A DNA stretch of 64,000 nucleotides, from NCBI RefSeq assembly GCF_004331915.1, contig NZ_CP036528.1, positions 289,006-353,005 on the forward strand. Reading direction: 5' to 3'. The translations under genes were made by a program, and so were the position numbers. Numbering within the stretch: the first letter of the stretch is position 1; each line of letters begins with the position of its first letter. This document shows positions 1 to 64,000 of the stretch, one piece after another. The notes beneath the pieces are model-generated. The model searched no databases. It was given only the letters and a program-made list of their open reading frames with translations, and was not told where the DNA came from. Source of the stretch: Ureibacillus thermophilus. GTDB lineage: Bacteria > Bacillota > Bacilli > Bacillales_A > Planococcaceae.

Positions 1-1
1 G

Positions 2-100
2 AAAGTGGAAAATGAAATGGGCATTGCCTTAATGGCCGTGAATTTACGAAAATACACGGCCAACAAAGATCAACTAACCAAAAACAATGGGGATAAATGA
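2..100 (+). pseudogene. C-terminal end of a transposase (cut by window edge)
   Basis: An open frame enters from the left edge and stops at TGA 98-100, giving 32 residues with the segment ENEMGIALMAVNLRKY. This resembles the extreme C-terminus of DDE transposases of the IS1182 type, which commonly end in an 'ALNLRK'-like helix; the assignment rests on that short motif only. The stop codon abuts the 3' end of a group II intron remnant on the opposite strand. Whether the rest of the transposase is intact cannot be seen here. Confidence 0.5.
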
Positions 101-293
101 TCGAGTAGGAGGGAGCGATTAACTCCCGTCCTCTCACACCACCGTACGTACGGTTCCGTATACGGCGGTTCAATTAAGATCATTGACGCAAGTTTTCATG
201 TCACCACGGACACCCTTGCTCTTGGCTAACCTCTACTTCTGTCTTCGGGGTTCGGGACTTACACCCTATAGTTCATGTACATGCCGGGCGCAC
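100..293 (-). mobile_element. Group IIC intron remnant, copy 1 (about 193 nt)
   Basis: Read on the minus strand, it starts GTGCGCCCGGCATGTAC (5' end at 293) and ends with domain V (AACCGCCGTATACGG...CCGTACGTACGGTGG) and domain VI, ending CTCGAT near 100. The same two ends occur at 33972-34335 and 55802-57033. Everything between about 56 nt after the end of the coding frame and about 100 nt after the 5' end is missing, so there is no reverse transcriptase. The intron 5' end follows a hairpin plus T-run (297-332), the usual class IIC target, and domain V carries the CGC triad typical of that class. Confidence 0.8.
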
Positions 294-295
294 GA

Positions 296-336
296 AAAAA
301 GGAGAATTTGAGTTGGCTCAAATTCTCCTTTTTCCT
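296..336 (-). terminator. Intrinsic terminator used as group II intron target
   Basis: On the minus strand AAGGAGAATTTGAG and CTCAAATTCTCC form a 12-14 bp stem with a short loop, followed by TTTTTTC and then the intron 5' end. It lies about 200 bp after the stop of the histidine kinase gene and probably ended that transcript before the intron arrived. Confidence 0.75.
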
Positions 337-352
337 ATCTAGAAGCTAGTTT

Positions 353-508
353 TGTCCCAGCCTCTTTTTTGATATGCTATTAAAAATTGATTTCCGTTCC
401 AGCACAGTAGAAAGCGTCCCCTTCACTCCAATCAATTTTTAGTTATATCAATTTTTTATCAACACTCTTTCAGCTACCCCTATAATTTTTGGTTTATGTC
501 CCAGCCTC
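353..508 (-). repeat. Repeat family A, truncated copy A1
   Basis: In minus orientation it starts GAGGCTGGGACATAAACC 25 bp after the histidine kinase stop and keeps the outer parts of the full copies at 10026 and 53050, including GATTGGAGTGA and GGAACGGAAATCAATTTTTAA. The GC-rich core of about 130 bp is lost. It is followed by a second GAGGCTGGGACA (353-364), so its right end differs from the full copies. Nothing coding is seen between 294 and 532. Confidence 0.75.
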
Positions 509-532
509 TCTATCATTCCCGCAAAACTTGCA

Positions 533-2740
533 TTACTCGGCTGACACTGTCACTACCACTTTAAATAAATCGCCATCCACACTAACTTCTAACTTCCCTT
601 GATGCAGCTCTGCAATGGATTGGGCGATGGCTAGGCCTAAACCAGAACCTTCCGTATGTCTCGACTCATCTGCCCGCTTAAATCGTTCTGTTAATTCCTC
701 AACATTATCGCCTAATTCATAATTCGCTATATTTTTTACTGAAAATTCAGCAGTAGGACCCACCTTTTTCAACGTCACATAAACTCTAGTGCCGCTCAGC
801 GAATATTTCAAAGCATTGATAAGTAAATTATCAATCACCCGCCACCATTTTTGCCCGTCTACATAAGCGTAAATCGGATGATTAGGCAGGGCCACACGCA
901 ACTCTAAATTCGCTTTTTCAAAATCTTCTTTATGTTCGCCGATCGCCTGTTGCAACAATTGCGTTAAATTGATTCGCTCTTTTTTCAACTCCACATTTCC
1001 GCTCGACATTTTCGATACTTCAAACAAATCTTCAATCAGCGTTTTCAATCGTTGAGATTTATTTTCTAAAATCTCAATATACCGTTTCCGCTCTTCTTCG
1101 GTGATTTCCGGATTTTTCAATAAATCCGTGTAAGTAATAATGGAAGTTAGCGGCGTCCGCAAATCATGGCTCACATTTGTAATTAATTCCGTTTTCAAAC
1201 GCTCGCTTTTTGCTTGTTCTGTTAAAGATTTCCGGATTCCTTCCTGCAATTCATTTAAGTTTTGAGCGTGTTTGGCTAGCGGCGATTTCCCTTTCACCTT
1301 TACCTCCGTCGTCAAACGTCCTTCAGCCATCTCTTTCGTTTGCTTCAAAATACGATTTAAATACCCTGCATTACTTAAAAAGATTATTATGGCTGGTAAC
1401 GCAATAAAGATAAATAAAGGAGCATAGACGCTTACTGCTAAAGAAGGATATACGAAAATGACCGCTAAACCGAAACCAGCACAAAAAACGACAGTTAAAA
1501 TAAATAAAGCTTGAAATCCAATCGAACGGTTTAAAAACAAATCTCGCAGCCCATCCGATAACCGATACAGAAAAGCATTTTTCCATTCTTCTTTCAATGT
1601 TTCGGTATGCTTCAATAATTCCCATAACCATATTGCCCCTAAAATGCTAATGGAGGCAAAAATGAAAAAGAATGCAAAATGATAAGCTAAATCAAAGATA
1701 TACCGAATCCAATACTCATTTTGGGAGTAATAGGTGTTATAAACAATTAAATATCCTATATCCAAAATGAATTTATAAGCTATTAAAGCGGAAAACAGAG
1801 TAACTGCAAATCGCACATCCACTGGCAGTTTTAAAAAAGTTTCCTTTAGTCTGCTATTACTTAAAAAATGATTCAAAGAAGGCTTTGCAAAAGTCAACAA
1901 CGCCACAATGGCCAACAAGGCTGTAGCCCAAATGCTATAAAGGCTTATTTTAGACAGCATGAATGCTCGATAATCCTTTTTAAAATAAGCCTTGTTCATC
2001 ATCGATTTCGGAATGGTAATCTTTCCTTCAAAGCGGGACAATTTACCAGTTACTGGGATTTCGTGGCTCATTAATGTATCATTGTAATAATCCAGATGAA
2101 TGGTTCTGGAACTATTTACAACTAAATAGCCATCCTTGCTTCCAAAATTTTCTGTAAACACCGCTTCGGCATCCACATCGCCCGACCGGAAAATTTCCCC
2201 CGTTTCCACATTTCGCAACTCATACGCAAAATATTTAAATTCATCGAAAAATATTTTTTCTTCTTCTTTTTTCGATGCTGCGTACTTATCGACCAGTTCC
2301 TCTTTTTGCTTGCGGACTTTTTTCGCTACATGCTCATTATCGCTAAAGTTTTTCTTAATATCCTCAATTTTTTGATCCCGTTCGGCAATCAACATCTTTT
2401 GCAATTCCGGATCATTGGCGGCCTGTTCAATTCGATCTTGATATTGATACTTAATGTTTTCCACCTGCTCCGTCAGGGACCCATAATAATTTCGATGGAA
2501 TTCAATTTCCTCTTGCGACACTGTAATTTGCTTTTTTGCCTCTTCCGCATCAAATGGTTCCAAGACAAAAAAACCAATATCCTCTTTAAACCGCTCCAAA
2601 TTTCCCTTAAACCCATCCGAATCGAAGTAAGATTTCCCGATAAATTGCGCTCCAAAATGGAATAATAAAAACATTGAAAATATAACCCATGTTATAAGAA
2701 AAAGAGAGAGGAGGGTTTTTAATTTATGGTTCATCAACAT
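533..2740 (-). CDS. Membrane-bound sensor histidine kinase
   Basis: A 735-residue kinase of a two-component system, partner of the regulator just upstream. An N-terminal membrane helix (about 7-29) precedes a charged, coiled-coil-like extracytoplasmic region of about 240 residues, then about five to six further membrane segments (about 265-460), a linker, the H-box VSHDLRTPLTS with the phosphoacceptor His at 525, an N-box IDNLLINALKYS near 640 and a G-box GSGLGLA near 698-704. The DxGxG box expected between N and G boxes is replaced by KNIANYE. An AAGGAG site lies 5 nt before the ATG. The signal sensed cannot be told from sequence; the large external domain suggests an envelope cue. Confidence 0.9.
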   Translation of the reverse strand: MLMNHKLKTLLSLFLITWVIFSMFLLFHFGAQFIGKSYFDSDGFKGNLERFKEDIGFFVLEPFDAEEAKKQITVSQEEIEFHRNYYGSLTEQVENIKYQYQDRIEQAANDPELQKMLIAERDQKIEDIKKNFSDNEHVAKKVRKQKEELVDKYAASKKEEEKIFFDEFKYFAYELRNVETGEIFRSGDVDAEAVFTENFGSKDGYLVVNSSRTIHLDYYNDTLMSHEIPVTGKLSRFEGKITIPKSMMNKAYFKKDYRAFMLSKISLYSIWATALLAIVALLTFAKPSLNHFLSNSRLKETFLKLPVDVRFAVTLFSALIAYKFILDIGYLIVYNTYYSQNEYWIRYIFDLAYHFAFFFIFASISILGAIWLWELLKHTETLKEEWKNAFLYRLSDGLRDLFLNRSIGFQALFILTVVFCAGFGLAVIFVYPSLAVSVYAPLFIFIALPAIIIFLSNAGYLNRILKQTKEMAEGRLTTEVKVKGKSPLAKHAQNLNELQEGIRKSLTEQAKSERLKTELITNVSHDLRTPLTSIITYTDLLKNPEITEEERKRYIEILENKSQRLKTLIEDLFEVSKMSSGNVELKKERINLTQLLQQAIGEHKEDFEKANLELRVALPNHPIYAYVDGQKWWRVIDNLLINALKYSLSGTRVYVTLKKVGPTAEFSVKNIANYELGDNVEELTERFKRADESRHTEGSGLGLAIAQSIAELHQGKLEVSVDGDLFKVVVTVSAE

Positions 2741-2752
2741 GTTCTCTCCTTC

Positions 2753-2869
2753 TCAAAACACATTTGTAAAAAAGGTCATGATGGTAGCCCATTCCCTTGC
2801 TAAAAAGAGCATCGTAAAACGAATAATTAAAATCATTCCTATAATTGAAGCAATCAAACTAATCCCCAT
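2753..2869 (-). CDS. Small hydrophobic protein between regulator and kinase
   Basis: A 38-residue frame (MGISLIASIIGMILIIRFTM...) lies between the response regulator and histidine kinase genes in the same direction, ending 12 bp before the kinase start. It is one predicted membrane helix followed by a short polar tail. An alternative TTG start at 2896 would make 47 residues and overlap the regulator's stop codon. The ribosome site is weak. It could be a small accessory subunit of the kinase, or a chance frame; no family was recognised. Confidence 0.45.
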   Translation of the reverse strand: MGISLIASIIGMILIIRFTMLFLAREWATIMTFFTNVF

Positions 2870-2885
2870 CAAACTGTTTTCCAGC

Positions 2886-3578
2886 TTATTTCTCAATTTT
2901 GTATCCAATTCCCCACACAACCTTTAAATATCTTGGATTTTTCGGGTCTGCTTCAATTTTTTCGCGGATTTTCCGGATGTGTACCGGGACAATGTTTTCT
3001 GCGTTATAAGCCTCTTCATTCCAGACCCGTTCATAAATTTCCTGAATGGAAAAGACGCGTCCGGCATTCGTGAGCAAGAGTTCTATAATTTTATATTCAA
3101 TCGGCGTCAACTTCACAATTTCTCCGTTGAGGCGCACTTCTTTTGCTTCCCGGTCAATGGATAAGCCGTCCACTTCAATTTTCGTATTCGTCATCCCATT
3201 GTATGTACCAAGCTGCGTATATCTTCTAAGTTGAGATTTCACTCGGGCCATCAGTTCCAATGGATGAAAAGGTTTTGTAATATAATCGTCCGCCCCGATG
3301 GATAGTCCGTGAATTTTATCTGTTTCTTCCGCTTTTGCACTGAGCATAATAATCGGAATATTGCGCTCCTCGCGAATTTTAAAGGTCGCTTGAATGCCGT
3401 CCAAATTCGGCATCATAATGTCCAGAATAATAAGATGCACTTCATGCTTGGAAAGAATTTCGAGCGCTTCTTTTCCATCTTTCGCCTTCAACACTTTATA
3501 TCCTTCATTTTTTAAATAGATTTCGATGCCGTCACGAATGTCCTGATCATCGTCTGTGACTAGTACAGTTAAATCCAC
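2886..3578 (-). CDS. OmpR/PhoB-family response regulator
   Basis: Receiver domain at 1-120 with acidic pocket DDD (9-11), phosphoacceptor Asp53 in LIILDIMMP and Lys103 in YITKPF, followed by a winged-helix DNA-binding domain ending VWGIGYKIEK. It is co-directional with the histidine kinase downstream and presumably its cognate regulator. I chose the GTG at 3578 because GAGGTGG lies 5 nt upstream; the frame extends to another GTG at 3587 that overlaps this ribosome site. Length (230 residues) is normal for the family. Confidence 0.9.
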   Translation of the reverse strand: MDLTVLVTDDDQDIRDGIEIYLKNEGYKVLKAKDGKEALEILSKHEVHLIILDIMMPNLDGIQATFKIREERNIPIIMLSAKAEETDKIHGLSIGADDYITKPFHPLELMARVKSQLRRYTQLGTYNGMTNTKIEVDGLSIDREAKEVRLNGEIVKLTPIEYKIIELLLTNAGRVFSIQEIYERVWNEEAYNAENIVPVHIRKIREKIEADPKNPRYLKVVWGIGYKIEK

Positions 3579-3672
3579 CCGTACCACCTCATCTCTTTTT
3601 CTTACAGTATTATCATAAAAGATGAATCTTAGAAAATGGTGAGGGAAAATCTTAAGAATTCCTTAAGAGAAT

Positions 3673-3708
3673 GAAAAAACTACTTAAGGCAAACTCCTCA
3701 AGTAGTTT
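3673..3708 (-). terminator. Terminator of the DMT exporter gene
   Basis: AAACTACTTGAGG and its near complement CCTTAAGTAGTTT form a stem on the minus strand followed by TTTTTC; it overlaps the last codons of the gene. Confidence 0.7.
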
Positions 3709-4588
3709 CCTCAGAAACCTCATTCTCCCTTGAAGCTTTTCTGCCTCCAATAGTTAGTACGATTATGCCTCCAAGTAGCAGCAACACGCCAACCCAACTC
3801 ATCGGGCTTAAATATTCCCCTACAAAAAATACGCCAAGCATTGCGGCTGTTAAAGGCTCCGCTAAAGACAACGTCACCGCCGAAGAAGAGCTGATTTTTT
3901 CAAGGCCTGATAAATAAAATATATACGCTAAGCTCGTAGCAAAGAGCCCCATAAAAAGCATAGGCAAAAAATTTTGCCCTTCAAACACCCAAGTAACGCC
4001 ATCTTGCGAAAAAGGCAATAAAAATAGGGCACATAAAATAAAAGTCATCGCCACACTCGGCAACGTCTCTTCCCTTTCTGTCAACTGTTTGCTGCAATTT
4101 GTATAAATGGCAAACATCATTCCGGCACATAGAGCAAGTAATATCCCTAGAGGATGGATTGTCGTTTCGCCTCGGCTAGCAAACAACAAAATACAACCTA
4201 TAATGGCAAGAATCGTGGCAATTCCCCATACTCTCGTTGGACGACGCTTAAAAAACAGCCATTCAATACATCCTGAAAAGACGGGAGAACTGCCAATAGT
4301 CACGACTGTGCCTACTGCAACACCCGTAAAGCGAATGGACGTAAAAAATAAACATTGGAACAACGCGATGGCAAGTGCAGCCATAACTGTCCATTTCCAC
4401 GACCATGTTTTCAAATGAATTTTCCGCATAAAGAGGACAGCAATGAGTAAAACTCCACCCCCAATCGCTGAACGCACACAGGCAACAGCGATGGGTGAAA
4501 TCCCTTCCTGCAAAAAGGTTTGAGTTGTTCCTGTGGTGCCCCACAACACAGCTGCAAACAGCACAAAGATGTATGGCAGTATATTCAT
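3698..4588 (-). CDS. EamA/DMT-family transporter
   Basis: A 296-residue integral membrane protein with about ten hydrophobic helices arranged as two EamA repeats, typical of drug/metabolite exporters. Motifs include VLWGTTGTTQTF in the first helix and LAEPLTAAMLGVFFVGE in the second repeat, the usual signature of these exporters. The start at 4588 is preceded by AGGAGG with 7 nt spacing; an upstream in-frame ATG at 4612 has no such site. The substrate is unknown; relatives export amino acids or other metabolites. It is transcribed alone. Confidence 0.85.
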   Translation of the reverse strand: MNILPYIFVLFAAVLWGTTGTTQTFLQEGISPIAVACVRSAIGGGVLLIAVLFMRKIHLKTWSWKWTVMAALAIALFQCLFFTSIRFTGVAVGTVVTIGSSPVFSGCIEWLFFKRRPTRVWGIATILAIIGCILLFASRGETTIHPLGILLALCAGMMFAIYTNCSKQLTEREETLPSVAMTFILCALFLLPFSQDGVTWVFEGQNFLPMLFMGLFATSLAYIFYLSGLEKISSSSAVTLSLAEPLTAAMLGVFFVGEYLSPMSWVGVLLLLGGIIVLTIGGRKASRENEVSEETT

Positions 4589-4766
4589 TGCACATCCTCC
4601 TGTTATATACATTTTACTGTAATGCTACCATATTTTTTCAAAAGGTGACATCGTTTTGAAAAACGATTTAAATTCTCGCCGCTTCCTATAATAATAATGT
4701 AAAATAAAAGTAAGAAATGACGGGTCGTTTATGCAGTAAAATCATAAATGAAAGGGCGGGTCAAAA

Positions 4767-4997
4767 ATGTATAAAACTGTAAGCGAGACGGCAAAAGATA
4801 TTTCCATGCCGGAAGAAATGGTCCTACGCTACATTTATGAAGGCCGCATTAAAGCAGTCCACGACGGCGAGCAGTTTCTCATCAACAGCGACCAATTTGA
4901 AACTTACCGTGAACAGCTAAAACTGTTAAAAGAAGAAATGGACCTTTGGCAAAATACCCCTATTCCTGAAGACATGGACGTAAAAGACGAAGATTAA
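4767..4997 (+). CDS. Excisionase-like helix-turn-helix protein
   Basis: A 76-residue protein whose first 50 residues (TVSETAKDISMPEEMVLRYI then a wing with GRIKAVHDGEQFLI) fit the MerR-like HTH of the excisionase DNA-binding family. The acidic tail DMDVKDED follows a short helical linker. It is monocistronic with its own terminator. No phage or integrative genes are adjacent, so a housekeeping regulator is more likely than a true excisionase. The target is unknown. Confidence 0.75.
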   Translation: MYKTVSETAKDISMPEEMVLRYIYEGRIKAVHDGEQFLINSDQFETYREQLKLLKEEMDLWQNTPIPEDMDVKDED

Positions 4998-5012
4998 TAG
5001 ACGAATCAATAA

Positions 5013-5054
5013 AAAGATCATCCACCCCAGATGGGAGATGGATGATCTTTTTTT
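5013..5054 (+). terminator. Terminator after the HTH gene
   Basis: AAAGATCATCCACC pairs with GGAGATGGATGATCTTT around a short loop, followed by a T-run. Confidence 0.85.
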
Positions 5055-5064
5055 GCCCACCAAA

Positions 5065-5114
5065 ATTAAAATGCTTCTTGAAAGAAGCGGCGAGAAGCAT
5101 TTCAAGAAGCATCT
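5065..5114 (-). terminator. Terminator of hom
   Basis: ATGCTTCTTGAAA at 5071 and TTTCAAGAAGCAT ending at 5112 form a 13-bp stem with an inner AAGCGGCGAGAAGC region; the minus strand then reads TTTTAATTTT. Confidence 0.8.
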
Positions 5115-5117
5115 TTT

Positions 5118-6104
5118 TTATATGGTTACAACAAAACCTGCACGTTTGCCAATAATTTCAGCATAATCTTCCACCATCACGCTGGCCGTTGGATACATTC
5201 CTGCCCCTGGGCCGATTAACGTTAAAGTGCCAATATAGTTTGTTTCCATTGTAACAGCATTAAATACATCGTCAATTGGATATAGAGGATGTTCTTTGCT
5301 GACAAGCATTGGCCCCACTTGGGCAAAAATTGTACCATCCGGCAATTTTTCCACCTCAGCCACGTGACGATACCTGAGCCCTTTTTCTTTTGCTTCTTTT
5401 ACTTGTTCTGGAGTAATGCCGTCGATACCAACAACTTTTACATCCGCCCAGTTTGGCTGCTCGCCAAAAGCTAAAGCTGATAAAACCATGAGCTTTTTAA
5501 ATGCATCTTGGCCAGAAATATCCATATACGGATCCGCTTCTGCATATCCTAGGGCTTGCGCTTCTTTTAACGCCTCATCAAAAGACCAGCCTTCCGCACG
5601 CATCTTTGTCAAAATGTAGTTGGATGTGCCGTTTAAAATTCCTTGAATTCTTGTGACATCATTAACTAACAAAATATTTTTCATAGTCTTAATGACAGGC
5701 ACTCCACCTGCTACAGTCGCTTCATAACCGACAAAGACGCCGTTTTGTTTGGCAAGTTCTTGCAGCTCAAGCCCGTATTTTGCAAACATCACTTTATTTG
5801 CTGTAATAACATGGCATTTATTCATAACCGCTTTTTTCAAATATGTGTATGCAGGCTCTTCACCTACAATGGCTTCAAAAACTACTTGCAATCCCTTAAC
5901 AGATAAGCAATCATCAATGCTATCAGTCAACAGATGACGCGTTCCTGGAACTCGCTCTTTTGATGTATCACGAACTAATATTTTTGCAACTTCTAATTCT
6001 ACCCCTAATTTTTTCCGTAAATCTTCCCTTTTTTCGTTCAATATATGGTAAATGCCTTGACCGACTGTGCCAAATCCTAAAATGGCCGCCTTGATTGTTG
6101 CCAT
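5118..6104 (-). CDS. hom: Homoserine dehydrogenase (short form, no ACT domain)
   Basis: Reduces aspartate semialdehyde to homoserine with NAD(P)H, the branch point to threonine and methionine. The Rossmann motif GFGTVGQG is at 10-17; ITANKVMFAKYG and the substrate-domain segments ATVAGGVPVIKTM and ILNGTSNYILTKM are all present. At 328 residues it lacks the C-terminal ACT domain of the roughly 430-residue forms, so threonine feedback through that domain is not expected. I chose ATG 6104 because GGAGG lies 8 nt upstream; the frame runs back to 6131. It is transcribed alone. Homoserine feeds the neighbouring metY pathway after acetylation. Confidence 0.92.
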   Translation of the reverse strand: MATIKAAILGFGTVGQGIYHILNEKREDLRKKLGVELEVAKILVRDTSKERVPGTRHLLTDSIDDCLSVKGLQVVFEAIVGEEPAYTYLKKAVMNKCHVITANKVMFAKYGLELQELAKQNGVFVGYEATVAGGVPVIKTMKNILLVNDVTRIQGILNGTSNYILTKMRAEGWSFDEALKEAQALGYAEADPYMDISGQDAFKKLMVLSALAFGEQPNWADVKVVGIDGITPEQVKEAKEKGLRYRHVAEVEKLPDGTIFAQVGPMLVSKEHPLYPIDDVFNAVTMETNYIGTLTLIGPGAGMYPTASVMVEDYAEIIGKRAGFVVTI

Positions 6105-6397
6105 TTTCTTTCGCCTCCATCTTTCTTTCAATTGAAATTTTTGTTAATAAGCAAGCGAGTGCAAAATCTTTATATTACACAAACACTCAATTTGTAGTGT
6201 TTAAAAAATAATAAAATTCTATATTTTTTGAAACATACAGAAATTTTAACGTATATACAAAAGAAACTCAAGGGGATTCTACCCAAGATGGACAATTGTT
6301 TTCTGTGGAAAGGCATACAACTATTATAATATAGCAAATGAATTCAATTTTGAAATAAAAATAGCCAGTACGAACATTGTACTGACCAGTCATTTCT

Positions 6398-6787
6398 TTA
6401 TGATGCCTGTTTGAATAATACATGCCGATATTGATTTAAAATTTTTCTCATTAATTTCTCCTCTTCTTTAGAAAAGGCAGGCACTGCATAAGGTCTAAGG
6501 ATTAATTGGAACTCTCCATATTTTAAATACCACTCATTTGCCGGCTTTGAAATATGCTGTTCTCCAAATTCTTTATAAGCTTCATAAACTTCTTTTACAA
6601 CATAATCATGAGTTAACATGGAATACGATTCTTCTCTATAAGGATTCGATCCAAAAACATTTTCCCAGCATCTTTTAACAACTTCAAGCAAATGCTGCAA
6701 TGCCTTTGCGTTCACAAAAGTGTTTGTTTCATTTAATTCATATATAATATAAGCCGCAAAATTTTGAGCGCTATAGACCTTGCTCAT
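6398..6787 (-). CDS. DUF4065 / SocA-like (Panacea-type) protein
   Basis: A 129-residue protein with the order YSAQNFAAYIIYELN, ALQHLLEVVKRCW, HDYVVKEVYEAYKEFG and a helical C-terminus, which matches the general plan of DUF4065 (SocA/Panacea) proteins. Members often act as antitoxins beside a toxin gene or are linked to phage. Here no partner toxin is visible on either side: hom is downstream and a non-coding hairpin array upstream. The start is ATG 6787 with GGAG 8 nt upstream; the in-frame ATG at 6841 lacks a site. Family assignment is from motif memory and is moderate. Confidence 0.6.
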   Translation of the reverse strand: MSKVYSAQNFAAYIIYELNETNTFVNAKALQHLLEVVKRCWENVFGSNPYREESYSMLTHDYVVKEVYEAYKEFGEQHISKPANEWYLKYGEFQLILRPYAVPAFSKEEEKLMRKILNQYRHVLFKQAS

Positions 6788-7025
6788 TGAACCAGCTCCT
6801 TTATTAATTAAAGAGGGAAAGCCTTTCATCAGGCTTTCCATTTATTTTAGGGGGGATCTCAATACGATGGAATCTAATCATCCTCTTATTATTAATATAT
6901 ATCATTTAATCACTAATTTCAAGTATCCTAATTAATTTACTTGGTTTTATTTTAAAAAGGGGATGGGTTATAAAAAAACAATCATTACTGCTAAATGACG
7001 GGTCAGCAATTAGAATAAGAAAGCA

Positions 7026-7284
7026 TGTGAATTGTACTCGAATGGGAATACAATTCACACATTATAAATGTTTTGTGAACAACCAAATAAATCCGTGAAG
7101 AGGCGTCTCCATGCTGCGAATGGGCAGCTTGTATTTACTTTATTCATCCATTGCGAATGGGCAATGGTTGCGGCAAACCGTTTTCTTTTAAATCTGCTGC
7201 AAATGAGCAGCTATTTCATAACTAAATTTTACTTGCTGCAAATGGGCAGCCGGGAATATTATATCCGCTCAAATGAGAACGGGA
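7026..7284. repeat. Array of six small hairpins with a shared loop
   Basis: Six imperfect palindromes lie at 7026-7059, 7113-7128, 7148-7167, 7196-7211, 7235-7250 and 7262-7281. Their stems differ (GTGAATTGTA/TACAATTCAC, GCTGC/GCAGC, CCATTGC/GCAATGG, GCTGC/GCAGC twice, CTC/GAG) but stay self-complementary, while the loop keeps RAATGR (GAATGG, AAATGA or AAATGG). Spacing is about 35-45 bp, with one longer first gap. The array fills the 558-bp space between metY and the DUF4065 gene, both on the minus strand; no convincing gene is present in it. Confidence 0.7.
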
Positions 7285-7345
7285 AGCACTTGAAAAAACT
7301 CCGATTCTATATATTTAACAAAGAGAGGGGCTTTGTAATCCACTT

Positions 7346-8647
7346 TTACGCGTTTTTCACGCCGAATTCAGCTGCTGCTTTGGCTAAAGCTTGATCTAAA
7401 TCTGCAATGATATCGTCCACATTTTCTAAACCGATGGATAAGCGGATAAGCTCTTCTCCTACACCGGCAATTTTCAATTCTTCAGCAGTTAATTGTTGGT
7501 GAGTAGTGGAAGCTGGATGAATAATCAAGGATCTTGCATCTCCAACGTTTGCAACGTGAGAGAACAATTTTACATTGTCAATAACAACGCTTCCTGCTTC
7601 ACGGCCACCTTTAATACCGAATGTCACCATAGAACCATAACCGTTTTTCAAATATTTTTTCGCTAAATGGTGAGATTCGAATGATTCATCTCCTGGATAA
7701 TTCACGTATTCCACATATGGGTGGTTTTTCAAAAATGCCACTACTTTTTCTGCATTTTCACTGTGTCTTGGATAGCGGAGGTGAAGAGTTTCCAATCCTT
7801 GAAGGAAACTGAATGCCGCATCCGGTCCTAAAGTTGGGCCAAGATCGCGCAATAATTGGACGCGCATTTTTGTTGCAAAAGCTGCACCGGCTGTATCGAT
7901 GCCGTAACGAATGCCATGATATGTGTGGTCAGGCTCTGTGAAACCAGGGAATCGACCTTGTGTCCAGTCGAATTTTCCTGCATCTACCACAACGCCACCG
8001 ATTGTTGTACCGTGGCCGCCAATCCATTTTGTTGCTGAATGGATAACAACATCTGCTCCAAAATCAATTGGATTGCATCCATATGGAGATGGGAACGTAT
8101 TGTCGATGATTAATGGAATGCCATGTTCATGGGCAATTGCTGCTACTGCTTCAATATCTAAAATATTTAAGCTAGGATTTCCTACTACTTCTGCATAGAT
8201 TGCTTTTGTTTTGTCCGTAATTGCTTTGCGGAAGTTTTCCGGATCTCTTTCATCTACAAATGTTGTTGTAATGCCCCAACGAGGTAATGTGTTAGCAAAT
8301 AAGTTATATGTTCCGCCATACAATGATCCAGCAGAGACAATTTCATCTCCCGCATTGGCGATATTTAAAATGGAGAAGGCAACTGCCGCCTGACCGGAAG
8401 ATAGAGCAACAGCTGCAGAGCCCCCTTCTAGCAAGGCAACACGCTTTTCAAACACATCGACTGTCGGGTTCATGATGCGGGAATAAATGTTTCCGGCTTC
8501 TTCAAGGGCAAATAATTTTCGTGCATGTTCTGTGTTTTTGAAGGCATAAGCCGTCGTGCGATAAATCGGAACGGCAATTGCACCTGTTACTGGATCAGGT
8601 TGTTGACCACCGTGAAGTAATAGCGTTTCTGGTTTGAATTCGGACAT
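7346..8647 (-). CDS. metY: O-acetylhomoserine sulfhydrylase (PLP-dependent)
   Basis: Converts O-acetylhomoserine and sulfide to homocysteine. It belongs to the Cys/Met metabolism PLP family: LSSGQAAVAFSILN binds cofactor phosphate, YAEVVGNPSLNILDI and IDNTFPSPYGCNPIDFGADVV follow, and the Schiff-base Lys lies in HSATKWIGGHGT. Length 433 is typical of MetY rather than of the shorter cystathionine synthases/lyases. ATG 8647 has AGGAGG upstream; the open frame extends to 8824 only because the riboswitch leader happens to lack stops. It is preceded by a SAM-I riboswitch and terminator, so it should be off when SAM is plentiful. Confidence 0.93.
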   Translation of the reverse strand: MSEFKPETLLLHGGQQPDPVTGAIAVPIYRTTAYAFKNTEHARKLFALEEAGNIYSRIMNPTVDVFEKRVALLEGGSAAVALSSGQAAVAFSILNIANAGDEIVSAGSLYGGTYNLFANTLPRWGITTTFVDERDPENFRKAITDKTKAIYAEVVGNPSLNILDIEAVAAIAHEHGIPLIIDNTFPSPYGCNPIDFGADVVIHSATKWIGGHGTTIGGVVVDAGKFDWTQGRFPGFTEPDHTYHGIRYGIDTAGAAFATKMRVQLLRDLGPTLGPDAAFSFLQGLETLHLRYPRHSENAEKVVAFLKNHPYVEYVNYPGDESFESHHLAKKYLKNGYGSMVTFGIKGGREAGSVVIDNVKLFSHVANVGDARSLIIHPASTTHQQLTAEELKIAGVGEELIRLSIGLENVDDIIADLDQALAKAAAEFGVKNA

Positions 8648-8701
8648 GATATTTCCTCCTAAACATAAATTTGATGGAAGGTTTCGAGAAGGCATGGAAG
8701 A

Positions 8702-8738
8702 TAAAACAAAAACCCTCTTCATATAAGAAGAGGGCTTT
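8702..8738 (-). terminator. Riboswitch terminator before metY
   Basis: On the minus strand AAGCCCTCTTC pairs with GAAGAGGGTT around a 6-nt loop and runs into TTTTTGTTTT; it is the expression platform of the SAM riboswitch. Confidence 0.88.
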
Positions 8739-8754
8739 GTACACGTACATTTCC

Positions 8755-8862
8755 TCCTCTTATCTTTCAGACAAACGTCTGTAGGATTTAGCACCTTTGC
8801 AATTTCTTGCAGGTTGCCGGGCATCTTTGGGCCTAGTCCCTCCGCCTCTCTTGATAAGAGTA
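8755..8862 (-). promoter_or_regulatory. SAM-I (S-box) riboswitch
   Basis: Minus-strand motifs in order: CTCTTATCAAGAGAGGCGGA, GGGACTAGGCCC, GATGCCCGGCAACC, GGTGCTAAATCC, and the closing GATAAGAG. These are the classic S-box elements in correct order. The closing strand is near the start of the terminator stem, giving a transcription-termination switch. Confidence 0.96.
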
Positions 8863-8887
8863 TGATTGATTTTCCATCGTTGGATTA

Positions 8888-8917
8888 ACTATAAAACATA
8901 GTATCCCACTCTGTCAA
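8888..8917 (-). promoter_or_regulatory. Sigma-A-type promoter of metY
   Basis: Minus-strand TTGACA (8917-8912), 18-nt spacer and TATAGT (8893-8888) place the transcript start just upstream of the S-box. Confidence 0.7.
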
Positions 8918-9182
8918 CCACTTTTTGAAAATTTTAAAACTTCTTTATTTTTTTGAGTATAATAGAACAAAATTGATTTTTCCATAAATGAAGAGAAAAA
9001 AATGTTCATTCCCCCCCAAAATATCTTCTTGTAAAGACTGTGCCGAAAAAGCGATTCTCTTCATTTTCCTCTGTAATATGCCTTCACAACAAAAGATTTC
9101 ATCCAATTCGGAATGCCGATGATAAACCGAGCCTACCTTCTTGTCCTATTATGAATGGATAGGCGTTCTTTAATTCAAATTT

Positions 9183-9211
9183 TTGTCATTGGCTAAAAAG
9201 TATAATATGAT
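9183..9211 (+). promoter_or_regulatory. Promoter of the nitroreductase gene
   Basis: TTGTCA (9183-9188), 17-nt spacer, TATGAT (9206-9211). Apart from this and the metY promoter I see nothing in the 8918-9280 gap. Confidence 0.55.
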
Positions 9212-9280
9212 ACCTTTAGGAAGAGAAACATCGCTTTAAAGAGCGATCTTCAACTTAACCAGTACATAAAAGGGGTGTAA

Positions 9281-10018
9281 ATGTTGAACGTAAAAGAATT
9301 ATTGCGTAGTCATACATCTGTACGCAAATATACAGGAGAAGAAATACCAAAAGAAAAAATTATTGATCTAATTCAAACGGCACAAATGGCTGCTTCTTCC
9401 CATTTTGTACAAGCCTATAGTGTAATTTTGGTGACAGATGAAGAAAAGAAACAAAAACTCGGAGAACTTTCCAAAAATGAATTTCAATTTCAAACAGCCG
9501 GGGCTGCTTTGTTATTCTGTGTCGACTTTAAACGATTAGAAGTAGCTGGGAAAAAACACGGTGTCGATATTACAGTGGATACGGCGGAAAATGTCTTAGT
9601 GGGTGTTGCGGATGTGGCGATTTTTGCGCAAAACTTTGTCGTTGCGGCAGAATCTGAAGGCTACGGCATTTGTTATATCGGCGGCGCAAGAAACAATCCA
9701 AAAGAAATCAGCGAATTATTTAACCTTCCAGAACACGTCTTCCCGCTCTTTGCAATGACAATCGGGAAACCAACAAAACGAAATGAAACAAAACCAAGAC
9801 TCCCAGTGGAAGCCGTATTGCATGAAAATGAATATGATGCTGAAAAATATGATGAGCTTTTAGATAAATACGATGCGATTATGGAAAACTATTATGCATC
9901 CAGAAGCTCCAATCAAAAAGTATCCAATTGGACGAAGCAAATGGCGGATTTCCTCAGTGAACAACGCCGTCCATTCATCAAAGAATTTTTAGCGTCCAAA
10001 GGATTCACTTGGAAATAA
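9281..10018 (+). CDS. NfsA/NfrA-type FMN nitroreductase
   Basis: A 245-residue flavoprotein of the oxygen-insensitive NADPH nitroreductase/flavin reductase group. N-terminal LLRSHTSVRKYTGEEIPKE is the family's FMN-binding start with RSHxSVRxY; AAQMAASSH-like QMAASSHFVQAY, the GGARNNP loop and the C-terminal GFTWK follow. Length fits the NfsA class. It probably reduces quinones, nitro-aromatics or flavin; the physiological substrate is not known. It is single, with repeat copy A2 starting 7 bp after its stop and supplying a terminator. Confidence 0.88.
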   Translation: MLNVKELLRSHTSVRKYTGEEIPKEKIIDLIQTAQMAASSHFVQAYSVILVTDEEKKQKLGELSKNEFQFQTAGAALLFCVDFKRLEVAGKKHGVDITVDTAENVLVGVADVAIFAQNFVVAAESEGYGICYIGGARNNPKEISELFNLPEHVFPLFAMTIGKPTKRNETKPRLPVEAVLHENEYDAEKYDELLDKYDAIMENYYASRSSNQKVSNWTKQMADFLSEQRRPFIKEFLASKGFTWK

Positions 10019-10025
10019 TCATAAA

Positions 10026-10330
10026 GAGGCTGGGACATAAACCAAAAATTATAGGGGTAGCTGAAAGAGTTTTGATAAAAAATTGAACTAACGAAAAATT
10101 GATTGGAGTGACGGGGCGAGCTCCTGTCGCGCACGCTTAGTCGCAAAGCAAAGCTTTCCTGCGACGAGCCCTCTCGAGACCACGAGGAGCGAAGGAATGA
10201 CTCAGAGGAGGCTAGCCGGGCCCCGCGGAAAGCGTTCCCGGAACGGAAATCAATTTTTAATAACATATCAAAAAAACATCATTTTCTCTTTGGAGAAAGT
10301 GATGTTTTTTTAGATTTGTCAAAACTCTTT
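10026..10330 (+). repeat. Repeat family A, copy A2
   Basis: Starts GAGGCTGGGACATAAACC, has a GC-rich core (GTCGCGCACGCTTAGTCGC ... CTGCGACGAGCCCTCTCGAG ... CCGCGGAAAGCG) and ends with a terminator hairpin at 10276-10311 and AGATTTGTC. It lies directly after the nitroreductase gene in sense orientation. The core is far richer in G+C than its surroundings. Copy A3 at 53050 is nearly identical except for a 28-bp insertion in the core. Confidence 0.85.
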
Positions 10331-10558
10331 ATTTTTTCTCTTAAACTTCTATAATGCCCAATCCAATAAAACTAAAAATGTATAAAGATAAATAATAAGG
10401 TCTACAGCTATCTCCATTATAGAACTATTTTCACATTTAAACTGATTAAATATTCCTATTTCGCTCCTTAATCCTTTTTTTCAAACATCTGGCATATTAA
10501 AATAAAATAAATTGGTCAGTTTTTCCAAATTAATCATGATGCCGCGAAGGGAAGAGAA

Positions 10559-10984
10559 ATGATGAGACAACATAAACAAGTCGCTTTATCCCTCGAACGC
10601 CAACATCTTAAACATATAAGAAGTTATTACCGGACAATTGCTGAAATTAACCTATGCTTAGGAAATATCCATCGAAGCATTGAACATAAAATTGATAAGC
10701 AAAAATACCAGTATGCTACAGAATATGTGAATCAATATATTTCCTACACAACCGTTTGGAATATCAAATTTGTATATAATCTGGAGAATCCTGAAGTAGC
10801 ACTCCTTCAACTGTTCCATTTAGAATATATATTCGAACATGAACCAAAAAATCGTTTTACCATGGAACGCAAGCAATTACAAGAACAAAAGAAGCAATTC
10901 TCAAAAGTCAATCCCTACAAAGAAGAACAAATGCAGTCAAGAAAACAAGAAATGCTCAATTATATTAAGCAGCGTTCAGAGTAA
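10559..10984 (+). CDS. Unknown charged protein
   Basis: A 141-residue protein with no signal peptide or membrane segment, rich in Lys, Gln, Glu, Tyr and His; the last third (about 100-141) looks like a charged helix or short coiled coil. A GGGAAGAG site precedes two adjacent ATG codons. I do not recognise a family. It lies between repeat copies A2 and B1, and has no co-directional neighbour within an operon distance. Codon use looks like that of its neighbours. Confidence 0.6.
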   Translation: MMRQHKQVALSLERQHLKHIRSYYRTIAEINLCLGNIHRSIEHKIDKQKYQYATEYVNQYISYTTVWNIKFVYNLENPEVALLQLFHLEYIFEHEPKNRFTMERKQLQEQKKQFSKVNPYKEEQMQSRKQEMLNYIKQRSE

Positions 10985-11006
10985 TCTTCCAAAATGATCA
11001 ACAATT

Positions 11007-11184
11007 AAAGGGGCGTCTGAAAAGTTGAGACGTCCCCTTTGCGGCTTTAGCTAGAGTTTTTGCCGCAGATAAATTGCGACGAGGAGGCGCGTTTTGTAAC
11101 CACCGCAGGGAAAGTTTTTAAGAGAATATTACTATAAGAAGTAAGGCTGTTTCCGAAAGTGTTCGACTTTCTGGACAGCCCTTT
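11007..11184 (-). repeat. Repeat family B, copy B1
   Basis: About 180 bp. Read on the minus strand it begins 3 bp after the stop of the next gene with a hairpin (GGGCTGTCC...ACAGCC), passes through ACCACCGC / CGCGCCTCCTCGTCGC and a GCGGC...GCCGC stem, and ends with GGGGACGTCTC...AGACGCCCCTTT, a terminator-like hairpin. The same layout occurs at 34339, 42620 and 57034. No coding capacity. Confidence 0.85.
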
Positions 11185-11186
11185 CT

Positions 11187-12881
11187 TTATAAACCGATAT
11201 TGACGACTCCTTCAATTTTCAACGCCTTTACCGGCAAGAAGATTTCACCCGTTTCTAAATAACGGATCACTACTTGATCCCCTTCTTGCAGGTAGATGGA
11301 GAGCGGCTCATTTTGTGAACTTACCACAAAGTTTTGTCCGTTATTGAGCAAGAAGGAAACAAGAGTATAATCACCAACCCGTTCTTTATATACGCGGAGA
11401 ACCACTCCAGCAACAGTTTTCTCCTCGGCGTTGCTTGAACCTTCCACCGAACTTGCTCCTCGGGATAAAGCCGTTTTATATTGCCTTAACGCCTCATTTG
11501 GAGTTGAACCATAAACGGAAATTTCCGGATTGGCTGCAGAGACGATAAAGTAATTTTGCAGAAAGCCGTTGGAATCAAGAACCGGTGCAAGCCAGCTCGC
11601 TTCTCCATAGAAATTGTAAAGGATTGGCATAGCTCCATGCCATTGTTTTTCAATAAACTTCTTCTCAATAATATCTAAAGCCCCTTGGGAATCCATATAC
11701 GATTCTTCTAAATTTCCTGTGTAATACACCGCTTTTCCTGTCCGCGCATGAGTTAATGAATAGCCAAGCATGGAATCTACGCCTTCTTTCGGGCTTGTGA
11801 AATCCGTAAAGTAATACATTTCCCCATCTTGGTTAAAGACCGGGCTCACATTGGCCTCCGTTCCTTCATCGGAAGGCAGCTTCACATCTTTTTTACCAAA
11901 GACGCTATTCCAGAAGCCATGGACATATTTACCGAAATAGCTGTTTTGCAGGCTCACTGCTTCAGGTGAAACAGCCCCGTCAATAAATTCAGGCACTTCC
12001 TCTAAAGGAATTTTCTCCATCGCCCCTGAATAAGCATCCACCATCACAATTCCTTTCACATCAAACCCATTCCGTGCTGAAATAAATTCACCGTAAGAAC
12101 GGATATAATAAGGCGTCCCATCATCATCCACCTCCATCTGAGGCTCACCGTAGAAAATGAGCGTCGGATATTCGAGACGAATATGCCGTTCTAAATTTTT
12201 ATTAAAAAATGCTGAAGGCACGTAAACCATTTCCTTTGCAACAAAGACCGGATTATCATTGGCATCCGTTGCGCTCATCTTAAAATAGCCAGGCGTTGTT
12301 TTACCATTCAACCATTTAAAAAATCCAGCAAACTCAACGGGAGCGATATAAACATACTTCCCGTTCACCTTTTGTATTTGCAAATTGCCAAGTTCATAAA
12401 AACTCGTATTTGGCACTTGGCCAAAAGCTTTTTTCATTTTATTTTCGGCAAATTGCGGGGGAACGCTGGCAGGAGTTTTCGTTTCATCAAACGGTTCAAT
12501 TTCCACTTTTTCTTCCATTTTTGCAGATTCGTACTTTTCCTCAGCGTTAAAAATTGGTGCAATCAACAAATAAAAAAGTCCAATGAAACTAGCAATGAAC
12601 AATAACCCTTTTACTTTTTGTTCCGCTCCCCTTGAAGCAAGAACACCCAATAGCAAAATCACCGGCCATGCATAGAGGGCGATTGTCCACTGCACATCGA
12701 TTTTTGTAAAGTAGACCATTAAAAAATAAAGCAGCCAGCTGGCGATGAATACCAATATGAAAGCCTGCAAAATTTGTTTAAAGGTCAATACATTATCTTT
12801 CGGCAATCTTCTCGTCAACGGCACAATAAGAACCGCAGTGATAAGGGAAAAAATAAGCGTCGATAGAATGAGTTGGGACAT
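11187..12881 (-). CDS. Large membrane-anchored protein of unknown function
   Basis: 564 residues: four to five hydrophobic helices in the first 115 residues, then about 440 soluble residues likely outside the membrane. The soluble part holds repeated units with a PepSY-like look (YYFTDFTSPKEG, ALDIIEKKFIEKQWHG) and a C-terminal beta-rich domain (KTVAGVVLRVYKERVGDYTLVSFLLNNGQNF). ATG 12881 has GGAAGG about 8 nt upstream; the frame starts at a GTG at 12890. It has no operon partners. I recognise no named family; the layout suggests an envelope sensor or assembly protein, but that is a guess. Confidence 0.75.
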   Translation of the reverse strand: MSQLILSTLIFSLITAVLIVPLTRRLPKDNVLTFKQILQAFILVFIASWLLYFLMVYFTKIDVQWTIALYAWPVILLLGVLASRGAEQKVKGLLFIASFIGLFYLLIAPIFNAEEKYESAKMEEKVEIEPFDETKTPASVPPQFAENKMKKAFGQVPNTSFYELGNLQIQKVNGKYVYIAPVEFAGFFKWLNGKTTPGYFKMSATDANDNPVFVAKEMVYVPSAFFNKNLERHIRLEYPTLIFYGEPQMEVDDDGTPYYIRSYGEFISARNGFDVKGIVMVDAYSGAMEKIPLEEVPEFIDGAVSPEAVSLQNSYFGKYVHGFWNSVFGKKDVKLPSDEGTEANVSPVFNQDGEMYYFTDFTSPKEGVDSMLGYSLTHARTGKAVYYTGNLEESYMDSQGALDIIEKKFIEKQWHGAMPILYNFYGEASWLAPVLDSNGFLQNYFIVSAANPEISVYGSTPNEALRQYKTALSRGASSVEGSSNAEEKTVAGVVLRVYKERVGDYTLVSFLLNNGQNFVVSSQNEPLSIYLQEGDQVVIRYLETGEIFLPVKALKIEGVVNIGL

Positions 12882-12963
12882 CACTTTCACCTTCCTTTCT
12901 CTATTCTACGAAAGAAGATTGAAAATAGTTTCAATCTTTTTTCTCATCAAAAAATAGGAAAAA

Positions 12964-12972
12964 TGATACAAT
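12964..12972 (+). promoter_or_regulatory. Extended -10 before pepT
   Basis: TGATACAAT 31 nt before the pepT start is an extended -10 element; no good -35 is visible 17 nt upstream. Confidence 0.4.
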
Positions 12973-13002
12973 GAGGACAATAAGGTTGAAGGAGGCAACA
13001 TC

Positions 13003-14232
13003 ATGAAAGAAAAAGTGATTGAACGATTGGTCCGCTATGCAAAAATTGATACCCAGTCTAATCCGGAAAGCTCTACAACCCCTTCTACGGAAAAACAATG
13101 GGATTTATTGAATGTATTAAAAGAGGAACTTGCAGAAATCGGATTGACAGAAATTACGTTAGATGAAAACGGATATTTATTTGCTACATTGCCAGCCAAT
13201 ACAGAAAAGGAAGTGCCAACTATTGGCTTTTTGGCCCATGTCGATACTTCCCCTGATTTTTCCGGTGCAAATGTACAACCGAAGCGAATTGACAATTATG
13301 ATGGTGGAGATATTCAACTGAATGATGGCATCGTCTTATCTCCTAGCCAATTCCCTAATTTAAAAAATTACGTGGGACAAACATTGATTACAACAGACGG
13401 CACGACTTTGCTTGGGGCGGATGATAAAGCAGGAATTGCGGAAATTATGACTGCCATGGAATATTTAGTCGAGCACCCTGAAATTAAGCATGGAAAAATT
13501 CGTGTCGCCTTTACCCCTGACGAAGAAATCGGTCGCGGACCACATAAGTTTGATGTACAAGCCTTTGGTGCAGATTTTGCCTACACAATGGATGGAGGCC
13601 CTCTTGGTGAATTGCAATACGAAAGTTTCAATGCGGCTTATGCAAAAGTAACGACTCGCGGCATCAGCGTTCATCCTGGCTCGGCCAAAGGAAAAATGGT
13701 CAATGCCATCACGATGGCCATTAAATTCCATAACTTTATGCCGCAAAATGCCGTTCCTGAAAAAACGGAAGGGTATGAAGGATTTATCCATTTAATGAAC
13801 TTTAATGGAACTATCGAGGAAGCAACTCTATCTTACATTATCCGAGACCATGACCGTGAAAAATTCGAAGCGAAAAAAGACTATTTCCGCCTAGTGGAAC
13901 AACGGATTAAGGAAGAGTACGGCGAAGATGCCATTACCGTTGAATTGGAAGACCAATATTACAATATGCGTGAAAAAATTGAGCCGGTGAAAGAAATTGT
14001 CGATATCGCGAAACAAGCCATGGAAAATTTAAATATCAAGCCGATCATTGAACCGGTTCGGGGAGGAACAGACGGCTCCCAACTCTCCTATATGGGGCTG
14101 CCGACGCCGAACATTTTTGCTGGAGGCGAAAATATGCACGGCAAATTTGAATTCGTATCCGCCGAAACGATGGAGCTCGCTGCAAAAGTCATTATTGAAA
14201 TCGTCCAACTCTTTGAAGCCAAAGGAAAATAG
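13003..14232 (+). CDS. pepT: Peptidase T (tripeptidase)
   Basis: A 409-residue di-zinc M20B aminopeptidase that removes N-terminal residues from tripeptides in the cytosol. Visible metal and catalytic motifs are [11 protein letters not shown] (about 76-86), [12 protein letters not shown] (about 136-147), [12 protein letters not shown] (about 169-180) and a C-terminal [15 protein letters not shown] [13 protein letters not shown] with [13 protein letters not shown]. Length is normal. AGGAGG lies 7 nt before ATG. It is monocistronic with its own terminator. Confidence 0.96.
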
Positions 14233-14240
14233 TCAAAGTA

Positions 14241-14286
14241 AAAAGATTCTCATTTTCCCTTTTACGAAAATGAGGATCTTTTTTAT
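14241..14286 (+). terminator. Terminator of pepT
   Basis: AAGATTCTCATTTTC and GAAAATGAGGATCTT form the stem, followed by TTTTTT. Confidence 0.85.
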
Positions 14287-14407
14287 AAACCATACAGACC
14301 ATTCTTTAAAATTCTCACATATAAGCCCAAGCGTTTTGTCTTTTCCTTTAAACAGAAAAAATATGTTATATTAAAATGCAGAGCTTATAGAACTTAGAGG
14401 TGATACA

Positions 14408-15115
14408 ATGCCAGCCTTGACTTATGAACAGCTTGTCTTTTTAAATTCCTACAGCATCTTTACAGAAGAACCAAGAACGCCTTTATTCACATTGGAAAAT
14501 ATACATAAAGAATTTTTTCTGCCAGATTTTTTAAAGCTCATGATGGAAATTACTCAAGCTGGAACAGAGGCGGCAGCCATTTCCCACTTTTGTCGCCGCT
14601 ACGGAATGTTTGTGGCTAGTCAATTTTATTTTCTCGCGGCTTACAATATCATGTGGGACGGAAAATTAGAAGACGTACGCTACTTTCATGTGCATGAATA
14701 TGGCATGGATACCCTTGGCACTTACATTACGCCAACAGACTTTCGCTATGTAGAAGATAAAGAACGGGAATATGTCATTTCTAAAATTCTTTATCAAGCC
14801 CATCAAATTATTATGCAACTCAGGGAAACGACAACCATTTCCCCATTGACGCTTTGGGAAAACATTTTCGGCTATATGTTGTGGAATTATTATGAATTAC
14901 TGCAAAATCCTTTGCTTGCTGATCGGGCCTTTGAAGATATTGAAATTCTGGAAGACACAAAAGTATGGCAGCGTTTCTCCAATAAGTCATGGTTTTATCA
15001 ATATACAAACGGAAAAAGCCCTATGGACCTTATCAATAAACCTGTCAGAAAAAGCTGCTGCTTCTCAAAAGACATCCCAGGTCTTGAAGCCTGCACTTTT
15101 TGTCCAATGAAATAG
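14408..15115 (+). CDS. FhuF-like [2Fe-2S] ferric-siderophore reductase
   Basis: A 235-residue protein ending in Cys217-Cys218-x10-Cys229-x2-Cys232, the unusual [2Fe-2S] ligand pattern of FhuF-type proteins, which release iron from siderophores in the cytosol. The upstream 215 residues are mostly helical and aromatic-rich, as in this group. GAGGTG sits before the ATG. It is transcribed alone; no Fur box or siderophore transporter gene is adjacent, so a link to iron is from the cluster motif only. Confidence 0.72.
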   Translation: MPALTYEQLVFLNSYSIFTEEPRTPLFTLENIHKEFFLPDFLKLMMEITQAGTEAAAISHFCRRYGMFVASQFYFLAAYNIMWDGKLEDVRYFHVHEYGMDTLGTYITPTDFRYVEDKEREYVISKILYQAHQIIMQLRETTTISPLTLWENIFGYMLWNYYELLQNPLLADRAFEDIEILEDTKVWQRFSNKSWFYQYTNGKSPMDLINKPVRKSCCFSKDIPGLEACTFCPMK

Positions 15116-15123
15116 CCATAGAA

Positions 15124-15163
15124 AGATTTCCAAACTGATAAGACCGGTTTGGAAATTTTTTTC
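15124..15163 (+). terminator. Terminator after the FhuF-like gene
   Basis: ATTTCCAAAC and GTTTGGAAAT form a 10-bp stem, followed by TTTTTTTC. Confidence 0.85.
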
Positions 15164-15277
15164 TTATAATTTTTTCTAAATTTATTAAAAATTTATTAAC
15201 GTTCTAAAGTGCAAGAGCTTTTAATTTTTGGTAAAATAAAAAAGCATTCTGTGGGGAAAGGATTGGAGCCAATACAT

Positions 15278-16162
15278 ATGAGTGAAATGAACGGAGTATA
15301 TGAAAACCATGAACCAATGTTTTTAAGCAGAATCTCAAGTATTATATTTATTATAATCGGCGCATTTATTGCTGCTTACGGACTAGAAGCAGTATTAATT
15401 CCTAACAGCGTCTCGGACGGTGGTATAACCGGTATTTCCATTATGTTGTCCACACTTACTCCTCTTCCATTAGGTCTTTTCTTAGCAATTTTAAACATCC
15501 CATTTATTTTTTTAGGCTACAAATTAGTCGGAAAAACCTTTGCAATTAACTCCATTATAGGAATCGCTACTTTATCAATTGCTACATCTTTAATGCATCA
15601 TATACCAACGATTATCAATGGCGATTCTTTATTAGTCACAATTTCAGGCGGTATCCTGCTTGGTATTGGCATGGGTTTAGCTTTGCGCAATGGCGGCGCG
15701 TTAGACGGCACAGATATGTTAGCGGTATTAATCAGCAGAAAAGTCCCTTTTTCAACCGGTGAAATCATCTTAGTCATCAATGTATTTATCTTTATTTTTG
15801 TCGGTTTTGTATTTGGTATTGAAGGGGCCCTTTCTTCAGCAATCGCTTACTACATTGCTTCAAAAGTCATCAGCATCATTGAAACAGGTCTTGAAGATGC
15901 AAAATCTGTTACGATCATTAGCAAAAATTCAAGAGAAATCGGCCAAGCCATTATCAATCGTCTTGGACGAAGCGTCACTTATATTGAAGGAGTCGGCGGA
16001 TATACGAATGAGCCTGTAGAAATGATTTACTGCGTCATCAACCGCATGGAAGAAAGTAAATTAAGAACGATTGTCCGTCAAAAAGATCCAAATGCATTCG
16101 TTACCATTAGCGATATTGCAGAAGTTCGCGGCGGCAGTTTCAAGAAAAGAAATATCCACTAA
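15278..16162 (+). CDS. YitT-family membrane protein
   Basis: 294 residues: five hydrophobic segments in the first 200 residues (GLEAVLIPNSVSDGGITGISI is the family's conserved loop) and a cytoplasmic DUF2179 domain at the C-terminus (SREIGQAIINRLGRSVTYIEG). The function of these proteins is unknown. ATG 15278 is preceded by GGAG; the longer frame from 15209 would add a non-conserved, poorly supported leader. It stands alone. Confidence 0.85.
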   Translation: MSEMNGVYENHEPMFLSRISSIIFIIIGAFIAAYGLEAVLIPNSVSDGGITGISIMLSTLTPLPLGLFLAILNIPFIFLGYKLVGKTFAINSIIGIATLSIATSLMHHIPTIINGDSLLVTISGGILLGIGMGLALRNGGALDGTDMLAVLISRKVPFSTGEIILVINVFIFIFVGFVFGIEGALSSAIAYYIASKVISIIETGLEDAKSVTIISKNSREIGQAIINRLGRSVTYIEGVGGYTNEPVEMIYCVINRMEESKLRTIVRQKDPNAFVTISDIAEVRGGSFKKRNIH

Positions 16163-16243
16163 TTTCATAGAAAAACAACAAGTCTTTTGCGGCTTGGTGT
16201 TTTTTCTTTTTGGCACATTCATTCCCACTGAAAAAGACTTGGA

Positions 16244-16951
16244 TTACTCCAAGCCTTTCTCCAATGCTTTCTTAAATTCAACAAACCACTTATTGCCTTG
16301 CTCTTTGATTGCAATGCCCACATATCCATTATGTAGCAGATTTTTTTGCCCTTCGATATCTCCCATGGAAATCCATACAGACTCTTTCTCAAGCTGCAAT
16401 TCTTTATGCAAAGGTTTGGCGAAAATATAGCGCAACTTCCCGCCATATTTTTCTTTCAAAGCAGCAATATACATACCTTGATAAAACTTATCCTTCATGC
16501 TCGGTATATTATAAGGCATCACGGTTGCCAGCACATAGTCAAATCGGGATGTATCAATTTTCTTCATAATAATTTGGGCCATTTTTTTCTGAAGCCCATA
16601 TCCTCGAAAATCCGGATGGACATTTGAAATTTCCTGGTACAGAACCCGCTTCAAATCCGCCTCGTCCACAAGCCCAATATCTTTCCCGAGACCTTGGTCA
16701 TCCAATTCAGGGATTAAAAGCGCCCGAAAAGCGATTAGCTGCTCGTCAACAAAAACTCCTATCATCAACCCATTGCCCTGTAAAATATACTGAAATTCCT
16801 CAATCGTAAGAGGTTGCAGCGTTTCTTGATTGGGGAGCGAATTAACGACAGCTTGCTGGAGAGCCAAAATTTGAGGCAAATCACTCATTTTCAATTTTTT
16901 TACATAATAAACAATATCCTTTAAAACGCCTTTTTCAATTATTTCGCACAT
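16244..16951 (-). CDS. GNAT N-acetyltransferase (operon gene 3)
   Basis: 235-residue acyltransferase with a GNAT fold: strand VFVDEQLIAFRALL, acetyl-CoA-binding segment VHPDFRGYGLQKKM and C-terminal LATVMPYNIPS. It begins 10 bp after the enolase-superfamily gene; the AAGGTGG site spans that gene's stop. In Geobacillus a GNAT succinyltransferase, an N-succinylamino-acid racemase and an M20 desuccinylase together turn D- into L-amino acids; this operon has the same three protein classes. I infer that it acylates the substrate of the racemase next door. Confidence 0.8.
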   Translation of the reverse strand: MCEIIEKGVLKDIVYYVKKLKMSDLPQILALQQAVVNSLPNQETLQPLTIEEFQYILQGNGLMIGVFVDEQLIAFRALLIPELDDQGLGKDIGLVDEADLKRVLYQEISNVHPDFRGYGLQKKMAQIIMKKIDTSRFDYVLATVMPYNIPSMKDKFYQGMYIAALKEKYGGKLRYIFAKPLHKELQLEKESVWISMGDIEGQKNLLHNGYVGIAIKEQGNKWFVEFKKALEKGLE

Positions 16952-16961
16952 GATAGCCACC

Positions 16962-18086
16962 TTATAGTTTTGATTCAACGATGCAAGAAGCAATTGTTAA
17001 TGAAGATAAAACATCTTCATCAACTTGCACGCCTAAACCTGGCTTGTCAGAAAGTTCAATATAAGGGATTTTATATGATTCCTTTAAATCGCCAATATCC
17101 GTTTTAAATTTAAGAGGACCCGTCAATTCGACACTTTTAATGATTTTTTTCGAAAAAGCTACATGAAAACCGGCTGCTGATGCAATGGAGGATTCAACCA
17201 TGGAACCGATTTGGCACTCAATGCCGGCCATTTCCGCCATTGTCGCCAGTTTCGCCGCTGGATAAATGCCCCCGCATTTCATCAACTTAATGTTGACTTT
17301 ATCTGCCGCCTTTTTCGCTATAATTTCCCTCATATCACGGAAGCTGCAAAGTCCTTCATCTATCATAAGCGGAATTCTGGATTTTGATTTCACTTCCATC
17401 ATTCCATCAATATCATCTGCAAGGACTGGCTGTTCAACCCAATCAATACCAAGGGATTCTAAATACCGCAATGCTTTTAACGTATTAGAGCTATTGACCC
17501 ATCCTTGGTTGACATCCACACGAATGGCAATATGCTCTCCAACGCGCTGTCTGACGGCTTTTATTCTTTCGACATCTCTTTCTACTTCCGTACCGACTTT
17601 CATCTTAAAGGAACGATATCCTTCTTGTACTTTTTCTTGTGCTTCATCTGCCATTTTATCAGGTTCATCGATGCTTAAAACGTGAGTGATTGGGAACTTT
17701 TTGTGAAATCTTCCGCCAATCAATTGATAAACAGGAACTCCCAGCTTTTTTCCGACCAAGTCGAAACATGCGATATCGATCGCTGCTTTCGCACTTGGGG
17801 AGCCTTTCACGATTCGATCCATTTTTTCATGAATCGCTTCAAAATGACACGGATTTTCATTCAACATAGCAGGTGCAAGGGAATGTTTGAGTACATGAAA
17901 AGTGGATTCAAATGTTTCCCCTGTTACGTGTTCATCCGGTACGCTTTCCCCCCATCCAACCAAACCATCATCCGTTGTCAGCTTCACAATAATGGAAGGC
18001 ATTTTCGGATAAGTACCGTAACTAACAATAAATGGTTTTACTAATGGGAAATGTACAGCTAAAATTTCAATTCTCTTGATGTTCAT
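16962..18086 (-). CDS. Enolase-superfamily racemase/epimerase (MLE subgroup)
   Basis: 374 residues with the full catalytic set: KMK at 161-163, metal ligands Asp191 (RVDVNQGW), Glu218 (WVEQP) and Asp243 (MIDEG), and Lys267 in VNIKLMKCGG. This lysine pair is used for 1,1-proton transfer by dipeptide epimerases and N-acylamino-acid racemases. It differs clearly from the menC-like paralogue at 44788. Its start overlaps the stop of the M20 gene by 4 bp and the GNAT gene follows at once. Most likely it racemises an N-acylamino acid or epimerises a dipeptide; the specificity is not readable here. Confidence 0.85.
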   Translation of the reverse strand: MNIKRIEILAVHFPLVKPFIVSYGTYPKMPSIIVKLTTDDGLVGWGESVPDEHVTGETFESTFHVLKHSLAPAMLNENPCHFEAIHEKMDRIVKGSPSAKAAIDIACFDLVGKKLGVPVYQLIGGRFHKKFPITHVLSIDEPDKMADEAQEKVQEGYRSFKMKVGTEVERDVERIKAVRQRVGEHIAIRVDVNQGWVNSSNTLKALRYLESLGIDWVEQPVLADDIDGMMEVKSKSRIPLMIDEGLCSFRDMREIIAKKAADKVNIKLMKCGGIYPAAKLATMAEMAGIECQIGSMVESSIASAAGFHVAFSKKIIKSVELTGPLKFKTDIGDLKESYKIPYIELSDKPGLGVQVDEDVLSSLTIASCIVESKL

Positions 18087-19219
18087 TGAATACTACTTCC
18101 TTCTATATTATACTCTGTTGCATTAAGTAATGTTTTCGCTAATACTTTGGCGCCGATAATCAGCGCATCTTTATTGAACGTCATATAAGGGTGATGAAGG
18201 CCCGGCTTCAAATCTGCACCGATGCCAATCATCGTTGCTTTCAATTCCGGTTTGGATACGGTATAAAAATGAAAATCATCGCTTCCTGGCGTTTGCACCG
18301 GAGCGGCTAGAAAACCTTCGCCCACTGTTTCTTTAATGGCTTTTGCGGCGATTTCCATTGCTTCTTTGGACACTTCTGCGCCCGGCGTTTTATCGTACCA
18401 ATCCCAAACAATTTCCGTTTCGAACATTTTGCTGATATGACGAAGACCGTGTTCTACATGAAGTTGAATGGCGTCAATCACCCGATTTTTTTGCGCCCGA
18501 ATGTCGATTGAAAAGGTCGCATTACCCGGAATGATGTTGACACTGCCGCCGTCTGCCACGACTTTTGTCAATTTCGCACTATGAGGTTCAAAAGGACTGA
18601 TATAAATATTTTTCAACATTTGCTGAATGGCAAAGATAACGTCAATGGCATTTTTCCCTTGATGCGGCCTTGCTCCGTGGGCATCAACACCGCGCACTTC
18701 CCCTTGCAAAAACAAGGCTGCACCATGATGCACAGCTGGCGACACTTTGCCAAAAGGCAGTTCTTCAATCGGTCTTAAATGAATGCCAAAGAGATAGGAC
18801 ACATCATCAACGATTCCGCGCTTCACCATTTCAATGGCCCCTCCCCCAACTTCTTCAGCTGGTTGGAAGATGAAACGAATCCGTTTCTTTAAAGGGTAAT
18901 CTTTAATTCTTAGTAAAGCACCTAACACCATGGATATATTGGCATCGTGGCCACAGGAATGATTCGCTCTCATCTCTCCGTCCACTTCTTGCCAAAGGGC
19001 ATCGATATCTGCCCTTACCGCAATCACTTCATCCCCTTTGCCAATTTCCGCCACAAGCCCTGTCATATCCGTAAAACGCTTGTACGGAACTTTTAACTCA
19101 TCTAGTATAGCGGCAATTTTATTTGTCGTTTGATACTCTTTCCAACTTACTTCTGGACAACTATGAAAAAGATCAAACCAACTAAAGATGACCTCTTCAT
19201 AGGTTTTAACATGACCCAT
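18083..19219 (-). CDS. M20 amidohydrolase (operon gene 1)
   Basis: 378-residue metallo-amidohydrolase of the amidohydrolase/carboxypeptidase M20D group. Motifs: VRADIDALWQ, NHSCGHDANISM (metal ligands), IFQPAEEVGGGA (catalytic Glu pair) and HHGAALFLQGEVRGVDAHGARPHQG in the dimerisation domain. It likely removes an N-acyl group from an amino acid or splits a dipeptide, matching the racemase and GNAT genes downstream. GAGGTG lies 7 nt before ATG. It follows the terminator of the TRAP operon by about 160 bp, on the same strand. Confidence 0.85.
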   Translation of the reverse strand: MGHVKTYEEVIFSWFDLFHSCPEVSWKEYQTTNKIAAILDELKVPYKRFTDMTGLVAEIGKGDEVIAVRADIDALWQEVDGEMRANHSCGHDANISMVLGALLRIKDYPLKKRIRFIFQPAEEVGGGAIEMVKRGIVDDVSYLFGIHLRPIEELPFGKVSPAVHHGAALFLQGEVRGVDAHGARPHQGKNAIDVIFAIQQMLKNIYISPFEPHSAKLTKVVADGGSVNIIPGNATFSIDIRAQKNRVIDAIQLHVEHGLRHISKMFETEIVWDWYDKTPGAEVSKEAMEIAAKAIKETVGEGFLAAPVQTPGSDDFHFYTVSKPELKATMIGIGADLKPGLHHPYMTFNKDALIIGAKVLAKTLLNATEYNIEGSSIQ

Positions 19220-19382
19220 TTTTTCGCACCTCGATACTTTTGCTTACTCTATTATACATAAAGTCACCATATTTATTAATTGCTTTTGCCCACACCTTAA
19301 CAAATACTCCACACATGCAATAATCATTCAAAGGTTTTCACATTTCTTTACCTATATCATCGTCTCTTCCTTTTTTGATTTT

Positions 19383-19412
19383 AAAAAAAATCCGCCTCCC
19401 ATAGAGACGGAT
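19383..19412 (-). terminator. Terminator of the TRAP operon
   Basis: Minus strand ATCCGTCTCTATGGGAGGCGGAT forms a stem-loop and runs into TTTTTTTTAA, just after the permease stop. Confidence 0.85.
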
Positions 19413-19420
19413 ATAAACCA

Positions 19421-21424
19421 TTAACCCAAAGTTGTTTTTATTTTATTGTTCCCTTTACTTTTTGTAAACATTTGAATGGCAAACATGATGCCAAAGATGA
19501 TTAATCCTGCAATATCTGAGAAGGATTCTGGATATATCATTAAAAGCCCAGCGATAATCAAAATAATTCTTTCAAGCCAATTGATTTTTCTGTACCAATA
19601 TCCAATAACTCCTGCACCAATTGCAATCATGCCCATGAATGCAGTAAATACTACCCAAATAACTTCTAACAATGCTACATCAATCATTAACAATGCTGGG
19701 GAGAACACAATCATATATGGAATAATAAATGCAGCAATAGCTAATTTTGCGGAGTTTACCCCTGTTCTTATTGGATCTCCGCCAGAAATTCCGGATGCTG
19801 CAAAGGCTGCCAACGCAACTGGCGGTGTAATATCCGCGATGATACCGAAGTAGAATACAAAGAAATGGGCGGATAATAACACAACTACTGGAATCGCTGC
19901 TTGAGGAACATCTGGTGCAAGCAATGTAACAATCGCAGGTGCTGCAATTGTGGAAGTAATTACGTAGTTAGCTGTTGTTGGAGACCCCATCCCTAAAATA
20001 AGGGAAGCAATCATTACAAAGAATAACGTTAATAAGATATTTCCTCCAGCTAATTCTACTAAACTGTTGGCCAAGCTTAAACCAAGTCCCGTTTTTACAA
20101 CAACCCCTACAATAATTCCTGCACATGCAGTAGCTGCCACTACAGCCAATGCCGTTCTTGCTCCATCCACAAGTGCTTCAATAATGTCTTTTACTCCAAA
20201 TTTCACATCTTTGTTGATAAAACCAATGATGATGCAAGATAAAATGCCATATAATGCTGCATGAATAACCGGAACTCCTATCATCATGAGCACAATAATT
20301 AATAGAATTGGAATAAGCAAATATAATTTTTTGAAAACCTCTTTCAGATTTGGCAGCTCATCTTCAGATAAACCGCGAAGCCCTAATTTTTTGGCTTCAA
20401 AGTGTGTCATAATCCAAATTCCAGAGAAATATAAAAGGGCTGGTATAATGGCTGCCTTTGCAATATCCCAATATGTGATGCCTCGACCGATAAATTCAAC
20501 CATCAAGAATGCGGCTGCTCCCATAATAGGAGGCATTATCTGACCACCTGTTGAAGCGGCTGCTTCTACGGCACCAGCAAATTCCTTTTTATATCCCAAT
20601 TTCTTCATCATTGGAATAGTATAAGAGCCGGAAGTTACTACATTGGCAACAGAACTACCTGAAATAGTACCTTGCAAGGCGGATGAGAAAATGGCTACTT
20701 TTGCCGGTCCGCCAACTAATTTCCCCGCAATGGCAACGGCCAAATCGTTAAAATAGGAACCTACCCCTGTTTTTACTAGAAACGCTCCAAATAACAGGAA
20801 AGCAAAAATATAAGTAGCTGATACACTAATTGGCGTACCCAAAATACCATCTGTTGAGAAATACATTAGGTTGACAATTTGTTCAAGAGATTGCCCCCGG
20901 TGAGCCAAAAAGTCCGGCATATAAGGGCCAAAAAATGCATATACTAGGAATAGTGCTGCAATGATGGTAATTGGAAGGCCAACTGCTCTTCTTGCAGCCT
21001 CTAATACAAGTAAAATCACAATTGCCCCAACGATAAAATCTGTTTGATTAATTTGACCTAAACTCGTTACAAGCCTTTCATAATTGAGTGTCCAATATAT
21101 TCCTGTAATCGCGGCAATAATCGCTAATAGATAGTCATAAAAAGGAACTTTTGTTTTCGGTCCTTTCTTGCGTATAGGATATAAAAGAAATATAATGGTT
21201 AAACCAAATCCTAAATGGATACTGCGTTGCAAGTAGGCTGTAAATTGGCCAAAAATCGCTGTATATAGTTGAAATAGAGAAAAAGCTAGCAGCAGACCAA
21301 AAACAATCCATTTTACTACTCCACTGACTTTTCTTACATTGGATTCGGTGTCATACTTTTCTAACAATTCTTGCTTCTGTTCTTCCGTCAGCATTTCTAG
21401 TTGGTTATCAGTAGTCGTATTCAT
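19421..21424 (-). CDS. TRAP transporter fused permease (TAXI type)
   Basis: 667-residue permease with about 16-18 hydrophobic helices, combining the small (DctQ-like) and large (DctM-like) subunits in one chain. Family landmarks include GTISGSSVANVVTSGSYTIP and LGMGSPTTANYVITSTIAAP. It works with the secreted binding lipoprotein encoded upstream in an ion-coupled uptake system. Its start lies inside the end of the DUF1850 gene; ATG 21424 and TTG 21430 are both possible (AAAGGAG lies 6 nt before the TTG). Confidence 0.92.
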   Translation of the reverse strand: MNTTTDNQLEMLTEEQKQELLEKYDTESNVRKVSGVVKWIVFGLLLAFSLFQLYTAIFGQFTAYLQRSIHLGFGLTIIFLLYPIRKKGPKTKVPFYDYLLAIIAAITGIYWTLNYERLVTSLGQINQTDFIVGAIVILLVLEAARRAVGLPITIIAALFLVYAFFGPYMPDFLAHRGQSLEQIVNLMYFSTDGILGTPISVSATYIFAFLLFGAFLVKTGVGSYFNDLAVAIAGKLVGGPAKVAIFSSALQGTISGSSVANVVTSGSYTIPMMKKLGYKKEFAGAVEAAASTGGQIMPPIMGAAAFLMVEFIGRGITYWDIAKAAIIPALLYFSGIWIMTHFEAKKLGLRGLSEDELPNLKEVFKKLYLLIPILLIIVLMMIGVPVIHAALYGILSCIIIGFINKDVKFGVKDIIEALVDGARTALAVVAATACAGIIVGVVVKTGLGLSLANSLVELAGGNILLTLFFVMIASLILGMGSPTTANYVITSTIAAPAIVTLLAPDVPQAAIPVVVLLSAHFFVFYFGIIADITPPVALAAFAASGISGGDPIRTGVNSAKLAIAAFIIPYMIVFSPALLMIDVALLEVIWVVFTAFMGMIAIGAGVIGYWYRKINWLERIILIIAGLLMIYPESFSDIAGLIIFGIMFAIQMFTKSKGNNKIKTTLG

Positions 21425-21920
21425 ATGCAAGTCGCACTCCTTTCAATTTTTCATAAAAGGAAACTTTTTTGACTTCAATTACATAAGAACTTCCACGTTG
21501 AAGCGTTTTTTTCAAATTATATTCCTTACCCCCATAATTTAAATACAAATCCATATTGATATCTCCAACGTAGAGGACAAAGTTTTCCACTATTTTATTT
21601 GTATAAAGCTTATATTTTCCATCCTCATACGTTAATTTTTCCCCTTCTTCTGCATGAGCTGGCATGCCAATTGCCACATCTTCATATTCCATCGAAATCA
21701 TTTTTATCTTCCCATCCGTTGCTTCATAGGTTTCTAAAACGTCTGTTCGGTGAATGGAATGAGTAAAACGAATTTGAAAGGTTTGATCTTTTCCCATATT
21801 TACGTAATACATATGCGGATCATTTGTTCTTGTTTCAGTGAAGGAAATAACAGGAAAAAGAGGAGGGAAGAAGAAAAAGATCAATACCGCTATCACTAGA
21901 ACAACTACATTTTTTTTCAT
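21408..21920 (-). CDS. DUF1850 protein of the TRAP operon
   Basis: 170 residues with one N-terminal membrane helix (KKNVVVLVIAVLIFFFFP) and an extracytoplasmic beta-rich domain containing RFTHSIHRTDVLETYEA, typical of DUF1850, which recurs between TAXI binding proteins and fused TRAP permeases. The role is unknown, presumably accessory to transport. GGAG lies 7 nt before ATG 21920. The gene overlaps the permease by 17 bp. Confidence 0.8.
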   Translation of the reverse strand: MKKNVVVLVIAVLIFFFFPPLFPVISFTETRTNDPHMYYVNMGKDQTFQIRFTHSIHRTDVLETYEATDGKIKMISMEYEDVAIGMPAHAEEGEKLTYEDGKYKLYTNKIVENFVLYVGDINMDLYLNYGGKEYNLKKTLQRGSSYVIEVKKVSFYEKLKGVRLAYEYDY

Positions 21921-21937
21921 GTTACCGCTCCATGCAT

Positions 21938-21973
21938 AAAGGGCCTGAAGAAGCATTAGCCTTCAAGCCCTTC
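21938..21973 (-). terminator. Attenuator-like hairpin after the binding-protein gene
   Basis: Minus strand GGGCTTGAAG and CTTCAGGCCC form a strong stem followed by TTTATG, between the binding-protein stop and DUF1850. A leaky terminator here would let the binding protein be made in excess over the permease. Confidence 0.6.
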
Positions 21974-21992
21974 ACTTTGCTAAAATCCATCA

Positions 21993-22988
21993 TTATTCTT
22001 CAAAATATTTTTTCGCACCAGGATGCACATCAATACCGATGCCGTCTAAAGCAGTTTCTTTCTTAATGTATTCCGCTTTAGCATGTCCAATTTTGTCTGT
22101 ATTTTCGTAGATTGCTTTTGCAATACCGTATGCAACATCTTCAGGCAAATCTTTTTTCACTGCAAGCATTGCAAGTACGGAAACAGTTGGCACATCTTCC
22201 GCTAAGCCATATGTACCAGCTGGAATCACATCTTCTTTGTAATATGGATATTTTTCAATTAATGCTTTTGCTTTTTCAGGATCTACAGGAACAATCACTA
22301 CATCTGCTTGTGCGCTTAATGCTTCTACAGCAGCAGTTGGATATCCTGCAGTAATGAAGGCTGCATCAATTTGTCCAGCTTGTAAACCGTCTACAGATTC
22401 ACCGAAGTCTAAGTTTTGTGGTTGGATGTCATTCATTGTTAAACCATGTACTTCTAACAATTGTTCAGCGTTTGCATAAGTACCTGAACCTGGAGCACCA
22501 ACAGAAACTTTTTTACCTTTTAAATCATCAAAAGATTTAATACCTGATTTTGATGTTGTTACAAGTTGAACTGTTTCTGGATAAAGGGCGCCAATTGCCA
22601 CTAAATCATCCATTGGTTCACCGTCAAACATTAAAAGACCGTTTTTCGCATAATATGCAATATCTGTTTGCACGAAAGCGATTTCAGCGTCTCCTGCTTT
22701 TAAAGCATTAACGTTTGCAGCAGATGCTTGTGAAACTTCCGCAGTTGTTTTAATGCCAGTTTCATTTGAAATTAAATCCGCAAATGTACCACCTAGTGCA
22801 TAGTAAGTACCTTGTGTACCACCAGTTACCAAACTTAAGAATTTGATGTCTGATGATGATGTATTTTTATCCCCTTCTGTTGAACTTTCGCTTGTGCTGG
22901 AATCTTCATCTTTTCCCCCACATGCTGCTAAAAGCATCACCATCATAATGCTAAGCACTGTCAGAAACAGAAACTTTTTGCTTTTCAT
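21993..22988 (-). CDS. TAXI-family TRAP solute-binding lipoprotein
   Basis: 331 residues with a lipoprotein signal peptide (MKSKKFLFLTVLSI... with lipobox LLAAC, Cys at 23), a Ser/Thr-rich linker and a TAXI binding domain: VTGGTQGTYYALGGTFADLI, KKVSVGAPGSGTYANAEQLL and DAAFITAGYPTAAV. First gene of the transport operon; AGGAGG precedes ATG. TAXI systems are often linked to glutamate or other carboxylates, but the ligand is not fixed by sequence. The nearby M20/racemase/GNAT operon suggests an acylated amino acid or peptide-derived acid. Confidence 0.92.
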   Translation of the reverse strand: MKSKKFLFLTVLSIMMVMLLAACGGKDEDSSTSESSTEGDKNTSSSDIKFLSLVTGGTQGTYYALGGTFADLISNETGIKTTAEVSQASAANVNALKAGDAEIAFVQTDIAYYAKNGLLMFDGEPMDDLVAIGALYPETVQLVTTSKSGIKSFDDLKGKKVSVGAPGSGTYANAEQLLEVHGLTMNDIQPQNLDFGESVDGLQAGQIDAAFITAGYPTAAVEALSAQADVVIVPVDPEKAKALIEKYPYYKEDVIPAGTYGLAEDVPTVSVLAMLAVKKDLPEDVAYGIAKAIYENTDKIGHAKAEYIKKETALDGIGIDVHPGAKKYFEE

Positions 22989-23227
22989 ATAAAATCCCCT
23001 CCTCTTTGTTTACAACACTCAATTGTGTATTAATACAGTTCAATTGTAACTATTATTATTTGCTCATGTCAAATCTTTTTTATAGAATAATAGAGTTTTA
23101 GTAAGTATATATTATTATCTAAACAGAATTTTTGTTGTAACACCAATGATTCTAGCGATTGCATCATTGTTATAGTACATTTGAAGTTTTAATTTTCTAA
23201 ATACTATTACTATTTAAAATTATATTC

Positions 23228-23273
23228 AAAAAATAAAAATAGGTTGTCACTCTCTTAGAGCAACAACCTAGAA
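23228..23273 (-). terminator. Terminator of sodC
   Basis: AGGTTGTTGCTCTAAGAG and GAGTGACAACCT pair on the minus strand, followed by TTTTTATTTTTTG. The 23000-23227 stretch upstream of it is AT-rich and shows nothing else. Confidence 0.8.
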
Positions 23274-23276
23274 ATT

Positions 23277-23846
23277 TTATTTGGACTCTATTACACCGCA
23301 AGCAATACGCACGCCGGAATTGCCAGATGGATCGGTTTTGTAATCATCCGAAACTTCATGCAAAATGACAGCACTGCCATCTTCATCAAACAATGAATGT
23401 TCTTTTCCTTTTTCTAAAGTAATATGCTTGGCTATAAATTCCACATCGACAACGCCGCTTTCGTCCGCCTTCACATTAGGCAAATCTCCTGCATGGAAGC
23501 CCTTTGGATTTTCAAAACCATGCTCTTTTCCTCCAGGATTAAAATGGGCTCCAGCAGATTCAAACGTCGGCTTTTCACACTTTCCGACTTCATGAATGTG
23601 AAAACCATGCTCCCCTTCCGGCACATTTTCCAATTTCACATGGATTCGAACACCTTCTTTTGATTCGGTAAATTTCACAATCCCCAATTCCTTACCTTCT
23701 GTATCAATCATTGTTGCTTGTGCAGTTAAAGCGGCTTGTGCTTTTGTTGATATTTGTTCAGAATTGTCATTTGTTGCTCCCAAAAAACCGCAGCCCCCTA
23801 AAAGAAGCAGGTTGAATGGTAAACTATAACAAATCATTTTTTTCAC
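23277..23846 (-). CDS. sodC: Cu/Zn superoxide dismutase-like lipoprotein
   Basis: 189 residues with a lipoprotein signal (KKMICYSLPFNLLLLGGC) and a SodC domain. Copper-site histidines lie in GFHIHEVGKC, the zinc loop in AGAHFNPGGKEHGFENPKGFHAGDLPN, and the C-terminal GNSGVRIACGVI has the arginine and disulfide cysteine of the family. It is exported and protects the envelope from superoxide, or serves as a related metal protein as reported for some Bacillus members. The GTG at 23846 has GGAGG 9 nt upstream; the frame continues to 23879 without a better site. Confidence 0.88.
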   Translation of the reverse strand: MKKMICYSLPFNLLLLGGCGFLGATNDNSEQISTKAQAALTAQATMIDTEGKELGIVKFTESKEGVRIHVKLENVPEGEHGFHIHEVGKCEKPTFESAGAHFNPGGKEHGFENPKGFHAGDLPNVKADESGVVDVEFIAKHITLEKGKEHSLFDEDGSAVILHEVSDDYKTDPSGNSGVRIACGVIESK

Positions 23847-23956
23847 ATAGCTTCCCTCCTTCGAAAAAAGTTTCGACAAGGGATTGGATAAATATTCAAA
23901 AACCGGTGGGAAACTTGAAAAACTTTCCGATATTATTCGAAAGGAGGGATTTTTTT

Positions 23957-24133
23957 ATGGATATCAATTCAATCATGTCAAGCCAACTTGCCTCATTACA
24001 ACAAACAGTCCAATTGAGCATTTTAGACAGAGCGCTCAATTTAGGAGCCGCGGGTGTAGTAGAGATGTTGGAACAACCTCAGCCTGAAGCAAATCATCCA
24101 TATAAAGGAAATATTATTGATGTTTCGGTATAA
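23957..24133 (+). CDS. YjfB-family small protein
   Basis: 58 residues (MDINSIMSSQLASLQQTVQLS...) with AAAGGAGG upstream of ATG 23957. The N-terminal 'MDI..IMSS' and the middle 'ALNLGAAGVVEMLEQ' fit YjfB-type proteins, sometimes called putative motility proteins; the function is unknown. The longer frame from 23816 overlaps the divergent sodC start and should be ignored. It ends at a strong terminator. Confidence 0.8.
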   Translation: MDINSIMSSQLASLQQTVQLSILDRALNLGAAGVVEMLEQPQPEANHPYKGNIIDVSV

Positions 24134-24140
24134 ACAATAA

Positions 24141-24187
24141 AAAAGCGAACGGGAAAACAGTGCGTTTTCTCCATTCGCTTTTTTCAT
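24141..24187 (+). terminator. Terminator of the YjfB gene
   Basis: AAAAGCGAACGG ... CCATTCGCTTTTTTC forms a stem with a T-run. Confidence 0.8.
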
Positions 24188-24283
24188 ATATTGCCCTTCG
24201 TCAGTACACACCTTTATCATACTATAAATAGTACCGTTTTTTGTAGTTTATCATATGTATAATATTACAATCTTTTGATTCGC

Positions 24284-24724
24284 CTACCAGAACATCGGCT
24301 TTGAAACCATTAACCATAGCATAATGAGCAATAGAAAAATATATTTCCATGTAGCTTTCCGCAATTTTGAAATAAATTCTTCTTTTTTAAACGCATTTGT
24401 TCCAAAAGTATTTAAAGTCGGTTTAAAAGCTCTCGCCAAAAACACAATCGATAAAAACATAATAGCCAAAGTAAGCACAATCCACGAATCCTTCCATGTC
24501 CATCCGGAAATCATGACAAGAATCGCTCCGGAGACTACAAGAATGTGGCCAGCATGTTTTACCACCGTAATCGCAAGTTGAAACGACTTCACAAATCCGA
24601 CCATCTCTTTTTCATCAGCTGTTTCCATTTTCTTTGTGATGGGAATTAAAGTTACTAAAGGTCCTATCGAAATCACTGCGCTTAAAATATGGATATATAA
24701 AAAAACGGTATGCAACAAGTTCAT
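24284..24724 (-). CDS. DUF2269-like integral membrane protein
   Basis: 146 residues with four hydrophobic helices; the first, LLHTVFLYIHILSAVISIGPLV, has the His-x2-His-type spacing common in small haem- or metal-containing membrane proteins of the DUF2269 type. ATG 24724 is favoured by AAAGGA 9 nt upstream; ATG 24733 is too close to it. Family naming is tentative. Confidence 0.6.
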   Translation of the reverse strand: MNLLHTVFLYIHILSAVISIGPLVTLIPITKKMETADEKEMVGFVKSFQLAITVVKHAGHILVVSGAILVMISGWTWKDSWIVLTLAIMFLSIVFLARAFKPTLNTFGTNAFKKEEFISKLRKATWKYIFLLLIMLWLMVSKPMFW

Positions 24725-24866
24725 CACTTCCATTCCTTTATGCTACTCTTAGTATAACATGTATTTAAAATACTTTTTATTTGAGATTTCGTGACAATTC
24801 ATTTGTTTAAAAGAAAACTCTTTGGATAAAATAGTGTGTATATTTCATCAATACATGATAGGAGTG

Positions 24867-25517
24867 TTGACAATCGGAATTCATAGATTTTTTACAAGTT
24901 TAAATGATTTGGAACGAATTTTTCGAGCGCCTGGACGTTTTAAATTTGAAGAACATAATGTGGCCGCCCATTCATGGAAAGTTGCCCAATACGCATTGTT
25001 TTTCGGAACTTTGGAAGAACTGCACGGGGCTAAAGTAAATTGGAAATCACTTTATGAAAAAACCATCAACCATGACTTTGCCGAAGTGTTTATCGGCGAT
25101 ATTAAAACACCGGTAAAACATGCCAGCGAAGAGTTGAAACAAATGCTTGCCCATGTGGAAGAAAAAATGATGGAAAAATTTATAAAAGAAGAGATTCCAC
25201 CAGAATTCCAGGAAATCTTCTTTCAGCGAATGAAGGAAGGAAAAGATGGAACATTGGAAGGAAGGCTCCTTGAGTTTGCCGATAAGCTTGACCAATTTTA
25301 TGAGTCCTTCGCTGAATTAAAGCGAGGCAATAAGGATAAAGAATTTATCATCATGTATCAGCAAGCATTATCCAAACTTCTTCAAATGCCTTTAAAGGTG
25401 AGCGTCAATTATTTCCGAAATGAAATTTTAAAAGACGTCATGAAAGAAGACACTCAAATTGACGTCGCAAAATTGACTAATGAAATATTGGACAAAATAA
25501 AGCCTCAAAATGAATAA
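24867..25517 (+). CDS. HD-domain hydrolase (YfbR-like)
   Basis: A metal-dependent phosphohydrolase of the HD superfamily: EEHNVAAHSWKVAQY supplies the first His, INHDFAEVFIGDIKTPVKH the HD pair, and LEFADKLDQF the last Asp. YfbR relatives are 5'-deoxynucleotidases. Homology should begin at GIHRFFTSLNDLER. The start is unusual: AGGAG lies only 2 nt before TTG 24867 and 8 nt before an ATC (24873); in-frame ATG 24855 and TTG 24822 have no ribosome site. I give the TTG as a compromise. Confidence 0.82.
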   Translation: MTIGIHRFFTSLNDLERIFRAPGRFKFEEHNVAAHSWKVAQYALFFGTLEELHGAKVNWKSLYEKTINHDFAEVFIGDIKTPVKHASEELKQMLAHVEEKMMEKFIKEEIPPEFQEIFFQRMKEGKDGTLEGRLLEFADKLDQFYESFAELKRGNKDKEFIIMYQQALSKLLQMPLKVSVNYFRNEILKDVMKEDTQIDVAKLTNEILDKIKPQNE

Positions 25518-25548
25518 ACCGTTCTATCGAAATTGAGGCTTTATTTTT
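25498..25548 (+). terminator. Terminator of the HD gene
   Basis: AAAGCCTCAA and TTGAGGCTTT pair over a 20-nt loop and lead into ATTTTTGTTT. Confidence 0.75.
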
Positions 25549-25678
25549 GTTTACAAAAAAATCCTTTAGCTGTTTTCACCTTAAATAATTGACTTTTTCT
25601 TGAGAAGATACTTACTTGCGTGAAATTACATATTCCATTACTATTACAATAAAGCTGCGTTGTACGTAGAATATTAAG

Positions 25679-25893
25679 TTTTAACCTTTGAACTGTAAAA
25701 GGGAGTTTTAGATCGAAGGTGGAATGGCGGGCGTCACACTGCGGTGAATGACGATAGACAGGAAACCTTCTGCGAACACCCACCTGGTGGAGTCGTGGTT
25801 TTAAAACTTTCTATAATATTACGGCAAGGCGGCTTATTTATCACAAACATGATGTTTGTAAAATGGCTCTCCGTTCAGGAGGGCTTTTTATTT
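25679..25893 (+). ncRNA. Candidate structured RNA of unknown type
   Basis: TTACAA (25644) and TAGAAT (25667) with 17-nt spacing could start a transcript near 25679, and a terminator (GCTCTCC/GGAGGGC then TTTTTA) ends it at about 25893. Between them GGGAGTTTTAGA (25701-25712) pairs with TTTTAAAACTTTC (25799-25811), AGGTGG (25717) with CCACCT (25780), and CGTCACAC with GGTGAATGACG forms a hairpin inside. The GC content is well above the flanks and no frame is convincing. A 6S-like RNA was considered; I cannot confirm it. Confidence 0.4.
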
Positions 25894-25894
25894 T

Positions 25895-25925
25895 GAAGAA
25901 GCGGAGTGTCTGTTCCCCGCTTCCT
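25895..25925 (-). terminator. Possible terminator of the thi operon
   Basis: Minus strand GGAAGCGGGG and CTCCGCTTC form a stem-loop followed by a poor T-run, just after the thiF stop. Confidence 0.4.
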
Positions 25926-25946
25926 TTTAAATTTTCGTTCTCTGAT

Positions 25947-26957
25947 TTACGCTCCTATAAAACGCTGATAAATCCTTTTTGCCTTTTCTTTTTCCTTCGT
26001 CCCATGCACCAATGCCCTGCCATCTTGAAAAAGCACAATTTGAACATTTTCTGCTTGGAAGGAAATCAAGTAAGGATTGACTTTCAAGTTTTGAACGATT
26101 GGTTGAAGCCTTTTTGATATTTGCGCCAATGAAATTTGTTGTTTTTGTTGCGGCCGGATTTGCACAGTATTTCTGCCGCATAATACCGCTGTTTTCAATC
26201 CCGTTTCCATTGTCAAATAAGGATATGCAGGGTTATTTCCGCATGAAGGGCAATCGCTCTTTTTTAACTTTGAAATGTCGATAATTGAATGCTCCCTTCG
26301 CCATACATCAAAAGAAACCAATTGTTTGGACACTTCCCCGCTTACAAAGTATTTCAAAGCTTCAGCCGTTTGATAGGATGCAACCATTTGCACCGCAGGA
26401 CTGATTACCCCAACGGTATCACAAGTCAAGCCCTCGGAGGGAATCGCTTGGAGCAAACAATGATAGCAAGGGGTTTTTTTCGGCAAGATGGAAACGCTCA
26501 TTCCATAACTTCTTACAACCGCTCCATGAATCCAAGGAATGACGTATTTCATCGACACATCATTGATAAAAAACCTCGTTTCAAAATTATCCGTTCCATC
26601 TATGATGAGATTGACACCCTTCACAATCTCTTCCGCTCCAACAGAAAAGTCTCCAACAAGCCCTTCTATTTGAATAGTTGAATTGATCCTTTGTAAATGC
26701 TTCTGTGCAGCAACCGCTTTAGGCAGTTTACATTCCGCATCCTCTTCCGTATAAAGTTGCTGGCGGCCAAGATTCGTCCAATCGACGTAATCCCGGTCAA
26801 TGATAGTGATTTTCCCGATGCCCGCCCGAGCCAGCATCTCAGCATTCGCACAACCTAACGCTCCCGCTCCAACAATAAGCACATGGCTTTTCAGCAACTT
26901 TTTCTGTCCTTCTTCACCGATTGGAGAAAATAAAAGTTGACGAGAATAGCGTTCCAT
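25947..26957 (-). CDS. thiF: ThiF: adenylyltransferase for ThiS
   Basis: 336-residue E1-like enzyme that adenylates the C-terminus of the sulfur carrier ThiS. The nucleotide-binding motif VLIVGAGALGCANAEMLARAG is at about 26-46, DRDYVDWTNLGRQQLY and GTDNFETRFFIND follow, and two zinc Cys pairs are visible (CYHC and CPSC). A C-terminal extension of about 90 residues follows the second pair. Its ATG shares one base with the thiG stop. Placed last in the thiamine operon. Confidence 0.9.
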   Translation of the reverse strand: MERYSRQLLFSPIGEEGQKKLLKSHVLIVGAGALGCANAEMLARAGIGKITIIDRDYVDWTNLGRQQLYTEEDAECKLPKAVAAQKHLQRINSTIQIEGLVGDFSVGAEEIVKGVNLIIDGTDNFETRFFINDVSMKYVIPWIHGAVVRSYGMSVSILPKKTPCYHCLLQAIPSEGLTCDTVGVISPAVQMVASYQTAEALKYFVSGEVSKQLVSFDVWRREHSIIDISKLKKSDCPSCGNNPAYPYLTMETGLKTAVLCGRNTVQIRPQQKQQISLAQISKRLQPIVQNLKVNPYLISFQAENVQIVLFQDGRALVHGTKEKEKAKRIYQRFIGA

Positions 26958-27724
26958 TATGAATAGAGCATCCCTTCAAACGGACTAGAGGCAACTGCAT
27001 AACGTTTTTTCGGAATTCTGCCAGCTTCGTATCCAAGTCTTCCTGCTTCGATGGCCAACTTCATAGCTTTTGCCATTTTCACCGGATCTTTTGCTCCAGA
27101 CACGGCTGAATTTAACAAGATGCCATCTGCTCCCAACTCCATGGCCATCGCACAATCCGCTGGAGATCCGATTCCCGCATCGACAATGACAGGAATATTG
27201 GCATTCTCAATGATGAGAGAAAGATTCAACGGATTGATAATGCCTTGTCCGGAACCGATTGGAGATGCACCTGGCATGATGGCATGTACCCCCAATTCCT
27301 CCAGTTTTTTCGCCAAAACTACATCATCAGAAGTATAAGGAAGGACAATGAATCCTTCTTCCAATAACATTTCTGATGCTTTTAAAGTTTCAATCGGATC
27401 CGGAAGAAGGGTTTTATCATCCCCAATAACTTCCACTTTCACCATGTCACATAGTCCAGAAGCTTTGGCGAGCTTCGCAATCCTCACCGCTTCCTCCGCC
27501 GTTTTTGCCCCTGCAGTATTCGGCAGGAGGGTGTACTTTGAAAGATCAAGCATTTCCAAAAAATTTGGCAGAGATGGTTCATAAATATTCATTCTTCTTA
27601 CGGCAAAAGTTAAAATCTCCGCTCCGGATGCTTCCACCGCTTCCCTTTGGATTTCAAAATTTGGAAATTTCCCTGTACCTAACAACAGTCTTGATTGAAA
27701 GATTTTATCTGCAATTTTTAACAC
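26957..27724 (-). CDS. thiG: Thiazole synthase ThiG
   Basis: 255-residue (beta/alpha)8 enzyme that builds the thiamine thiazole from deoxyxylulose phosphate, ThiS-thiocarboxylate and dehydroglycine. Visible: [16 protein letters not shown] at the start, the Schiff-base lysine region [16 protein letters not shown], and [24 protein letters not shown] for phosphate binding. Starts at GTG with GGAGGGGG upstream. 2 bp after thiS. Confidence 0.95.
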
Positions 27725-27726
27725 GT

Positions 27727-27936
27727 TTATCCCCCTCCAACAAAATGCACGATTTCAATTTTGTCGCCGTCATTTACCGGTTGTTTGCTGTACTCTTCTT
27801 TCAAAATAATTTCACCGTTATGTTCAACAACGACAATGCGATTTAGCAATTGAAAAAACTTCAGCAAGTCTTCAATGCTTTTAACATTGCTCCCCACTTC
27901 CGTCTTCTGACCATTAATATAAAGCTGCAACTTCAT
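27727..27936 (-). CDS. thiS: Sulfur carrier protein ThiS
   Basis: 69-residue ubiquitin-like carrier ending in the required Gly-Gly (HFVGGG), to which ThiF adds AMP and sulfur is loaded. The ATG is inside the sequence ATGA shared with the tenI stop, so translation is probably coupled; AAAGGGGG directly precedes it. An in-frame TTG at 27948 is less likely. Confidence 0.92.
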
Positions 27937-28535
27937 CCCCCTTTGCAATCTATGTTTTTTAAAAAGGTTGCCGCTTCTTTCGGTTGATTCGCAGAAAAAA
28001 TGTAAGACATTACTGCAATGCCCTGCACTTTTTTCTCCAGTACTTTTACCGCATTGTCCGGCGTAATTCCACCGATGGCAATCACAGGAATCTTCACTTG
28101 TTCAACGATTTCACCAAGCGCATCCGTTCCCCTTCCTGCCATCCCCTTTTTGCTGTCCGTTTCAAATATATGGCCAAAGAAACAGTAATCCGCTCCCGAT
28201 TTTTCGGCATTTTTTGCTTTTTCAATGGAATGGATGCTAACCCCTACTTTCATATGGGGATAAGCCGTTTTTACCTTCTCTGCCGGAAGTCCATTTCCCG
28301 GAAGATGGACATTCGGAATTCCGGTAAGCAGAGCAATATCAAGCCTGTCATTAATGACAAGTTTTTCTTTCGGCACCCCTGCATTTAACAACTCCTCTAT
28401 TAAAGCGACAATCTCACCGGGTGGTTTATTTTTTTCACGGATATGAATGTAATCTACAACCGGGGAAATGGATATAATAATTTCCTTCAGCTCTCGGCTT
28501 TCCTTCTTTCCATCCGTAATTGCGTGCAGTTCCAC
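27933..28535 (-). CDS. tenI: Thiazole tautomerase TenI
   Basis: 200-residue TIM-barrel related to ThiE. The segment FGHIFETDSKKGMAGRG carries the histidine typical of TenI, which aromatises the ThiG product, rather than the pattern of a ThiE phosphate synthase. IAIGGITPDNA binds phosphate. It starts at GTG 28535 and overlaps thiS by 4 bp. ThiE and TenI are close relatives, so a ThiE role cannot be wholly excluded. Confidence 0.85.
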   Translation of the reverse strand: MELHAITDGKKESRELKEIIISISPVVDYIHIREKNKPPGEIVALIEELLNAGVPKEKLVINDRLDIALLTGIPNVHLPGNGLPAEKVKTAYPHMKVGVSIHSIEKAKNAEKSGADYCFFGHIFETDSKKGMAGRGTDALGEIVEQVKIPVIAIGGITPDNAVKVLEKKVQGIAVMSYIFSANQPKEAATFLKNIDCKGG

Positions 28536-28565
28536 TCAAACTACTTCCCTTCTCCTTCGCAGAAG

Positions 28566-29252
28566 TTATAGTTGCACTTTTTCATCCGTCGGCCACATTT
28601 GTTGGTGGTAAGCCATATCCCAAAACATATACTCAAATCGAGTTGTATTTAAAAAGATTTCTTCCAGCCGCAGAAGTTCAGATTCCTGCTTTCCTTCCGC
28701 CAATTGATTGAGCAAATCAAGGTTCCATTGTGCGGACTGGCCAAATTCTTCTGAACTGTACATTTTTACCCAATCCCCATATAATTCGTGTTCTTTTGCC
28801 CCCGGAATTTTCGCCAGTTCACATCCAATTTCCCAATAACTCCAAGCACAAGCAAAGTGCGCAGCTGCCAGTTCTGCGATGGAACCGTTTTGGGCAACTG
28901 CCAGCATGTAGTGGGTGTAAGCAAGACTTACCGGAGACGGTTTTGCCTCTTCCAGCTCTTTTTCCGTTATGCCAAATCGGCTGGCATATTTCCTATGCAA
29001 TGCCATTTCATGATTCATCGTGTAATAAAGCAGGTTGGCAAATACCGTCATCACTTCTAGATTTGGTGCCTTCACTGCACCTAACGCAAACAATTTAGAA
29101 TAATCAATCAAGTACAGATAATCTTGTATCATGTAAAAACGGAACTTGTTAGAATCCAGTGTTCCTGCTCCCAACTCTTTCACAAATGGATGTTCATGGT
29201 TTTTTCTCCAAGTGGATTGGTATTTTTCAAAAATTCGATCTGTAAATTTCAT
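28566..29252 (-). CDS. tenA: Aminopyrimidine aminohydrolase TenA (thiaminase II)
   Basis: 228-residue all-helical enzyme that salvages pyrimidine from degraded thiamine. Conserved segments: HPFVKELGAGTLDSNKFRFYMIQDYLYLIDY, the catalytic-cysteine segment AHFACAWSYWEIG, and a C-terminal FEYMFWDMAYHQQMWP. First gene of the operon after the TPP riboswitch; 30 bp separate it from tenI. Confidence 0.95.
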   Translation of the reverse strand: MKFTDRIFEKYQSTWRKNHEHPFVKELGAGTLDSNKFRFYMIQDYLYLIDYSKLFALGAVKAPNLEVMTVFANLLYYTMNHEMALHRKYASRFGITEKELEEAKPSPVSLAYTHYMLAVAQNGSIAELAAAHFACAWSYWEIGCELAKIPGAKEHELYGDWVKMYSSEEFGQSAQWNLDLLNQLAEGKQESELLRLEEIFLNTTRFEYMFWDMAYHQQMWPTDEKVQL

Positions 29253-29278
29253 CGTTTTCCCCCATCCTTTAGGTTCAT

Positions 29279-29308
29279 AAAAAAAACCGCTTCATTAAAG
29301 AAGCGGCT
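29279..29308 (-). terminator. Riboswitch terminator before tenA
   Basis: Minus strand CCGCTTCTTTAATGAAGCGG followed by TTTTTTTTAT. It lies between the TPP aptamer and tenA. Confidence 0.9.
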
Positions 29309-29359
29309 CTAAAACTCGAAACACAATCAATACAAAAATAGACAAAACGAGTCCCAGCA

Positions 29360-29452
29360 ACCACTTCCCTTCGCTAGCATTACCTAGTGCAGGTTCAAAG
29401 GGTTGAGGCAATGCCTCTCTCAGCTAATGAATTAGCACCCCTAGTGATTAGT
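29360..29452 (-). promoter_or_regulatory. TPP (THI-box) riboswitch
   Basis: Minus-strand elements in order: TAGGGGTGCT, GCTGAGAGAGG, ACCCTTTGAACCTG, AGGTAATGCTAGCGAAGGGA. The downstream terminator makes it a transcription-off switch when thiamine pyrophosphate is high. The rest of the 29253-29687 gap shows only the two hairpins and AT-rich sequence. Confidence 0.95.
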
Positions 29453-29651
29453 TTAATGCTATATGTAATTACAATCATTGTTACATGAATACAGAAAATT
29501 TTCAATAGTATAAAATTATTAATGGGATAAGAGATTTATTCAAACACTTGCAACTTTTGTGTTAACCCTTGCTGCCTCAGCTATCATCGAAAAGTTTTTG
29601 CTCCCATTCGGCAAATTCTTTCAGGTTTTACAAGAATACTTGCAATAACAA

Positions 29652-29689
29652 AAAAGTTGCCCTAGCGAATTGCACGCTAAAGCAACTTT
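29652..29689 (-). terminator. Terminator of lytH
   Basis: Minus strand AAGTTGCTTTAGCG and CGCTAGGGCAACTT form the stem, followed by TTTTTTG. Confidence 0.8.
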
Positions 29690-30686
29690 ATTTTTTCTCC
29701 TGCTTCGTTTGTTTTTCCCATTGCACAAGATACGGATATGGGTCAAAAGCCCATTCGGTCCTTCCATTAAATTTATACATGCCGTAATGCAAATGAGGAG
29801 GAAATTTGCCGCTTGTCCCTTCTTTGCCATAACCGGAGCTTCCGACGCCGCCAAGAATTGTTCCTGGTTCTACAATATCGCCCACTTTTAAATCTTTATT
29901 GTAATAGGCTAAATGGGCATAGTAGTGATACGTGTTATGATGATCCCGAATACCTACTCGCCAACCGCCAAATTGATTCCAACCCATTACTTCTACAACA
30001 CCATAGGAAGTAGATAATACAGGTGTTCCATACCCTGCAAAAATATCTGTTCCTTCATGGATTCGTCTTCCTCCCCATCCCCTGCTGGCACCCCAAGTCC
30101 CCTTATAGCTGTAGTTATAGCCGCGGACTGGGAGGGGAAAAATATGCTTATCCAGCTGAATCGTATTGAAATGTTTATAAAGTTCATTTATGGTCATGAT
30201 TTGATTAATGATTTTTTCATTTTTGTAATATTCCCATAAAGCATTCTTAAAATCTTCTTCCGATGGACCAAATTTTTCTAAATAGGATACCATTGTGAAT
30301 AGTACGTCTTGATCGTCGTTTCGATCTGCTTTTCCATCGCCATTGCCATCATGACCATTTCCCCCAAAATATTGAATGGTAAATGGGGAAGTATCTTCTA
30401 CATTCGGGTTGAATTCGCCAACCCAAAATTCATGGGAAAATTGGATGGCAATGGCACTGTCCCTCTTCGGAATATCTTTTCGCACCTCTTGAATATTTCG
30501 CTCATATTGGTCCACTGCCGCCAATCGATGCCATGGAACAAAGGGCGTTTCATAGGTTTTGTATAAGTGCATTCGTTCCTGATATATATTTTCTTTATTT
30601 TCGCTTGCATTTACATAAACCGGGAAAATATATAGACATACAAACATCAAAGTTAAAGAAAAAATGATTTTTCGGATGAATACCAA
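29688..30686 (-). CDS. lytH: LytH-type M23 peptidase (spore cortex L-Ala-D-Glu endopeptidase)
   Basis: 332 residues: N-terminal signal/anchor helix (IRKIIFSLTLMFVCLYIFP), a middle domain with a Ca-loop-like GHDGNGDGKADRNDDQD, and a LytM-type zinc peptidase domain with GRRIHEGTDIFAGYGTPV and FPPHLHYGMY (HxH). The whole C-terminal half matches LytH of Bacillus, which trims cortex muropeptides during sporulation. TTG 30686 has AAGGAGG 9 nt upstream; the longer frame to 30896 would overlap the divergent thioredoxin gene. Confidence 0.88.
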   Translation of the reverse strand: MVFIRKIIFSLTLMFVCLYIFPVYVNASENKENIYQERMHLYKTYETPFVPWHRLAAVDQYERNIQEVRKDIPKRDSAIAIQFSHEFWVGEFNPNVEDTSPFTIQYFGGNGHDGNGDGKADRNDDQDVLFTMVSYLEKFGPSEEDFKNALWEYYKNEKIINQIMTINELYKHFNTIQLDKHIFPLPVRGYNYSYKGTWGASRGWGGRRIHEGTDIFAGYGTPVLSTSYGVVEVMGWNQFGGWRVGIRDHHNTYHYYAHLAYYNKDLKVGDIVEPGTILGGVGSSGYGKEGTSGKFPPHLHYGMYKFNGRTEWAFDPYPYLVQWEKQTKQEKK

Positions 30687-30822
30687 ACCCCCTTTCCTCC
30701 TTAGAATATCCCGTTTTTTTGAAACCATGAGTTTTTTATAAACGAAAAATGAAAGCTTACTTCTGATACTAAGTCCGGGTAAACTCCTTCGAAATCCTCT
30801 CAAAAACCAGAGTAATTCCGTT

Positions 30823-30851
30823 TGTTTTGTAGCAAATAGTATGTTATGATA
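30823..30851 (+). promoter_or_regulatory. Promoter of the thioredoxin-like gene
   Basis: TTGTTT (30823), 17-nt spacer and TATGAT (30846), about 35 bp before the start codon. Confidence 0.5.
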
Positions 30852-30886
30852 CCTTTTAATAGAAATTTTATTTGGGGGAATACTAG

Positions 30887-31201
30887 ATGCAATCACTACA
30901 ATCCGTAGAACAATTTCATGAACTCAAAAACAAAGAACGGGTGATCTTTGTCTTTTCAGCAGATTGGTGCAAAGACTGCGTTTTCATTAAACCTTTTCTT
31001 CCTGCTATCGAAGAAAAATACGCCCAATATACCTTTGTACAAGTAGACCGGGATGAATATATCGATTTATGTGGCGAACTGGATGTGTTCGGCATCCCAA
31101 GTTTTATTGCCTACAATAAAGGCGAAGAAATCGGCCGTTTTGTAAGCCGCGATCGTAAAACGCAAGAAGAAATCGAAAACTTTATTGAAGGACTAAAATA
31201 A
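30887..31201 (+). CDS. Thioredoxin-like protein (YtpP type)
   Basis: 104 residues with a thioredoxin fold and active site WCKDC (Cys28, Cys31), cis-proline in GIPSFIAY. The dipeptide KD between the cysteines differs from the GP of classical thioredoxin, so its redox potential and partners may differ. GGGGGAA precedes ATG. Monocistronic with a terminator. Confidence 0.88.
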   Translation: MQSLQSVEQFHELKNKERVIFVFSADWCKDCVFIKPFLPAIEEKYAQYTFVQVDRDEYIDLCGELDVFGIPSFIAYNKGEEIGRFVSRDRKTQEEIENFIEGLK

Positions 31202-31260
31202 ACTGACATCTTTTGATAAACTTCGAATATTTTCGTTCATGTCGAATTCACGTTTTTTCA

Positions 31261-31301
31261 AGACCCTATCTCTTATCAAAGAGATTCGGGTCTCTTTTTC
31301 T
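31261..31301 (+). terminator. Terminator after the thioredoxin-like gene
   Basis: AGACCC(TATCTCTT) and (AAGAGATTC)GGGTCT form a stem, followed by CTTTTTC. Confidence 0.8.
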
Positions 31302-31372
31302 TTACAAATGCAAACATTCGATCAACCTACTGAATAGGATAGTTAATAAGCATTATTAAAGGGAGTGGAACA

Positions 31373-32989
31373 TTGTCAAAAAGGAAAGTAAATCCAAAAG
31401 ATCCAAAGACAGTGCCAAAGTTTGTAACACCACTGTCAAAGCCTCCAGTTGTTACCCCAACACCTCACCCTGATTATCCGGCCAATTCCTATTTAGAAAT
31501 TACTATGAAAGAAACGAAGCATCGATTTCACAGGGATTTTCCACTAACAACCGTATGGGGCTATAACGGTCTCTACCCTGGCCCAACTATTGAAGCGAGG
31601 AAAGATAAAAAAATTTATGTGAAATATGTAAATCGACTGCCAAAAAAACATTTTTTGCCCATTGATCGCTCTCTCCATGGTGTAGGAGATTCACCAGAAG
31701 TCCGTTCCGTTGTACATTTACATGGAGCCAATGTATTTTGGGAAAGCGATGGGCATCCGGAAGCCTGGTATACACAAAATTACGAATACACCGGCCCCAA
31801 ATTCAGGAGAAAAGTCCATGAGTATACAAATCACCAGCCAGCTGCAACCCTTTGGTACCACGACCACACCATGGCCATGACAAGACTAAACGTATATGCA
31901 GGTTTAGCAGGTTTTTACATTATTCGCGATGCCTTGGAAGAACAATTAAATTTACCAAAAGGAGGTTATGAATATCCGCTTCTCCTTCAAGACAAATCTT
32001 TCAATGAAGATGGTTCACTTTTTTATCCAGACAAACCTCCGGAAGATTCGCCTTTCCCAACACCATTCATTCCTACCATTGTTCCGTTTTTCAATGGAGA
32101 TTTAATGGTGGTAAACGGCAAAGTTTGGCCTTATTTAAATGTGGAGCCTAGAAAATATCGATTCCGCATTTTAAACGGCTCCAACAGCTCCACATACAAC
32201 ATCCAGTTAGAAAACAACGCGCCTTTTTATCTAATCGGTACGGATGGGGGATTTTTAGAAGCTCCTGTTGAGGTCACTTCCATTGAGTTAATGCCGGCAG
32301 AACGGGTGGATGTAATTGTCGATTTCGCCCCATTTAAAGGGCAAAAAATTAAATTATTGAACACATTGTTTAGTGAAGAAGAACCGAAAAGAGAGATTAT
32401 GGAATTTCGTGTAACAAAGCCGCTCAAAGGAAAAGACACAAGCGAGATTCCAACAAGACTTGCAGAAGATATGGAACTGCATGAACATCTTGCCTCAACG
32501 ACCCGAAAATTGCCTTTATCCACAGGCACTGACAAATACGGTCGAATTATGATGATGCTGGATGGCCGAATGTACCATGATCCATGTACAGAAAGCCCTT
32601 CATTAGACAGTATTGAGATTTGGGAGTTTATTAACACCACACCTATTTCCCACCCTATGCATATTCATTTAGTTCAATTCAAAATTCTAAATCGCCAGCC
32701 TTTTAATGTAGAAATGTACCAAGAAAGCGGCGGAAAAATTCTTGAATTCACCGGAAATCCAGAACCTCCCCGCGATTTCGAAAAAGGCTGGAAAGATACA
32801 GTGAAAGCTCCTAGCGGCATGGTTACAAGAGTCATAATGCACTGGAAAGAACATACGGGGAACTATATTTGGCACTGCCACTTGCTTGAACATGAAGACC
32901 ACGATATGATGCGGCCAATTCGCATTACAGAAAACGCTTCTTCCGTTCATCATCAAGAAGAACATCACAACAATCATGAAATGAGATAA
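31373..32989 (+). CDS. cotA: CotA-type multicopper oxidase (spore coat laccase)
   Basis: 538 residues, cytoplasmically made without a signal peptide, as in CotA. All copper motifs are present: HLHGANVFW, LWYHDHTMAMTRLNVYAG, SHPMHIHLVQF and HCHLLEHEDHDMM, giving the T1 and the trinuclear T2/T3 sites. It oxidises phenolic substrates and contributes to pigmented, UV-resistant spore coats. TTG start with GGGAGTGG upstream. The tail HHQEEHHNNHE is His-rich and follows the last copper motif, an extra compared with what the fold needs. Confidence 0.93.
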   Translation: MSKRKVNPKDPKTVPKFVTPLSKPPVVTPTPHPDYPANSYLEITMKETKHRFHRDFPLTTVWGYNGLYPGPTIEARKDKKIYVKYVNRLPKKHFLPIDRSLHGVGDSPEVRSVVHLHGANVFWESDGHPEAWYTQNYEYTGPKFRRKVHEYTNHQPAATLWYHDHTMAMTRLNVYAGLAGFYIIRDALEEQLNLPKGGYEYPLLLQDKSFNEDGSLFYPDKPPEDSPFPTPFIPTIVPFFNGDLMVVNGKVWPYLNVEPRKYRFRILNGSNSSTYNIQLENNAPFYLIGTDGGFLEAPVEVTSIELMPAERVDVIVDFAPFKGQKIKLLNTLFSEEEPKREIMEFRVTKPLKGKDTSEIPTRLAEDMELHEHLASTTRKLPLSTGTDKYGRIMMMLDGRMYHDPCTESPSLDSIEIWEFINTTPISHPMHIHLVQFKILNRQPFNVEMYQESGGKILEFTGNPEPPRDFEKGWKDTVKAPSGMVTRVIMHWKEHTGNYIWHCHLLEHEDHDMMRPIRITENASSVHHQEEHHNNHEMR

Positions 32990-33002
32990 TCCCATTTATT
33001 GC

Positions 33003-33042
33003 GGGCGGATGCATCATAAAATTCGAGATGCTCCGCCCTGTT
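33003..33042 (+). terminator. Terminator of cotA
   Basis: GGGCGGATGCATC and GATGCTCCGCCC form an imperfect stem; the T-run (TGTTTACTTTG) is weak. Confidence 0.6.
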
Positions 33043-33183
33043 TACTTTGTTCTTCGACAATGCTTCAACTTCAAAATCATCTACTGTTCAAGACCTAGAA
33101 CGAAATAAAGCTGCAGGTTGTTGTTGCCCCTCTTCTTTTTGATTAAGATAAACATAAATCCATTATGCGGAGGGGGAACTCCT

Positions 33184-33972
33184 GTGAAAAAACTCATTTT
33201 AGTTGGCGTTCTTATTTTGCTAATGATTAGTTTAGTTTTTAATGTTCCCAATGGGTTTTTGTCCCAAGAACACCAAGTAAAAGTCACAGACAAAATCAAG
33301 ACGATTGATTTAGATATTAAAGGTGTCGATTCAACCATCATTTCTAAAGATCAAGACTATGTAAAAGCGGAATTAAAAGGAAAAGGAAATGTAAATCTTT
33401 CAAAAAAAGGAGATACAATTGAAATCGAATATCATCGCCCATTGTTTTCCTTCTTCCATTTCGGCAGCCGCACACAGTTAGTCGTGACAATTCCTAAAGA
33501 CTTTGACCGAGAATTAAAAGTAGATGTTGGTTCGGGAGACATTGATTTTCAACTATCCAAAGACACTGTTTTAACTTCACTGGAACTGGATGTCCATTCA
33601 GGAGACATTGATATCAATTCACTCAATACAAAAATCGCTAGTTTAGACGTCTCTTCAGGTGATATTGATCTAAAGCATTTTACGGGAGAATTGGCAATAG
33701 ATGTTTCATCTGGAGACGTATATGTGCAAATAGATGAATTGGTTGGAGATATAGAGGCAGAAGTAAATTCAGGGCAAATTGTGCTTGATTTGCCTGATGA
33801 CAGCGACTTTACGTTAAATGGGGAAATATCCAGCGGCGCGATTCATAATCACTTTCCTCTTAAAAATGAAAAAAATGAAAAAAATGAAAAAAATCGTCTG
33901 CGTGGAACACATGGTTCTGGCAAATACAGCATTGATTTAGAGATATCCAGCGGAACAATCGAAATTAAATAA
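33184..33972 (+). CDS. DUF4097 (adhesin/LiaG-like) repeat protein
   Basis: 262 residues: N-terminal membrane helix (KKLILVGVLILLMISLVFNV) followed by a beta-solenoid of repeated units each ending in a SGDI-like turn (GSGDIDF, HSGDIDI, SSGDIDL, SSGDVYV, NSGQIVL, SSGAIHN). Such DUF4097 proteins often sit in envelope-stress operons, but here it is alone. GTG 33184 has GGAGGGGG upstream. A 9-bp direct repeat (coding NEK, three times, 33866-33894) looks like recent slippage. The stop codon abuts a group II intron remnant. Confidence 0.85.
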   Translation: MKKLILVGVLILLMISLVFNVPNGFLSQEHQVKVTDKIKTIDLDIKGVDSTIISKDQDYVKAELKGKGNVNLSKKGDTIEIEYHRPLFSFFHFGSRTQLVVTIPKDFDRELKVDVGSGDIDFQLSKDTVLTSLELDVHSGDIDINSLNTKIASLDVSSGDIDLKHFTGELAIDVSSGDVYVQIDELVGDIEAEVNSGQIVLDLPDDSDFTLNGEISSGAIHNHFPLKNEKNEKNEKNRLRGTHGSGKYSIDLEISSGTIEIK

Positions 33973-34335
33973 TCGAGTAGGAGGGAGCGATTAACTCCCG
34001 TCCTCTCACACCATCGTACGTACGGTTCCGTATACGGCGGTTCAAATAAGATCATTGACGCAAGTTTTTATAACTTCCGTGAATAGCTGTTCTCTTTATG
34101 CCAGTGGTCACTCCACCCCCCAAGAGGTCTCCCACGGGATTCACCGCTTCCTTCCTCAAGTGAGGTACTACGTTTTCTGTGTTCATCATGACCCACTGAA
34201 TGCCAAGGGCTATTCTCTCTTAATTGTTCGGTCCTTCTTAGTAGTTCTAAACCAACTAATACGATGACCTCTGCTGACTTCTGTCTTCGGGGTTAGGGAC
34301 TTACACCCTATCGTTCATGTATATGCCGGGCGCAC
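33972..34335 (-). mobile_element. Group IIC intron remnant, copy 2 (364 nt)
   Basis: Same ends as copy 1 (5' GTGCGCCCGGCAT at 34335; domain V/VI at the 3' end), with two internal deletions relative to copy 3. One removes practically the whole reading frame, leaving its last codons (33972+ about 85) fused to the 5' non-coding part at about 34072; the other joins at ACTTCTG near 34280. The 5' end follows the terminal hairpin of repeat copy B2. Confidence 0.8.
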
Positions 34336-34338
34336 ACT

Positions 34339-34520
34339 AAAGGGGCGTCTGAAAAGTCATTTCAAGACGCCCCCTTTGCGGCTTTTGCTAGAGTTTTTGC
34401 CGCAGATAAATTGCGACGAGGAGGCGCGTTTTGTAACCACCGCAGGGAAAGTTTTTAAGAGAATATTCCTATTAAGAAGTAAGGCTGTTTCCGAAAGTGT
34501 TCGACTTTCTGGACACCCCC
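34339..34520 (-). repeat. Repeat family B, copy B2
   Basis: Same structure as B1, with a full-length hairpin AAAGGGGCGTCTGAAAAG/..AGACGCCCC adjacent to the intron 5' end. Read on the minus strand it ends in that hairpin and TTTAGT. Confidence 0.85.
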
Positions 34521-34572
34521 TTCTTACCTCTAGTCAAGTGTTTTTTATTAAATAATTTGGTTCACATAGATT

Positions 34573-34612
34573 TTATTTTGGAAGGAAGGGGTACCCCTTC
34601 CTTCCAAAATAA
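34573..34612. repeat. Perfect 40-bp palindrome
   Basis: TTATTTTGGAAGGAAGGGGT is followed at once by its exact reverse complement, with no loop. AAATAATTTGGT also occurs as a direct repeat on either side. It could be a terminator, a protein-binding site or a mobile-element end. Confidence 0.8.
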
Positions 34613-34651
34613 TTTGGTCCCAGGAGCTGTTCGACCTTCCTTCACTTCTAC

Positions 34652-34696
34652 TATAAAAAAATAGTAGCACAAACCTTGGCCTAGGTCTGTACTACT
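34652..34696 (-). terminator. Terminator of the ORF3/SEC-C gene
   Basis: Minus strand GTAGTACAGACCT and AGGTTTGTGCTAC form a stem with an inner GGCC, followed by TATTTTTTTA. Confidence 0.8.
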
Positions 34697-34717
34697 AATG
34701 TTAGTATGTTTTCTTTA

Positions 34718-36073
34718 TTATCGTCCACAGCACTTTTTATATTTTTTTCCGCTTCCGCATAGGCATGGATCATTGCGGCCAATTTTTACACCTGCTGCTA
34801 CTTTTGTTTGTTTCGGTTTCGTTAGATTGGACAATTCTTCCGGCGTATATCCACGATTATTCCATGTCCTTGTCGCATTTGCAGCTAATACCAACACTTT
34901 TGTGATTTCATTTACTTGCTTCACATCTTTGAACACAAACTGACTCATAAACTCTTTCATTGTGCTGTTAAATTTATAATTCATCGCCTTGGTTTTCCAT
35001 ACAAAATCCTTCATGATCTCCTGAATGGATTTGTTTTCAGTGATTTCCACTTTTTCAAGCAATTTCGCCAGTTCTCGGTGATATTTTGTTTTCTCATAAT
35101 AAAAAGCATCTTTATATCGAAGCAGCTCTTCTTTCTCCGGAATATAAAAAGGCTTTCCAACTACTACTTGTTCCAGCTGTTGCGTTAAGTTATTTTCATC
35201 TAGGCTTTGATGAATAAATCGATCCATTACTACAACGACATTTGATTTTTCCAGCATCTTTTTATAATGTGAATCAGTTGTGATGGCTTGCAAATCTTTA
35301 TTCGTAATTTTTTGCTTATTTTGCAAATTATAAATCTGAATCACTTTATAGTTTGGAACAATTCCGTATAAATTCGTGCAGCTGACAATATAATCAAAAA
35401 TTAACTCTTTGTTCGCTACTTTTTCCGTATCAATCAAATCAGAACCGCGATATTTATCGGAAATGATTACATAGTTTTCGTGGTGAATATGTTCCCATTC
35501 CGTCTTTTTAAATTTTACATGCTTCAGCGAATGATTAATATTTTCTATATTAAACGGTTTATATCCAACCCTTTCCGCCCATTCTCGATAAATCGTATAT
35601 TGTGGATGAACTGGATTATGGATGATTTTCAAAAATTCCATATAACCTGCTGGTCCCCCAACATCTTCCGGCGGAGCCATACCTCCCCCATCCAATAAAG
35701 TAGGAAAACCGAAATAATAATCATCCACAGTATTCTCTAAAGCAACAGTAATTTCCCATTGGACTCCAAAATCATATTGATAAAGGATTTTTCCGTATTT
35801 TTCTAAATATGCATCAATTTTAATGCGCGTAGGCTGCTTGACCTTTTTACCCCCAATTTCTTTCTGTGCAATCAATTCTTCATTATTGGTAATGATGACA
35901 TCTTCCAATGGAAAACAAAAATCATGATAAGGTTCCATATAGCTTTTAAAATTTGTGACATATTGTATGGTTTCATGCAATCGATTAAACGTTGCTCCGG
36001 CTGGTATAATTACTCGTCGCCAAACTTCTGGTTCAATTCCTTCAAAGGATAGTTTTAAAATATAAGCTTTCAT
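34718..36073 (-). CDS. pRiA4b ORF-3-like protein with C-terminal SEC-C motif
   Basis: 451 residues. The first 170 match the plasmid pRiA4b ORF-3 domain (LKLSFEGIEPEVWRRVIIPAGATFNRLHETIQ; YQYDFGVQWEITV; GGGMAPPEDVGG). A helical middle of about 260 residues is unfamiliar. The end (NDPCLCGSGKKYKKCCGR) is a SEC-C zinc motif. ORF-3 domains are often found in mobile elements; the fusion with SEC-C is known in annotated genomes but its role is not. It lies next to repeat and intron debris, consistent with an accessory locus. Confidence 0.8.
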   Translation of the reverse strand: MKAYILKLSFEGIEPEVWRRVIIPAGATFNRLHETIQYVTNFKSYMEPYHDFCFPLEDVIITNNEELIAQKEIGGKKVKQPTRIKIDAYLEKYGKILYQYDFGVQWEITVALENTVDDYYFGFPTLLDGGGMAPPEDVGGPAGYMEFLKIIHNPVHPQYTIYREWAERVGYKPFNIENINHSLKHVKFKKTEWEHIHHENYVIISDKYRGSDLIDTEKVANKELIFDYIVSCTNLYGIVPNYKVIQIYNLQNKQKITNKDLQAITTDSHYKKMLEKSNVVVVMDRFIHQSLDENNLTQQLEQVVVGKPFYIPEKEELLRYKDAFYYEKTKYHRELAKLLEKVEITENKSIQEIMKDFVWKTKAMNYKFNSTMKEFMSQFVFKDVKQVNEITKVLVLAANATRTWNNRGYTPEELSNLTKPKQTKVAAGVKIGRNDPCLCGSGKKYKKCCGR

Positions 36074-36244
36074 TGTTTCACCTTACTTTCTACTTTAATG
36101 AATACGAATTCACTGCAATTTTTCCTTTTAATAATATATATATAGTTGCTCTATAAAATAGAATCTTTCATCTATAAAAAGTTAGCTTCTGTAATTCAAC
36201 CATCTTTTTTTTAACAATTGCAAATGCTTCGTCCAAAGAATTTT

Positions 36245-36930
36245 TTAATCTCGGAATCGCTCGTTTTCAGAAGACTTTTGAAAATCTTTCTTTATAATAG
36301 CTAAAATCTCAAGCAGTTTATGTTCTTCCATCGTTGAACGATTATAATGTCGGAGTAAATCATCTAGTAAATATAATGGAATTTTATTTAAAAATTCTTC
36401 ACTCCATATCCATTTATAAGAGAGAATTTTTATAGCTTCGTCATTACCTAATATGGAAGTCAATACAAATGCCATTCCATACATCTTTTGGCTTTTTAAG
36501 ATATGACTGAGTAATTCCTCATCATTAAATTCGCTTTTCGCAAGGATTTCATAAGCATGTCCTAAAAATGATAAAACACATCATAAGTTGCTAAATTTTT
36601 AGCCTCTCCTCTACCGTCATAGAACGCTGCGGCGTTGAAGTAGCGATAAAGAGCTTTCACCAATCCCGCATTGCCGTAGCGGACTTGATCCTGCATTTTT
36701 GTAATCAGCTCTTCCGATTGGATCTCGATAAAAGGCAGACTCGTTTCTTTTCGAACATCCGTTTTCAAATCGATAAATAGCCATACTTCGTTTAAATAGG
36801 GCAAAATAAAATTTTGCGTAATGGCTTTATATTCTTTTATTTTTTCTCTTCTATTATTTTGGATAGATAAAACCGTTTGTGATAAAACGAACAATATACG
36901 AATCGTCAATCCAACGGCTACAATGGTCAA
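36245..36930 (-). pseudogene. Frameshifted gene of unknown function
   Basis: Two minus-strand frames appear to be pieces of one gene of about 225 codons. The first (TTG 36930, GGGAGGG upstream; LTIVAVGLTIRILFVLSQTVL...ATYDVFYHF) stops at 36562. In the next frame the sequence goes on without a break as LGHAYEILAKSEFNDEELLSHILKSQKMYG...NERFRD to 36245. The change lies at a run of five T on the coding strand near 36567-36572, a likely slippage indel. The first part has a membrane helix. Continuity of the two parts is inferred from position, not from homology; a sequencing error is possible. Confidence 0.55.
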
Positions 36931-37152
36931 CTTGAGCCCTCCCCGTCTATATTTTTCCTTATGTTGTAATAAAAATAGATAAAACTTTATAGTATATATA
37001 TTTTTCTTTAAGTAAAAATATTCGAGGGATGCTCCGTTTAAGAGATTTAAAGCAGCATATCCTTCATGCACTGAATTAATTTCAATATATTTGGATTGCC
37101 TTCATTGAAGTCATTCTACTAATTCATTTTTCCGGCATGTGAACGGTCAATG

Positions 37153-37195
37153 AAAACACCTTCGATTATTCTCCACAATAATCGAAGGTGTTGTT
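37153..37195 (-). terminator. Terminator of the DinB gene
   Basis: Minus strand CACCTTCGATTATTGTGG pairs with AATAATCGAAGGTG, followed by TTTTC. Confidence 0.8.
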
Positions 37196-37696
37196 TTAAT
37201 TAACCTTATTTGAAATCGCTTCTTTAATTTCTCCGATTTGCTTCAAGTGGCGTTCTTCATGATAGCCAACTAATAATACCCATTGGCGTATGGACAACAG
37301 CCCATATCGTCGATGGATAAATGACTTATTCTCCAAATCTTCCTCGCTAACTCCTTCTATGCTTTGAAGCAATGCTTCTCTTGATCTGTTTAATTTACGC
37401 TCTAATTCTTCCAGTGTTTGAAATTTTCCAGAAGGTGTTAAGTCGTCTGGAGCCACCCTTTTCACTGTACGGTCCAACATTTGATGAATCGGTTTTTCCT
37501 CGGTCGGGTTGTATCCATCTTTTGAGAGCGTTTCCAAAATTCCATCCACCGTATTCATTTCCATTAAATAAAGATGTTCCAACACTTGAGCAACGGACCA
37601 TTTTCCTTCCTCTGGAATTTCATTTAATTGTTCATCTGATAAGGAACGAACACTCTTTAACACCTTTTCACGAACCTTTTGTATTTTTTCAAACAT
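37196..37696 (-). CDS. DinB-superfamily protein
   Basis: 166 residues forming the DinB/YfiT four-helix bundle. Likely metal histidines are in AQVLEHLYLMEMNT and in LLVGYHEERHLKQI. Members include metal-dependent thiol transferases and many unknowns; no substrate can be named. AGGAGGG precedes ATG. Monocistronic. Confidence 0.82.
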   Translation of the reverse strand: MFEKIQKVREKVLKSVRSLSDEQLNEIPEEGKWSVAQVLEHLYLMEMNTVDGILETLSKDGYNPTEEKPIHQMLDRTVKRVAPDDLTPSGKFQTLEELERKLNRSREALLQSIEGVSEEDLENKSFIHRRYGLLSIRQWVLLVGYHEERHLKQIGEIKEAISNKVN

Positions 37697-37785
37697 ACCT
37701 TCCCTCCTTCATCCTTTCCTAATGTTTATTCGTTATTAATTAAAAAAGAACTAAGTTTTTTAAAATATTATGTAAAAACTTTTAA

Positions 37786-37834
37786 AGGGACGCTATGTTT
37801 AAAGTGATGCTATTCTTCAAACATAGCCCCCTTT
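37786..37834 (-). terminator. Terminator of the Gly/Pro repeat gene
   Basis: Minus strand GGGGGCTATGTTTGAAG and TTTAAACATAGCGTCCC form a long stem-loop, then CTTTAAAAG. Confidence 0.65.
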
Positions 37835-37842
37835 TTATGAAA

Positions 37843-38415
37843 TTAATAGCATTGGAAAAATGCAATGCGATTGCGATTTAAAACATCATATACCCAGCCT
37901 CGATTTCCTCTCCAACGGTAACCGATAATAGAATTTCCTAAAGCAAACATTGGATAGAACCAGAAACTATTTCCGTTTGTCAGCCAAACAAAGGTATTGC
38001 GGAATAAGCATCTTCCAATTCCTCTTCCACCACTGCGGCGGCTAAATTCTTGAGTTCCTTGAAAAGAGCTTAATTGTGGTGTGAAACTTGGCGGTGGAGT
38101 TGTTGGTGGGGTCATTTGTCCTCCGGATGGCGGCATACCTGGTGAGCCTGGAAATCCGCCCGGCATCCCTGGAAAACCCCCTGGCGCTCCCGGGCCTCCT
38201 CCTGGTGTTCCTGGGAATCCCCCTGGTGCTCCTGGGAATCCTCCTGGTGTTCCTGGGAATCCCCCTGGCGTTCCTGGGAATCCCCCTGGTGCTCCTGGGA
38301 ACACCCCTGGCGCTCCCGGACCTCCTCCTGGTGTTCCTGGGAAACCTGGTGGTCGTCCTCCTTGAAAACCTCTTCGGCTTACATCACTACTGTCATCGTT
38401 GTAGTATGGATACAT
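37843..38415 (-). CDS. Gly/Pro-rich repeat protein (coat- or exosporium-like)
   Basis: 190 residues. Residues about 20-90 are nearly perfect repeats of eight residues (GGFPGTPG / GGFPGAPG / GGGPGAPG), from a 24-bp DNA repeat. A Met/Pro/Thr-rich linker follows, then a conserved C-terminal domain of about 60 residues rich in aromatics (GRCLFRNTFVWLTNGNSFWFYP ... GNSIIGYRWRGNRGWVYD). The repeat is not a collagen G-x-y triplet but similar in composition. No signal peptide; spores' outer layers are a plausible site. The open frame on the opposite strand is a by-product of the repeat. Confidence 0.75.
   Translation of the reverse strand: MYPYYNDDSSDVSRRGFQGGRPPGFPGTPGGGPGAPGVFPGAPGGFPGTPGGFPGTPGGFPGAPGGFPGTPGGGPGAPGGFPGMPGGFPGSPGMPPSGGQMTPPTTPPPSFTPQLSSFQGTQEFSRRSGGRGIGRCLFRNTFVWLTNGNSFWFYPMFALGNSIIGYRWRGNRGWVYDVLNRNRIAFFQCY
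38150..38362. repeat. 24-bp tandem repeat inside the Gly/Pro gene
   Basis: Units of GGAATCCCCCTGGTGCTCCT type, in full 24 bp, follow one another about eight to nine times with few differences, so length is expected to vary between strains. The 38416-38670 gap beside it shows only the ribosome site of this gene and AT-rich sequence. Confidence 0.85.
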
Positions 38416-38671
38416 TGTTTTCCCCCTTCTTCATGGCGTTCATTTCAATGTATGCAGCAACGATTTCACCCAATAGGCATCTATATAGCTCGGGGAAAAT
38501 TTCATGTATCCTTTCCTAATAGCGATTTTAGCGTTTTTTCACTAACTATGAATACGCTTTCAATCATCCGGTTTCATTTAAATATTATTTCACCAAGTTA
38601 ATAGATTTGTTTAATTTGTATTATATCAAAAAAATAGTTTATTACCAAATACATTCTGATAAAAATTCATC

Positions 38672-38712
38672 AAAAAAAATTGCACAGAGCTACTTAACGC
38701 CCTGTGCAACCA
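38672..38712 (-). terminator. Terminator of the SLH gene
   Basis: Minus strand TTGCACAGGGCG and AGCTCTGTGCAA form a stem followed by TTTTTTTTG. Confidence 0.85.
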
Positions 38713-38717
38713 TTGAA

Positions 38718-40325
38718 TTATTTTGAAGCCTCTTCTTCAACAATATCTCCTTCGATATCAAAATCTTCTAGATTATACAATTCTTCAAATTTAATAATAT
38801 TTTCTTCACTAGGGATGCCAATTGTGAAGTTTGGAGTTTCATTCACATTGGATTTACCCATTTTATAATTCATTTTGAAGCCGAAAGTTTGGCCTTCCAT
38901 CGCTACTTTTGCATTGAAGTCAAATACATCGTAGCTAATATATTTGTCTGGATGTACAGCAATGTATTCTTTGAAGTTATTTAATGTCACAAAGTTGCCG
39001 ATATTTTCGATAAATGCTTTTAATTGTGGATCATTTAATAATTCTTTTACTGCTTTTACATCATCAGCAGTAATGCCAAGAGCTTTTGCATATTCGGGAT
39101 TTTCCAATAATGCAAAGAATTCTGGCAAGAAATTATACACTAATTTTTGAATGAATGGTGTTAATTCAGCATTTGTTACTTCAAATTTATAAACTTTTGC
39201 TACTTCATAATTGCTTGGCACTGAAACGGAATTTTTAGGTACTTGTTTATAGTAGTCTGAACCAAAATGTTTGAAGTAGATATCATACAATGCCGCATTT
39301 AATTTTTGATTTAGTTCAAGATCAAAATCTGGTACAGGTTGTCCAGATAATCCTGCCAATTCATTGAAATCCATTTCCAAAAATTTGCCTTTCAATTCGT
39401 CTGGAGTTTCTTCTCCTGGAACTTCAGGCAATTGGATATACATTTTATCAGCAGTCATAATTGCTGGCATTTCCATTGTCATGCCATTTATTTTCATTGT
39501 CATAACCATTTCAAGCATTAATGGATCTTTTTGATAAACACCTTTAAAATCAGCGCTGATATCTTTGAACATATCAAAGATTGCAGCATCTTCTTCTGTC
39601 ATTCCTTCAAAAACAGGGAATTCAATGCCAAAATTCATTGTTCCTTCAAAATCATAAGAATCTAAATTCGATTCATTGTTATAAATTTGTTTTAATTCTT
39701 CTACAAGTGGATCAACTTCATTTTTAGATTGGTTGTCCAAAATTCTTGATAAAAATACTGCAAATTGAGCACGCGTAATAGAATCGTCTGGATTGAATGC
39801 ATTATTGCTTCCTGTTGTAATGCCATTTGTACGTAGAGCATCAATTGCTTCATAAGCATAGAAATCTTTTGGAACATCAGTAAAGGATGTTGTGCCATCC
39901 CCTTTTAAATTGAAAGCATTAGCTATAACAATAGCCATTTGAGCGCGAGTAAGATTAGCATCTGGTCTAAATTCTCTGTTTGACCCTTTCATAATGCCTG
40001 CATTTGTTACAGCAGCAATTGCGCCATATGCATAGAAATCTTTTGAAACATCTTTATATTCGATGCTTGATTCCTTGCTTGTATCAAGATTTAATAATCT
40101 TGATAAAATAATGGCCGTTTGTGCACGTGTAACATGATTTTCCGGTTTGAATGTATTGTCTTCATAACCAGCAAGAATACCTTTTTCTGCTAAGCGATTA
40201 ATTTCATTAGCTGCCCAATAGTTGCTGTCTACATCTTTAAAACCTGCTGCGCCAGCACTTCCAAATGGTAGCACTAACAATAAAACTAGCGCTAACAAAA
40301 TAGGGAAAAGTCTAGATTTCTTCAT
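38718..40325 (-). CDS. Secreted protein with three SLH domains
   Basis: 535 residues. Signal peptide (MKKSRLFPILLALVLLLVLP, cleavage near GSAGAAG), then three SLH domains at about 28-205 (FKDVDSNYWAANEI..., YKDVSKDFYAYGAI..., FTDVPKDFYAYEAI..., each with an ITRAQ-like motif) that bind pyruvylated wall polymer, then a 330-residue domain with acidic, beta-rich sequence resembling the DUF6612/LppX-type bundles. Likely a wall-bound surface protein. AGGAGG 7 nt before ATG. Monocistronic. Confidence 0.9.
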   Translation of the reverse strand: MKKSRLFPILLALVLLLVLPFGSAGAAGFKDVDSNYWAANEINRLAEKGILAGYEDNTFKPENHVTRAQTAIILSRLLNLDTSKESSIEYKDVSKDFYAYGAIAAVTNAGIMKGSNREFRPDANLTRAQMAIVIANAFNLKGDGTTSFTDVPKDFYAYEAIDALRTNGITTGSNNAFNPDDSITRAQFAVFLSRILDNQSKNEVDPLVEELKQIYNNESNLDSYDFEGTMNFGIEFPVFEGMTEEDAAIFDMFKDISADFKGVYQKDPLMLEMVMTMKINGMTMEMPAIMTADKMYIQLPEVPGEETPDELKGKFLEMDFNELAGLSGQPVPDFDLELNQKLNAALYDIYFKHFGSDYYKQVPKNSVSVPSNYEVAKVYKFEVTNAELTPFIQKLVYNFLPEFFALLENPEYAKALGITADDVKAVKELLNDPQLKAFIENIGNFVTLNNFKEYIAVHPDKYISYDVFDFNAKVAMEGQTFGFKMNYKMGKSNVNETPNFTIGIPSEENIIKFEELYNLEDFDIEGDIVEEEASK

Positions 40326-40601
40326 CTTTTTTCCTCCTTCTAAAATTAAATAAGGGCCAACGAAAGATTAATAGAATAGATGCTCTACTAAATTTATGCA
40401 GCCCCTATTTCTTTACGAATGTCTTTAGAAATAGTTTCAAAATTTTTTATGCTTTTTCATTTTTGACTAAATTTAGATATTTTGGATTATTTTAATCCTA
40501 ACATGAATCTTCTAATAAATAAATAACTTTTCTTCTTTTGAAACTTATTTGTAAATTATTCGTACATATTTATAAAGGTTATCGAAAAGGAGGAAGTTTG
40601 A

Positions 40602-40781
40602 TTGATCGACAAAATTATTAAATCCTTCCTTGGTGGAAGCCGCCATTCCTCTTCCGGCTATAGAAAATACACAAATAAACATAATTATTACGGCCACCAT
40701 TATTACAAACGGGGACATAAAAGCAGTGTTTTTTTCCGCTCCGGCAGCTTCTTCAGTTCAAAAAGTTTCTTCAGTAGTTAA
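40602..40781 (+). CDS. Small Ser/Lys/His/Tyr-rich protein upstream of kinase
   Basis: A 59-residue frame starting at TTG 40602 with AAAAGGAGG 8 nt upstream. After MIDKIIKSFLGGSRHSSSGY the rest is rich in Tyr, His, Lys and Ser and ends SSKSFFSS. It stops 3 bp before the kinase start, so the two are almost surely co-translated. Composition resembles small spore-coat proteins, and the many serines make it a candidate kinase substrate (inference). No family recognised. Confidence 0.65.
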   Translation: MIDKIIKSFLGGSRHSSSGYRKYTNKHNYYGHHYYKRGHKSSVFFRSGSFFSSKSFFSS

Positions 40782-40784
40782 ACG

Positions 40785-41555
40785 ATGATACGGGATTACC
40801 TCGAAAACAAGTACCATCAATTATTCAAACAGTATATTGATGAACAGACAAATTTTACGTTCTTAAAGGTACTTGGTTTTGGCGCTTATGGCATCGTCTA
40901 TTTATTAAAAGAAGAGCAAACCGGAAAAAAATATGTCCTCAAACGGCTGAAATCCAAGCATCACAATTCTAAAAAGGTGCGTCAGCGATTTGAAAAGGAG
41001 ATTCAAATCCTGAAAGAAATCCGTTTATCCTTTGTTCCTTCCGTCATAGCATCGGGTGAAATTGAAAATATCCCCTATTTTGTGATGGATTATATGGAAG
41101 GGCGCACTTTTGAACAAAGCATTTTTGAAGAAGGCAATGTTTATTCCCTGCCTGAATCCATCCATATTTTTAAAATGCTTCTAAAGATGGTCATCCAAAT
41201 TCATCAAAAGGGCATCGTACATCGTGATTTAAGAATTCCAAACGTCCTAATTCATCAAGGCAAACTTTCCATCATTGATTTTGGGTTAGCTACATATATA
41301 AATCCACAAGAAAATATTGAAAAAGTCAAAAATCCAAAGAAGGCAGAAAACCACTGCAGCGACCTTTATTTTCTTGGCCATTTCCTGCTCTTTTTGCTCT
41401 ATTCCTCCTATACGCCAAACGAAAGAAAAGAAAAATGCTGGCAGGAAGAATTGCAATTGCCTTCAGAAGTAAAAAACTATATTGAACGTTTACTTTTAAT
41501 TCAAGCCCCCTTCTCTAGTGCAGAAGAGGCTCTATTCTCGATCCCAAATGTATAA
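40785..41555 (+). CDS. Eukaryotic-like Ser/Thr protein kinase
   Basis: 256 residues of a compact kinase fold: glycine loop GFGAYGIVY (31-39), Lys53 in YVLKRLK, a C-helix glutamate near 71, HRDLRIPNVL (146-155; HRD with Asn153) and DFG (165-167). The activation segment and C-lobe are short, and no sensor or membrane domain is attached, so it is a soluble kinase like the small ones linked to spore coat in Bacillus. The small Ser-rich protein lies directly upstream. Confidence 0.85.
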   Translation: MIRDYLENKYHQLFKQYIDEQTNFTFLKVLGFGAYGIVYLLKEEQTGKKYVLKRLKSKHHNSKKVRQRFEKEIQILKEIRLSFVPSVIASGEIENIPYFVMDYMEGRTFEQSIFEEGNVYSLPESIHIFKMLLKMVIQIHQKGIVHRDLRIPNVLIHQGKLSIIDFGLATYINPQENIEKVKNPKKAENHCSDLYFLGHFLLFLLYSSYTPNERKEKCWQEELQLPSEVKNYIERLLLIQAPFSSAEEALFSIPNV

Positions 41556-41557
41556 AA

Positions 41558-41590
41558 TAAAAAAGTGGCCCAAAAAGCCACTTTTTTCAT
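41558..41590. terminator. Bidirectional terminator
   Basis: AAAAGTGGC and GCCACTTTT with a short loop, T-runs on both strands, between the converging kinase and DUF2892 genes. Confidence 0.85.
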
Positions 41591-41781
41591 TTCCTTTGAC
41601 AAGTATTAATTTTAAATAGAGAATACAGTGGACAAAACTTCACAAGACCAGTAATGAATGGAATCAACCCGATGAGCCCAAGATATTTAAGATTTCCTTC
41701 CAATATAAAAAGCAGCGATAGGATAGCAAGACCTAGAACGATACGGATAACCCGATCAACCGTACCAACATTGGCACTCAT
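41587..41781 (-). CDS. DUF2892 membrane protein
   Basis: 64 residues with two membrane helices and the family start MSANVGTVDRVIRIVLGLAI plus FCPLYSLFKINTC, where two cysteines are conserved in this group (often linked to rhodaneses and sulfur handling). It is 88 bp downstream of the Crp/Fnr gene on the same strand and may be under its control. Confidence 0.85.
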   Translation of the reverse strand: MSANVGTVDRVIRIVLGLAILSLLFILEGNLKYLGLIGLIPFITGLVKFCPLYSLFKINTCQRK

Positions 41782-41869
41782 AAGATAACCCCCTTATTCC
41801 CTTTTTATTGATTGTAAATAAGGTAGGGAAATGAATCTGTGATAAAATCACCGTTTCACAAAATTTCTA

Positions 41870-42529
41870 CTATTCTTTTATAAACTGTTCCAACTCATCT
41901 CTTTTGATAACAAATATTTTTCCCCTTGCCAATCGAATCCAGCCTTTTTTCTCCATGTCTTTTAATAAGCGGCTGACTACTTCTCTGGCTGTACCAATTT
42001 CCACAGCAATTTTGTTATGGGTCATTTCAATCCGATTCCCGTCATTTTTTGTATATTTTAAAAGTAACTTTATCAATCTTTCATCAATGCTTTGAAAAAT
42101 TACTTCATCTATTACTTGAATTACTTCTAAAAAACGATGGCTAATTATTTTATAAATATATTCTTGAAAATTCCGGCTCGTATCCATAAATAATTTAAAA
42201 TCTTCATTGGGAATGATAATGGCTTCAGCATCTTCTTCAACAATAGCTGTTAATGGATAAGGTTCATTGGAAAAAATACTTGTTATTGTTAAGATACACG
42301 TTTCTCCCGCATGTATCCGATAAACGCTCATTTCCTTCCCGTTTTTCCCTATTTTTGAAACCCGTATGCATCCCTTTGCTACAAAAGGAACTCCTGCACA
42401 ACTGTCTCCCTCATTGAAAATCGTTTCACCCTTGCGAAACTTCTTCTTCACATAATGGATGTTTAATTCATTTACGGATATCTCCTCAAAAAACGGGAAT
42501 AGTTCCTTATAACTTTTTAATTGTTCCAT
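41870..42529 (-). CDS. Crp/Fnr-family transcription regulator
   Basis: 219 residues: an N-terminal cyclic-nucleotide-binding fold (FRKGETIFNEGDSCAGVPFVAKGCIRVSKI), dimerisation helix and a C-terminal winged helix with MTHNKIAVEIGTAREVVSRLLKDMEKKG. No Fnr-type N-terminal cysteine cluster is present; Cys residues at about 44, 53 and 78 are scattered, so a thiol or persulfide signal is possible but unproven. The DUF2892 gene follows. Confidence 0.88.
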   Translation of the reverse strand: MEQLKSYKELFPFFEEISVNELNIHYVKKKFRKGETIFNEGDSCAGVPFVAKGCIRVSKIGKNGKEMSVYRIHAGETCILTITSIFSNEPYPLTAIVEEDAEAIIIPNEDFKLFMDTSRNFQEYIYKIISHRFLEVIQVIDEVIFQSIDERLIKLLLKYTKNDGNRIEMTHNKIAVEIGTAREVVSRLLKDMEKKGWIRLARGKIFVIKRDELEQFIKE

Positions 42530-42615
42530 CTCGCCACTTCCTGTTTGATTATTTTCAAGAAATCCCTATGCTAAAACTATTGTAAAATATACTATACTTC
42601 CAGACCGCATCGTTT

Positions 42616-42804
42616 ATCAAAAAAGAGGTGTCTCAAATTGTCTTTAGACGCCCCCTTTGCGGCTTTAGCTAGAGTTTTTCCGCAGATAAATTGCGACGAG
42701 GAGGCGCGTTGAATGCGACCACCGCAGGAGCAAAGATTTTTAAAAGAATTTTACCATTAGAAATTGGGCTGTCCTGAAAGCTTAAGACTTTCTGGACAGC
42801 CCAT
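42616..42804 (-). repeat. Repeat family B, copy B3
   Basis: Most diverged copy (GAGGTGTCTCAAATTGTC at the left hairpin, TTGGGCTGTCCTGAAAGC at the right). It lies 55 bp after the stop of the VCBS gene, in sense with it, and carries no intron. Confidence 0.8.
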
Positions 42805-42858
42805 ATTGACAGTTGACTATATTCTAAAACTATATTAACTCATTTATTGAAAAAAGAT

Positions 42859-43614
42859 TTAAAAACTTGCTCCATCAATGGCAACATTTTGTCTAACTGA
42901 TTCAAACTGACGTCCATTCCAACTTAAAACATTCTCCACATATCCTAAACTATCTGCATGATATCTGCCGGCAATCTGCTCCATCGTCAATAGCGAATAT
43001 GTTCCATTGCCTGTTAAACCAATTGGATAAATGCCGCTAATCGGATCTACCCAGCCTTCAATTGGTTCTTTTAATTTACCCATTGGATCATAGATTTCAT
43101 CCAAATACTCTTTTCCTTTATAACGAATATTCAACAAATAGCGTACATTTGGATTTCTACTTGTCACCGCTACTTCCGCGTGGTCTTCGTATTTCACCTT
43201 ATATTGCCGTTCTTCATGAAACTTTATTCCATCAAAAATTTTCCCTAACTTGCCGCTTATAAAAGAAAAAACATAAGCATATACAATTGCACCGCTTCCT
43301 CCCGATTGAACAGTCACAAGAATATCATCCACCCGATCACCTGTTAAATCCCCCGTCCAAATGGTTGGATTGTATCCTGCTGCATCCTTTAAATGATAGA
43401 CGGATATTTCATGGGTGAGTCCGTTTTGCACAACAAGGCTCATATTGGTTAAATAAGGGCTATCATCCAGTTTTGTTGCAATGAGGAAAATCCCATCCAC
43501 TACTCCATCACCTGTAACATCGCTCAATTGATAAGCTGCAATAAAGGGACCATTTGACTGGGAGGCAGGATACGCCATGCCGTTTGCCCATTGATGTTGC
43601 CAATATGGAAACAT
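42859..43614 (-). CDS. VCBS/FG-GAP-repeat protein, coat-like
   Basis: 251 residues without signal peptide. Calcium-binding-type repeats DVTGDGVVDGIFLIATK and DLTGDRVDDILVTVQSG are typical VCBS/FG-GAP blades; YPIGLTGNGTYSLLTMEQI is a third. N-terminus MFPYWQHQWANGMAYP. ATG 43614 is preceded by AGGAGG; the longer frame from 43740 would run into the YkvI gene. Similar cytoplasmic VCBS proteins are common in spore formers; the role is unknown. Confidence 0.8.
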   Translation of the reverse strand: MFPYWQHQWANGMAYPASQSNGPFIAAYQLSDVTGDGVVDGIFLIATKLDDSPYLTNMSLVVQNGLTHEISVYHLKDAAGYNPTIWTGDLTGDRVDDILVTVQSGGSGAIVYAYVFSFISGKLGKIFDGIKFHEERQYKVKYEDHAEVAVTSRNPNVRYLLNIRYKGKEYLDEIYDPMGKLKEPIEGWVDPISGIYPIGLTGNGTYSLLTMEQIAGRYHADSLGYVENVLSWNGRQFESVRQNVAIDGASF

Positions 43615-43703
43615 TATGCTCCTCCTATAAAAAGTACTATTACTTATGTTATGTAAAAAGCTACGAATTGGTTCTTTGGAGCATACCAAAAATGGCAGAC
43701 TTA

Positions 43704-44753
43704 TCAGGCAACATCCCGTTTTCTTTTCAACCATGTCCATAAAATAACCGTCATGATAACAATTCCTAAATAACCCATTATGGCATATACCGTCCCTACA
43801 ATTGTCGTAAACCCGATGAAACTTGCAAAAAAGGCAGTGAGGGCAGATAATATGGCAAAGGGTTTATAGATTTTAGACTTTGGTGAAACAAAACGAACTA
43901 CAAAAGAATAGAGCACTCCCACCGATGTGCTATAAATCATCGCAATTAAAGCAACCGCCATCACCATCCCCGCAATAGGATGGATATTCATGGCAATGAT
44001 TAATGTAGGCATCGGTTTTCCTAGAATGACATTTAAATTTAAAAACAAACTGATATAAACTAAAAAGATTAGTCCGCCAAGAAGCAGTCCTCCAATAACA
44101 CCGCCCAATCCGGCTTCTTGTTTGCTTTTTGCCGTGCTGCCCATGACCGCTAGCATCGGTAGACCGACCCCCAAATTATAAGAAACATATAAAATAGCCC
44201 CCATCCACCAATGTCCATTGGCTGATAGTTCTGCCGCTTTTGCATATTCTGTGATATTTCCATCCATTGCCGAAACTGAGAACATGGCAATGCCAACAAT
44301 AATGAGGATTAAAAAAGGCACGGCGAAAGCAAGTACAGCCATAATTTTTTCCACGTTGAGCATCAAAGTTACAATGGTCAGACCCATCATCAAAAGCCTA
44401 CCAATAATGCCGTTTATACCAAAAAACACTTCCAATGCACTGGCGGCCCCTGCAAACATCGCAACAGTAATGCAAAAAGCAAACACTGTAATGAGGCAAT
44501 CGATGACAGCGCCAATGGTTGGCCCTGCAATAAAAAGCACCACTTCTTTATGAGAAGTTGTTTTTAAAGAATAACCTAAAGTCGCAATATTAGTTCCTAA
44601 AAAGGCAAAAAGGATGCTTGCAACGACGACCCCGAAAAGTCCATGCCAACCATAGGAGAGGAAAAAGTGCATAATCTCTTGTCCAGATGCAAAACCTCCT
44701 CCAACGGTTAATCCGACAAAGGCTCCCCCTATTTTTAAACTATTCCTCACCAT
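43704..44753 (-). CDS. YkvI-family membrane permease
   Basis: About 349 residues with ten hydrophobic helices. N-terminal SLKIGGAFVGLTVGGGFASGQEI is the family hallmark and resembles the first helix of LeuT-fold transporters. The substrate is unknown. Start: ATG 44753 (GGGGG close upstream), ATG 44762 or GTG 44750 are all possible. menC lies 26-35 bp upstream, in the same direction. Confidence 0.82.
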   Translation of the reverse strand: MVRNSLKIGGAFVGLTVGGGFASGQEIMHFFLSYGWHGLFGVVVASILFAFLGTNIATLGYSLKTTSHKEVVLFIAGPTIGAVIDCLITVFAFCITVAMFAGAASALEVFFGINGIIGRLLMMGLTIVTLMLNVEKIMAVLAFAVPFLILIIVGIAMFSVSAMDGNITEYAKAAELSANGHWWMGAILYVSYNLGVGLPMLAVMGSTAKSKQEAGLGGVIGGLLLGGLIFLVYISLFLNLNVILGKPMPTLIIAMNIHPIAGMVMAVALIAMIYSTSVGVLYSFVVRFVSPKSKIYKPFAILSALTAFFASFIGFTTIVGTVYAIMGYLGIVIMTVILWTWLKRKRDVA

Positions 44754-44787
44754 TTCCCCCATTTCTCAAATCAAAACATCAAGATAC

Positions 44788-45897
44788 TCATATAAGATAG
44801 GTTTTTGAGGAGACTGTGTATTTTTCAATCGCTTTTCGATTTGGTTCATATCCTATGCCAGCAGTTTGCGGCACTTGAATTGTTCCATTTGTAACAACGA
44901 CTTCCGGATGAATAATATCTTCTTCAAAATAATGGTTCGACCCTGCCGTATCTCCAGGCATCTCAAAATTGGATAGCGCGGTCAAAGCAATATTGTGGGC
45001 ACGTCCTATGCCAGCTTCAAGCATTCCGCCGCACCAAACGGGTATGCCTTTTGATTCACAATAGTCATGAATTTTGATTGCTTCTGAAATCCCCCCCACT
45101 CGTCCAATTTTGATATTGATGACGCCGCAGCTTTCCAGTTCAATTGCTTTCCGCGCATCTTCCAACGATAGAATGCTTTCATCTAAACAGATTGGCGTTT
45201 TCAATTGTTTTTGCAGGATGGAATGGTCAACAATATCATCGTAGGCTAATGGTTGTTCAATCATCATTAAGTCAAACTCGTCTAACTGTTTTAATATATT
45301 TAAATCCTTTAACGTATATGCAGAATTAGCATCGGCCATCATTGGCACCTTGGGGAAGGCCTCCCGCAGTTTACGGATGACTTCCACATCCCAGTCTGGT
45401 TTAATTTTTACTTTGATTCGTTTATATCCTTCTTCAATATATTTCCCTACTACTTCAATTTGTTTTTCAATCGTGGGTTGAATGCCAAGGCTAATGCCCA
45501 CATCAATTTCTTCTTTATTTCCTCCAAGAACTTTGGCCAGTGGTTGATTCATTTTTTGTGCATAAATGTCCCAAAGGGCTCCTTCAATTGCTGCTTTGGC
45601 CATATTGTTTCGGCGGATGCCTGAAAACCATTTGCTCGCATCATTGGGATGATGGATTTCCTTTTGCGAAAGAATCGGAATCAGGAAATCTTCTAACATA
45701 TGCCAACAAGTTTTAACCGTTTCTTCTGTATACCATGGCGCCTCAAAAGCAACACATTCCCCAAATCCAACGATGCCTTCTTCTGTCAAAATTTCTAATA
45801 ATAAAAACGATTTATCTTGAATGGTGCCGAAACTTGTCGTGAAGGAATGTTTCATAGGCATTTTTAAATATCGAACAATCACTTGATTAATTTTCAT
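44788..45897 (-). CDS. menC: o-Succinylbenzoate synthase / N-succinylamino-acid racemase
   Basis: 369 residues of the MenC-type enolase subgroup: KVK (162-164), metal ligands Asp189 (MMADANSAY), Glu214 ([11 protein letters not shown]), Asp239 (CLDES) and Lys263 in [31 protein letters not shown] and [15 protein letters not shown] are shared with Geobacillus OSBS/NSAR. It makes o-succinylbenzoate for menaquinone and may also racemise N-succinylamino acids. No other men gene is near, so the menaquinone role is by family, not context. Confidence 0.88.
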
Positions 45898-46088
45898 TGG
45901 TGAAGTACCCCTTTTTTATAAGAAAAATAAATCCATTGTTGGTCCAGAATCATAAAAGTATATTTTCCTTTTATATTATAATTATTTATATCCTTCCCCT
46001 GAAGATGGTGGTTCTTATATAGTTTTAGCCCTTCTTCATCTTCATGCGGTTTATCATTATAGACTTTTATCTCATAAAAATCTATCAA
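45894..46088 (-). CDS. Doubtful 64-codon frame upstream of menC
   Basis: A frame from TTG 46088 ([20 protein letters not shown] ... KKGVLHQ) ends with TGA overlapping the menC start in the manner of coupled genes. It has no ribosome site and no recognised family. It may be the remains of a larger gene. Confidence 0.25.
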
Positions 46089-46689
46089 CTTTTTTTTAAA
46101 TTATAAAAAAATTCAGCTAACTGTCCAATGTTTAAAACTATTAAATGAATAGGATATAAACAAAAGGAGGTGATGGATTTTAATATAAATTGATGAGATG
46201 GTTTCACGGGTGTAAACATTGAATAAATCTATAGTCAAGGATACCCATTTCTTACATTGTGAATATGCGCAAATACAGCCTTCTAATCCTCTCCAGAAAA
46301 GAACCTGTATTGGCTTCATAGAAACGGAATCTAGATTCCTTCACAATGGAAATGGTTTGGACGGCAAGTGTATCCTTGATTGGAATGCTTTTTTAGGTTG
46401 GCTTGATGGTAGATATCATTCAACGTTGTTCCTCCATTGCGCGTTGTAGGTCTCTCCGAAATCGCACTCCCATTAAGTATGCATCCTTTGGACGACGAGT
46501 GGTCCGTATGAAATTTTCTTCCGCATATTCCATTATCTCTTGAGGATGGTTTATCACCATCCTTTTTTTATTAGATTTCTATTTCTTGACGGACTCCCTG
46601 CCTTAGGGGTTAAATAGGAATAGACCTTTTCGACATACCGTCTTTTTTATTCTACAAAAATTAAACAATTTCTCTTAAAGGAGATTTTT
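46089..46689. other. 600-bp gap without a clear gene
   Basis: Holds a perfect ribosome-site-like AAAGGAGGTGAT at 46164-46175 with no good frame at the right distance, a weak plus-strand frame at 46219-46449 (TTG start, no family), and a plus-strand terminator at 46534-46568 (AGGATGG/CCATCCT then TTTTTTT). Together they suggest a lost or very short plus-strand transcription unit. Nothing else seen. Confidence 0.5.
46532..46569 (+). terminator. Orphan plus-strand terminator
   Basis: AGGATGGTTTATCACCATCC followed by TTTTTTTATT; no annotated gene precedes it. Confidence 0.75.
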
Positions 46690-47859
46690 ATGAAATCTAA
46701 ATCACAAAAACTCTCTTTGGCATTACTCCTCAGCAATATATTCATCATTTTTGTAGGCATTAGTTTAGTCCTTCCTGTCTTGCCTTCATTGATGAATGAA
46801 TTATCTATAAGCGGGACAATCGCAGGGAACATGGTTGCCACCTTTGCTTTGGCGCAGCTGATTGCTTCCCCTTTCACAGGAAAATGGACCGATAAGTATG
46901 GACGGAAAATCATGATTATTATCGGTCTTTTTTTATTTAGTTTTTCAGAGCTTTTATTCGGGATTGGGAAAAGCCTTGAAATGCTTTTTCTTTCAAGAAT
47001 TTTAGGGGGAGTTAGCGGCGCTTGCATCATGCCTGCCATTACGGCATTCATTGCCGACATTACATCAGAAAACGAGCGTCCAAAAGCCCTTGGATATATG
47101 TCCGCAGCAATTAACACCGGATTTATTGTAGGACCGGGGATTGGCGGATTTTTAGCGGAATTTGGAATTCGTGTGCCCTTTTTTGCGGCAAGCATTTTAG
47201 GCGCAATCGTAGCCATTGCCTCCATCTTCCTATTGAAAGAACCGGAACGCATGGAACAACCGGATAGCAAGAAAGGACAAAAAATCGGCTGGAAACGAAT
47301 TTTCATGCCGATGTATTTCATTTCTTTCGTTATTATTTTTCTTTCGACTTTTAGTTTGACTTCTTTTGAATCGTTGTTCAGCTTATTTATCGATCATAAA
47401 TTCGGATTTACACCGCGGGATATTGCCATTATCATTACAGGCAGCGGAACGGTTGGAGCAATAGCACAAATCTTGTTGTTTGATCGGCTTACGAAACGAT
47501 TGGGCGAAATTATGGTTGTCCGTTTAAGCTTAATCTTTTCTGCTCTATTAGTTTTCGTGATGACCATTGTAAGTTCTTATTGGTCCATTTTGTTGATATG
47601 CTGCATCGTATTCGTTGGATTTGATTTAGTTCGCCCCGGGATTACATCTTACCTTTCAAAAATTGCTGGAAATGAACAAGGATTCGTCGGCGGCATGAAC
47701 TCCATGTTTACAAGCATCGGAAATATTTTTGGACCTATTATCGGAGGCATTTTGTTTGATATCAATCTAAATTTCCCTTTCTATTTCGCAACGATTATGT
47801 TAATTTTCTGCATTGCCATTGCAATGTTTTGGAAAGAACCTAACCCATCAACCCTATAA
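46690..47859 (+). CDS. MFS drug-efflux transporter (NorA/TetA-like)
   Basis: 389 residues with 12 predicted helices. MFS motif A (GKWTDKYGRKIMIIIG) follows helix 2 and motif C (GFIVGPGIGGFLAEFG) lies in helix 5, the mark of proton antiport drug pumps. Substrate unknown; quinolone- or tetracycline-type pumps are the nearest relatives. AAAGGAG precedes ATG. Confidence 0.88.
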   Translation: MKSKSQKLSLALLLSNIFIIFVGISLVLPVLPSLMNELSISGTIAGNMVATFALAQLIASPFTGKWTDKYGRKIMIIIGLFLFSFSELLFGIGKSLEMLFLSRILGGVSGACIMPAITAFIADITSENERPKALGYMSAAINTGFIVGPGIGGFLAEFGIRVPFFAASILGAIVAIASIFLLKEPERMEQPDSKKGQKIGWKRIFMPMYFISFVIIFLSTFSLTSFESLFSLFIDHKFGFTPRDIAIIITGSGTVGAIAQILLFDRLTKRLGEIMVVRLSLIFSALLVFVMTIVSSYWSILLICCIVFVGFDLVRPGITSYLSKIAGNEQGFVGGMNSMFTSIGNIFGPIIGGILFDINLNFPFYFATIMLIFCIAIAMFWKEPNPSTL

Positions 47860-47907
47860 AAAAGGTGATTCAGATTCAAAGGCTGAACTGAATCACCTTT
47901 TATTTTA
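47859..47907. terminator. Bidirectional terminator
   Basis: AAAGGTGATTCAG and CTGAATCACCTTTT pair with T-runs on both strands, between the converging MFS and MMPL genes. Confidence 0.88.
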
Positions 47908-50900
47908 TTATTCTTTTTTCCTTGTAGCGATTGTCTTCGCTTTATGGGTTAACCCCATTACAGCCGGCATAAATGATGGAAGCATCACTAAACTTAACAT
48001 GACTAAACCAACTACTACAATTACCGCTATTTGAATTAATGAAACAATTCCTGATGGCAACAGCGCCGCAAATGTGCCGCCTAAAATTAAGGCAGCAGAT
48101 ATGACAACTCCTCCAATTTGCTTTTCCGCATCAATGATGGCTTCATACCCTTGATCTATATTTTCTAAGTATCGCATCATGAGGAAAATGCTATAGTCTA
48201 CACCAAGAGTGATGATCATAATGAAGCTGAAGAATGGCACATTCCAACCGAACATACTTTGATTAATTGTATATTCACTGATGATTTCGGATGCTCCTAA
48301 AGCTGTGAAATAAGCAATAATAAGGGATGCCATGATTAACAATGTTTGCCAGAAAGATTTTGTAATGATTAATAGAACTATGGCAATACCAGCCAGCATA
48401 ATAGAAATGGTTCTTGCAAAGTCACCGGATGATACATTTCGCAAATCCACGTTTTGCGCAGATTTTCCTCCCAATGCTACTTGTGCATCACTAAAGCTTA
48501 AACCTTTTACCGTTCCTTTTACTTGTTCATCGATTTTTTCAATGATGGACATCGCTTCTTGTGAGTACGGATTAACATCTAAAATAATATTGATTTTCGC
48601 TATTTTGCGATCTTCTGACATATACATATCTAAACTTTCTTTAAATTCTTCCCCATCCAGCACTTCTTGAGGAATATAAAAGACTTCATCGGATGTAGAT
48701 GTCAATTCTGTTAAATAATCTTGCGCTTCTACAAGTCCCTCTTTAATTTGCGATAAGCCTTCTGTACTTTGTGATAAGCCAGATTGCAGTTCGCCCATTT
48801 TATCCTGCAATGTTGCCAATCCTTGCTGCAATTGCAGCTGCCCTTCATTTACCGCCTTCAATCCGGACTGCAATCGGTTGGTATTATCAAGAATTGTAGC
48901 AGTCCCTTCTGCCCCACTCTGCAATCCATTAGCAAGAGTTGAAGCCCCAGATTGAAGCTGCGCTACCCCCTGTTCCATTTTCTCTAAACCGCCAGTAATT
49001 TGCGCCATGGAAGCATTGGCAGCTTGGAAGGATTTCAATACCTCATTATATTTTGGCGTGATGGACTTTAGCTGTCCTAATAAAACTTCTGTCTGCGCTT
49101 TTCCTTGTTCCGCTATATGAAGAGCTTGCGTTAATTCCTCTCCATTCAATTCAGGATTTTTTGCCATCGCCGCTTTCAACGATTGTTCAATGGCCGAATA
49201 ACTGTTATACATTTGTTCAACGGCGCTTGAAATGGTTGCAAAGAAATCACTAAAGGAGCTGAATCCATTCTCCAACTCTCCATAACTATTTTGGAGAATC
49301 GTTGCCCCTTGACGCAGTGTTTGAATATTTTCCTTTAAAGCGGATAAACCGTTGCTGATTTCTTCCGCCCCTTCTGCCCCATTTTTAAATCCTTGAGACA
49401 ACTGGCTTAAGGCATTATTTAATTGGCCGACGCCCTGTTCCATTTCTTTTGTGCCGTCAATCAGCTGTTGTATACTGTCAAATTTGCTGCCATCCACTTT
49501 TCCTACTTCTTTGTCTGCTTCAGATAATCCTTCGTGTATTTGAGTTACTCCTTCTTCAGCACTTCCAAGCCCTTCTGTTAATGTATTCACTTGGTCTTGC
49601 ACGTATAATTCCTTAATTTTTTCGCCTGCAGGACGAGTAACAGAATAAACTTCCGATACGCCCTTCACTTTTGAGATAGCCTCCGTCAACTTATCCAAAT
49701 CTTGCAAAGCTTTTTGGGTTGCTAAGGATTCCTCCGATTGAATCATTAAGTATGTCGGTGCTGAAAAACCTGCTGGGAAATGCTCTTCAATCACATTAAT
49801 CGCTTGTTTTGATTCATATTTATCATTAATTTCCACTAAATCGTTATAGTTTAACTCGCCGGAATTGGAAATAATAAAAGGTATGCAAATAACCGCAATA
49901 ATCGCAAGGGCGGAAAGCGGTCGATACAAGGAAAATTTCGATAGAACCTTCCATAATTTATTCTCTTGATGACCTTTTACCTGTTGAGCAGGCCAAAACA
50001 TTTTATAACCAAGAACTGCCATGAAGAAAGGATTTAACGTAATCAGTACTAATAGCAGCACTGCAACCCCAATGGCCACTGCAGACGTGGCTTGGTATAA
50101 TTTAAAGTCAGCTAAATACAACGCCATAAACCCGATAAACACTGCCATGCCGCTGTAGATGACCGTTTTCCCAGCAGTGTGGTACGTTTCCGTAATCGCT
50201 TTTAAAATATGGCCGCCTTTGCTGACTTCTTCTTTGAACCGATTGTAAAGAAGAATATTATAATCTGTACCAATACCAAATAAAACTACCACAATAAACA
50301 CTTGCGTAAAGTTTGAAAATGGATAATCCAAGTGTTCTACCAACTGAGCGACGATGCCAAGGGAAACGATATAGGAAACCCCAACAGTAATAAGCGAAAT
50401 TAAAGGAACAATCGGCGAACGGAACACAAGAACTAATACAATTAAAATAAAGACAACCGCAATGATTTCCGTCTTTTTAATCCCCTCTTGAGAGGACTTT
50501 GCAAAATCATCCAGTACAATATCCGTACCTGTAAAATAAGTATCCACCGTTTTCGTGTCAGCCAGTTTTCGCAATTGCTGCGCGACTTCTTCAACGGTTC
50601 TCATATCCTTTTCTACTGCTATTTGCATTAAAATCGTCGTGCCATCTTTTGAAACTAATTGTTTTTCCGTTTCTTCGCTTTCGTTATAGGCTAAAATATT
50701 AGTAATACCAAGTTCATCCTGCTTTTCCCGATAAACCTGAATCAATTCATCAATTTCATTTTTCTGCTCATCTGTCATTTTTTCTTTACTATGAAAAACG
50801 GCTATAAATTGATAGTTTTCCTTGCCGTCTGCCTGCATCTCTGTCTGCAGCCGCTCAGCGATGGCGCTTTGAACATAGCTGGGCATTTGGATTTGCCCTT

Positions 50901-51012
50901 TTTCCCGAACCAATATATCTAAATTTGGCATCGTTATAATCATGATGATGGAAAGAACGAGCCAAAAAATAAAAGATGCGGTGCGAACATTGAGCCAATC
51001 TCTTCCTCTCAA
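47908..51012 (-). CDS. MMPL/RND-family transporter (YdfJ/YhgE-like) with coiled-coil insert
   Basis: 1034 residues. Two six-helix MMPL halves (about 150-370 and 840-1010, with GIGTDYNILLYNRF and LGVDYSIFLMMRY motifs) flank a 450-residue soluble region whose middle has repeated L-x3-L-x2-G heptads (MEQGVGQLNNALSQLSQG, LQSGASTLANGLQSG), predicted to form a long coiled coil. Such proteins move lipids or hydrophobic compounds across the membrane. TTG start with AAAGGAG 9 nt upstream. The divergent TetR gene is the likely regulator. Confidence 0.9.
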   Translation of the reverse strand: MRGRDWLNVRTASFIFWLVLSIIMIITMPNLDILVREKGQIQMPSYVQSAIAERLQTEMQADGKENYQFIAVFHSKEKMTDEQKNEIDELIQVYREKQDELGITNILAYNESEETEKQLVSKDGTTILMQIAVEKDMRTVEEVAQQLRKLADTKTVDTYFTGTDIVLDDFAKSSQEGIKKTEIIAVVFILIVLVLVFRSPIVPLISLITVGVSYIVSLGIVAQLVEHLDYPFSNFTQVFIVVVLFGIGTDYNILLYNRFKEEVSKGGHILKAITETYHTAGKTVIYSGMAVFIGFMALYLADFKLYQATSAVAIGVAVLLLVLITLNPFFMAVLGYKMFWPAQQVKGHQENKLWKVLSKFSLYRPLSALAIIAVICIPFIISNSGELNYNDLVEINDKYESKQAINVIEEHFPAGFSAPTYLMIQSEESLATQKALQDLDKLTEAISKVKGVSEVYSVTRPAGEKIKELYVQDQVNTLTEGLGSAEEGVTQIHEGLSEADKEVGKVDGSKFDSIQQLIDGTKEMEQGVGQLNNALSQLSQGFKNGAEGAEEISNGLSALKENIQTLRQGATILQNSYGELENGFSSFSDFFATISSAVEQMYNSYSAIEQSLKAAMAKNPELNGEELTQALHIAEQGKAQTEVLLGQLKSITPKYNEVLKSFQAANASMAQITGGLEKMEQGVAQLQSGASTLANGLQSGAEGTATILDNTNRLQSGLKAVNEGQLQLQQGLATLQDKMGELQSGLSQSTEGLSQIKEGLVEAQDYLTELTSTSDEVFYIPQEVLDGEEFKESLDMYMSEDRKIAKINIILDVNPYSQEAMSIIEKIDEQVKGTVKGLSFSDAQVALGGKSAQNVDLRNVSSGDFARTISIMLAGIAIVLLIITKSFWQTLLIMASLIIAYFTALGASEIISEYTINQSMFGWNVPFFSFIMIITLGVDYSIFLMMRYLENIDQGYEAIIDAEKQIGGVVISAALILGGTFAALLPSGIVSLIQIAVIVVVGLVMLSLVMLPSFMPAVMGLTHKAKTIATRKKE

Positions 51013-51070
51013 ATTATCAAACTCCTTTCTTAAAAGAATTTTTTTAAAAATCTAATAATAAACTAGCATG

Positions 51071-51108
51071 AAATAGCAAAATCGAACATAGACAAAACAT
51101 CGCTATTT
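51071..51108. promoter_or_regulatory. Possible TetR operator
   Basis: AAATAGC (51071) and GCTATTT (51102) are inverted repeats in the 110-bp space between the divergent TetR and MMPL starts; the arms are far apart (24 bp), so this is tentative. Confidence 0.3.
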
Positions 51109-51143
51109 GTTTAAATACTCATTTGCGGAGGATGGACACTTCC

Positions 51144-51710
51144 ATGAAAAATAACCATGAAACGAAAAAACTTCTTTCCAGCTCATTAAAAGAATTGATG
51201 AAGAAAAAGCCTGTTGAACAAATTTCCATTCGAGAAATTACAGAATTAGCAGGTCTCAATAGACAAACCTTTTATTACCACTTTGAAGATATTTATGATT
51301 TATTGAAATGGACTTTCCAACAAGAAGCTCTTGTCCTGATTGATGTTCATGAGAGTGCAAAGGTTTGGCAGGAAGGGTTGCTGCAGCTTTTCCATTACTT
51401 AGATGAAAACCGCGACATTTGTTTATGCGCCCTTCAATCATTGGGAAGAGAACATATTAAACGATTTTTCTATTCAGATATTCATGATATTATTTATCGT
51501 GTAGTTTATGAATTTGGTATAAAACTTCAAGCGCAAAAAGAATATGTATCCTTTTTATCCCATTTTTTTACTTTATCCCTCGGAGCCATTGTGGAAAGCT
51601 GGCTGAATGGAGAATTAGAACAATCACCTGAAGAATTAGTTAATATGATCGATTTGTTTGTTCAAGACCAGCTGCGGGGTGCAGAACAGCGCATCTTCAA
51701 TCATAAATAA
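51144..51710 (+). CDS. TetR/AcrR-family regulator
   Basis: About 188 residues. HTH: KKPVEQISIREITELAGLNRQTFYYHFEDIYDLL at about 20-55, with the C-terminal ligand-binding helices typical of the DhaS-type TetR branch. Divergent from the MMPL transporter, which it probably represses. Start uncertain: ATG 51144 lies 12 nt after GGAGG; ATG 51132 directly abuts it. Confidence 0.86.
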   Translation: MKNNHETKKLLSSSLKELMKKKPVEQISIREITELAGLNRQTFYYHFEDIYDLLKWTFQQEALVLIDVHESAKVWQEGLLQLFHYLDENRDICLCALQSLGREHIKRFFYSDIHDIIYRVVYEFGIKLQAQKEYVSFLSHFFTLSLGAIVESWLNGELEQSPEELVNMIDLFVQDQLRGAEQRIFNHK

Positions 51711-51811
51711 TATTTTTAAATATCATCCATCATATATAATGAATTTAGAAGCTAATAAAACAAAAGAATTTACATTCTCGCGCTTCAGTACACTCATAAA
51801 GGGGGATTTAT

Positions 51812-53005
51812 ATGGGAAAAACATCAAAAGAAATCATTGAAATGACTGATAAGTATGGTGCCAACAATTATAAGCCGCTGCCGGTTGTCATTAGTGAAGC
51901 GGAAGGCGTATGGGTGAAGGATCCTGAAGGAAATCAATATATGGATATGCTTTCTGCTTACTCTGCTCTCAATCAAGGGCACCGTCATCCAAAAATTATT
52001 CAAGCTTTAAAAGAGCAAGCAGATCGGGTGACTTTAACTTCCCGGGCCTTTCACAACGACCAGCTGGGTCCATGGTACGAAAAACTCTGCAAAATTACAG
52101 GGAAAAATATGGTGTTACCGATGAATACCGGTGCTGAAGCTGTGGAATCAGCCATTAAAGTTGCTCGTCGATGGGCTTATGATGTAAAAGGGGTAGAAGA
52201 AGATAAAGCTGAAATTATCGGCTGCATTGGTAATTTCCACGGACGTACATTGCTTCCGGTTTCGCTTTCATCAGAGAAGGAATATCAGCGCGGTTTCGGA
52301 CCATTAATTCCAGGCATCAAACTAATTCCATACGGCGATATTGAAGCCCTTAAACAAGCTATTACGCCAAACACGGCAGCTTTTATTGTTGAACCGATTC
52401 AAGGAGAAGCTGGGATTATCGTGCCGCCTGAAGGTTTTTTAAAAGCGGCTCAGCAAGTTTGCAAAGAGCAAAATGTATTGTTGATTGCGGATGAAATTCA
52501 AACAGGCCTCGGCCGCACTGGAAAAATGTTTGCCTGTGAATGGGAAGATGTTGTGCCGGATGTTTACATTCTCGGAAAAGCGCTTGGCGGAGGTGTCATC
52601 CCTATTTCAGCTGTTGTGGCTAACAGCGATATTTTAGGGGTTTTAAATCCAGGTTCCCATGGTTCTACCTTTGGAGGCAACCCTCTCGCATGCGCCGTGT
52701 CCATCGCTAGCCTCGATGTCATTGAAGAGGAAAAATTAGCAGAACGTTCACTGGAACTAGGCGAATACTTCAAAGGGGAACTGCAAAAAATCAATTCCCC
52801 TGTCATTAAAGAAGTGCGAGGAAAAGGATTGTTTATCGGTGTGGAACTGAAAGAAGCAGCCCGGAAATATTGTGAACAATTAATGGAAAAAGGACTGTTA
52901 TGTAAAGAAACTCATGAATATGTAATTCGCTTTGCTCCCCCATTAATCATTACAAAAGAACAGATTGATTGGGCACTGGAACGGATTAAAGAAGTCCTAG
53001 AGTAA
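51812..53005 (+). CDS. rocD: Ornithine aminotransferase
   Basis: 397-residue PLP enzyme of class [41 protein letters not shown] and the cofactor Lys in [28 protein letters not shown] and [14 protein letters not shown] are typical of RocD. It converts ornithine and 2-oxoglutarate to glutamate semialdehyde. No arginine-degradation partner is adjacent. AAGGGGG precedes ATG; repeat A3 follows. Confidence 0.93.
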
Positions 53006-53049
53006 ACCGGGAAGGCATTAGGAAAATATTCTAATAGTCCTCTACAATA

Positions 53050-53380
53050 GAGGCTGGGACATAAACAAAAAATGAAAGGGGCAATTGAAAGAGTTTTGAT
53101 AAAAAATTGATATAACGAAAAATTGATTGGAGTGACGGGGCGAGTTCCTGTCGCGCACGCTTAGTCGCAAAGCGGAGCAAGCTCAAGGAAGTAAATTCAA
53201 AGCTTTCCTGCGACGAGCCCTCTCGAGACCACGAGGAGCGAAGGAATGAATCAGAGGAGGCTCGAGCCGGGCCCGCGGAAAGCGTCCCCGGAACGGAAAT
53301 CAATTTTAATAACATATCAAAAAAACATCATTTTCTCCAAGGAGAAAATGATGTTTTTTTAGATTTGTCCAACCTCTTTT
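53050..53380 (+). repeat. Repeat family A, copy A3
   Basis: Full copy, 45 bp after the rocD stop in sense, ending with a terminator (ACATCATTTTCTCC/GGAGAAAATGATGT, TTTTTTT at 53326-53361) and AGATTTGTCCAACCTC, an imperfect inverse of its first bases. Carries 28 bp in the core (GGAGCAAGCTCAAGGAAGTA...) that A2 lacks. The remaining gap 53381-53571 shows only a GGGGAT/ATCCCC mini-hairpin near 53448. Confidence 0.85.
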
Positions 53381-53571
53381 TGTTTTTAAAGTGGGGAAAT
53401 GCCTCAAATCGGCTAATTGTAATCTATTGGAAAATACAGCAAAAGGTGGGGATACATCCGCAAATCCCCAGTCACTGACAAACGTTCATGCCCTTCCTCA
53501 TCTATATGAGCTGTTCTTTGAAGAGCAAACAATATTTAGCTATAGTATAAATACATAAGTGAGGGATGAAG

Positions 53572-54126
53572 ATGATTCAATCGCTATACGTATCAGGTTA
53601 CAAATCCCATGAGCTGGGGATATTTCATGCAAAACATCCGGGTATCCAAATCATTAAAAAAGCTTTAGAAAATGAATTAAGAAGATTAATCCATGAAGGA
53701 TTGGAATGGGTCATTATCAGCGGACAACCCGGAGTTGAAACATGGACTGCCGAAGTTGTGATTGGGCTAAAAGAAGAATTTCCACAATTCAAATACTCCG
53801 TTATTACTCCATTTTTGGATATGGAAAAAAACTGGAATGAAGAAAAGCAGGAAAAATATGCCTATATTCTGAGTAAAGCCGATTTCGTGACAAGCGTAAC
53901 AAAAAGACCTTATGAAGCTCCTTGGCAATTTGTTGAAAAGGACAAATTCATTATCCAAAATACCGATGCCCTCCTCCTTGTCTATGATGAGGAACATGAA
54001 GGATCTCCAAAATATTTAAAGCGGCTTGTGGAGAAATATATGGAACGAAACGAATATGAACTTTTTACAATCACTTCTTACGATTTACAAACCATTGCGG
54101 AAGAAATCATGAGGTCTGAATGGTAA
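53572..54126 (+). CDS. ypsA: YpsA-like SLOG-fold protein (DUF1273)
   Basis: 184 residues with a SLOG/Rossmann-like fold: SLYVSGYKSHELGIF at the start, WVIISGQPGVETWTAEVV and NTDALLLVYDEEHEGSPKYL, the usual DUF1273 motifs. YpsA proteins affect cell division and redox balance in Bacillus; binding of a nucleotide-derived ligand is suspected. Length normal. ATG 53572 has GAGGG 6 nt upstream; ATG 53566 overlaps it. Confidence 0.88.
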   Translation: MIQSLYVSGYKSHELGIFHAKHPGIQIIKKALENELRRLIHEGLEWVIISGQPGVETWTAEVVIGLKEEFPQFKYSVITPFLDMEKNWNEEKQEKYAYILSKADFVTSVTKRPYEAPWQFVEKDKFIIQNTDALLLVYDEEHEGSPKYLKRLVEKYMERNEYELFTITSYDLQTIAEEIMRSEW

Positions 54127-54154
54127 TGTTTATAAAATTATTGAAATTTTCTTG

Positions 54155-54187
54155 TTGACATTTTAATTGATAATGATTATCATTATC
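54155..54187 (+). promoter_or_regulatory. Fur-box promoter
   Basis: TTGACA (54155-54160), 17-nt spacer, TATCAT (54178-54183), with a near-perfect 19-bp Fur box GATAATGATTATCATTATC (54169-54187) over the -10. Transcription should start near 54190 and be strong when iron is scarce. Confidence 0.85.
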
Positions 54188-54189
54188 GT

Positions 54190-54321
54190 AAAGAGATAAT
54201 TCCGAGCTGAACCCCCCAAAAAATAATCTCGGATAAATATTTTCCTAATTATTTTCTCCAATTATGTCTATATCCCCCTATATATAGACATTAACTAGGC
54301 TGCAACTGGCGTGTTGCAGCC
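54190..54321 (+). ncRNA. Fur-controlled leader or FsrA-like small RNA
   Basis: Three hairpins follow the promoter: TCCGAG/CTCGGA (54201-54233) with CCCCCC in the loop; TGTCTATAT/ATATAGACA (54265-54290) with CCCCC in the loop; and GGCTGCAAC/GTTGCAGCC (54298-54321), followed by AAATTTCTATT. C-runs in loops that could bind Shine-Dalgarno sequences are the hallmark of iron-sparing FsrA in Bacillus. The last stem lacks a good T-run, so the transcript may also read into fumC (54397). Confidence 0.5.
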
Positions 54322-54396
54322 AAATTTCTATTATCAATCCATCTTTTAGGTTAAAATACATTTATCAATACTTCATCATAAAGGAGTTGTATCAAA

Positions 54397-55785
54397 ATGG
54401 AATACCGTATTGAAAGAGATACGCTAGGTGAAGTGCGTGTTCCAGCAGATAAAATTTGGGGGGCACAAACACAACGCAGCAAAGAAAACTTCCAAATCGG
54501 CACAGAGAAAATGCCAAAAGAAGTTATTCGCGCTTTCGCTATTTTAAAAAAATCCGCAGCAATTGCCAATAAAAAATTAAATAAATTATCAGAAGCAAAA
54601 GCGAATGCCATTATTACTGCTGCAGATGAAATTCTTGAAGGCAAATGGGATGACCAATTCCCGCTTGTTGTTTGGCAAACAGGCAGCGGCACCCAATCCA
54701 ATATGAATGTGAATGAAGTAATCGCCCACCGCGCAAACCAACTATTAGCAGAACAAGATTCATCTGAAAAAGTTCATCCAAACGATGATGTCAACATGAG
54801 CCAAAGCTCCAACGACACATTCCCAACAGCATTGCACATCGCCGCTGTTGAAATGGTGGAAGATTATTTACTTCCTCGATTAGAACTATTGAAAAATACA
54901 TTAAAAGAAAAGTCCGAAGCCTTCAAAGATATTATCAAAATCGGCCGCACGCACTTGCAAGATGCAACGCCTTTAACACTTGGACAAGAAATCAGCGGCT
55001 GGCACTATATGCTTGAGCGCTCTGAAGCAATGATTAAACAAAATACAGAGTACTTAAAAAGCTTAGCAATCGGTGGTACAGCCGTTGGTACAGGCATCAA
55101 CGCCCACCCAAAATTCGGCGACATGGTGGCAGAAGAAATCAGCAACCTTACCGGCAAAAAATTCGTTTCTTCCCCAAATAAATTCCATGCCTTAACAAGC
55201 CATGATGAAATTGTTGCGGCTCACGGTGCCTTAAAAGCATTAGCAGTGGATTTAATGAAAATTGCCAACGATGTAAGATGGCTTGCTAGCGGCCCTCGCA
55301 GCGGTATTGGGGAAATTACGATCCCTGCCAATGAACCTGGAAGTTCTATTATGCCTGGCAAAGTAAACCCTACACAATCTGAAGCCATGACAATGGTGGT
55401 AACACAAGTAGTAGGAAATGATGCAACAATCGCCTTTGCAGCCAGCCAAGGTAACTTTGAACTAAACGTATTTAAACCAGTCATTATTTATAACTTCTTG
55501 CAATCAGCACGTCTCCTTGCAGATGCAATGAAATCCTTTAATGACAAATGTGCAGTGGGCATTGAACCAAATCATGAGGTGTTAAAACGCAACTTAGAAA
55601 ATTCTTTAATGCTTGTGACTGCATTAAACCCTTACATCGGCTACGAAAACGCAGCAAAAATTGCGAAAAAAGCCCATGCAGAAGGAACAACATTAAAAGA
55701 AGCAGCTCTTGCCCTTGGCTTATTAACAGAAGAACAATTCGACCAATATGTAGACCCGAAAAAAATGATTTATCCAAATGCTTAA
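54397..55785 (+). CDS. fumC: Fumarase class II (iron-independent)
   Basis: 462-residue fumarate hydratase of the TCA cycle, a homotetramer without iron-sulfur cluster. SIGNATURE segment [18 protein letters not shown], the [16 protein letters not shown] loop and [16 protein letters not shown] supply the active site. AAAGGAG precedes ATG. An iron-free fumarase behind a Fur promoter makes sense: it could replace iron-dependent fumarase under iron limitation, though no direct proof of read-through is visible. Confidence 0.96.
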
Positions 55786-55801
55786 ATCCCGGGCATAACC
55801 C

Positions 55802-57033
55802 CAATCGAGTAGGAGGGAGCGATTAACTCCCGTCCTCTCACACCACCGTACGTACGGTTCCGTATACGGCGGTTCAATTAAGATCATTGACGCAAGTTTT
55901 CATAACGAGCTTCAAGACTTTTCAGCCCTTGGTTTCTCCAATAGGAGTTACCAAGGGGTCTGTGTAATATTGGACTATTTGAAATACGCCAATAACTCTT
56001 CCGAGTATTTCCCCATTCATACGCTTGCCATTGTGGTACGCCAAGTTGAATAAGGTTGCAAAGAATTTCTCCAAGTCCATATCTACAACCCATCGATGTC
56101 CATCTCTTATATATTCTTTCGCTTTCCTCACCGCATCATGGGCACTTCGGTTTGGTCGAAATCCGTAGCTGTTTTCAGAGAATGTAGGGTCATACACTTT
56201 TGAAAGTACTTGGGCGATTGCTTGTTGAATCAAACGGTCTGTTACGGTAGGGATTCCTAGTAAACGAACACCGCCGTCAGGTTTCGGGATTTCGACTCTG
56301 CGGACTGGCATTGGTTCATAAGTTCCCTTGAGAATTGCCTCCTTAATAGATAGCCAGTTTTCGACTATGTGCTGTCGTAGGTTTTGTACGGGCATCATAT
56401 CTACTCCGTGGCTTCCTTTATTCTGTTCTACACGTTTTAGTGCTTGAAGCATGTTCTCCCGTGACAGGATTTGATTCAAAAGCATCGTTATTCTCCTTCC
56501 GTGAATAGCTGTTCTCTTTATTCCAGTGGTCACTCCACCCTCCAAGAGGTCTCCCACGGGATTCACCGCTTCCTTCCTCAAGTGAGGTACTACGTTTTCT
56601 GTGTTCATCATGACTCACTGAATGCCAAGGGCTATTCTCTCTTAATTGTTCGGTCCTTCTTAGTTGTTCTAGACCAACTAATACTATGACCTCTGCTGAC
56701 TTCTGACGGTTCAGCTACTTATCACTAAGTAGGTTATGAAGCGTATTTCACCTATCCGCCAGACCTCCCCGGGTAAGTACATGCACTTTCACACCATCTA
56801 TCCGCCTCATTTACTCGATATGACCTTCGACAGAAAGAGCTTTGTTTTGTTTGGCAAACTCACTCAATCATACCTAGCCTTATATGAGGTTCGTGTTCCT
56901 CGGACCGGTGTTTTGCCTCCAGCTTCCTTCAGATTCCGCGTCACCACGGACACCCTTGCGTTGAGCTAACCTCTACTTCTGTCTTCGGGGTTCGGGACTT
57001 ACACCCTATCGTTCATGTACATGCCGGGCGCAC
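55802..57033 (-). mobile_element. Group IIC intron, copy 3 (about 1.23 kb, defective)
   Basis: Minus strand: 5' end GTGCGCCCGGCATGTACATG at 57033, domain I and linker regions, reverse-transcriptase frame, then domain V/VI ending near 55802. Longest of the three copies but still about 0.6 kb shorter than usual because the protein gene is internally deleted. It begins after the terminal hairpin and TTTTTTA of repeat B4 and ends 17 bp after the fumC stop. Confidence 0.88.
55884..56485 (-). pseudogene. Group II intron reverse transcriptase, internally deleted
   Basis: Starts at ATG 56485 (AAGGAG upstream; MLLNQILSRENMLQALKRVE) and runs through PVRRVEIPKPDGGVRLLGIP and SYGFRPNRSAHDAV to VVDMDLEKFF, then jumps out of frame near 56058-56062 to the conserved C-terminal end LIQLGVPQWQAYEWGNTRKS ... 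QGLKSLEARYENLRQ. The catalytic YADD motif and most of the RT and maturase regions, roughly 200 codons, are gone. It cannot support mobility by itself. Confidence 0.85.
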
Positions 57034-57222
57034 TAAAAAAGGGGAGGCGTCTGAAAAGTCATTTCAAGACGCCCCCTTTGCGGCTGTCGCTAGAGTTTTG
57101 CCGCAGATAAATTGCGACGAGGAGGCGCGTTTGTGTGACCACCGCAGGGAAAGTTTTTAAAAGAATATTACTATAAGAAGTAAGGTTGTTCAGAAAGTGT
57201 TCGACTTTCTGGATAGCCCCTT
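57034..57222 (-). repeat. Repeat family B, copy B4
   Basis: Begins (minus strand) 6 bp after the pbuX stop and ends with GGGGGCGTCTTGAAATGAC...AGACGCCTCCCCTTTTTTA, after which intron copy 3 starts. Serves as the likely pbuX terminator. Confidence 0.85.
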
Positions 57223-57227
57223 TTTCT

Positions 57228-58526
57228 TTATTTTTCTACCGTTGCTGCGGCCACTGCCTTCACTTTTTTCGGACCAACCATATTAAATAAAATGTTTAAC
57301 ACGATGGCAGATAAAGAACCGCACACAATTCCATTGGATGTTAAAATGGATAGGCTCTCTGGCAATACTTCGAAAATATTAGGAACAAAAGCGACCCCCG
57401 CTCCAAGAGCAACTGAAATTGCAACAATCATTGTATTTTCCGGCGATTTTAAAATTTCAGGAGCCAGCATCGTAATTCCTTGCGTCAATACCATTCCAAA
57501 CATGGCAAGCATGGCGCCGCCTAAAACTGATGTTGGAATAATGGTTGTGAGCGCTGCAATTTTTGGTAAAAAGCCTAATGCAACTAACATAACGCCCGTA
57601 ATAACGATGATTTTTCTTTCCTTAACCCCTGTCATTTTGATAAGTCCCACATTTTGGGAGAAGGTTGTATATGGAAAGGCGTTAAAAATTCCTCCGATAA
57701 TGGATGCCAATCCTTCTGAACGATAACCGCGGGCTAAATCTTCTGCCGAAATCTGCTTTTTCTCAATATCCCCTAATGCAAAATATACGCCACTAGATTC
57801 CACCAATGACACCATCGCAACAAGGGTCATCGTAATGATGGAAGCTAAATCAAAGGTTGGTGTGCCAAAATAAAATGGCTGAACCATATGAAACCATCCT
57901 GCTTCTTTGACAGGTGAAAAATCCACTTTCCCCATAAACATACCTACAATTGTTCCAAATACTAATCCTAATAATATGGAGATAGAACGGATAAAACCTG
58001 TGGCAAAACGATAAATCAATAAAATGATGAATAGTGTTATCATCGCTAAAGCAATGTTGGACGCTGAGGCAAAATCTTCAGCCCCTTGTCCGCCGCCCAT
58101 ATTATTCATTGCCACTGGAACTAGGGAAATCGCAATAATGGTTACAACAGAACCTGTTACGACAGGAGGGAAAAATTTTACTAACTTTCCGAATACTCTT
58201 GATATAAAGATAACAATCAGCCCTGAAGCAATGATGGAGCCGTAAATGGCGCCGATTCCTTTGCTTTGGCCAATTGATATAATCGGGAATACGGCTGTAA
58301 AAGTACATCCTAATACAACAGGCAATCCAATTCCAAAAACTTTCCCTCTCATCACTTGCAGCAATGTAGCAATCCCGCACATCATAATGTCAATTGCTAC
58401 TAAGTATGTCATTTGCTGCTCATCAAAACCTAATGACCCCCCAATAATCAATGGCACCAAAATCGCACCTGCATACATAGCAAGTAAATGCTGTATTCCT
58501 AGAGTTATAGCTTTTCCATTTGTCAT
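57228..58526 (-). CDS. pbuX: Xanthine permease
   Basis: 432 residues, 12-14 helices of the nucleobase:cation symporter-2 family. GIQHLLAMYAGAILVPLIIG near the start and the signature region with NVGLIKMTGVKERKIIVITGV are visible. Second gene of the xpt-pbuX operon under the purine riboswitch. ATG 58526 has GAGGAGG upstream; the frame extends back to 58580 inside the end of xpt. Confidence 0.93.
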   Translation of the reverse strand: MTNGKAITLGIQHLLAMYAGAILVPLIIGGSLGFDEQQMTYLVAIDIMMCGIATLLQVMRGKVFGIGLPVVLGCTFTAVFPIISIGQSKGIGAIYGSIIASGLIVIFISRVFGKLVKFFPPVVTGSVVTIIAISLVPVAMNNMGGGQGAEDFASASNIALAMITLFIILLIYRFATGFIRSISILLGLVFGTIVGMFMGKVDFSPVKEAGWFHMVQPFYFGTPTFDLASIITMTLVAMVSLVESSGVYFALGDIEKKQISAEDLARGYRSEGLASIIGGIFNAFPYTTFSQNVGLIKMTGVKERKIIVITGVMLVALGFLPKIAALTTIIPTSVLGGAMLAMFGMVLTQGITMLAPEILKSPENTMIVAISVALGAGVAFVPNIFEVLPESLSILTSNGIVCGSLSAIVLNILFNMVGPKKVKAVAAATVEK

Positions 58527-58563
58527 GAAATGATGTTCCTCCTCAAAGTCATTCAACAATTGA

Positions 58564-59151
<588 letters not shown>

Positions 59152-59167
59152 TCATCATTCCTTAATA

Positions 59168-59214
59168 ATAAAAAAATCGAAAGACTTTCCCTATGAGGAA
59201 TAAGCCTTTCGATG
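59168..59214 (-). terminator. Riboswitch terminator before xpt
   Basis: Minus strand ATCGAAAGGCTTATTCC / GGGAAAGTCTTTCGAT, followed by TTTTTTTATTATT. Confidence 0.9.
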
Positions 59215-59269
59215 GATCGAAAGTACATAGACTTGTACATATATACAACATTCGACAAATCTATTTATC

Positions 59270-59342
59270 CCCTCATAGTCGACTTATTTACGGTAAGTCG
59301 GTAGAAACTTGCGAGCCATATTCCCGCGATTATATGAGTGCG
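59270..59342 (-). promoter_or_regulatory. Purine (guanine) riboswitch
   Basis: Minus strand: CACTCATATAATCGCGGGAA, TATGGCTCGCAAGTTTCTACC, GACTTACCGTAAATAAGTC and GACTATGAGGGG. The key pyrimidine before TATGAG is C (GACTATGAG), the guanine/xanthine form. It controls xpt-pbuX via the terminator. Confidence 0.96.
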
Positions 59343-59368
59343 ATAATATTTCATTATGAATGTTTATT

Positions 59369-59397
59369 ATTATAAACACGTCATTTGTCGAATGCAA
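59369..59397 (-). promoter_or_regulatory. Promoter of xpt-pbuX
   Basis: Minus-strand TTGCAT (59397-59392), 17-nt spacer, TATAAT (59374-59369). Nothing else is seen from 59398 to 59495. Confidence 0.7.
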
Positions 59398-59495
59398 GGT
59401 TTTTATATGAAAAAAGTCGTTATTATTCGGAAATTACAGCAAATTCGACCAAATCGGCCATCTAATTGTTCGTATTTTCAGTCTTTTTAAACAGT

Positions 59496-60185
59496 TTACA
59501 ACAAACGGCCAATCGTTTCTTTTAATGCTTCAAAGGCTGTCCCTTCTTTTCCAAAATAGGACATATTTCGACATACAACTATTTTGCATGTTTCGCCATT
59601 TGGAAGAGGAAATTCTCCAATTGCCCCTAATTTCTCCAACTCCTGCACTGTGCCGGTTTCAAAAGCATTTGCCTTATGAATCAACCGGTCTTGATAAATT
59701 TCACGAAACTCCTCGAAAGCTTTTGAACCTTGAATGATGAGAACTTCCGGCATGAATTCATAAAGCACTTGTTCAAACAATTTCTTTCCAGAAAGATAGC
59801 AAAAATGGTTTTCCTTTTTCATTTGTTTAAATTGTTTATAATCTTTTGCTATAAAGCCATTTACATTTGTTAATACAACGTTTTCGTTGAATGTTTTTTT
59901 CATCCATTGAGCAAAATTTAGACTTCCTTTATATTCCCTTGAAGCCGTGATCATTTCAAGGCCATTTAGTTGTTCGAACAATTCCCCGTCCACTAAAGAA
60001 TCAGCGAATATTTTCGCCTCATCTACATCAAAATAAGCAAGGGTTTCTGGATATAAACCAACTAAAAACACTTTTGACTTGTACGGGTTGCCATCTACTT
60101 GAAACGGCCGATACTTGATTTCTTGGGATTGTCCGTCAATTACCCACTCATGTATTTTTTTAAAAAAGCCCACTGAAACTGTCAT
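59496..60185 (-). CDS. Hypothetical cytosolic protein, perhaps UDG-fold
   Basis: 229 residues, no signal or membrane helix. KSKVFLVGLYPETLAYF, NVVLTNVNGF and PEVLIIQGSKAFEEF are placed like the motif strands of uracil-DNA-glycosylase-like folds (VxxVGxxP ... N ... and a later IxxG), but catalytic residues are not evident, so I leave it unnamed. ATG 60185 has AAAGGATGG upstream; the frame extends back to 60233. Confidence 0.7.
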   Translation of the reverse strand: MTVSVGFFKKIHEWVIDGQSQEIKYRPFQVDGNPYKSKVFLVGLYPETLAYFDVDEAKIFADSLVDGELFEQLNGLEMITASREYKGSLNFAQWMKKTFNENVVLTNVNGFIAKDYKQFKQMKKENHFCYLSGKKLFEQVLYEFMPEVLIIQGSKAFEEFREIYQDRLIHKANAFETGTVQELEKLGAIGEFPLPNGETCKIVVCRNMSYFGKEGTAFEALKETIGRLL

Positions 60186-60273
60186 TTTTTCCATCCTTTG
60201 CGATTTCGTCCTATAAAACATTTCTTTCCCCATTATAACAACAGAATCTTTAAGTTTATATGATGAAGAACAC

Positions 60274-61713
60274 TTACTTATGTTTTTCTACATCTAAATT
60301 GCATTCTTCAAGTGGGATGATTTTTGTTTTATGTTTTATTTTATACCCTAGCCACAACATGATAAACAAAGGAAGCCCAATATAGGAAACTGCGATGCCA
60401 TGCCAATCAATTGTGCCGATAAAGGCTTGATAATTTTGTCCAATGATGACGATTAAACATAAAATCAATGCAAACAAGGAGCCAAAAGGATATATCGGCG
60501 CTTTATAAGGCAAATCTTTTAAGTCTCTTCCCTGCTTAATGTAAGCTTTTCGGAAGCGGTAATGGCTGATGGCAATCCCTACCCATGCAATAAAGCCGGA
60601 TAATCCGGAAGCATTCAATAGCCAAATATATACAATACCATCACCAAAAAAGGATGATAAAAATGCTAAACATCCAATAGCAAGAGTTGCAAGCAGAGCA
60701 TAAATCGGCACCCCGCGGCGATTTAATTTTGTAAACATTTTCGGTGCTTTTCCATCCACCGCAAGCTGCCATAACATGCGGGATGAAGCATATAAACCTG
60801 AATTCCCGGCAGAAAGCATCGCTGTTAGAATAATGGCATTCATAATGGATGCAGCAAAAGCGATTCCCAATTTATCAAATACTAAAGTAAATGGGGATAC
60901 AGCAACATCTTCAGATAACAGCCGCGAATCTGTATATGGAACTAAAAGACCGATGGCAAGAATTGCTAAAATATAGAACAGCAAGATGCGCCAGAAAACA
61001 GAACGTACAGCTTTTGGAATATTTTTTCCAGGATCTTCCGTTTCCCCTGCAGTAATTCCTAACAATTCCGTTCCTTGAAAGGAAAATCCTGCGGCTAAAA
61101 ATATCCCAAAGATGGCGAGAAATCCACCGTTAAACGGTGCATCGCCAATAAAGAAGTTAGTAAAACCGATTTGTTCCCCCCCAATAATTCCGAATACCAT
61201 TAAATAGGACACGATAATAAAGATGATAACCGTTGCAACTTTAATCATGGCAAACCAATATTCACTTTCGCCATACGCATTTACAGATAAAAGATTGAAG
61301 GTCAAAACGACAGCAATAAAAAGGATTGTCCAAAGAGCGGACGGACTATCAGGGAACCAATATTTCATAATTAAATTAACCGCTGAAATTTCGGCTGCAA
61401 TAGTAATTGCCCAGTTATACCAATAATTCCATCCCATCGCAAATCCAAAGGCAGGATCCACAAAGTTCGTCGCATATGTACTAAAGGAACCGGATGAAGG
61501 CATATAGGCAGCCATCTCCCCTAAACTTGTCATGAGGAAATAAACCATCATGCCAATAAGCGCATACGCTAGCAGCGCCCCACCCGGCCCCGCTTGAGCG
61601 ACGGAAGCTCCGCTGGCAAGAAATAATCCTGTGCCAATCGTACCTCCTAAACTAATCATGGTGATATGTCGGCTTTTTAAGCTACGTCTCAGTTGTTTTT
61701 CATTTTCTTTCAT
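60274..61713 (-). CDS. Amino-acid permease (LysP/basic amino acid type)
   Basis: 479 residues with 12 helices of the APC family. SRHITMISLGGTIGTGLFLASG at the start, GFSFQGTELLGITAGE in helix 6 and RNAIILTAMLSAGNSGLYASSRML-like segments match AAT-type permeases such as LysP. No lysine riboswitch or T-box is visible upstream. ATG 61713 has AAAGGAG upstream. Confidence 0.9.
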   Translation of the reverse strand: MKENEKQLRRSLKSRHITMISLGGTIGTGLFLASGASVAQAGPGGALLAYALIGMMVYFLMTSLGEMAAYMPSSGSFSTYATNFVDPAFGFAMGWNYWYNWAITIAAEISAVNLIMKYWFPDSPSALWTILFIAVVLTFNLLSVNAYGESEYWFAMIKVATVIIFIIVSYLMVFGIIGGEQIGFTNFFIGDAPFNGGFLAIFGIFLAAGFSFQGTELLGITAGETEDPGKNIPKAVRSVFWRILLFYILAILAIGLLVPYTDSRLLSEDVAVSPFTLVFDKLGIAFAASIMNAIILTAMLSAGNSGLYASSRMLWQLAVDGKAPKMFTKLNRRGVPIYALLATLAIGCLAFLSSFFGDGIVYIWLLNASGLSGFIAWVGIAISHYRFRKAYIKQGRDLKDLPYKAPIYPFGSLFALILCLIVIIGQNYQAFIGTIDWHGIAVSYIGLPLFIMLWLGYKIKHKTKIIPLEECNLDVEKHK

Positions 61714-61888
61714 AAAAAAATCTCCTTTAAATCCATTACTCCATCTACACATTTTTCGCCTATATTTAACAAGCATTCATCTATAAAATTTTAAAATTCG
61801 AATGTATTATTATTTTTGAACCTTCTTTAAAAAGGTACTTTATAAATATAACATTATTTTCGCCAATTTGAATTGTTGGGGGTCTATT

Positions 61889-63088
61889 ATGAAAACTGAA
61901 CGGAAATACCCTGCAAAAAAACTTCAATTTACTTTTGGAACTTTTCTTTTTTTCGTAGCGATTATTTTTTTTGCAACAACCGTAAGAACGCCCCTCACAG
62001 GTGTAGGAACGATTATTTCGTATATCCGTGAAGATTTAGGTATTTCAAATACAACAGCAGGTTTTTTAACAACCATTCCCCTTCTTGCCTTTGCTATTGT
62101 TTCTCCCATTGCACCAAAGATTTCACGCAAATTCGGTATGGAATTTACGCTTTTTTATTCACTTATTCTTTTATCTGTCGGGATTCTTATAAGATCAGCC
62201 GGCAACATTACTTTATTAATTTTCGGCACGGTGTTGATCGGTGTCGCGATTTCGTTTGGAAACGTATTGTTCCCTAGCTTTTTTAAAGCAAAATATCCAT
62301 ATCAGGTAGGCCTATTGACAGGCATCTATACGGTGGCGATGAATATTTCAGCAGCAGCATCCCTTGCCTTTAGCCAACCCATTGCAGAGCGTACCGGATG
62401 GCAAGGCGCCCTCGGATGCACCGTAATTTTCGGTTTGCTTACGATGATTGCATGGATTCCTATACTTCGCGGTGAACGAGTAGAACAATTCCATTCCGCT
62501 CATGAACAAACAGGCGGGAAGAAAATTTGGCAGTCTTCTCTCGCATGGGCAATTGCCATTGTTATGGGGATGCAGTCTTTATTATTTTACTGCTCCACTG
62601 CTTGGATTCCAGAAATCTTAGTGTCGCAAGGATTCAGTTTAGAAAAAGCCGGTTTCATGACATCTATTTTTCAACTATCCCAAATGCCAATGACGTTTTT
62701 CATTCCAATAGTAGCCGAAAAATTGTCATCTCAAAGACCCATTGTCTATTTCTTTACTTTTTGTTACCTCATCGGCTTCGGTGGACTGTTCTTTGAATGG
62801 ACCAGCGGCGCAGTGCTTTGGATGATTTTATTAGGATTTGCATCAGGTTCTTCCTTTGGACTGGTATTAATGCTCTTTACATTGCGTACAAGAAATGCTT
62901 ATGAAGCTTCTGAAATTTCCGGATTCGCTCAATCTTTCGGCTATTTAATTTCCGCAGTCGGCCCTGTACTTTTTGGTTTCATTCAAGAATTAACAGGCAG
63001 CTGGGCGGTGCCAAACATGATTTTTATCGCAACTTCTCTTATTTTATTTGTTTTTTCTTTCATCAGTGCAAAAGAACGCTATATCTAA
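61889..63088 (+). CDS. MFS transporter, CynX/NimT group
   Basis: 399 residues with 12 helices; RTPLTGVGTIISYIREDLGIS and TAGFLTTIPLLAFAIVSPIAPKISRKFG are the family's start with its motif A. Members export or take up cyanate, nitroimidazole-type compounds or other small molecules; the substrate here is unknown. ATG 61889 has GGGGGT upstream. Confidence 0.86.
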   Translation: MKTERKYPAKKLQFTFGTFLFFVAIIFFATTVRTPLTGVGTIISYIREDLGISNTTAGFLTTIPLLAFAIVSPIAPKISRKFGMEFTLFYSLILLSVGILIRSAGNITLLIFGTVLIGVAISFGNVLFPSFFKAKYPYQVGLLTGIYTVAMNISAAASLAFSQPIAERTGWQGALGCTVIFGLLTMIAWIPILRGERVEQFHSAHEQTGGKKIWQSSLAWAIAIVMGMQSLLFYCSTAWIPEILVSQGFSLEKAGFMTSIFQLSQMPMTFFIPIVAEKLSSQRPIVYFFTFCYLIGFGGLFFEWTSGAVLWMILLGFASGSSFGLVLMLFTLRTRNAYEASEISGFAQSFGYLISAVGPVLFGFIQELTGSWAVPNMIFIATSLILFVFSFISAKERYI

Positions 63089-63159
63089 CTAAAACAAACA
63101 TACGTACCCTTTTTATGATACTATAAGTGTTGAACTAGTATAGTAAGGGGTTAAAGGAA

Positions 63160-63714
63160 TTGGCAAAAAAAACGAAAAAGAAAAAGAAATTCAGCCGTAA
63201 TTTATTCCGGCTTCTTCTTATCATTGTCGCTTATTTTGGCTGGTACTATACGAGAACTTTGGAAGGTATGTTGATCACTTTAGGGGTTTTTATACTTTCT
63301 TTCCTTATGATTAAAATATGGTGGAAAATGAGACGGGTTTTACAGTTGAGAAAAGCGGGTATAAAACAAATAGATGAAATGACAGGAGAAGAATTTGAAG
63401 AATACTTAGGCATGCTTTTTAAAAAACGAGGCTTTAAAGTACGTTATACAAAAACTTCCGGCGATTATGGAGCCGACCTGATTTTAGAAGATCGGGAAAA
63501 TACGATTGCCGTACAGGCGAAAAGGTATTCCGGTACAGTAGGCGTCAAAGCCGTTCAAGAAGTAATAGGAGCTTTAAAAATGTATGATGCGACAGAAGCA
63601 TGGGTTGTGACAAACAGCTACTTTACAAAACAAGCACAAAAACTTGCGGAATCCAACGATGTATACTTAATCGACCGGGATGAATTAATTGAAATTATTT
63701 TAGATTCCAAATAA
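63160..63714 (+). CDS. Membrane-anchored Mrr-like nuclease-fold protein
   Basis: 184 residues: a Lys-rich N-terminus, two membrane helices (about 14-55), then a restriction-endonuclease-like Mrr domain (about 70-184). The PD-(D/E)XK core is visible as GDYGADLILEDRENTIAVQAKRY, with Asp, Asp/Glu and QAK; the C-terminal VVTNSYFTKQAQKLAESNDVYLIDRDELIEII closes the fold. Such proteins may cleave modified or damaged DNA near the membrane. TTG start with AAGGGG 9 nt upstream. Confidence 0.85.
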   Translation: MAKKTKKKKKFSRNLFRLLLIIVAYFGWYYTRTLEGMLITLGVFILSFLMIKIWWKMRRVLQLRKAGIKQIDEMTGEEFEEYLGMLFKKRGFKVRYTKTSGDYGADLILEDRENTIAVQAKRYSGTVGVKAVQEVIGALKMYDATEAWVVTNSYFTKQAQKLAESNDVYLIDRDELIEIILDSK

Positions 63715-63715
63715 T

Positions 63716-63752
63716 GGGTGTTCATCTTATTGATGACACCCTATTTTATTAT
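63716..63752 (+). terminator. Terminator of the Mrr-like gene
   Basis: GGGTGTTCATC and GATGACACCC form a stem, followed by TATTTTATT. Confidence 0.75.
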
Positions 63753-63928
63753 CATTTATATTACTAAATTTTCAATTATCTTCTTCTAAAAAAGATTAGC
63801 ACTATGGAAATATTCGTAATGGACGATTGATTTCACACACTTTCAAAGAAAATTTCAAGAATTCTTCAATCTAAAAAAGATATTAATATTTTTGTAAAAA
63901 ATTCTTAAAAATAATAATTCTAATTTAG

Positions 63929-63957
63929 TAGACATTTTAATTTATACATGTTATATT
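63929..63957 (+). promoter_or_regulatory. Promoter of the gene at the right edge
   Basis: TAGACA (63929), 17-nt spacer, TATATT (63952). A close sigma-A-type match. Confidence 0.5.
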
Positions 63958-63993
63958 ATGAATCAAGCAAGAACAAATGAGGAGGGTTAAAAG

Positions 63994-64000
63994 ATGACAA
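63994..64000 (+). CDS. Start of a gene cut by the window edge
   Basis: ATG ACA A follows GAGGAGGG with 7-8 nt spacing and a promoter upstream; only two codons are inside the window, so the product is unknown. Confidence 0.6.

Follow-up and report, generated by a model that had tools for sequence, protein, structure and literature searches.

The window, a 64-kb stretch of DNA from Ureibacillus thermophilus (genome G000; its genus, g1, comprises 25 of the genomes analysed), contains a putative iron-responsive element between a PRK13660-family gene at 53566-54126, which we take to be ypsA, and fumC at 54397-55785. A reading made from the sequence alone had described here a strong promoter with a 19-bp Fur palindrome over its -10 element, followed by two hairpins with CCCCCC and CCCCC loops and a third GC stem, and this description was confirmed in every detail examined. 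The features are listed below; the window clade is the set of five genomes G000, G018, G021, G020, and G015.

54155-54183, plus strand: sigma-A type promoter, TTGACA, 17-nt spacer, TATCAT; 11 of 12 consensus matches
54169-54187, plus strand: Fur box, exact 19-bp palindrome GATAATGATTATCATTATC over the -10 element; 0 mismatches
54201-54233, plus strand: hairpin 1, loop CCCCCCAAAAAA at 54212-54223 (from the fold), where the class I fumarase start is predicted to pair
54252-54259, plus strand: single strand UUUUCUCC immediately 5' of hairpin 2 (read from the sequence)
54264-54291, plus strand: hairpin 2, CCCCC loop at 54274-54278, stem 54264-54273 with 54282-54291 (from the fold)
54298-54321, plus strand: terminator-like G+C-rich stem of 9 pairs (6 G-C) with the U-poor tail AAATTTCTAT (from the sequence)
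54380-54386, plus strand: fumC Shine-Dalgarno, AAAGGAG (read from the sequence; the same in all five genomes of the window clade)
54397-55785, plus strand: fumC, class II (iron-free) fumarase; TIGR00979 at 788.8 bits (cut-off 664.75)

Of 10 promoter-like sites between 53000 and 56000, where shuffles give an expectation of 7.1, this promoter ranks first. With up to 3 mismatches allowed, chance would produce only 0.04 Fur box matches in the window. The element has, by prediction, the Fur site that marks iron-sparing small RNAs (sRNAs) as a kind, in the form of an exact palindrome over the -10 element, and this box is retained in relatives. The RNA at 54190-54335 is predicted to fold at -35.9 kcal/mol (z -5.43), with none of 200 shuffled sequences equally stable. 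In hairpin 1, positions 54201-54206 pair with 54228-54233, and the CCCCCC run at 54212-54217 is predicted to be unpaired (0.99), unlike the C-run of G020, which is predicted to be mostly paired. The stem of hairpin 1 is present in 89.6% of cells in 16 leaders from the genus, a percentage matched by 7 of 500 shuffles; just two pairs are altered on both sides, which 146 of 500 shuffles match, so that covariation stands out from the shuffles in part only, and RNAalifold gives four pairs at -0.96 kcal/mol. The strand UUUUCUCC, which the sequence-only reading did not mention, is present in the fumC leaders of G018, G021, and G015 and absent from that of G020. In hairpin 2, GTCTATATCCCCCTATAT is invariant across all five genomes of the window clade; this second C-rich loop probably has other targets.

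At 54100-54420, no Rfam family, RsaE/RoxS included, is matched at gathering level; the matches there are at chance level (E 2.9-7.5), and assignment to any Rfam family was rejected on this ground. Elsewhere in the window, Rfam matches mark a SAM riboswitch (8757-8860), 6S RNA (25649-25839), a TPP riboswitch (29349-29452), and a purine riboswitch (59256-59357). The minus strand immediately beyond fumC (55804-56950) carries pieces of group II intron, recognizable by matches to Intron_gpII and D1D4 and by a partial reverse-transcriptase-like frame, and a further Intron_gpII match lies at 100-170. A second perfect-looking Fur box is found at G000:C1:239590 (L002, 1501-1522), upstream of a lipoprotein that, by eye, resembles a siderophore-binding protein.

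Distribution of the fumC leader and of a second Fur-box RNA

The relatives with the same element are either named Ureibacillus or are Lysinibacillus species placed in the same genus. A 271-base stretch is mostly conserved (78-84%) in four of them (G018, G021, G020, and G015), and 16 other members of the genus have a shorter fumC leader that consists of the Fur box and a single C-loop hairpin. A search of related genomes for the promoter and the C-rich loops, proposed in the sequence-only reading as a check, came out in its favor: among 70 fumC loci from 15 genera (25 loci of the genus, the next 5, and 40 picked from the matches listed; of the 19 sampled genera, g5, g6, g10, and g17 are left out, and coverage is thin where FumC is distant), 46 have a Fur box with no more than 3 mismatches ahead of fumC, and in 42 of these the box is followed by a C-run, that is, at least four C in a row within the next 130 bases. 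Both parts are present in 21 of the 25 loci of g1 and in every locus of g13 (8/8), g14 (9/9), g15 (1/1), and g19 (3/3). At the fumC loci of g16, the Fur box stands without a C-run (3/3); in g18, one of five loci has a Fur box and none has a C-run; and neither was found in the nine remaining genera (16 loci). When the whole collection of genome contigs was searched with the pattern of a Fur box plus ACCCC, 12 matches were obtained, 10 of them followed by fumC; the 11th lies in a stretch that stops short of the gene, and the 12th is in Paenibacillus, with no fumC there. In g14, the fumC leaders combine a C-loop hairpin and a long stem with a strand like UUUUCUCC, identical to it in several leaders. 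In g7 (L101-L103), a weak Fur-like box with 5 mismatches lies about 50 bases upstream of fumC, with no hairpins, and perhaps represents plain Fur control of fumC.

The two C-loop hairpins, which in the window clade both sit in the fumC leader, are distributed differently in 13 other genomes of the genus. There, the fumC leader has hairpin 1 only, or there is no Fur leader (G005, G006), and a second RNA lies elsewhere in the genome; it comprises a Fur box with 1-2 mismatches, a strand like UUUUCUCC, a C-loop hairpin, and, in the seven aligned copies, a terminal T-run. Model R1 matches 11 of the 13 at E 5e-6 or better, and five of the genomes that it found, from which it was built, match by construction; the matches in G007 (E 0.015) and G023 (E 0.09) have a Fur box 35-37 bases upstream. 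Judging from these parts, the second RNA looks like a stand-alone iron-sparing sRNA. It is located between other genes and has a CCCCCC loop (L011, L014, L017, L018, L019, L027, L030; around 1500-1700). A separate second copy in the window clade was rejected, given that R1 matches nothing in G000, G018, G020, and G015 even at E up to 1; in G021, R1 has a chance-level match only (E 0.72). In G011, where fumC has no Fur leader, a CCCCCC-loop hairpin (G011:C1:188006-188057, L287) matches R1 at E 0.029, with no Fur box nearby.

Complementarity to the class I fumarase start

The class I fumarase domain (PF05681) is encoded in all 25 genomes of the genus and in 111 of the 141 family genomes searched. 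The gene for this iron-sulfur enzyme, denoted fumA here, lies elsewhere on the chromosome than fumC. In the window genome, its product is a single chain that exceeds the cut-offs of TIGR00722 and TIGR00723 (Fe-S type); the fumarase equivalog cut-offs are not reached, so that a substrate other than fumarate is possible. The start of this gene is UUUUUUUGGGGGGAAAAUAACAUG, and the hairpin 1 loop CCCCCCAAAAAA is perfectly complementary to its Shine-Dalgarno over 12 bases. The leader accordingly contains a C-rich single strand that matches the ribosome site of an iron enzyme, another mark of iron-sparing sRNAs. Together with the conservation of the leader, this complementarity to an iron-sulfur enzyme gene supports the earlier proposal of an iron-economy device linked to fumC. 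The pairing of the loops with the starts of iron-protein genes had also been suggested as a check; the 12 pairs at the class I fumarase agree with it, and by duplex energy this start is 7th among the 64 GGGGGG starts of the genome, so that the ranking alone does not single out fumA, and duplex energy was dropped as proof of the target.

The loop and its predicted target were compared across the 35 genomes that have both a C-run leader and this fumA; a wider set of 36 also included G022, which has the Fur leader but whose class I entry is a different, shorter hydro-lyase, and G015 was left out with its fumA at a contig end. At least 9 contiguous pairs are formed in 30 of the 35 when G-U is allowed and in 17 with Watson-Crick pairs only. 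With partners swapped, the observed mean pairing was never reached in 10,000 trials, though related genomes do not provide independent cases. From lineage to lineage, the loop and its target vary in step (CCCCCUAG/CUAGGGGG, CCCCUCAGA/UCUGGGGGG, CCCCCUAAA/UUUAGGGGG), as the following pairs illustrate.

G000: loop CCCCCCAAAAAA, start UUUUUUGGGGGG; 11 pairs in G018, 10 in G020
G021: loop ACCCCCCAAAAU, start AUUUUGGGGGGU
G012, G016, G017: loop UGUACCCCCC, start GGGGGGUAUA, with G-U
G001: loop CCCCCUAAA, start UUUAGGGGG
Ten other genus members: loop CCCCUCAGA, start UCUGGGGGG, one U-G
g13 and g15: loop UUCCCCCCAG, start CUGGGGGGAA
G059 and G074: loop UCCCCCCAGAA, start UUCUGGGGGGA
G042: loop UUUCCCCCUAGA, start UCUAGGGGGAAA

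A test with one genome per loop class, in nine classes picked after the loops had been seen, gave a total with Watson-Crick pairs that 62 of 362,880 permutations reach; the result weakens when G-U is allowed (1,915 of 362,880) and weakens further when the energies are crudely corrected for accessibility (4,649 of 362,880). Under Watson-Crick pairing, no other partner outscores the true one in 6 of 9 rows and 5 of 9 columns; with G-U, this holds in 3 of 9 rows and 1 of 9 columns; the swapped combination of the G000 loop with the G012 start makes 14 pairs. The exceptions to pairing are G022; G013, where part of the CCCCUCAGA/UCUGGGGGG match is lost; G005, G006, G011, and G024, which have a G-rich fumA start yet a fumC without a Fur leader; g14, with only 5-6 C-G pairs between the loop and the fumA start; and g16 and g18.

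The G-run at the fumA start is itself commonly enclosed by a stem. Sixty class I starts were read, and 53 entered the stem test (G022, G060, and G040 have no four-G run, G052 and G034 have only four G, and G071 and G028 were left out as lacking a G-run, though G071, unlike G028, has CTGGGGGG). Among these 53 starts with at least five G, the run is flanked in 36 by complementary A/U arms of at least 5 pairs, as in ATATT-CTGGGGGG-AATAT, TATTTTT-CTGGGGGG-AAAAATA, and CTATT-TAGGGGG-AATAG. The mean flanking stem is 4.83. It falls to 3.82 when the downstream flanks are swapped, with none of 5,000 trials reaching the observed value, and to 2.65 when the flanks are shuffled (none of 2,000). Such a stem-flanked G-run was not found at the fumA start in G021, G012, G016, G017, and g14. 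The hairpin at the fumA start codon spans several genera, including g16 and g18, which have no C-run leader. In the window genome, six of the 64 GGGGGG start sites, fumA included, are stem-flanked. A predicted loop-loop contact between the C-loop of the sRNA and the fumA start hairpin is plausible.

GGGGGG start sites are frequent in the window genome: the distinct sites number 64, and the pattern matches 72 times, against 16 times for its reversed control. A scan of 21 of the 40 longer reading frames at these starts (fumA included) gave a family match for 18. The most viable alternative to a dedicated fumarase link, although in our estimate an unlikely one, is a general iron-sparing sRNA of the FsrA/IsrR type that adjoins fumC by chance and whose C-loops block the G-rich ribosome sites of many iron-protein genes, fumA being one of them. 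Three observations fit such an RNA. GGGGGG starts are found not only at fumA but also at other iron-related genes (lutB, hypC, and the genes for a Rieske-like protein, below cut-offs, and for a ferric-reductase-like protein); the 13 other genomes of the genus have a separate Fur-box C-loop RNA; and the succession of C-loop hairpin, C-containing strand, C-loop hairpin, and terminator resembles the order of parts described for IsrR (PMC9410917, as excerpted). However, non-iron genes, among them flgB, mreC, and whiA, account for many of the GGGGGG starts; the match between the hairpin 1 loop and fumA extends past the G-run, and both change together; and the position at fumC is kept across five genera.

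A purely cis-acting leader, in which the hairpins govern read-through into fumC or its translation and there is no target in trans, appears improbable. A stem of at least 9 pairs does lie between the C-run and fumC in 25 of the 26 leaders examined, followed by T-runs in g13, g14, and G042 (by eye) and, in the window clade, by a tail that is poor in U and possibly leaky. However, no mutually exclusive alternative fold was seen in the leader, and the matched changes with fumA would be left unexplained. The C-runs pair poorly with fumC's own Shine-Dalgarno, which contains GGAG, so that, by inspection, blocking of fumC in cis by the C-runs was judged unlikely and set aside.

Least probable of all is a coincidence between a G-rich fumA start hairpin with a job of its own (for example, as a protein site) and a fumC C-loop RNA with other targets: stem-flanked G-runs at fumA also occur in g16 and g18, whose fumC lacks the C-run leader, and no unlinked partner RNA with a Fur box and C-run was found in eight genomes of the g16/g18 type by an exact-pattern search that demanded six C and therefore can miss such a partner, but loop and target show matched changes in several lineages, and the exact 12-nt loop complement occurs in just two places each in G042 and G021, namely, the loop antisense and the fumA start.

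The window genome contains five copies of TTTTTGGGGGG: in the loop antisense, at the fumA start, at a truB start (by eye), in the interior of a gene-like stretch, and after a terminator-like hairpin. Extended by one T, it is left with three places, among which fumA is the sole start site. The truB-like gene (by eye, with a GTG start; L138, G000:C1:1470942), with TTTTTGGGGGG at its start and an 11-base match to the hairpin 1 loop, is a possible extra target.

The proposed fumarase switch and known iron-sparing RNAs

The reading that we prefer, at a probability of roughly two in three, is that the element encodes a Fur-repressed sRNA with two roles, serving as the fumC leader and silencing fumA while the iron-free fumarase is made. 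The sequence-only reading had offered an sRNA and a regulated fumC leader as alternatives; the evidence favors both at once, with the class I fumarase, which had not been named there, as the main predicted target. When iron is short, Fur would leave its box, and an RNA would be transcribed from the promoter ahead of fumC. The hairpin 1 loop would pair with the fumA Shine-Dalgarno and block translation of fumA. Many transcripts would end at the terminator-like stem, yielding an sRNA of about 130 nt, and the fumC mRNA for the iron-free enzyme would arise by read-through or from a promoter of its own. A single Fur-controlled locus would in this way silence the iron isozyme alongside expression of the iron-free one. 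The broader claim, that this is a one-locus metal-isozyme switch in which the fumC 5' leader is the antisense regulator of the iron-sulfur fumarase and the contact between C-loop and G-loop has co-evolved across several genera, is put forward tentatively, at somewhat less than an even chance. With its natural variants of loop and target as ready-made compensatory mutants, the sRNA-target pair lends itself to direct testing.

Iron-sparing sRNAs as such are known; what is new is the predicted link of the fumC leader loop to the class I fumarase start. Among the literature matches listed, none describes such a Fur-repressed switch between a fumC leader and fumA, and none describes an iron-sparing RNA in the family of the host. 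The comparisons below follow published accounts as excerpted. FsrA of Bacillus subtilis resembles the proposed RNA in being Fur-controlled, C-rich, and iron-sparing, and lutB, a gene of its reported target operon lutABC (PMC12871923), has a GGGGGG start in the window genome. The sequence-only reading had suggested a counterpart of FsrA: conservation and complementarity speak for the sRNA part of this idea, but homology was rejected because the gathering score of the FsrA model RF02273 was not reached, with none of the 25 genomes of the genus over the cut-off (compared to 1 of 14 control genomes) and four weak matches in the window genome, none of them at the fumC leader (none at 54100-54420 at E up to 10).

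IsrR of Staphylococcus is Fur-repressed, has C-rich loops in two hairpins, one C-rich single strand, and a terminator, and is predicted to block the ribosome sites of iron-enzyme mRNAs (PMC9410917). Its parts, compared by their reported order only, are arranged alike, but the excerpted text of PMC9410917 gives no fumC or fumarase link for IsrR. RyhB shares the iron-sparing logic (PMC9410917, PMC7377471, PMC12871923, PMC9294342). In Burkholderia cenocepacia, BrrF acts under low iron, with the iron-sulfur fumA lowered and the iron-free fumC up; unlike the RNA proposed here, BrrF, as presented in the excerpted text, is not a fumC leader (PMC7377471). The layout of the isozyme switch is closest to s-SodF of Streptomyces coelicolor, which is processed from a 3' UTR and where the enzymes are superoxide dismutases and the metal is nickel (PMC3919588, as excerpted), whereas the window RNA lies on the 5' side, with its own Fur promoter and a terminator-like stem, and concerns fumarases and iron. 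By analogy, the proposed RNA would follow the logic of FsrA, IsrR, RyhB, and BrrF in the layout of s-SodF and, if real, would make up a compact circuit, with a single Fur-controlled RNA swapping an iron enzyme for the iron-free version.
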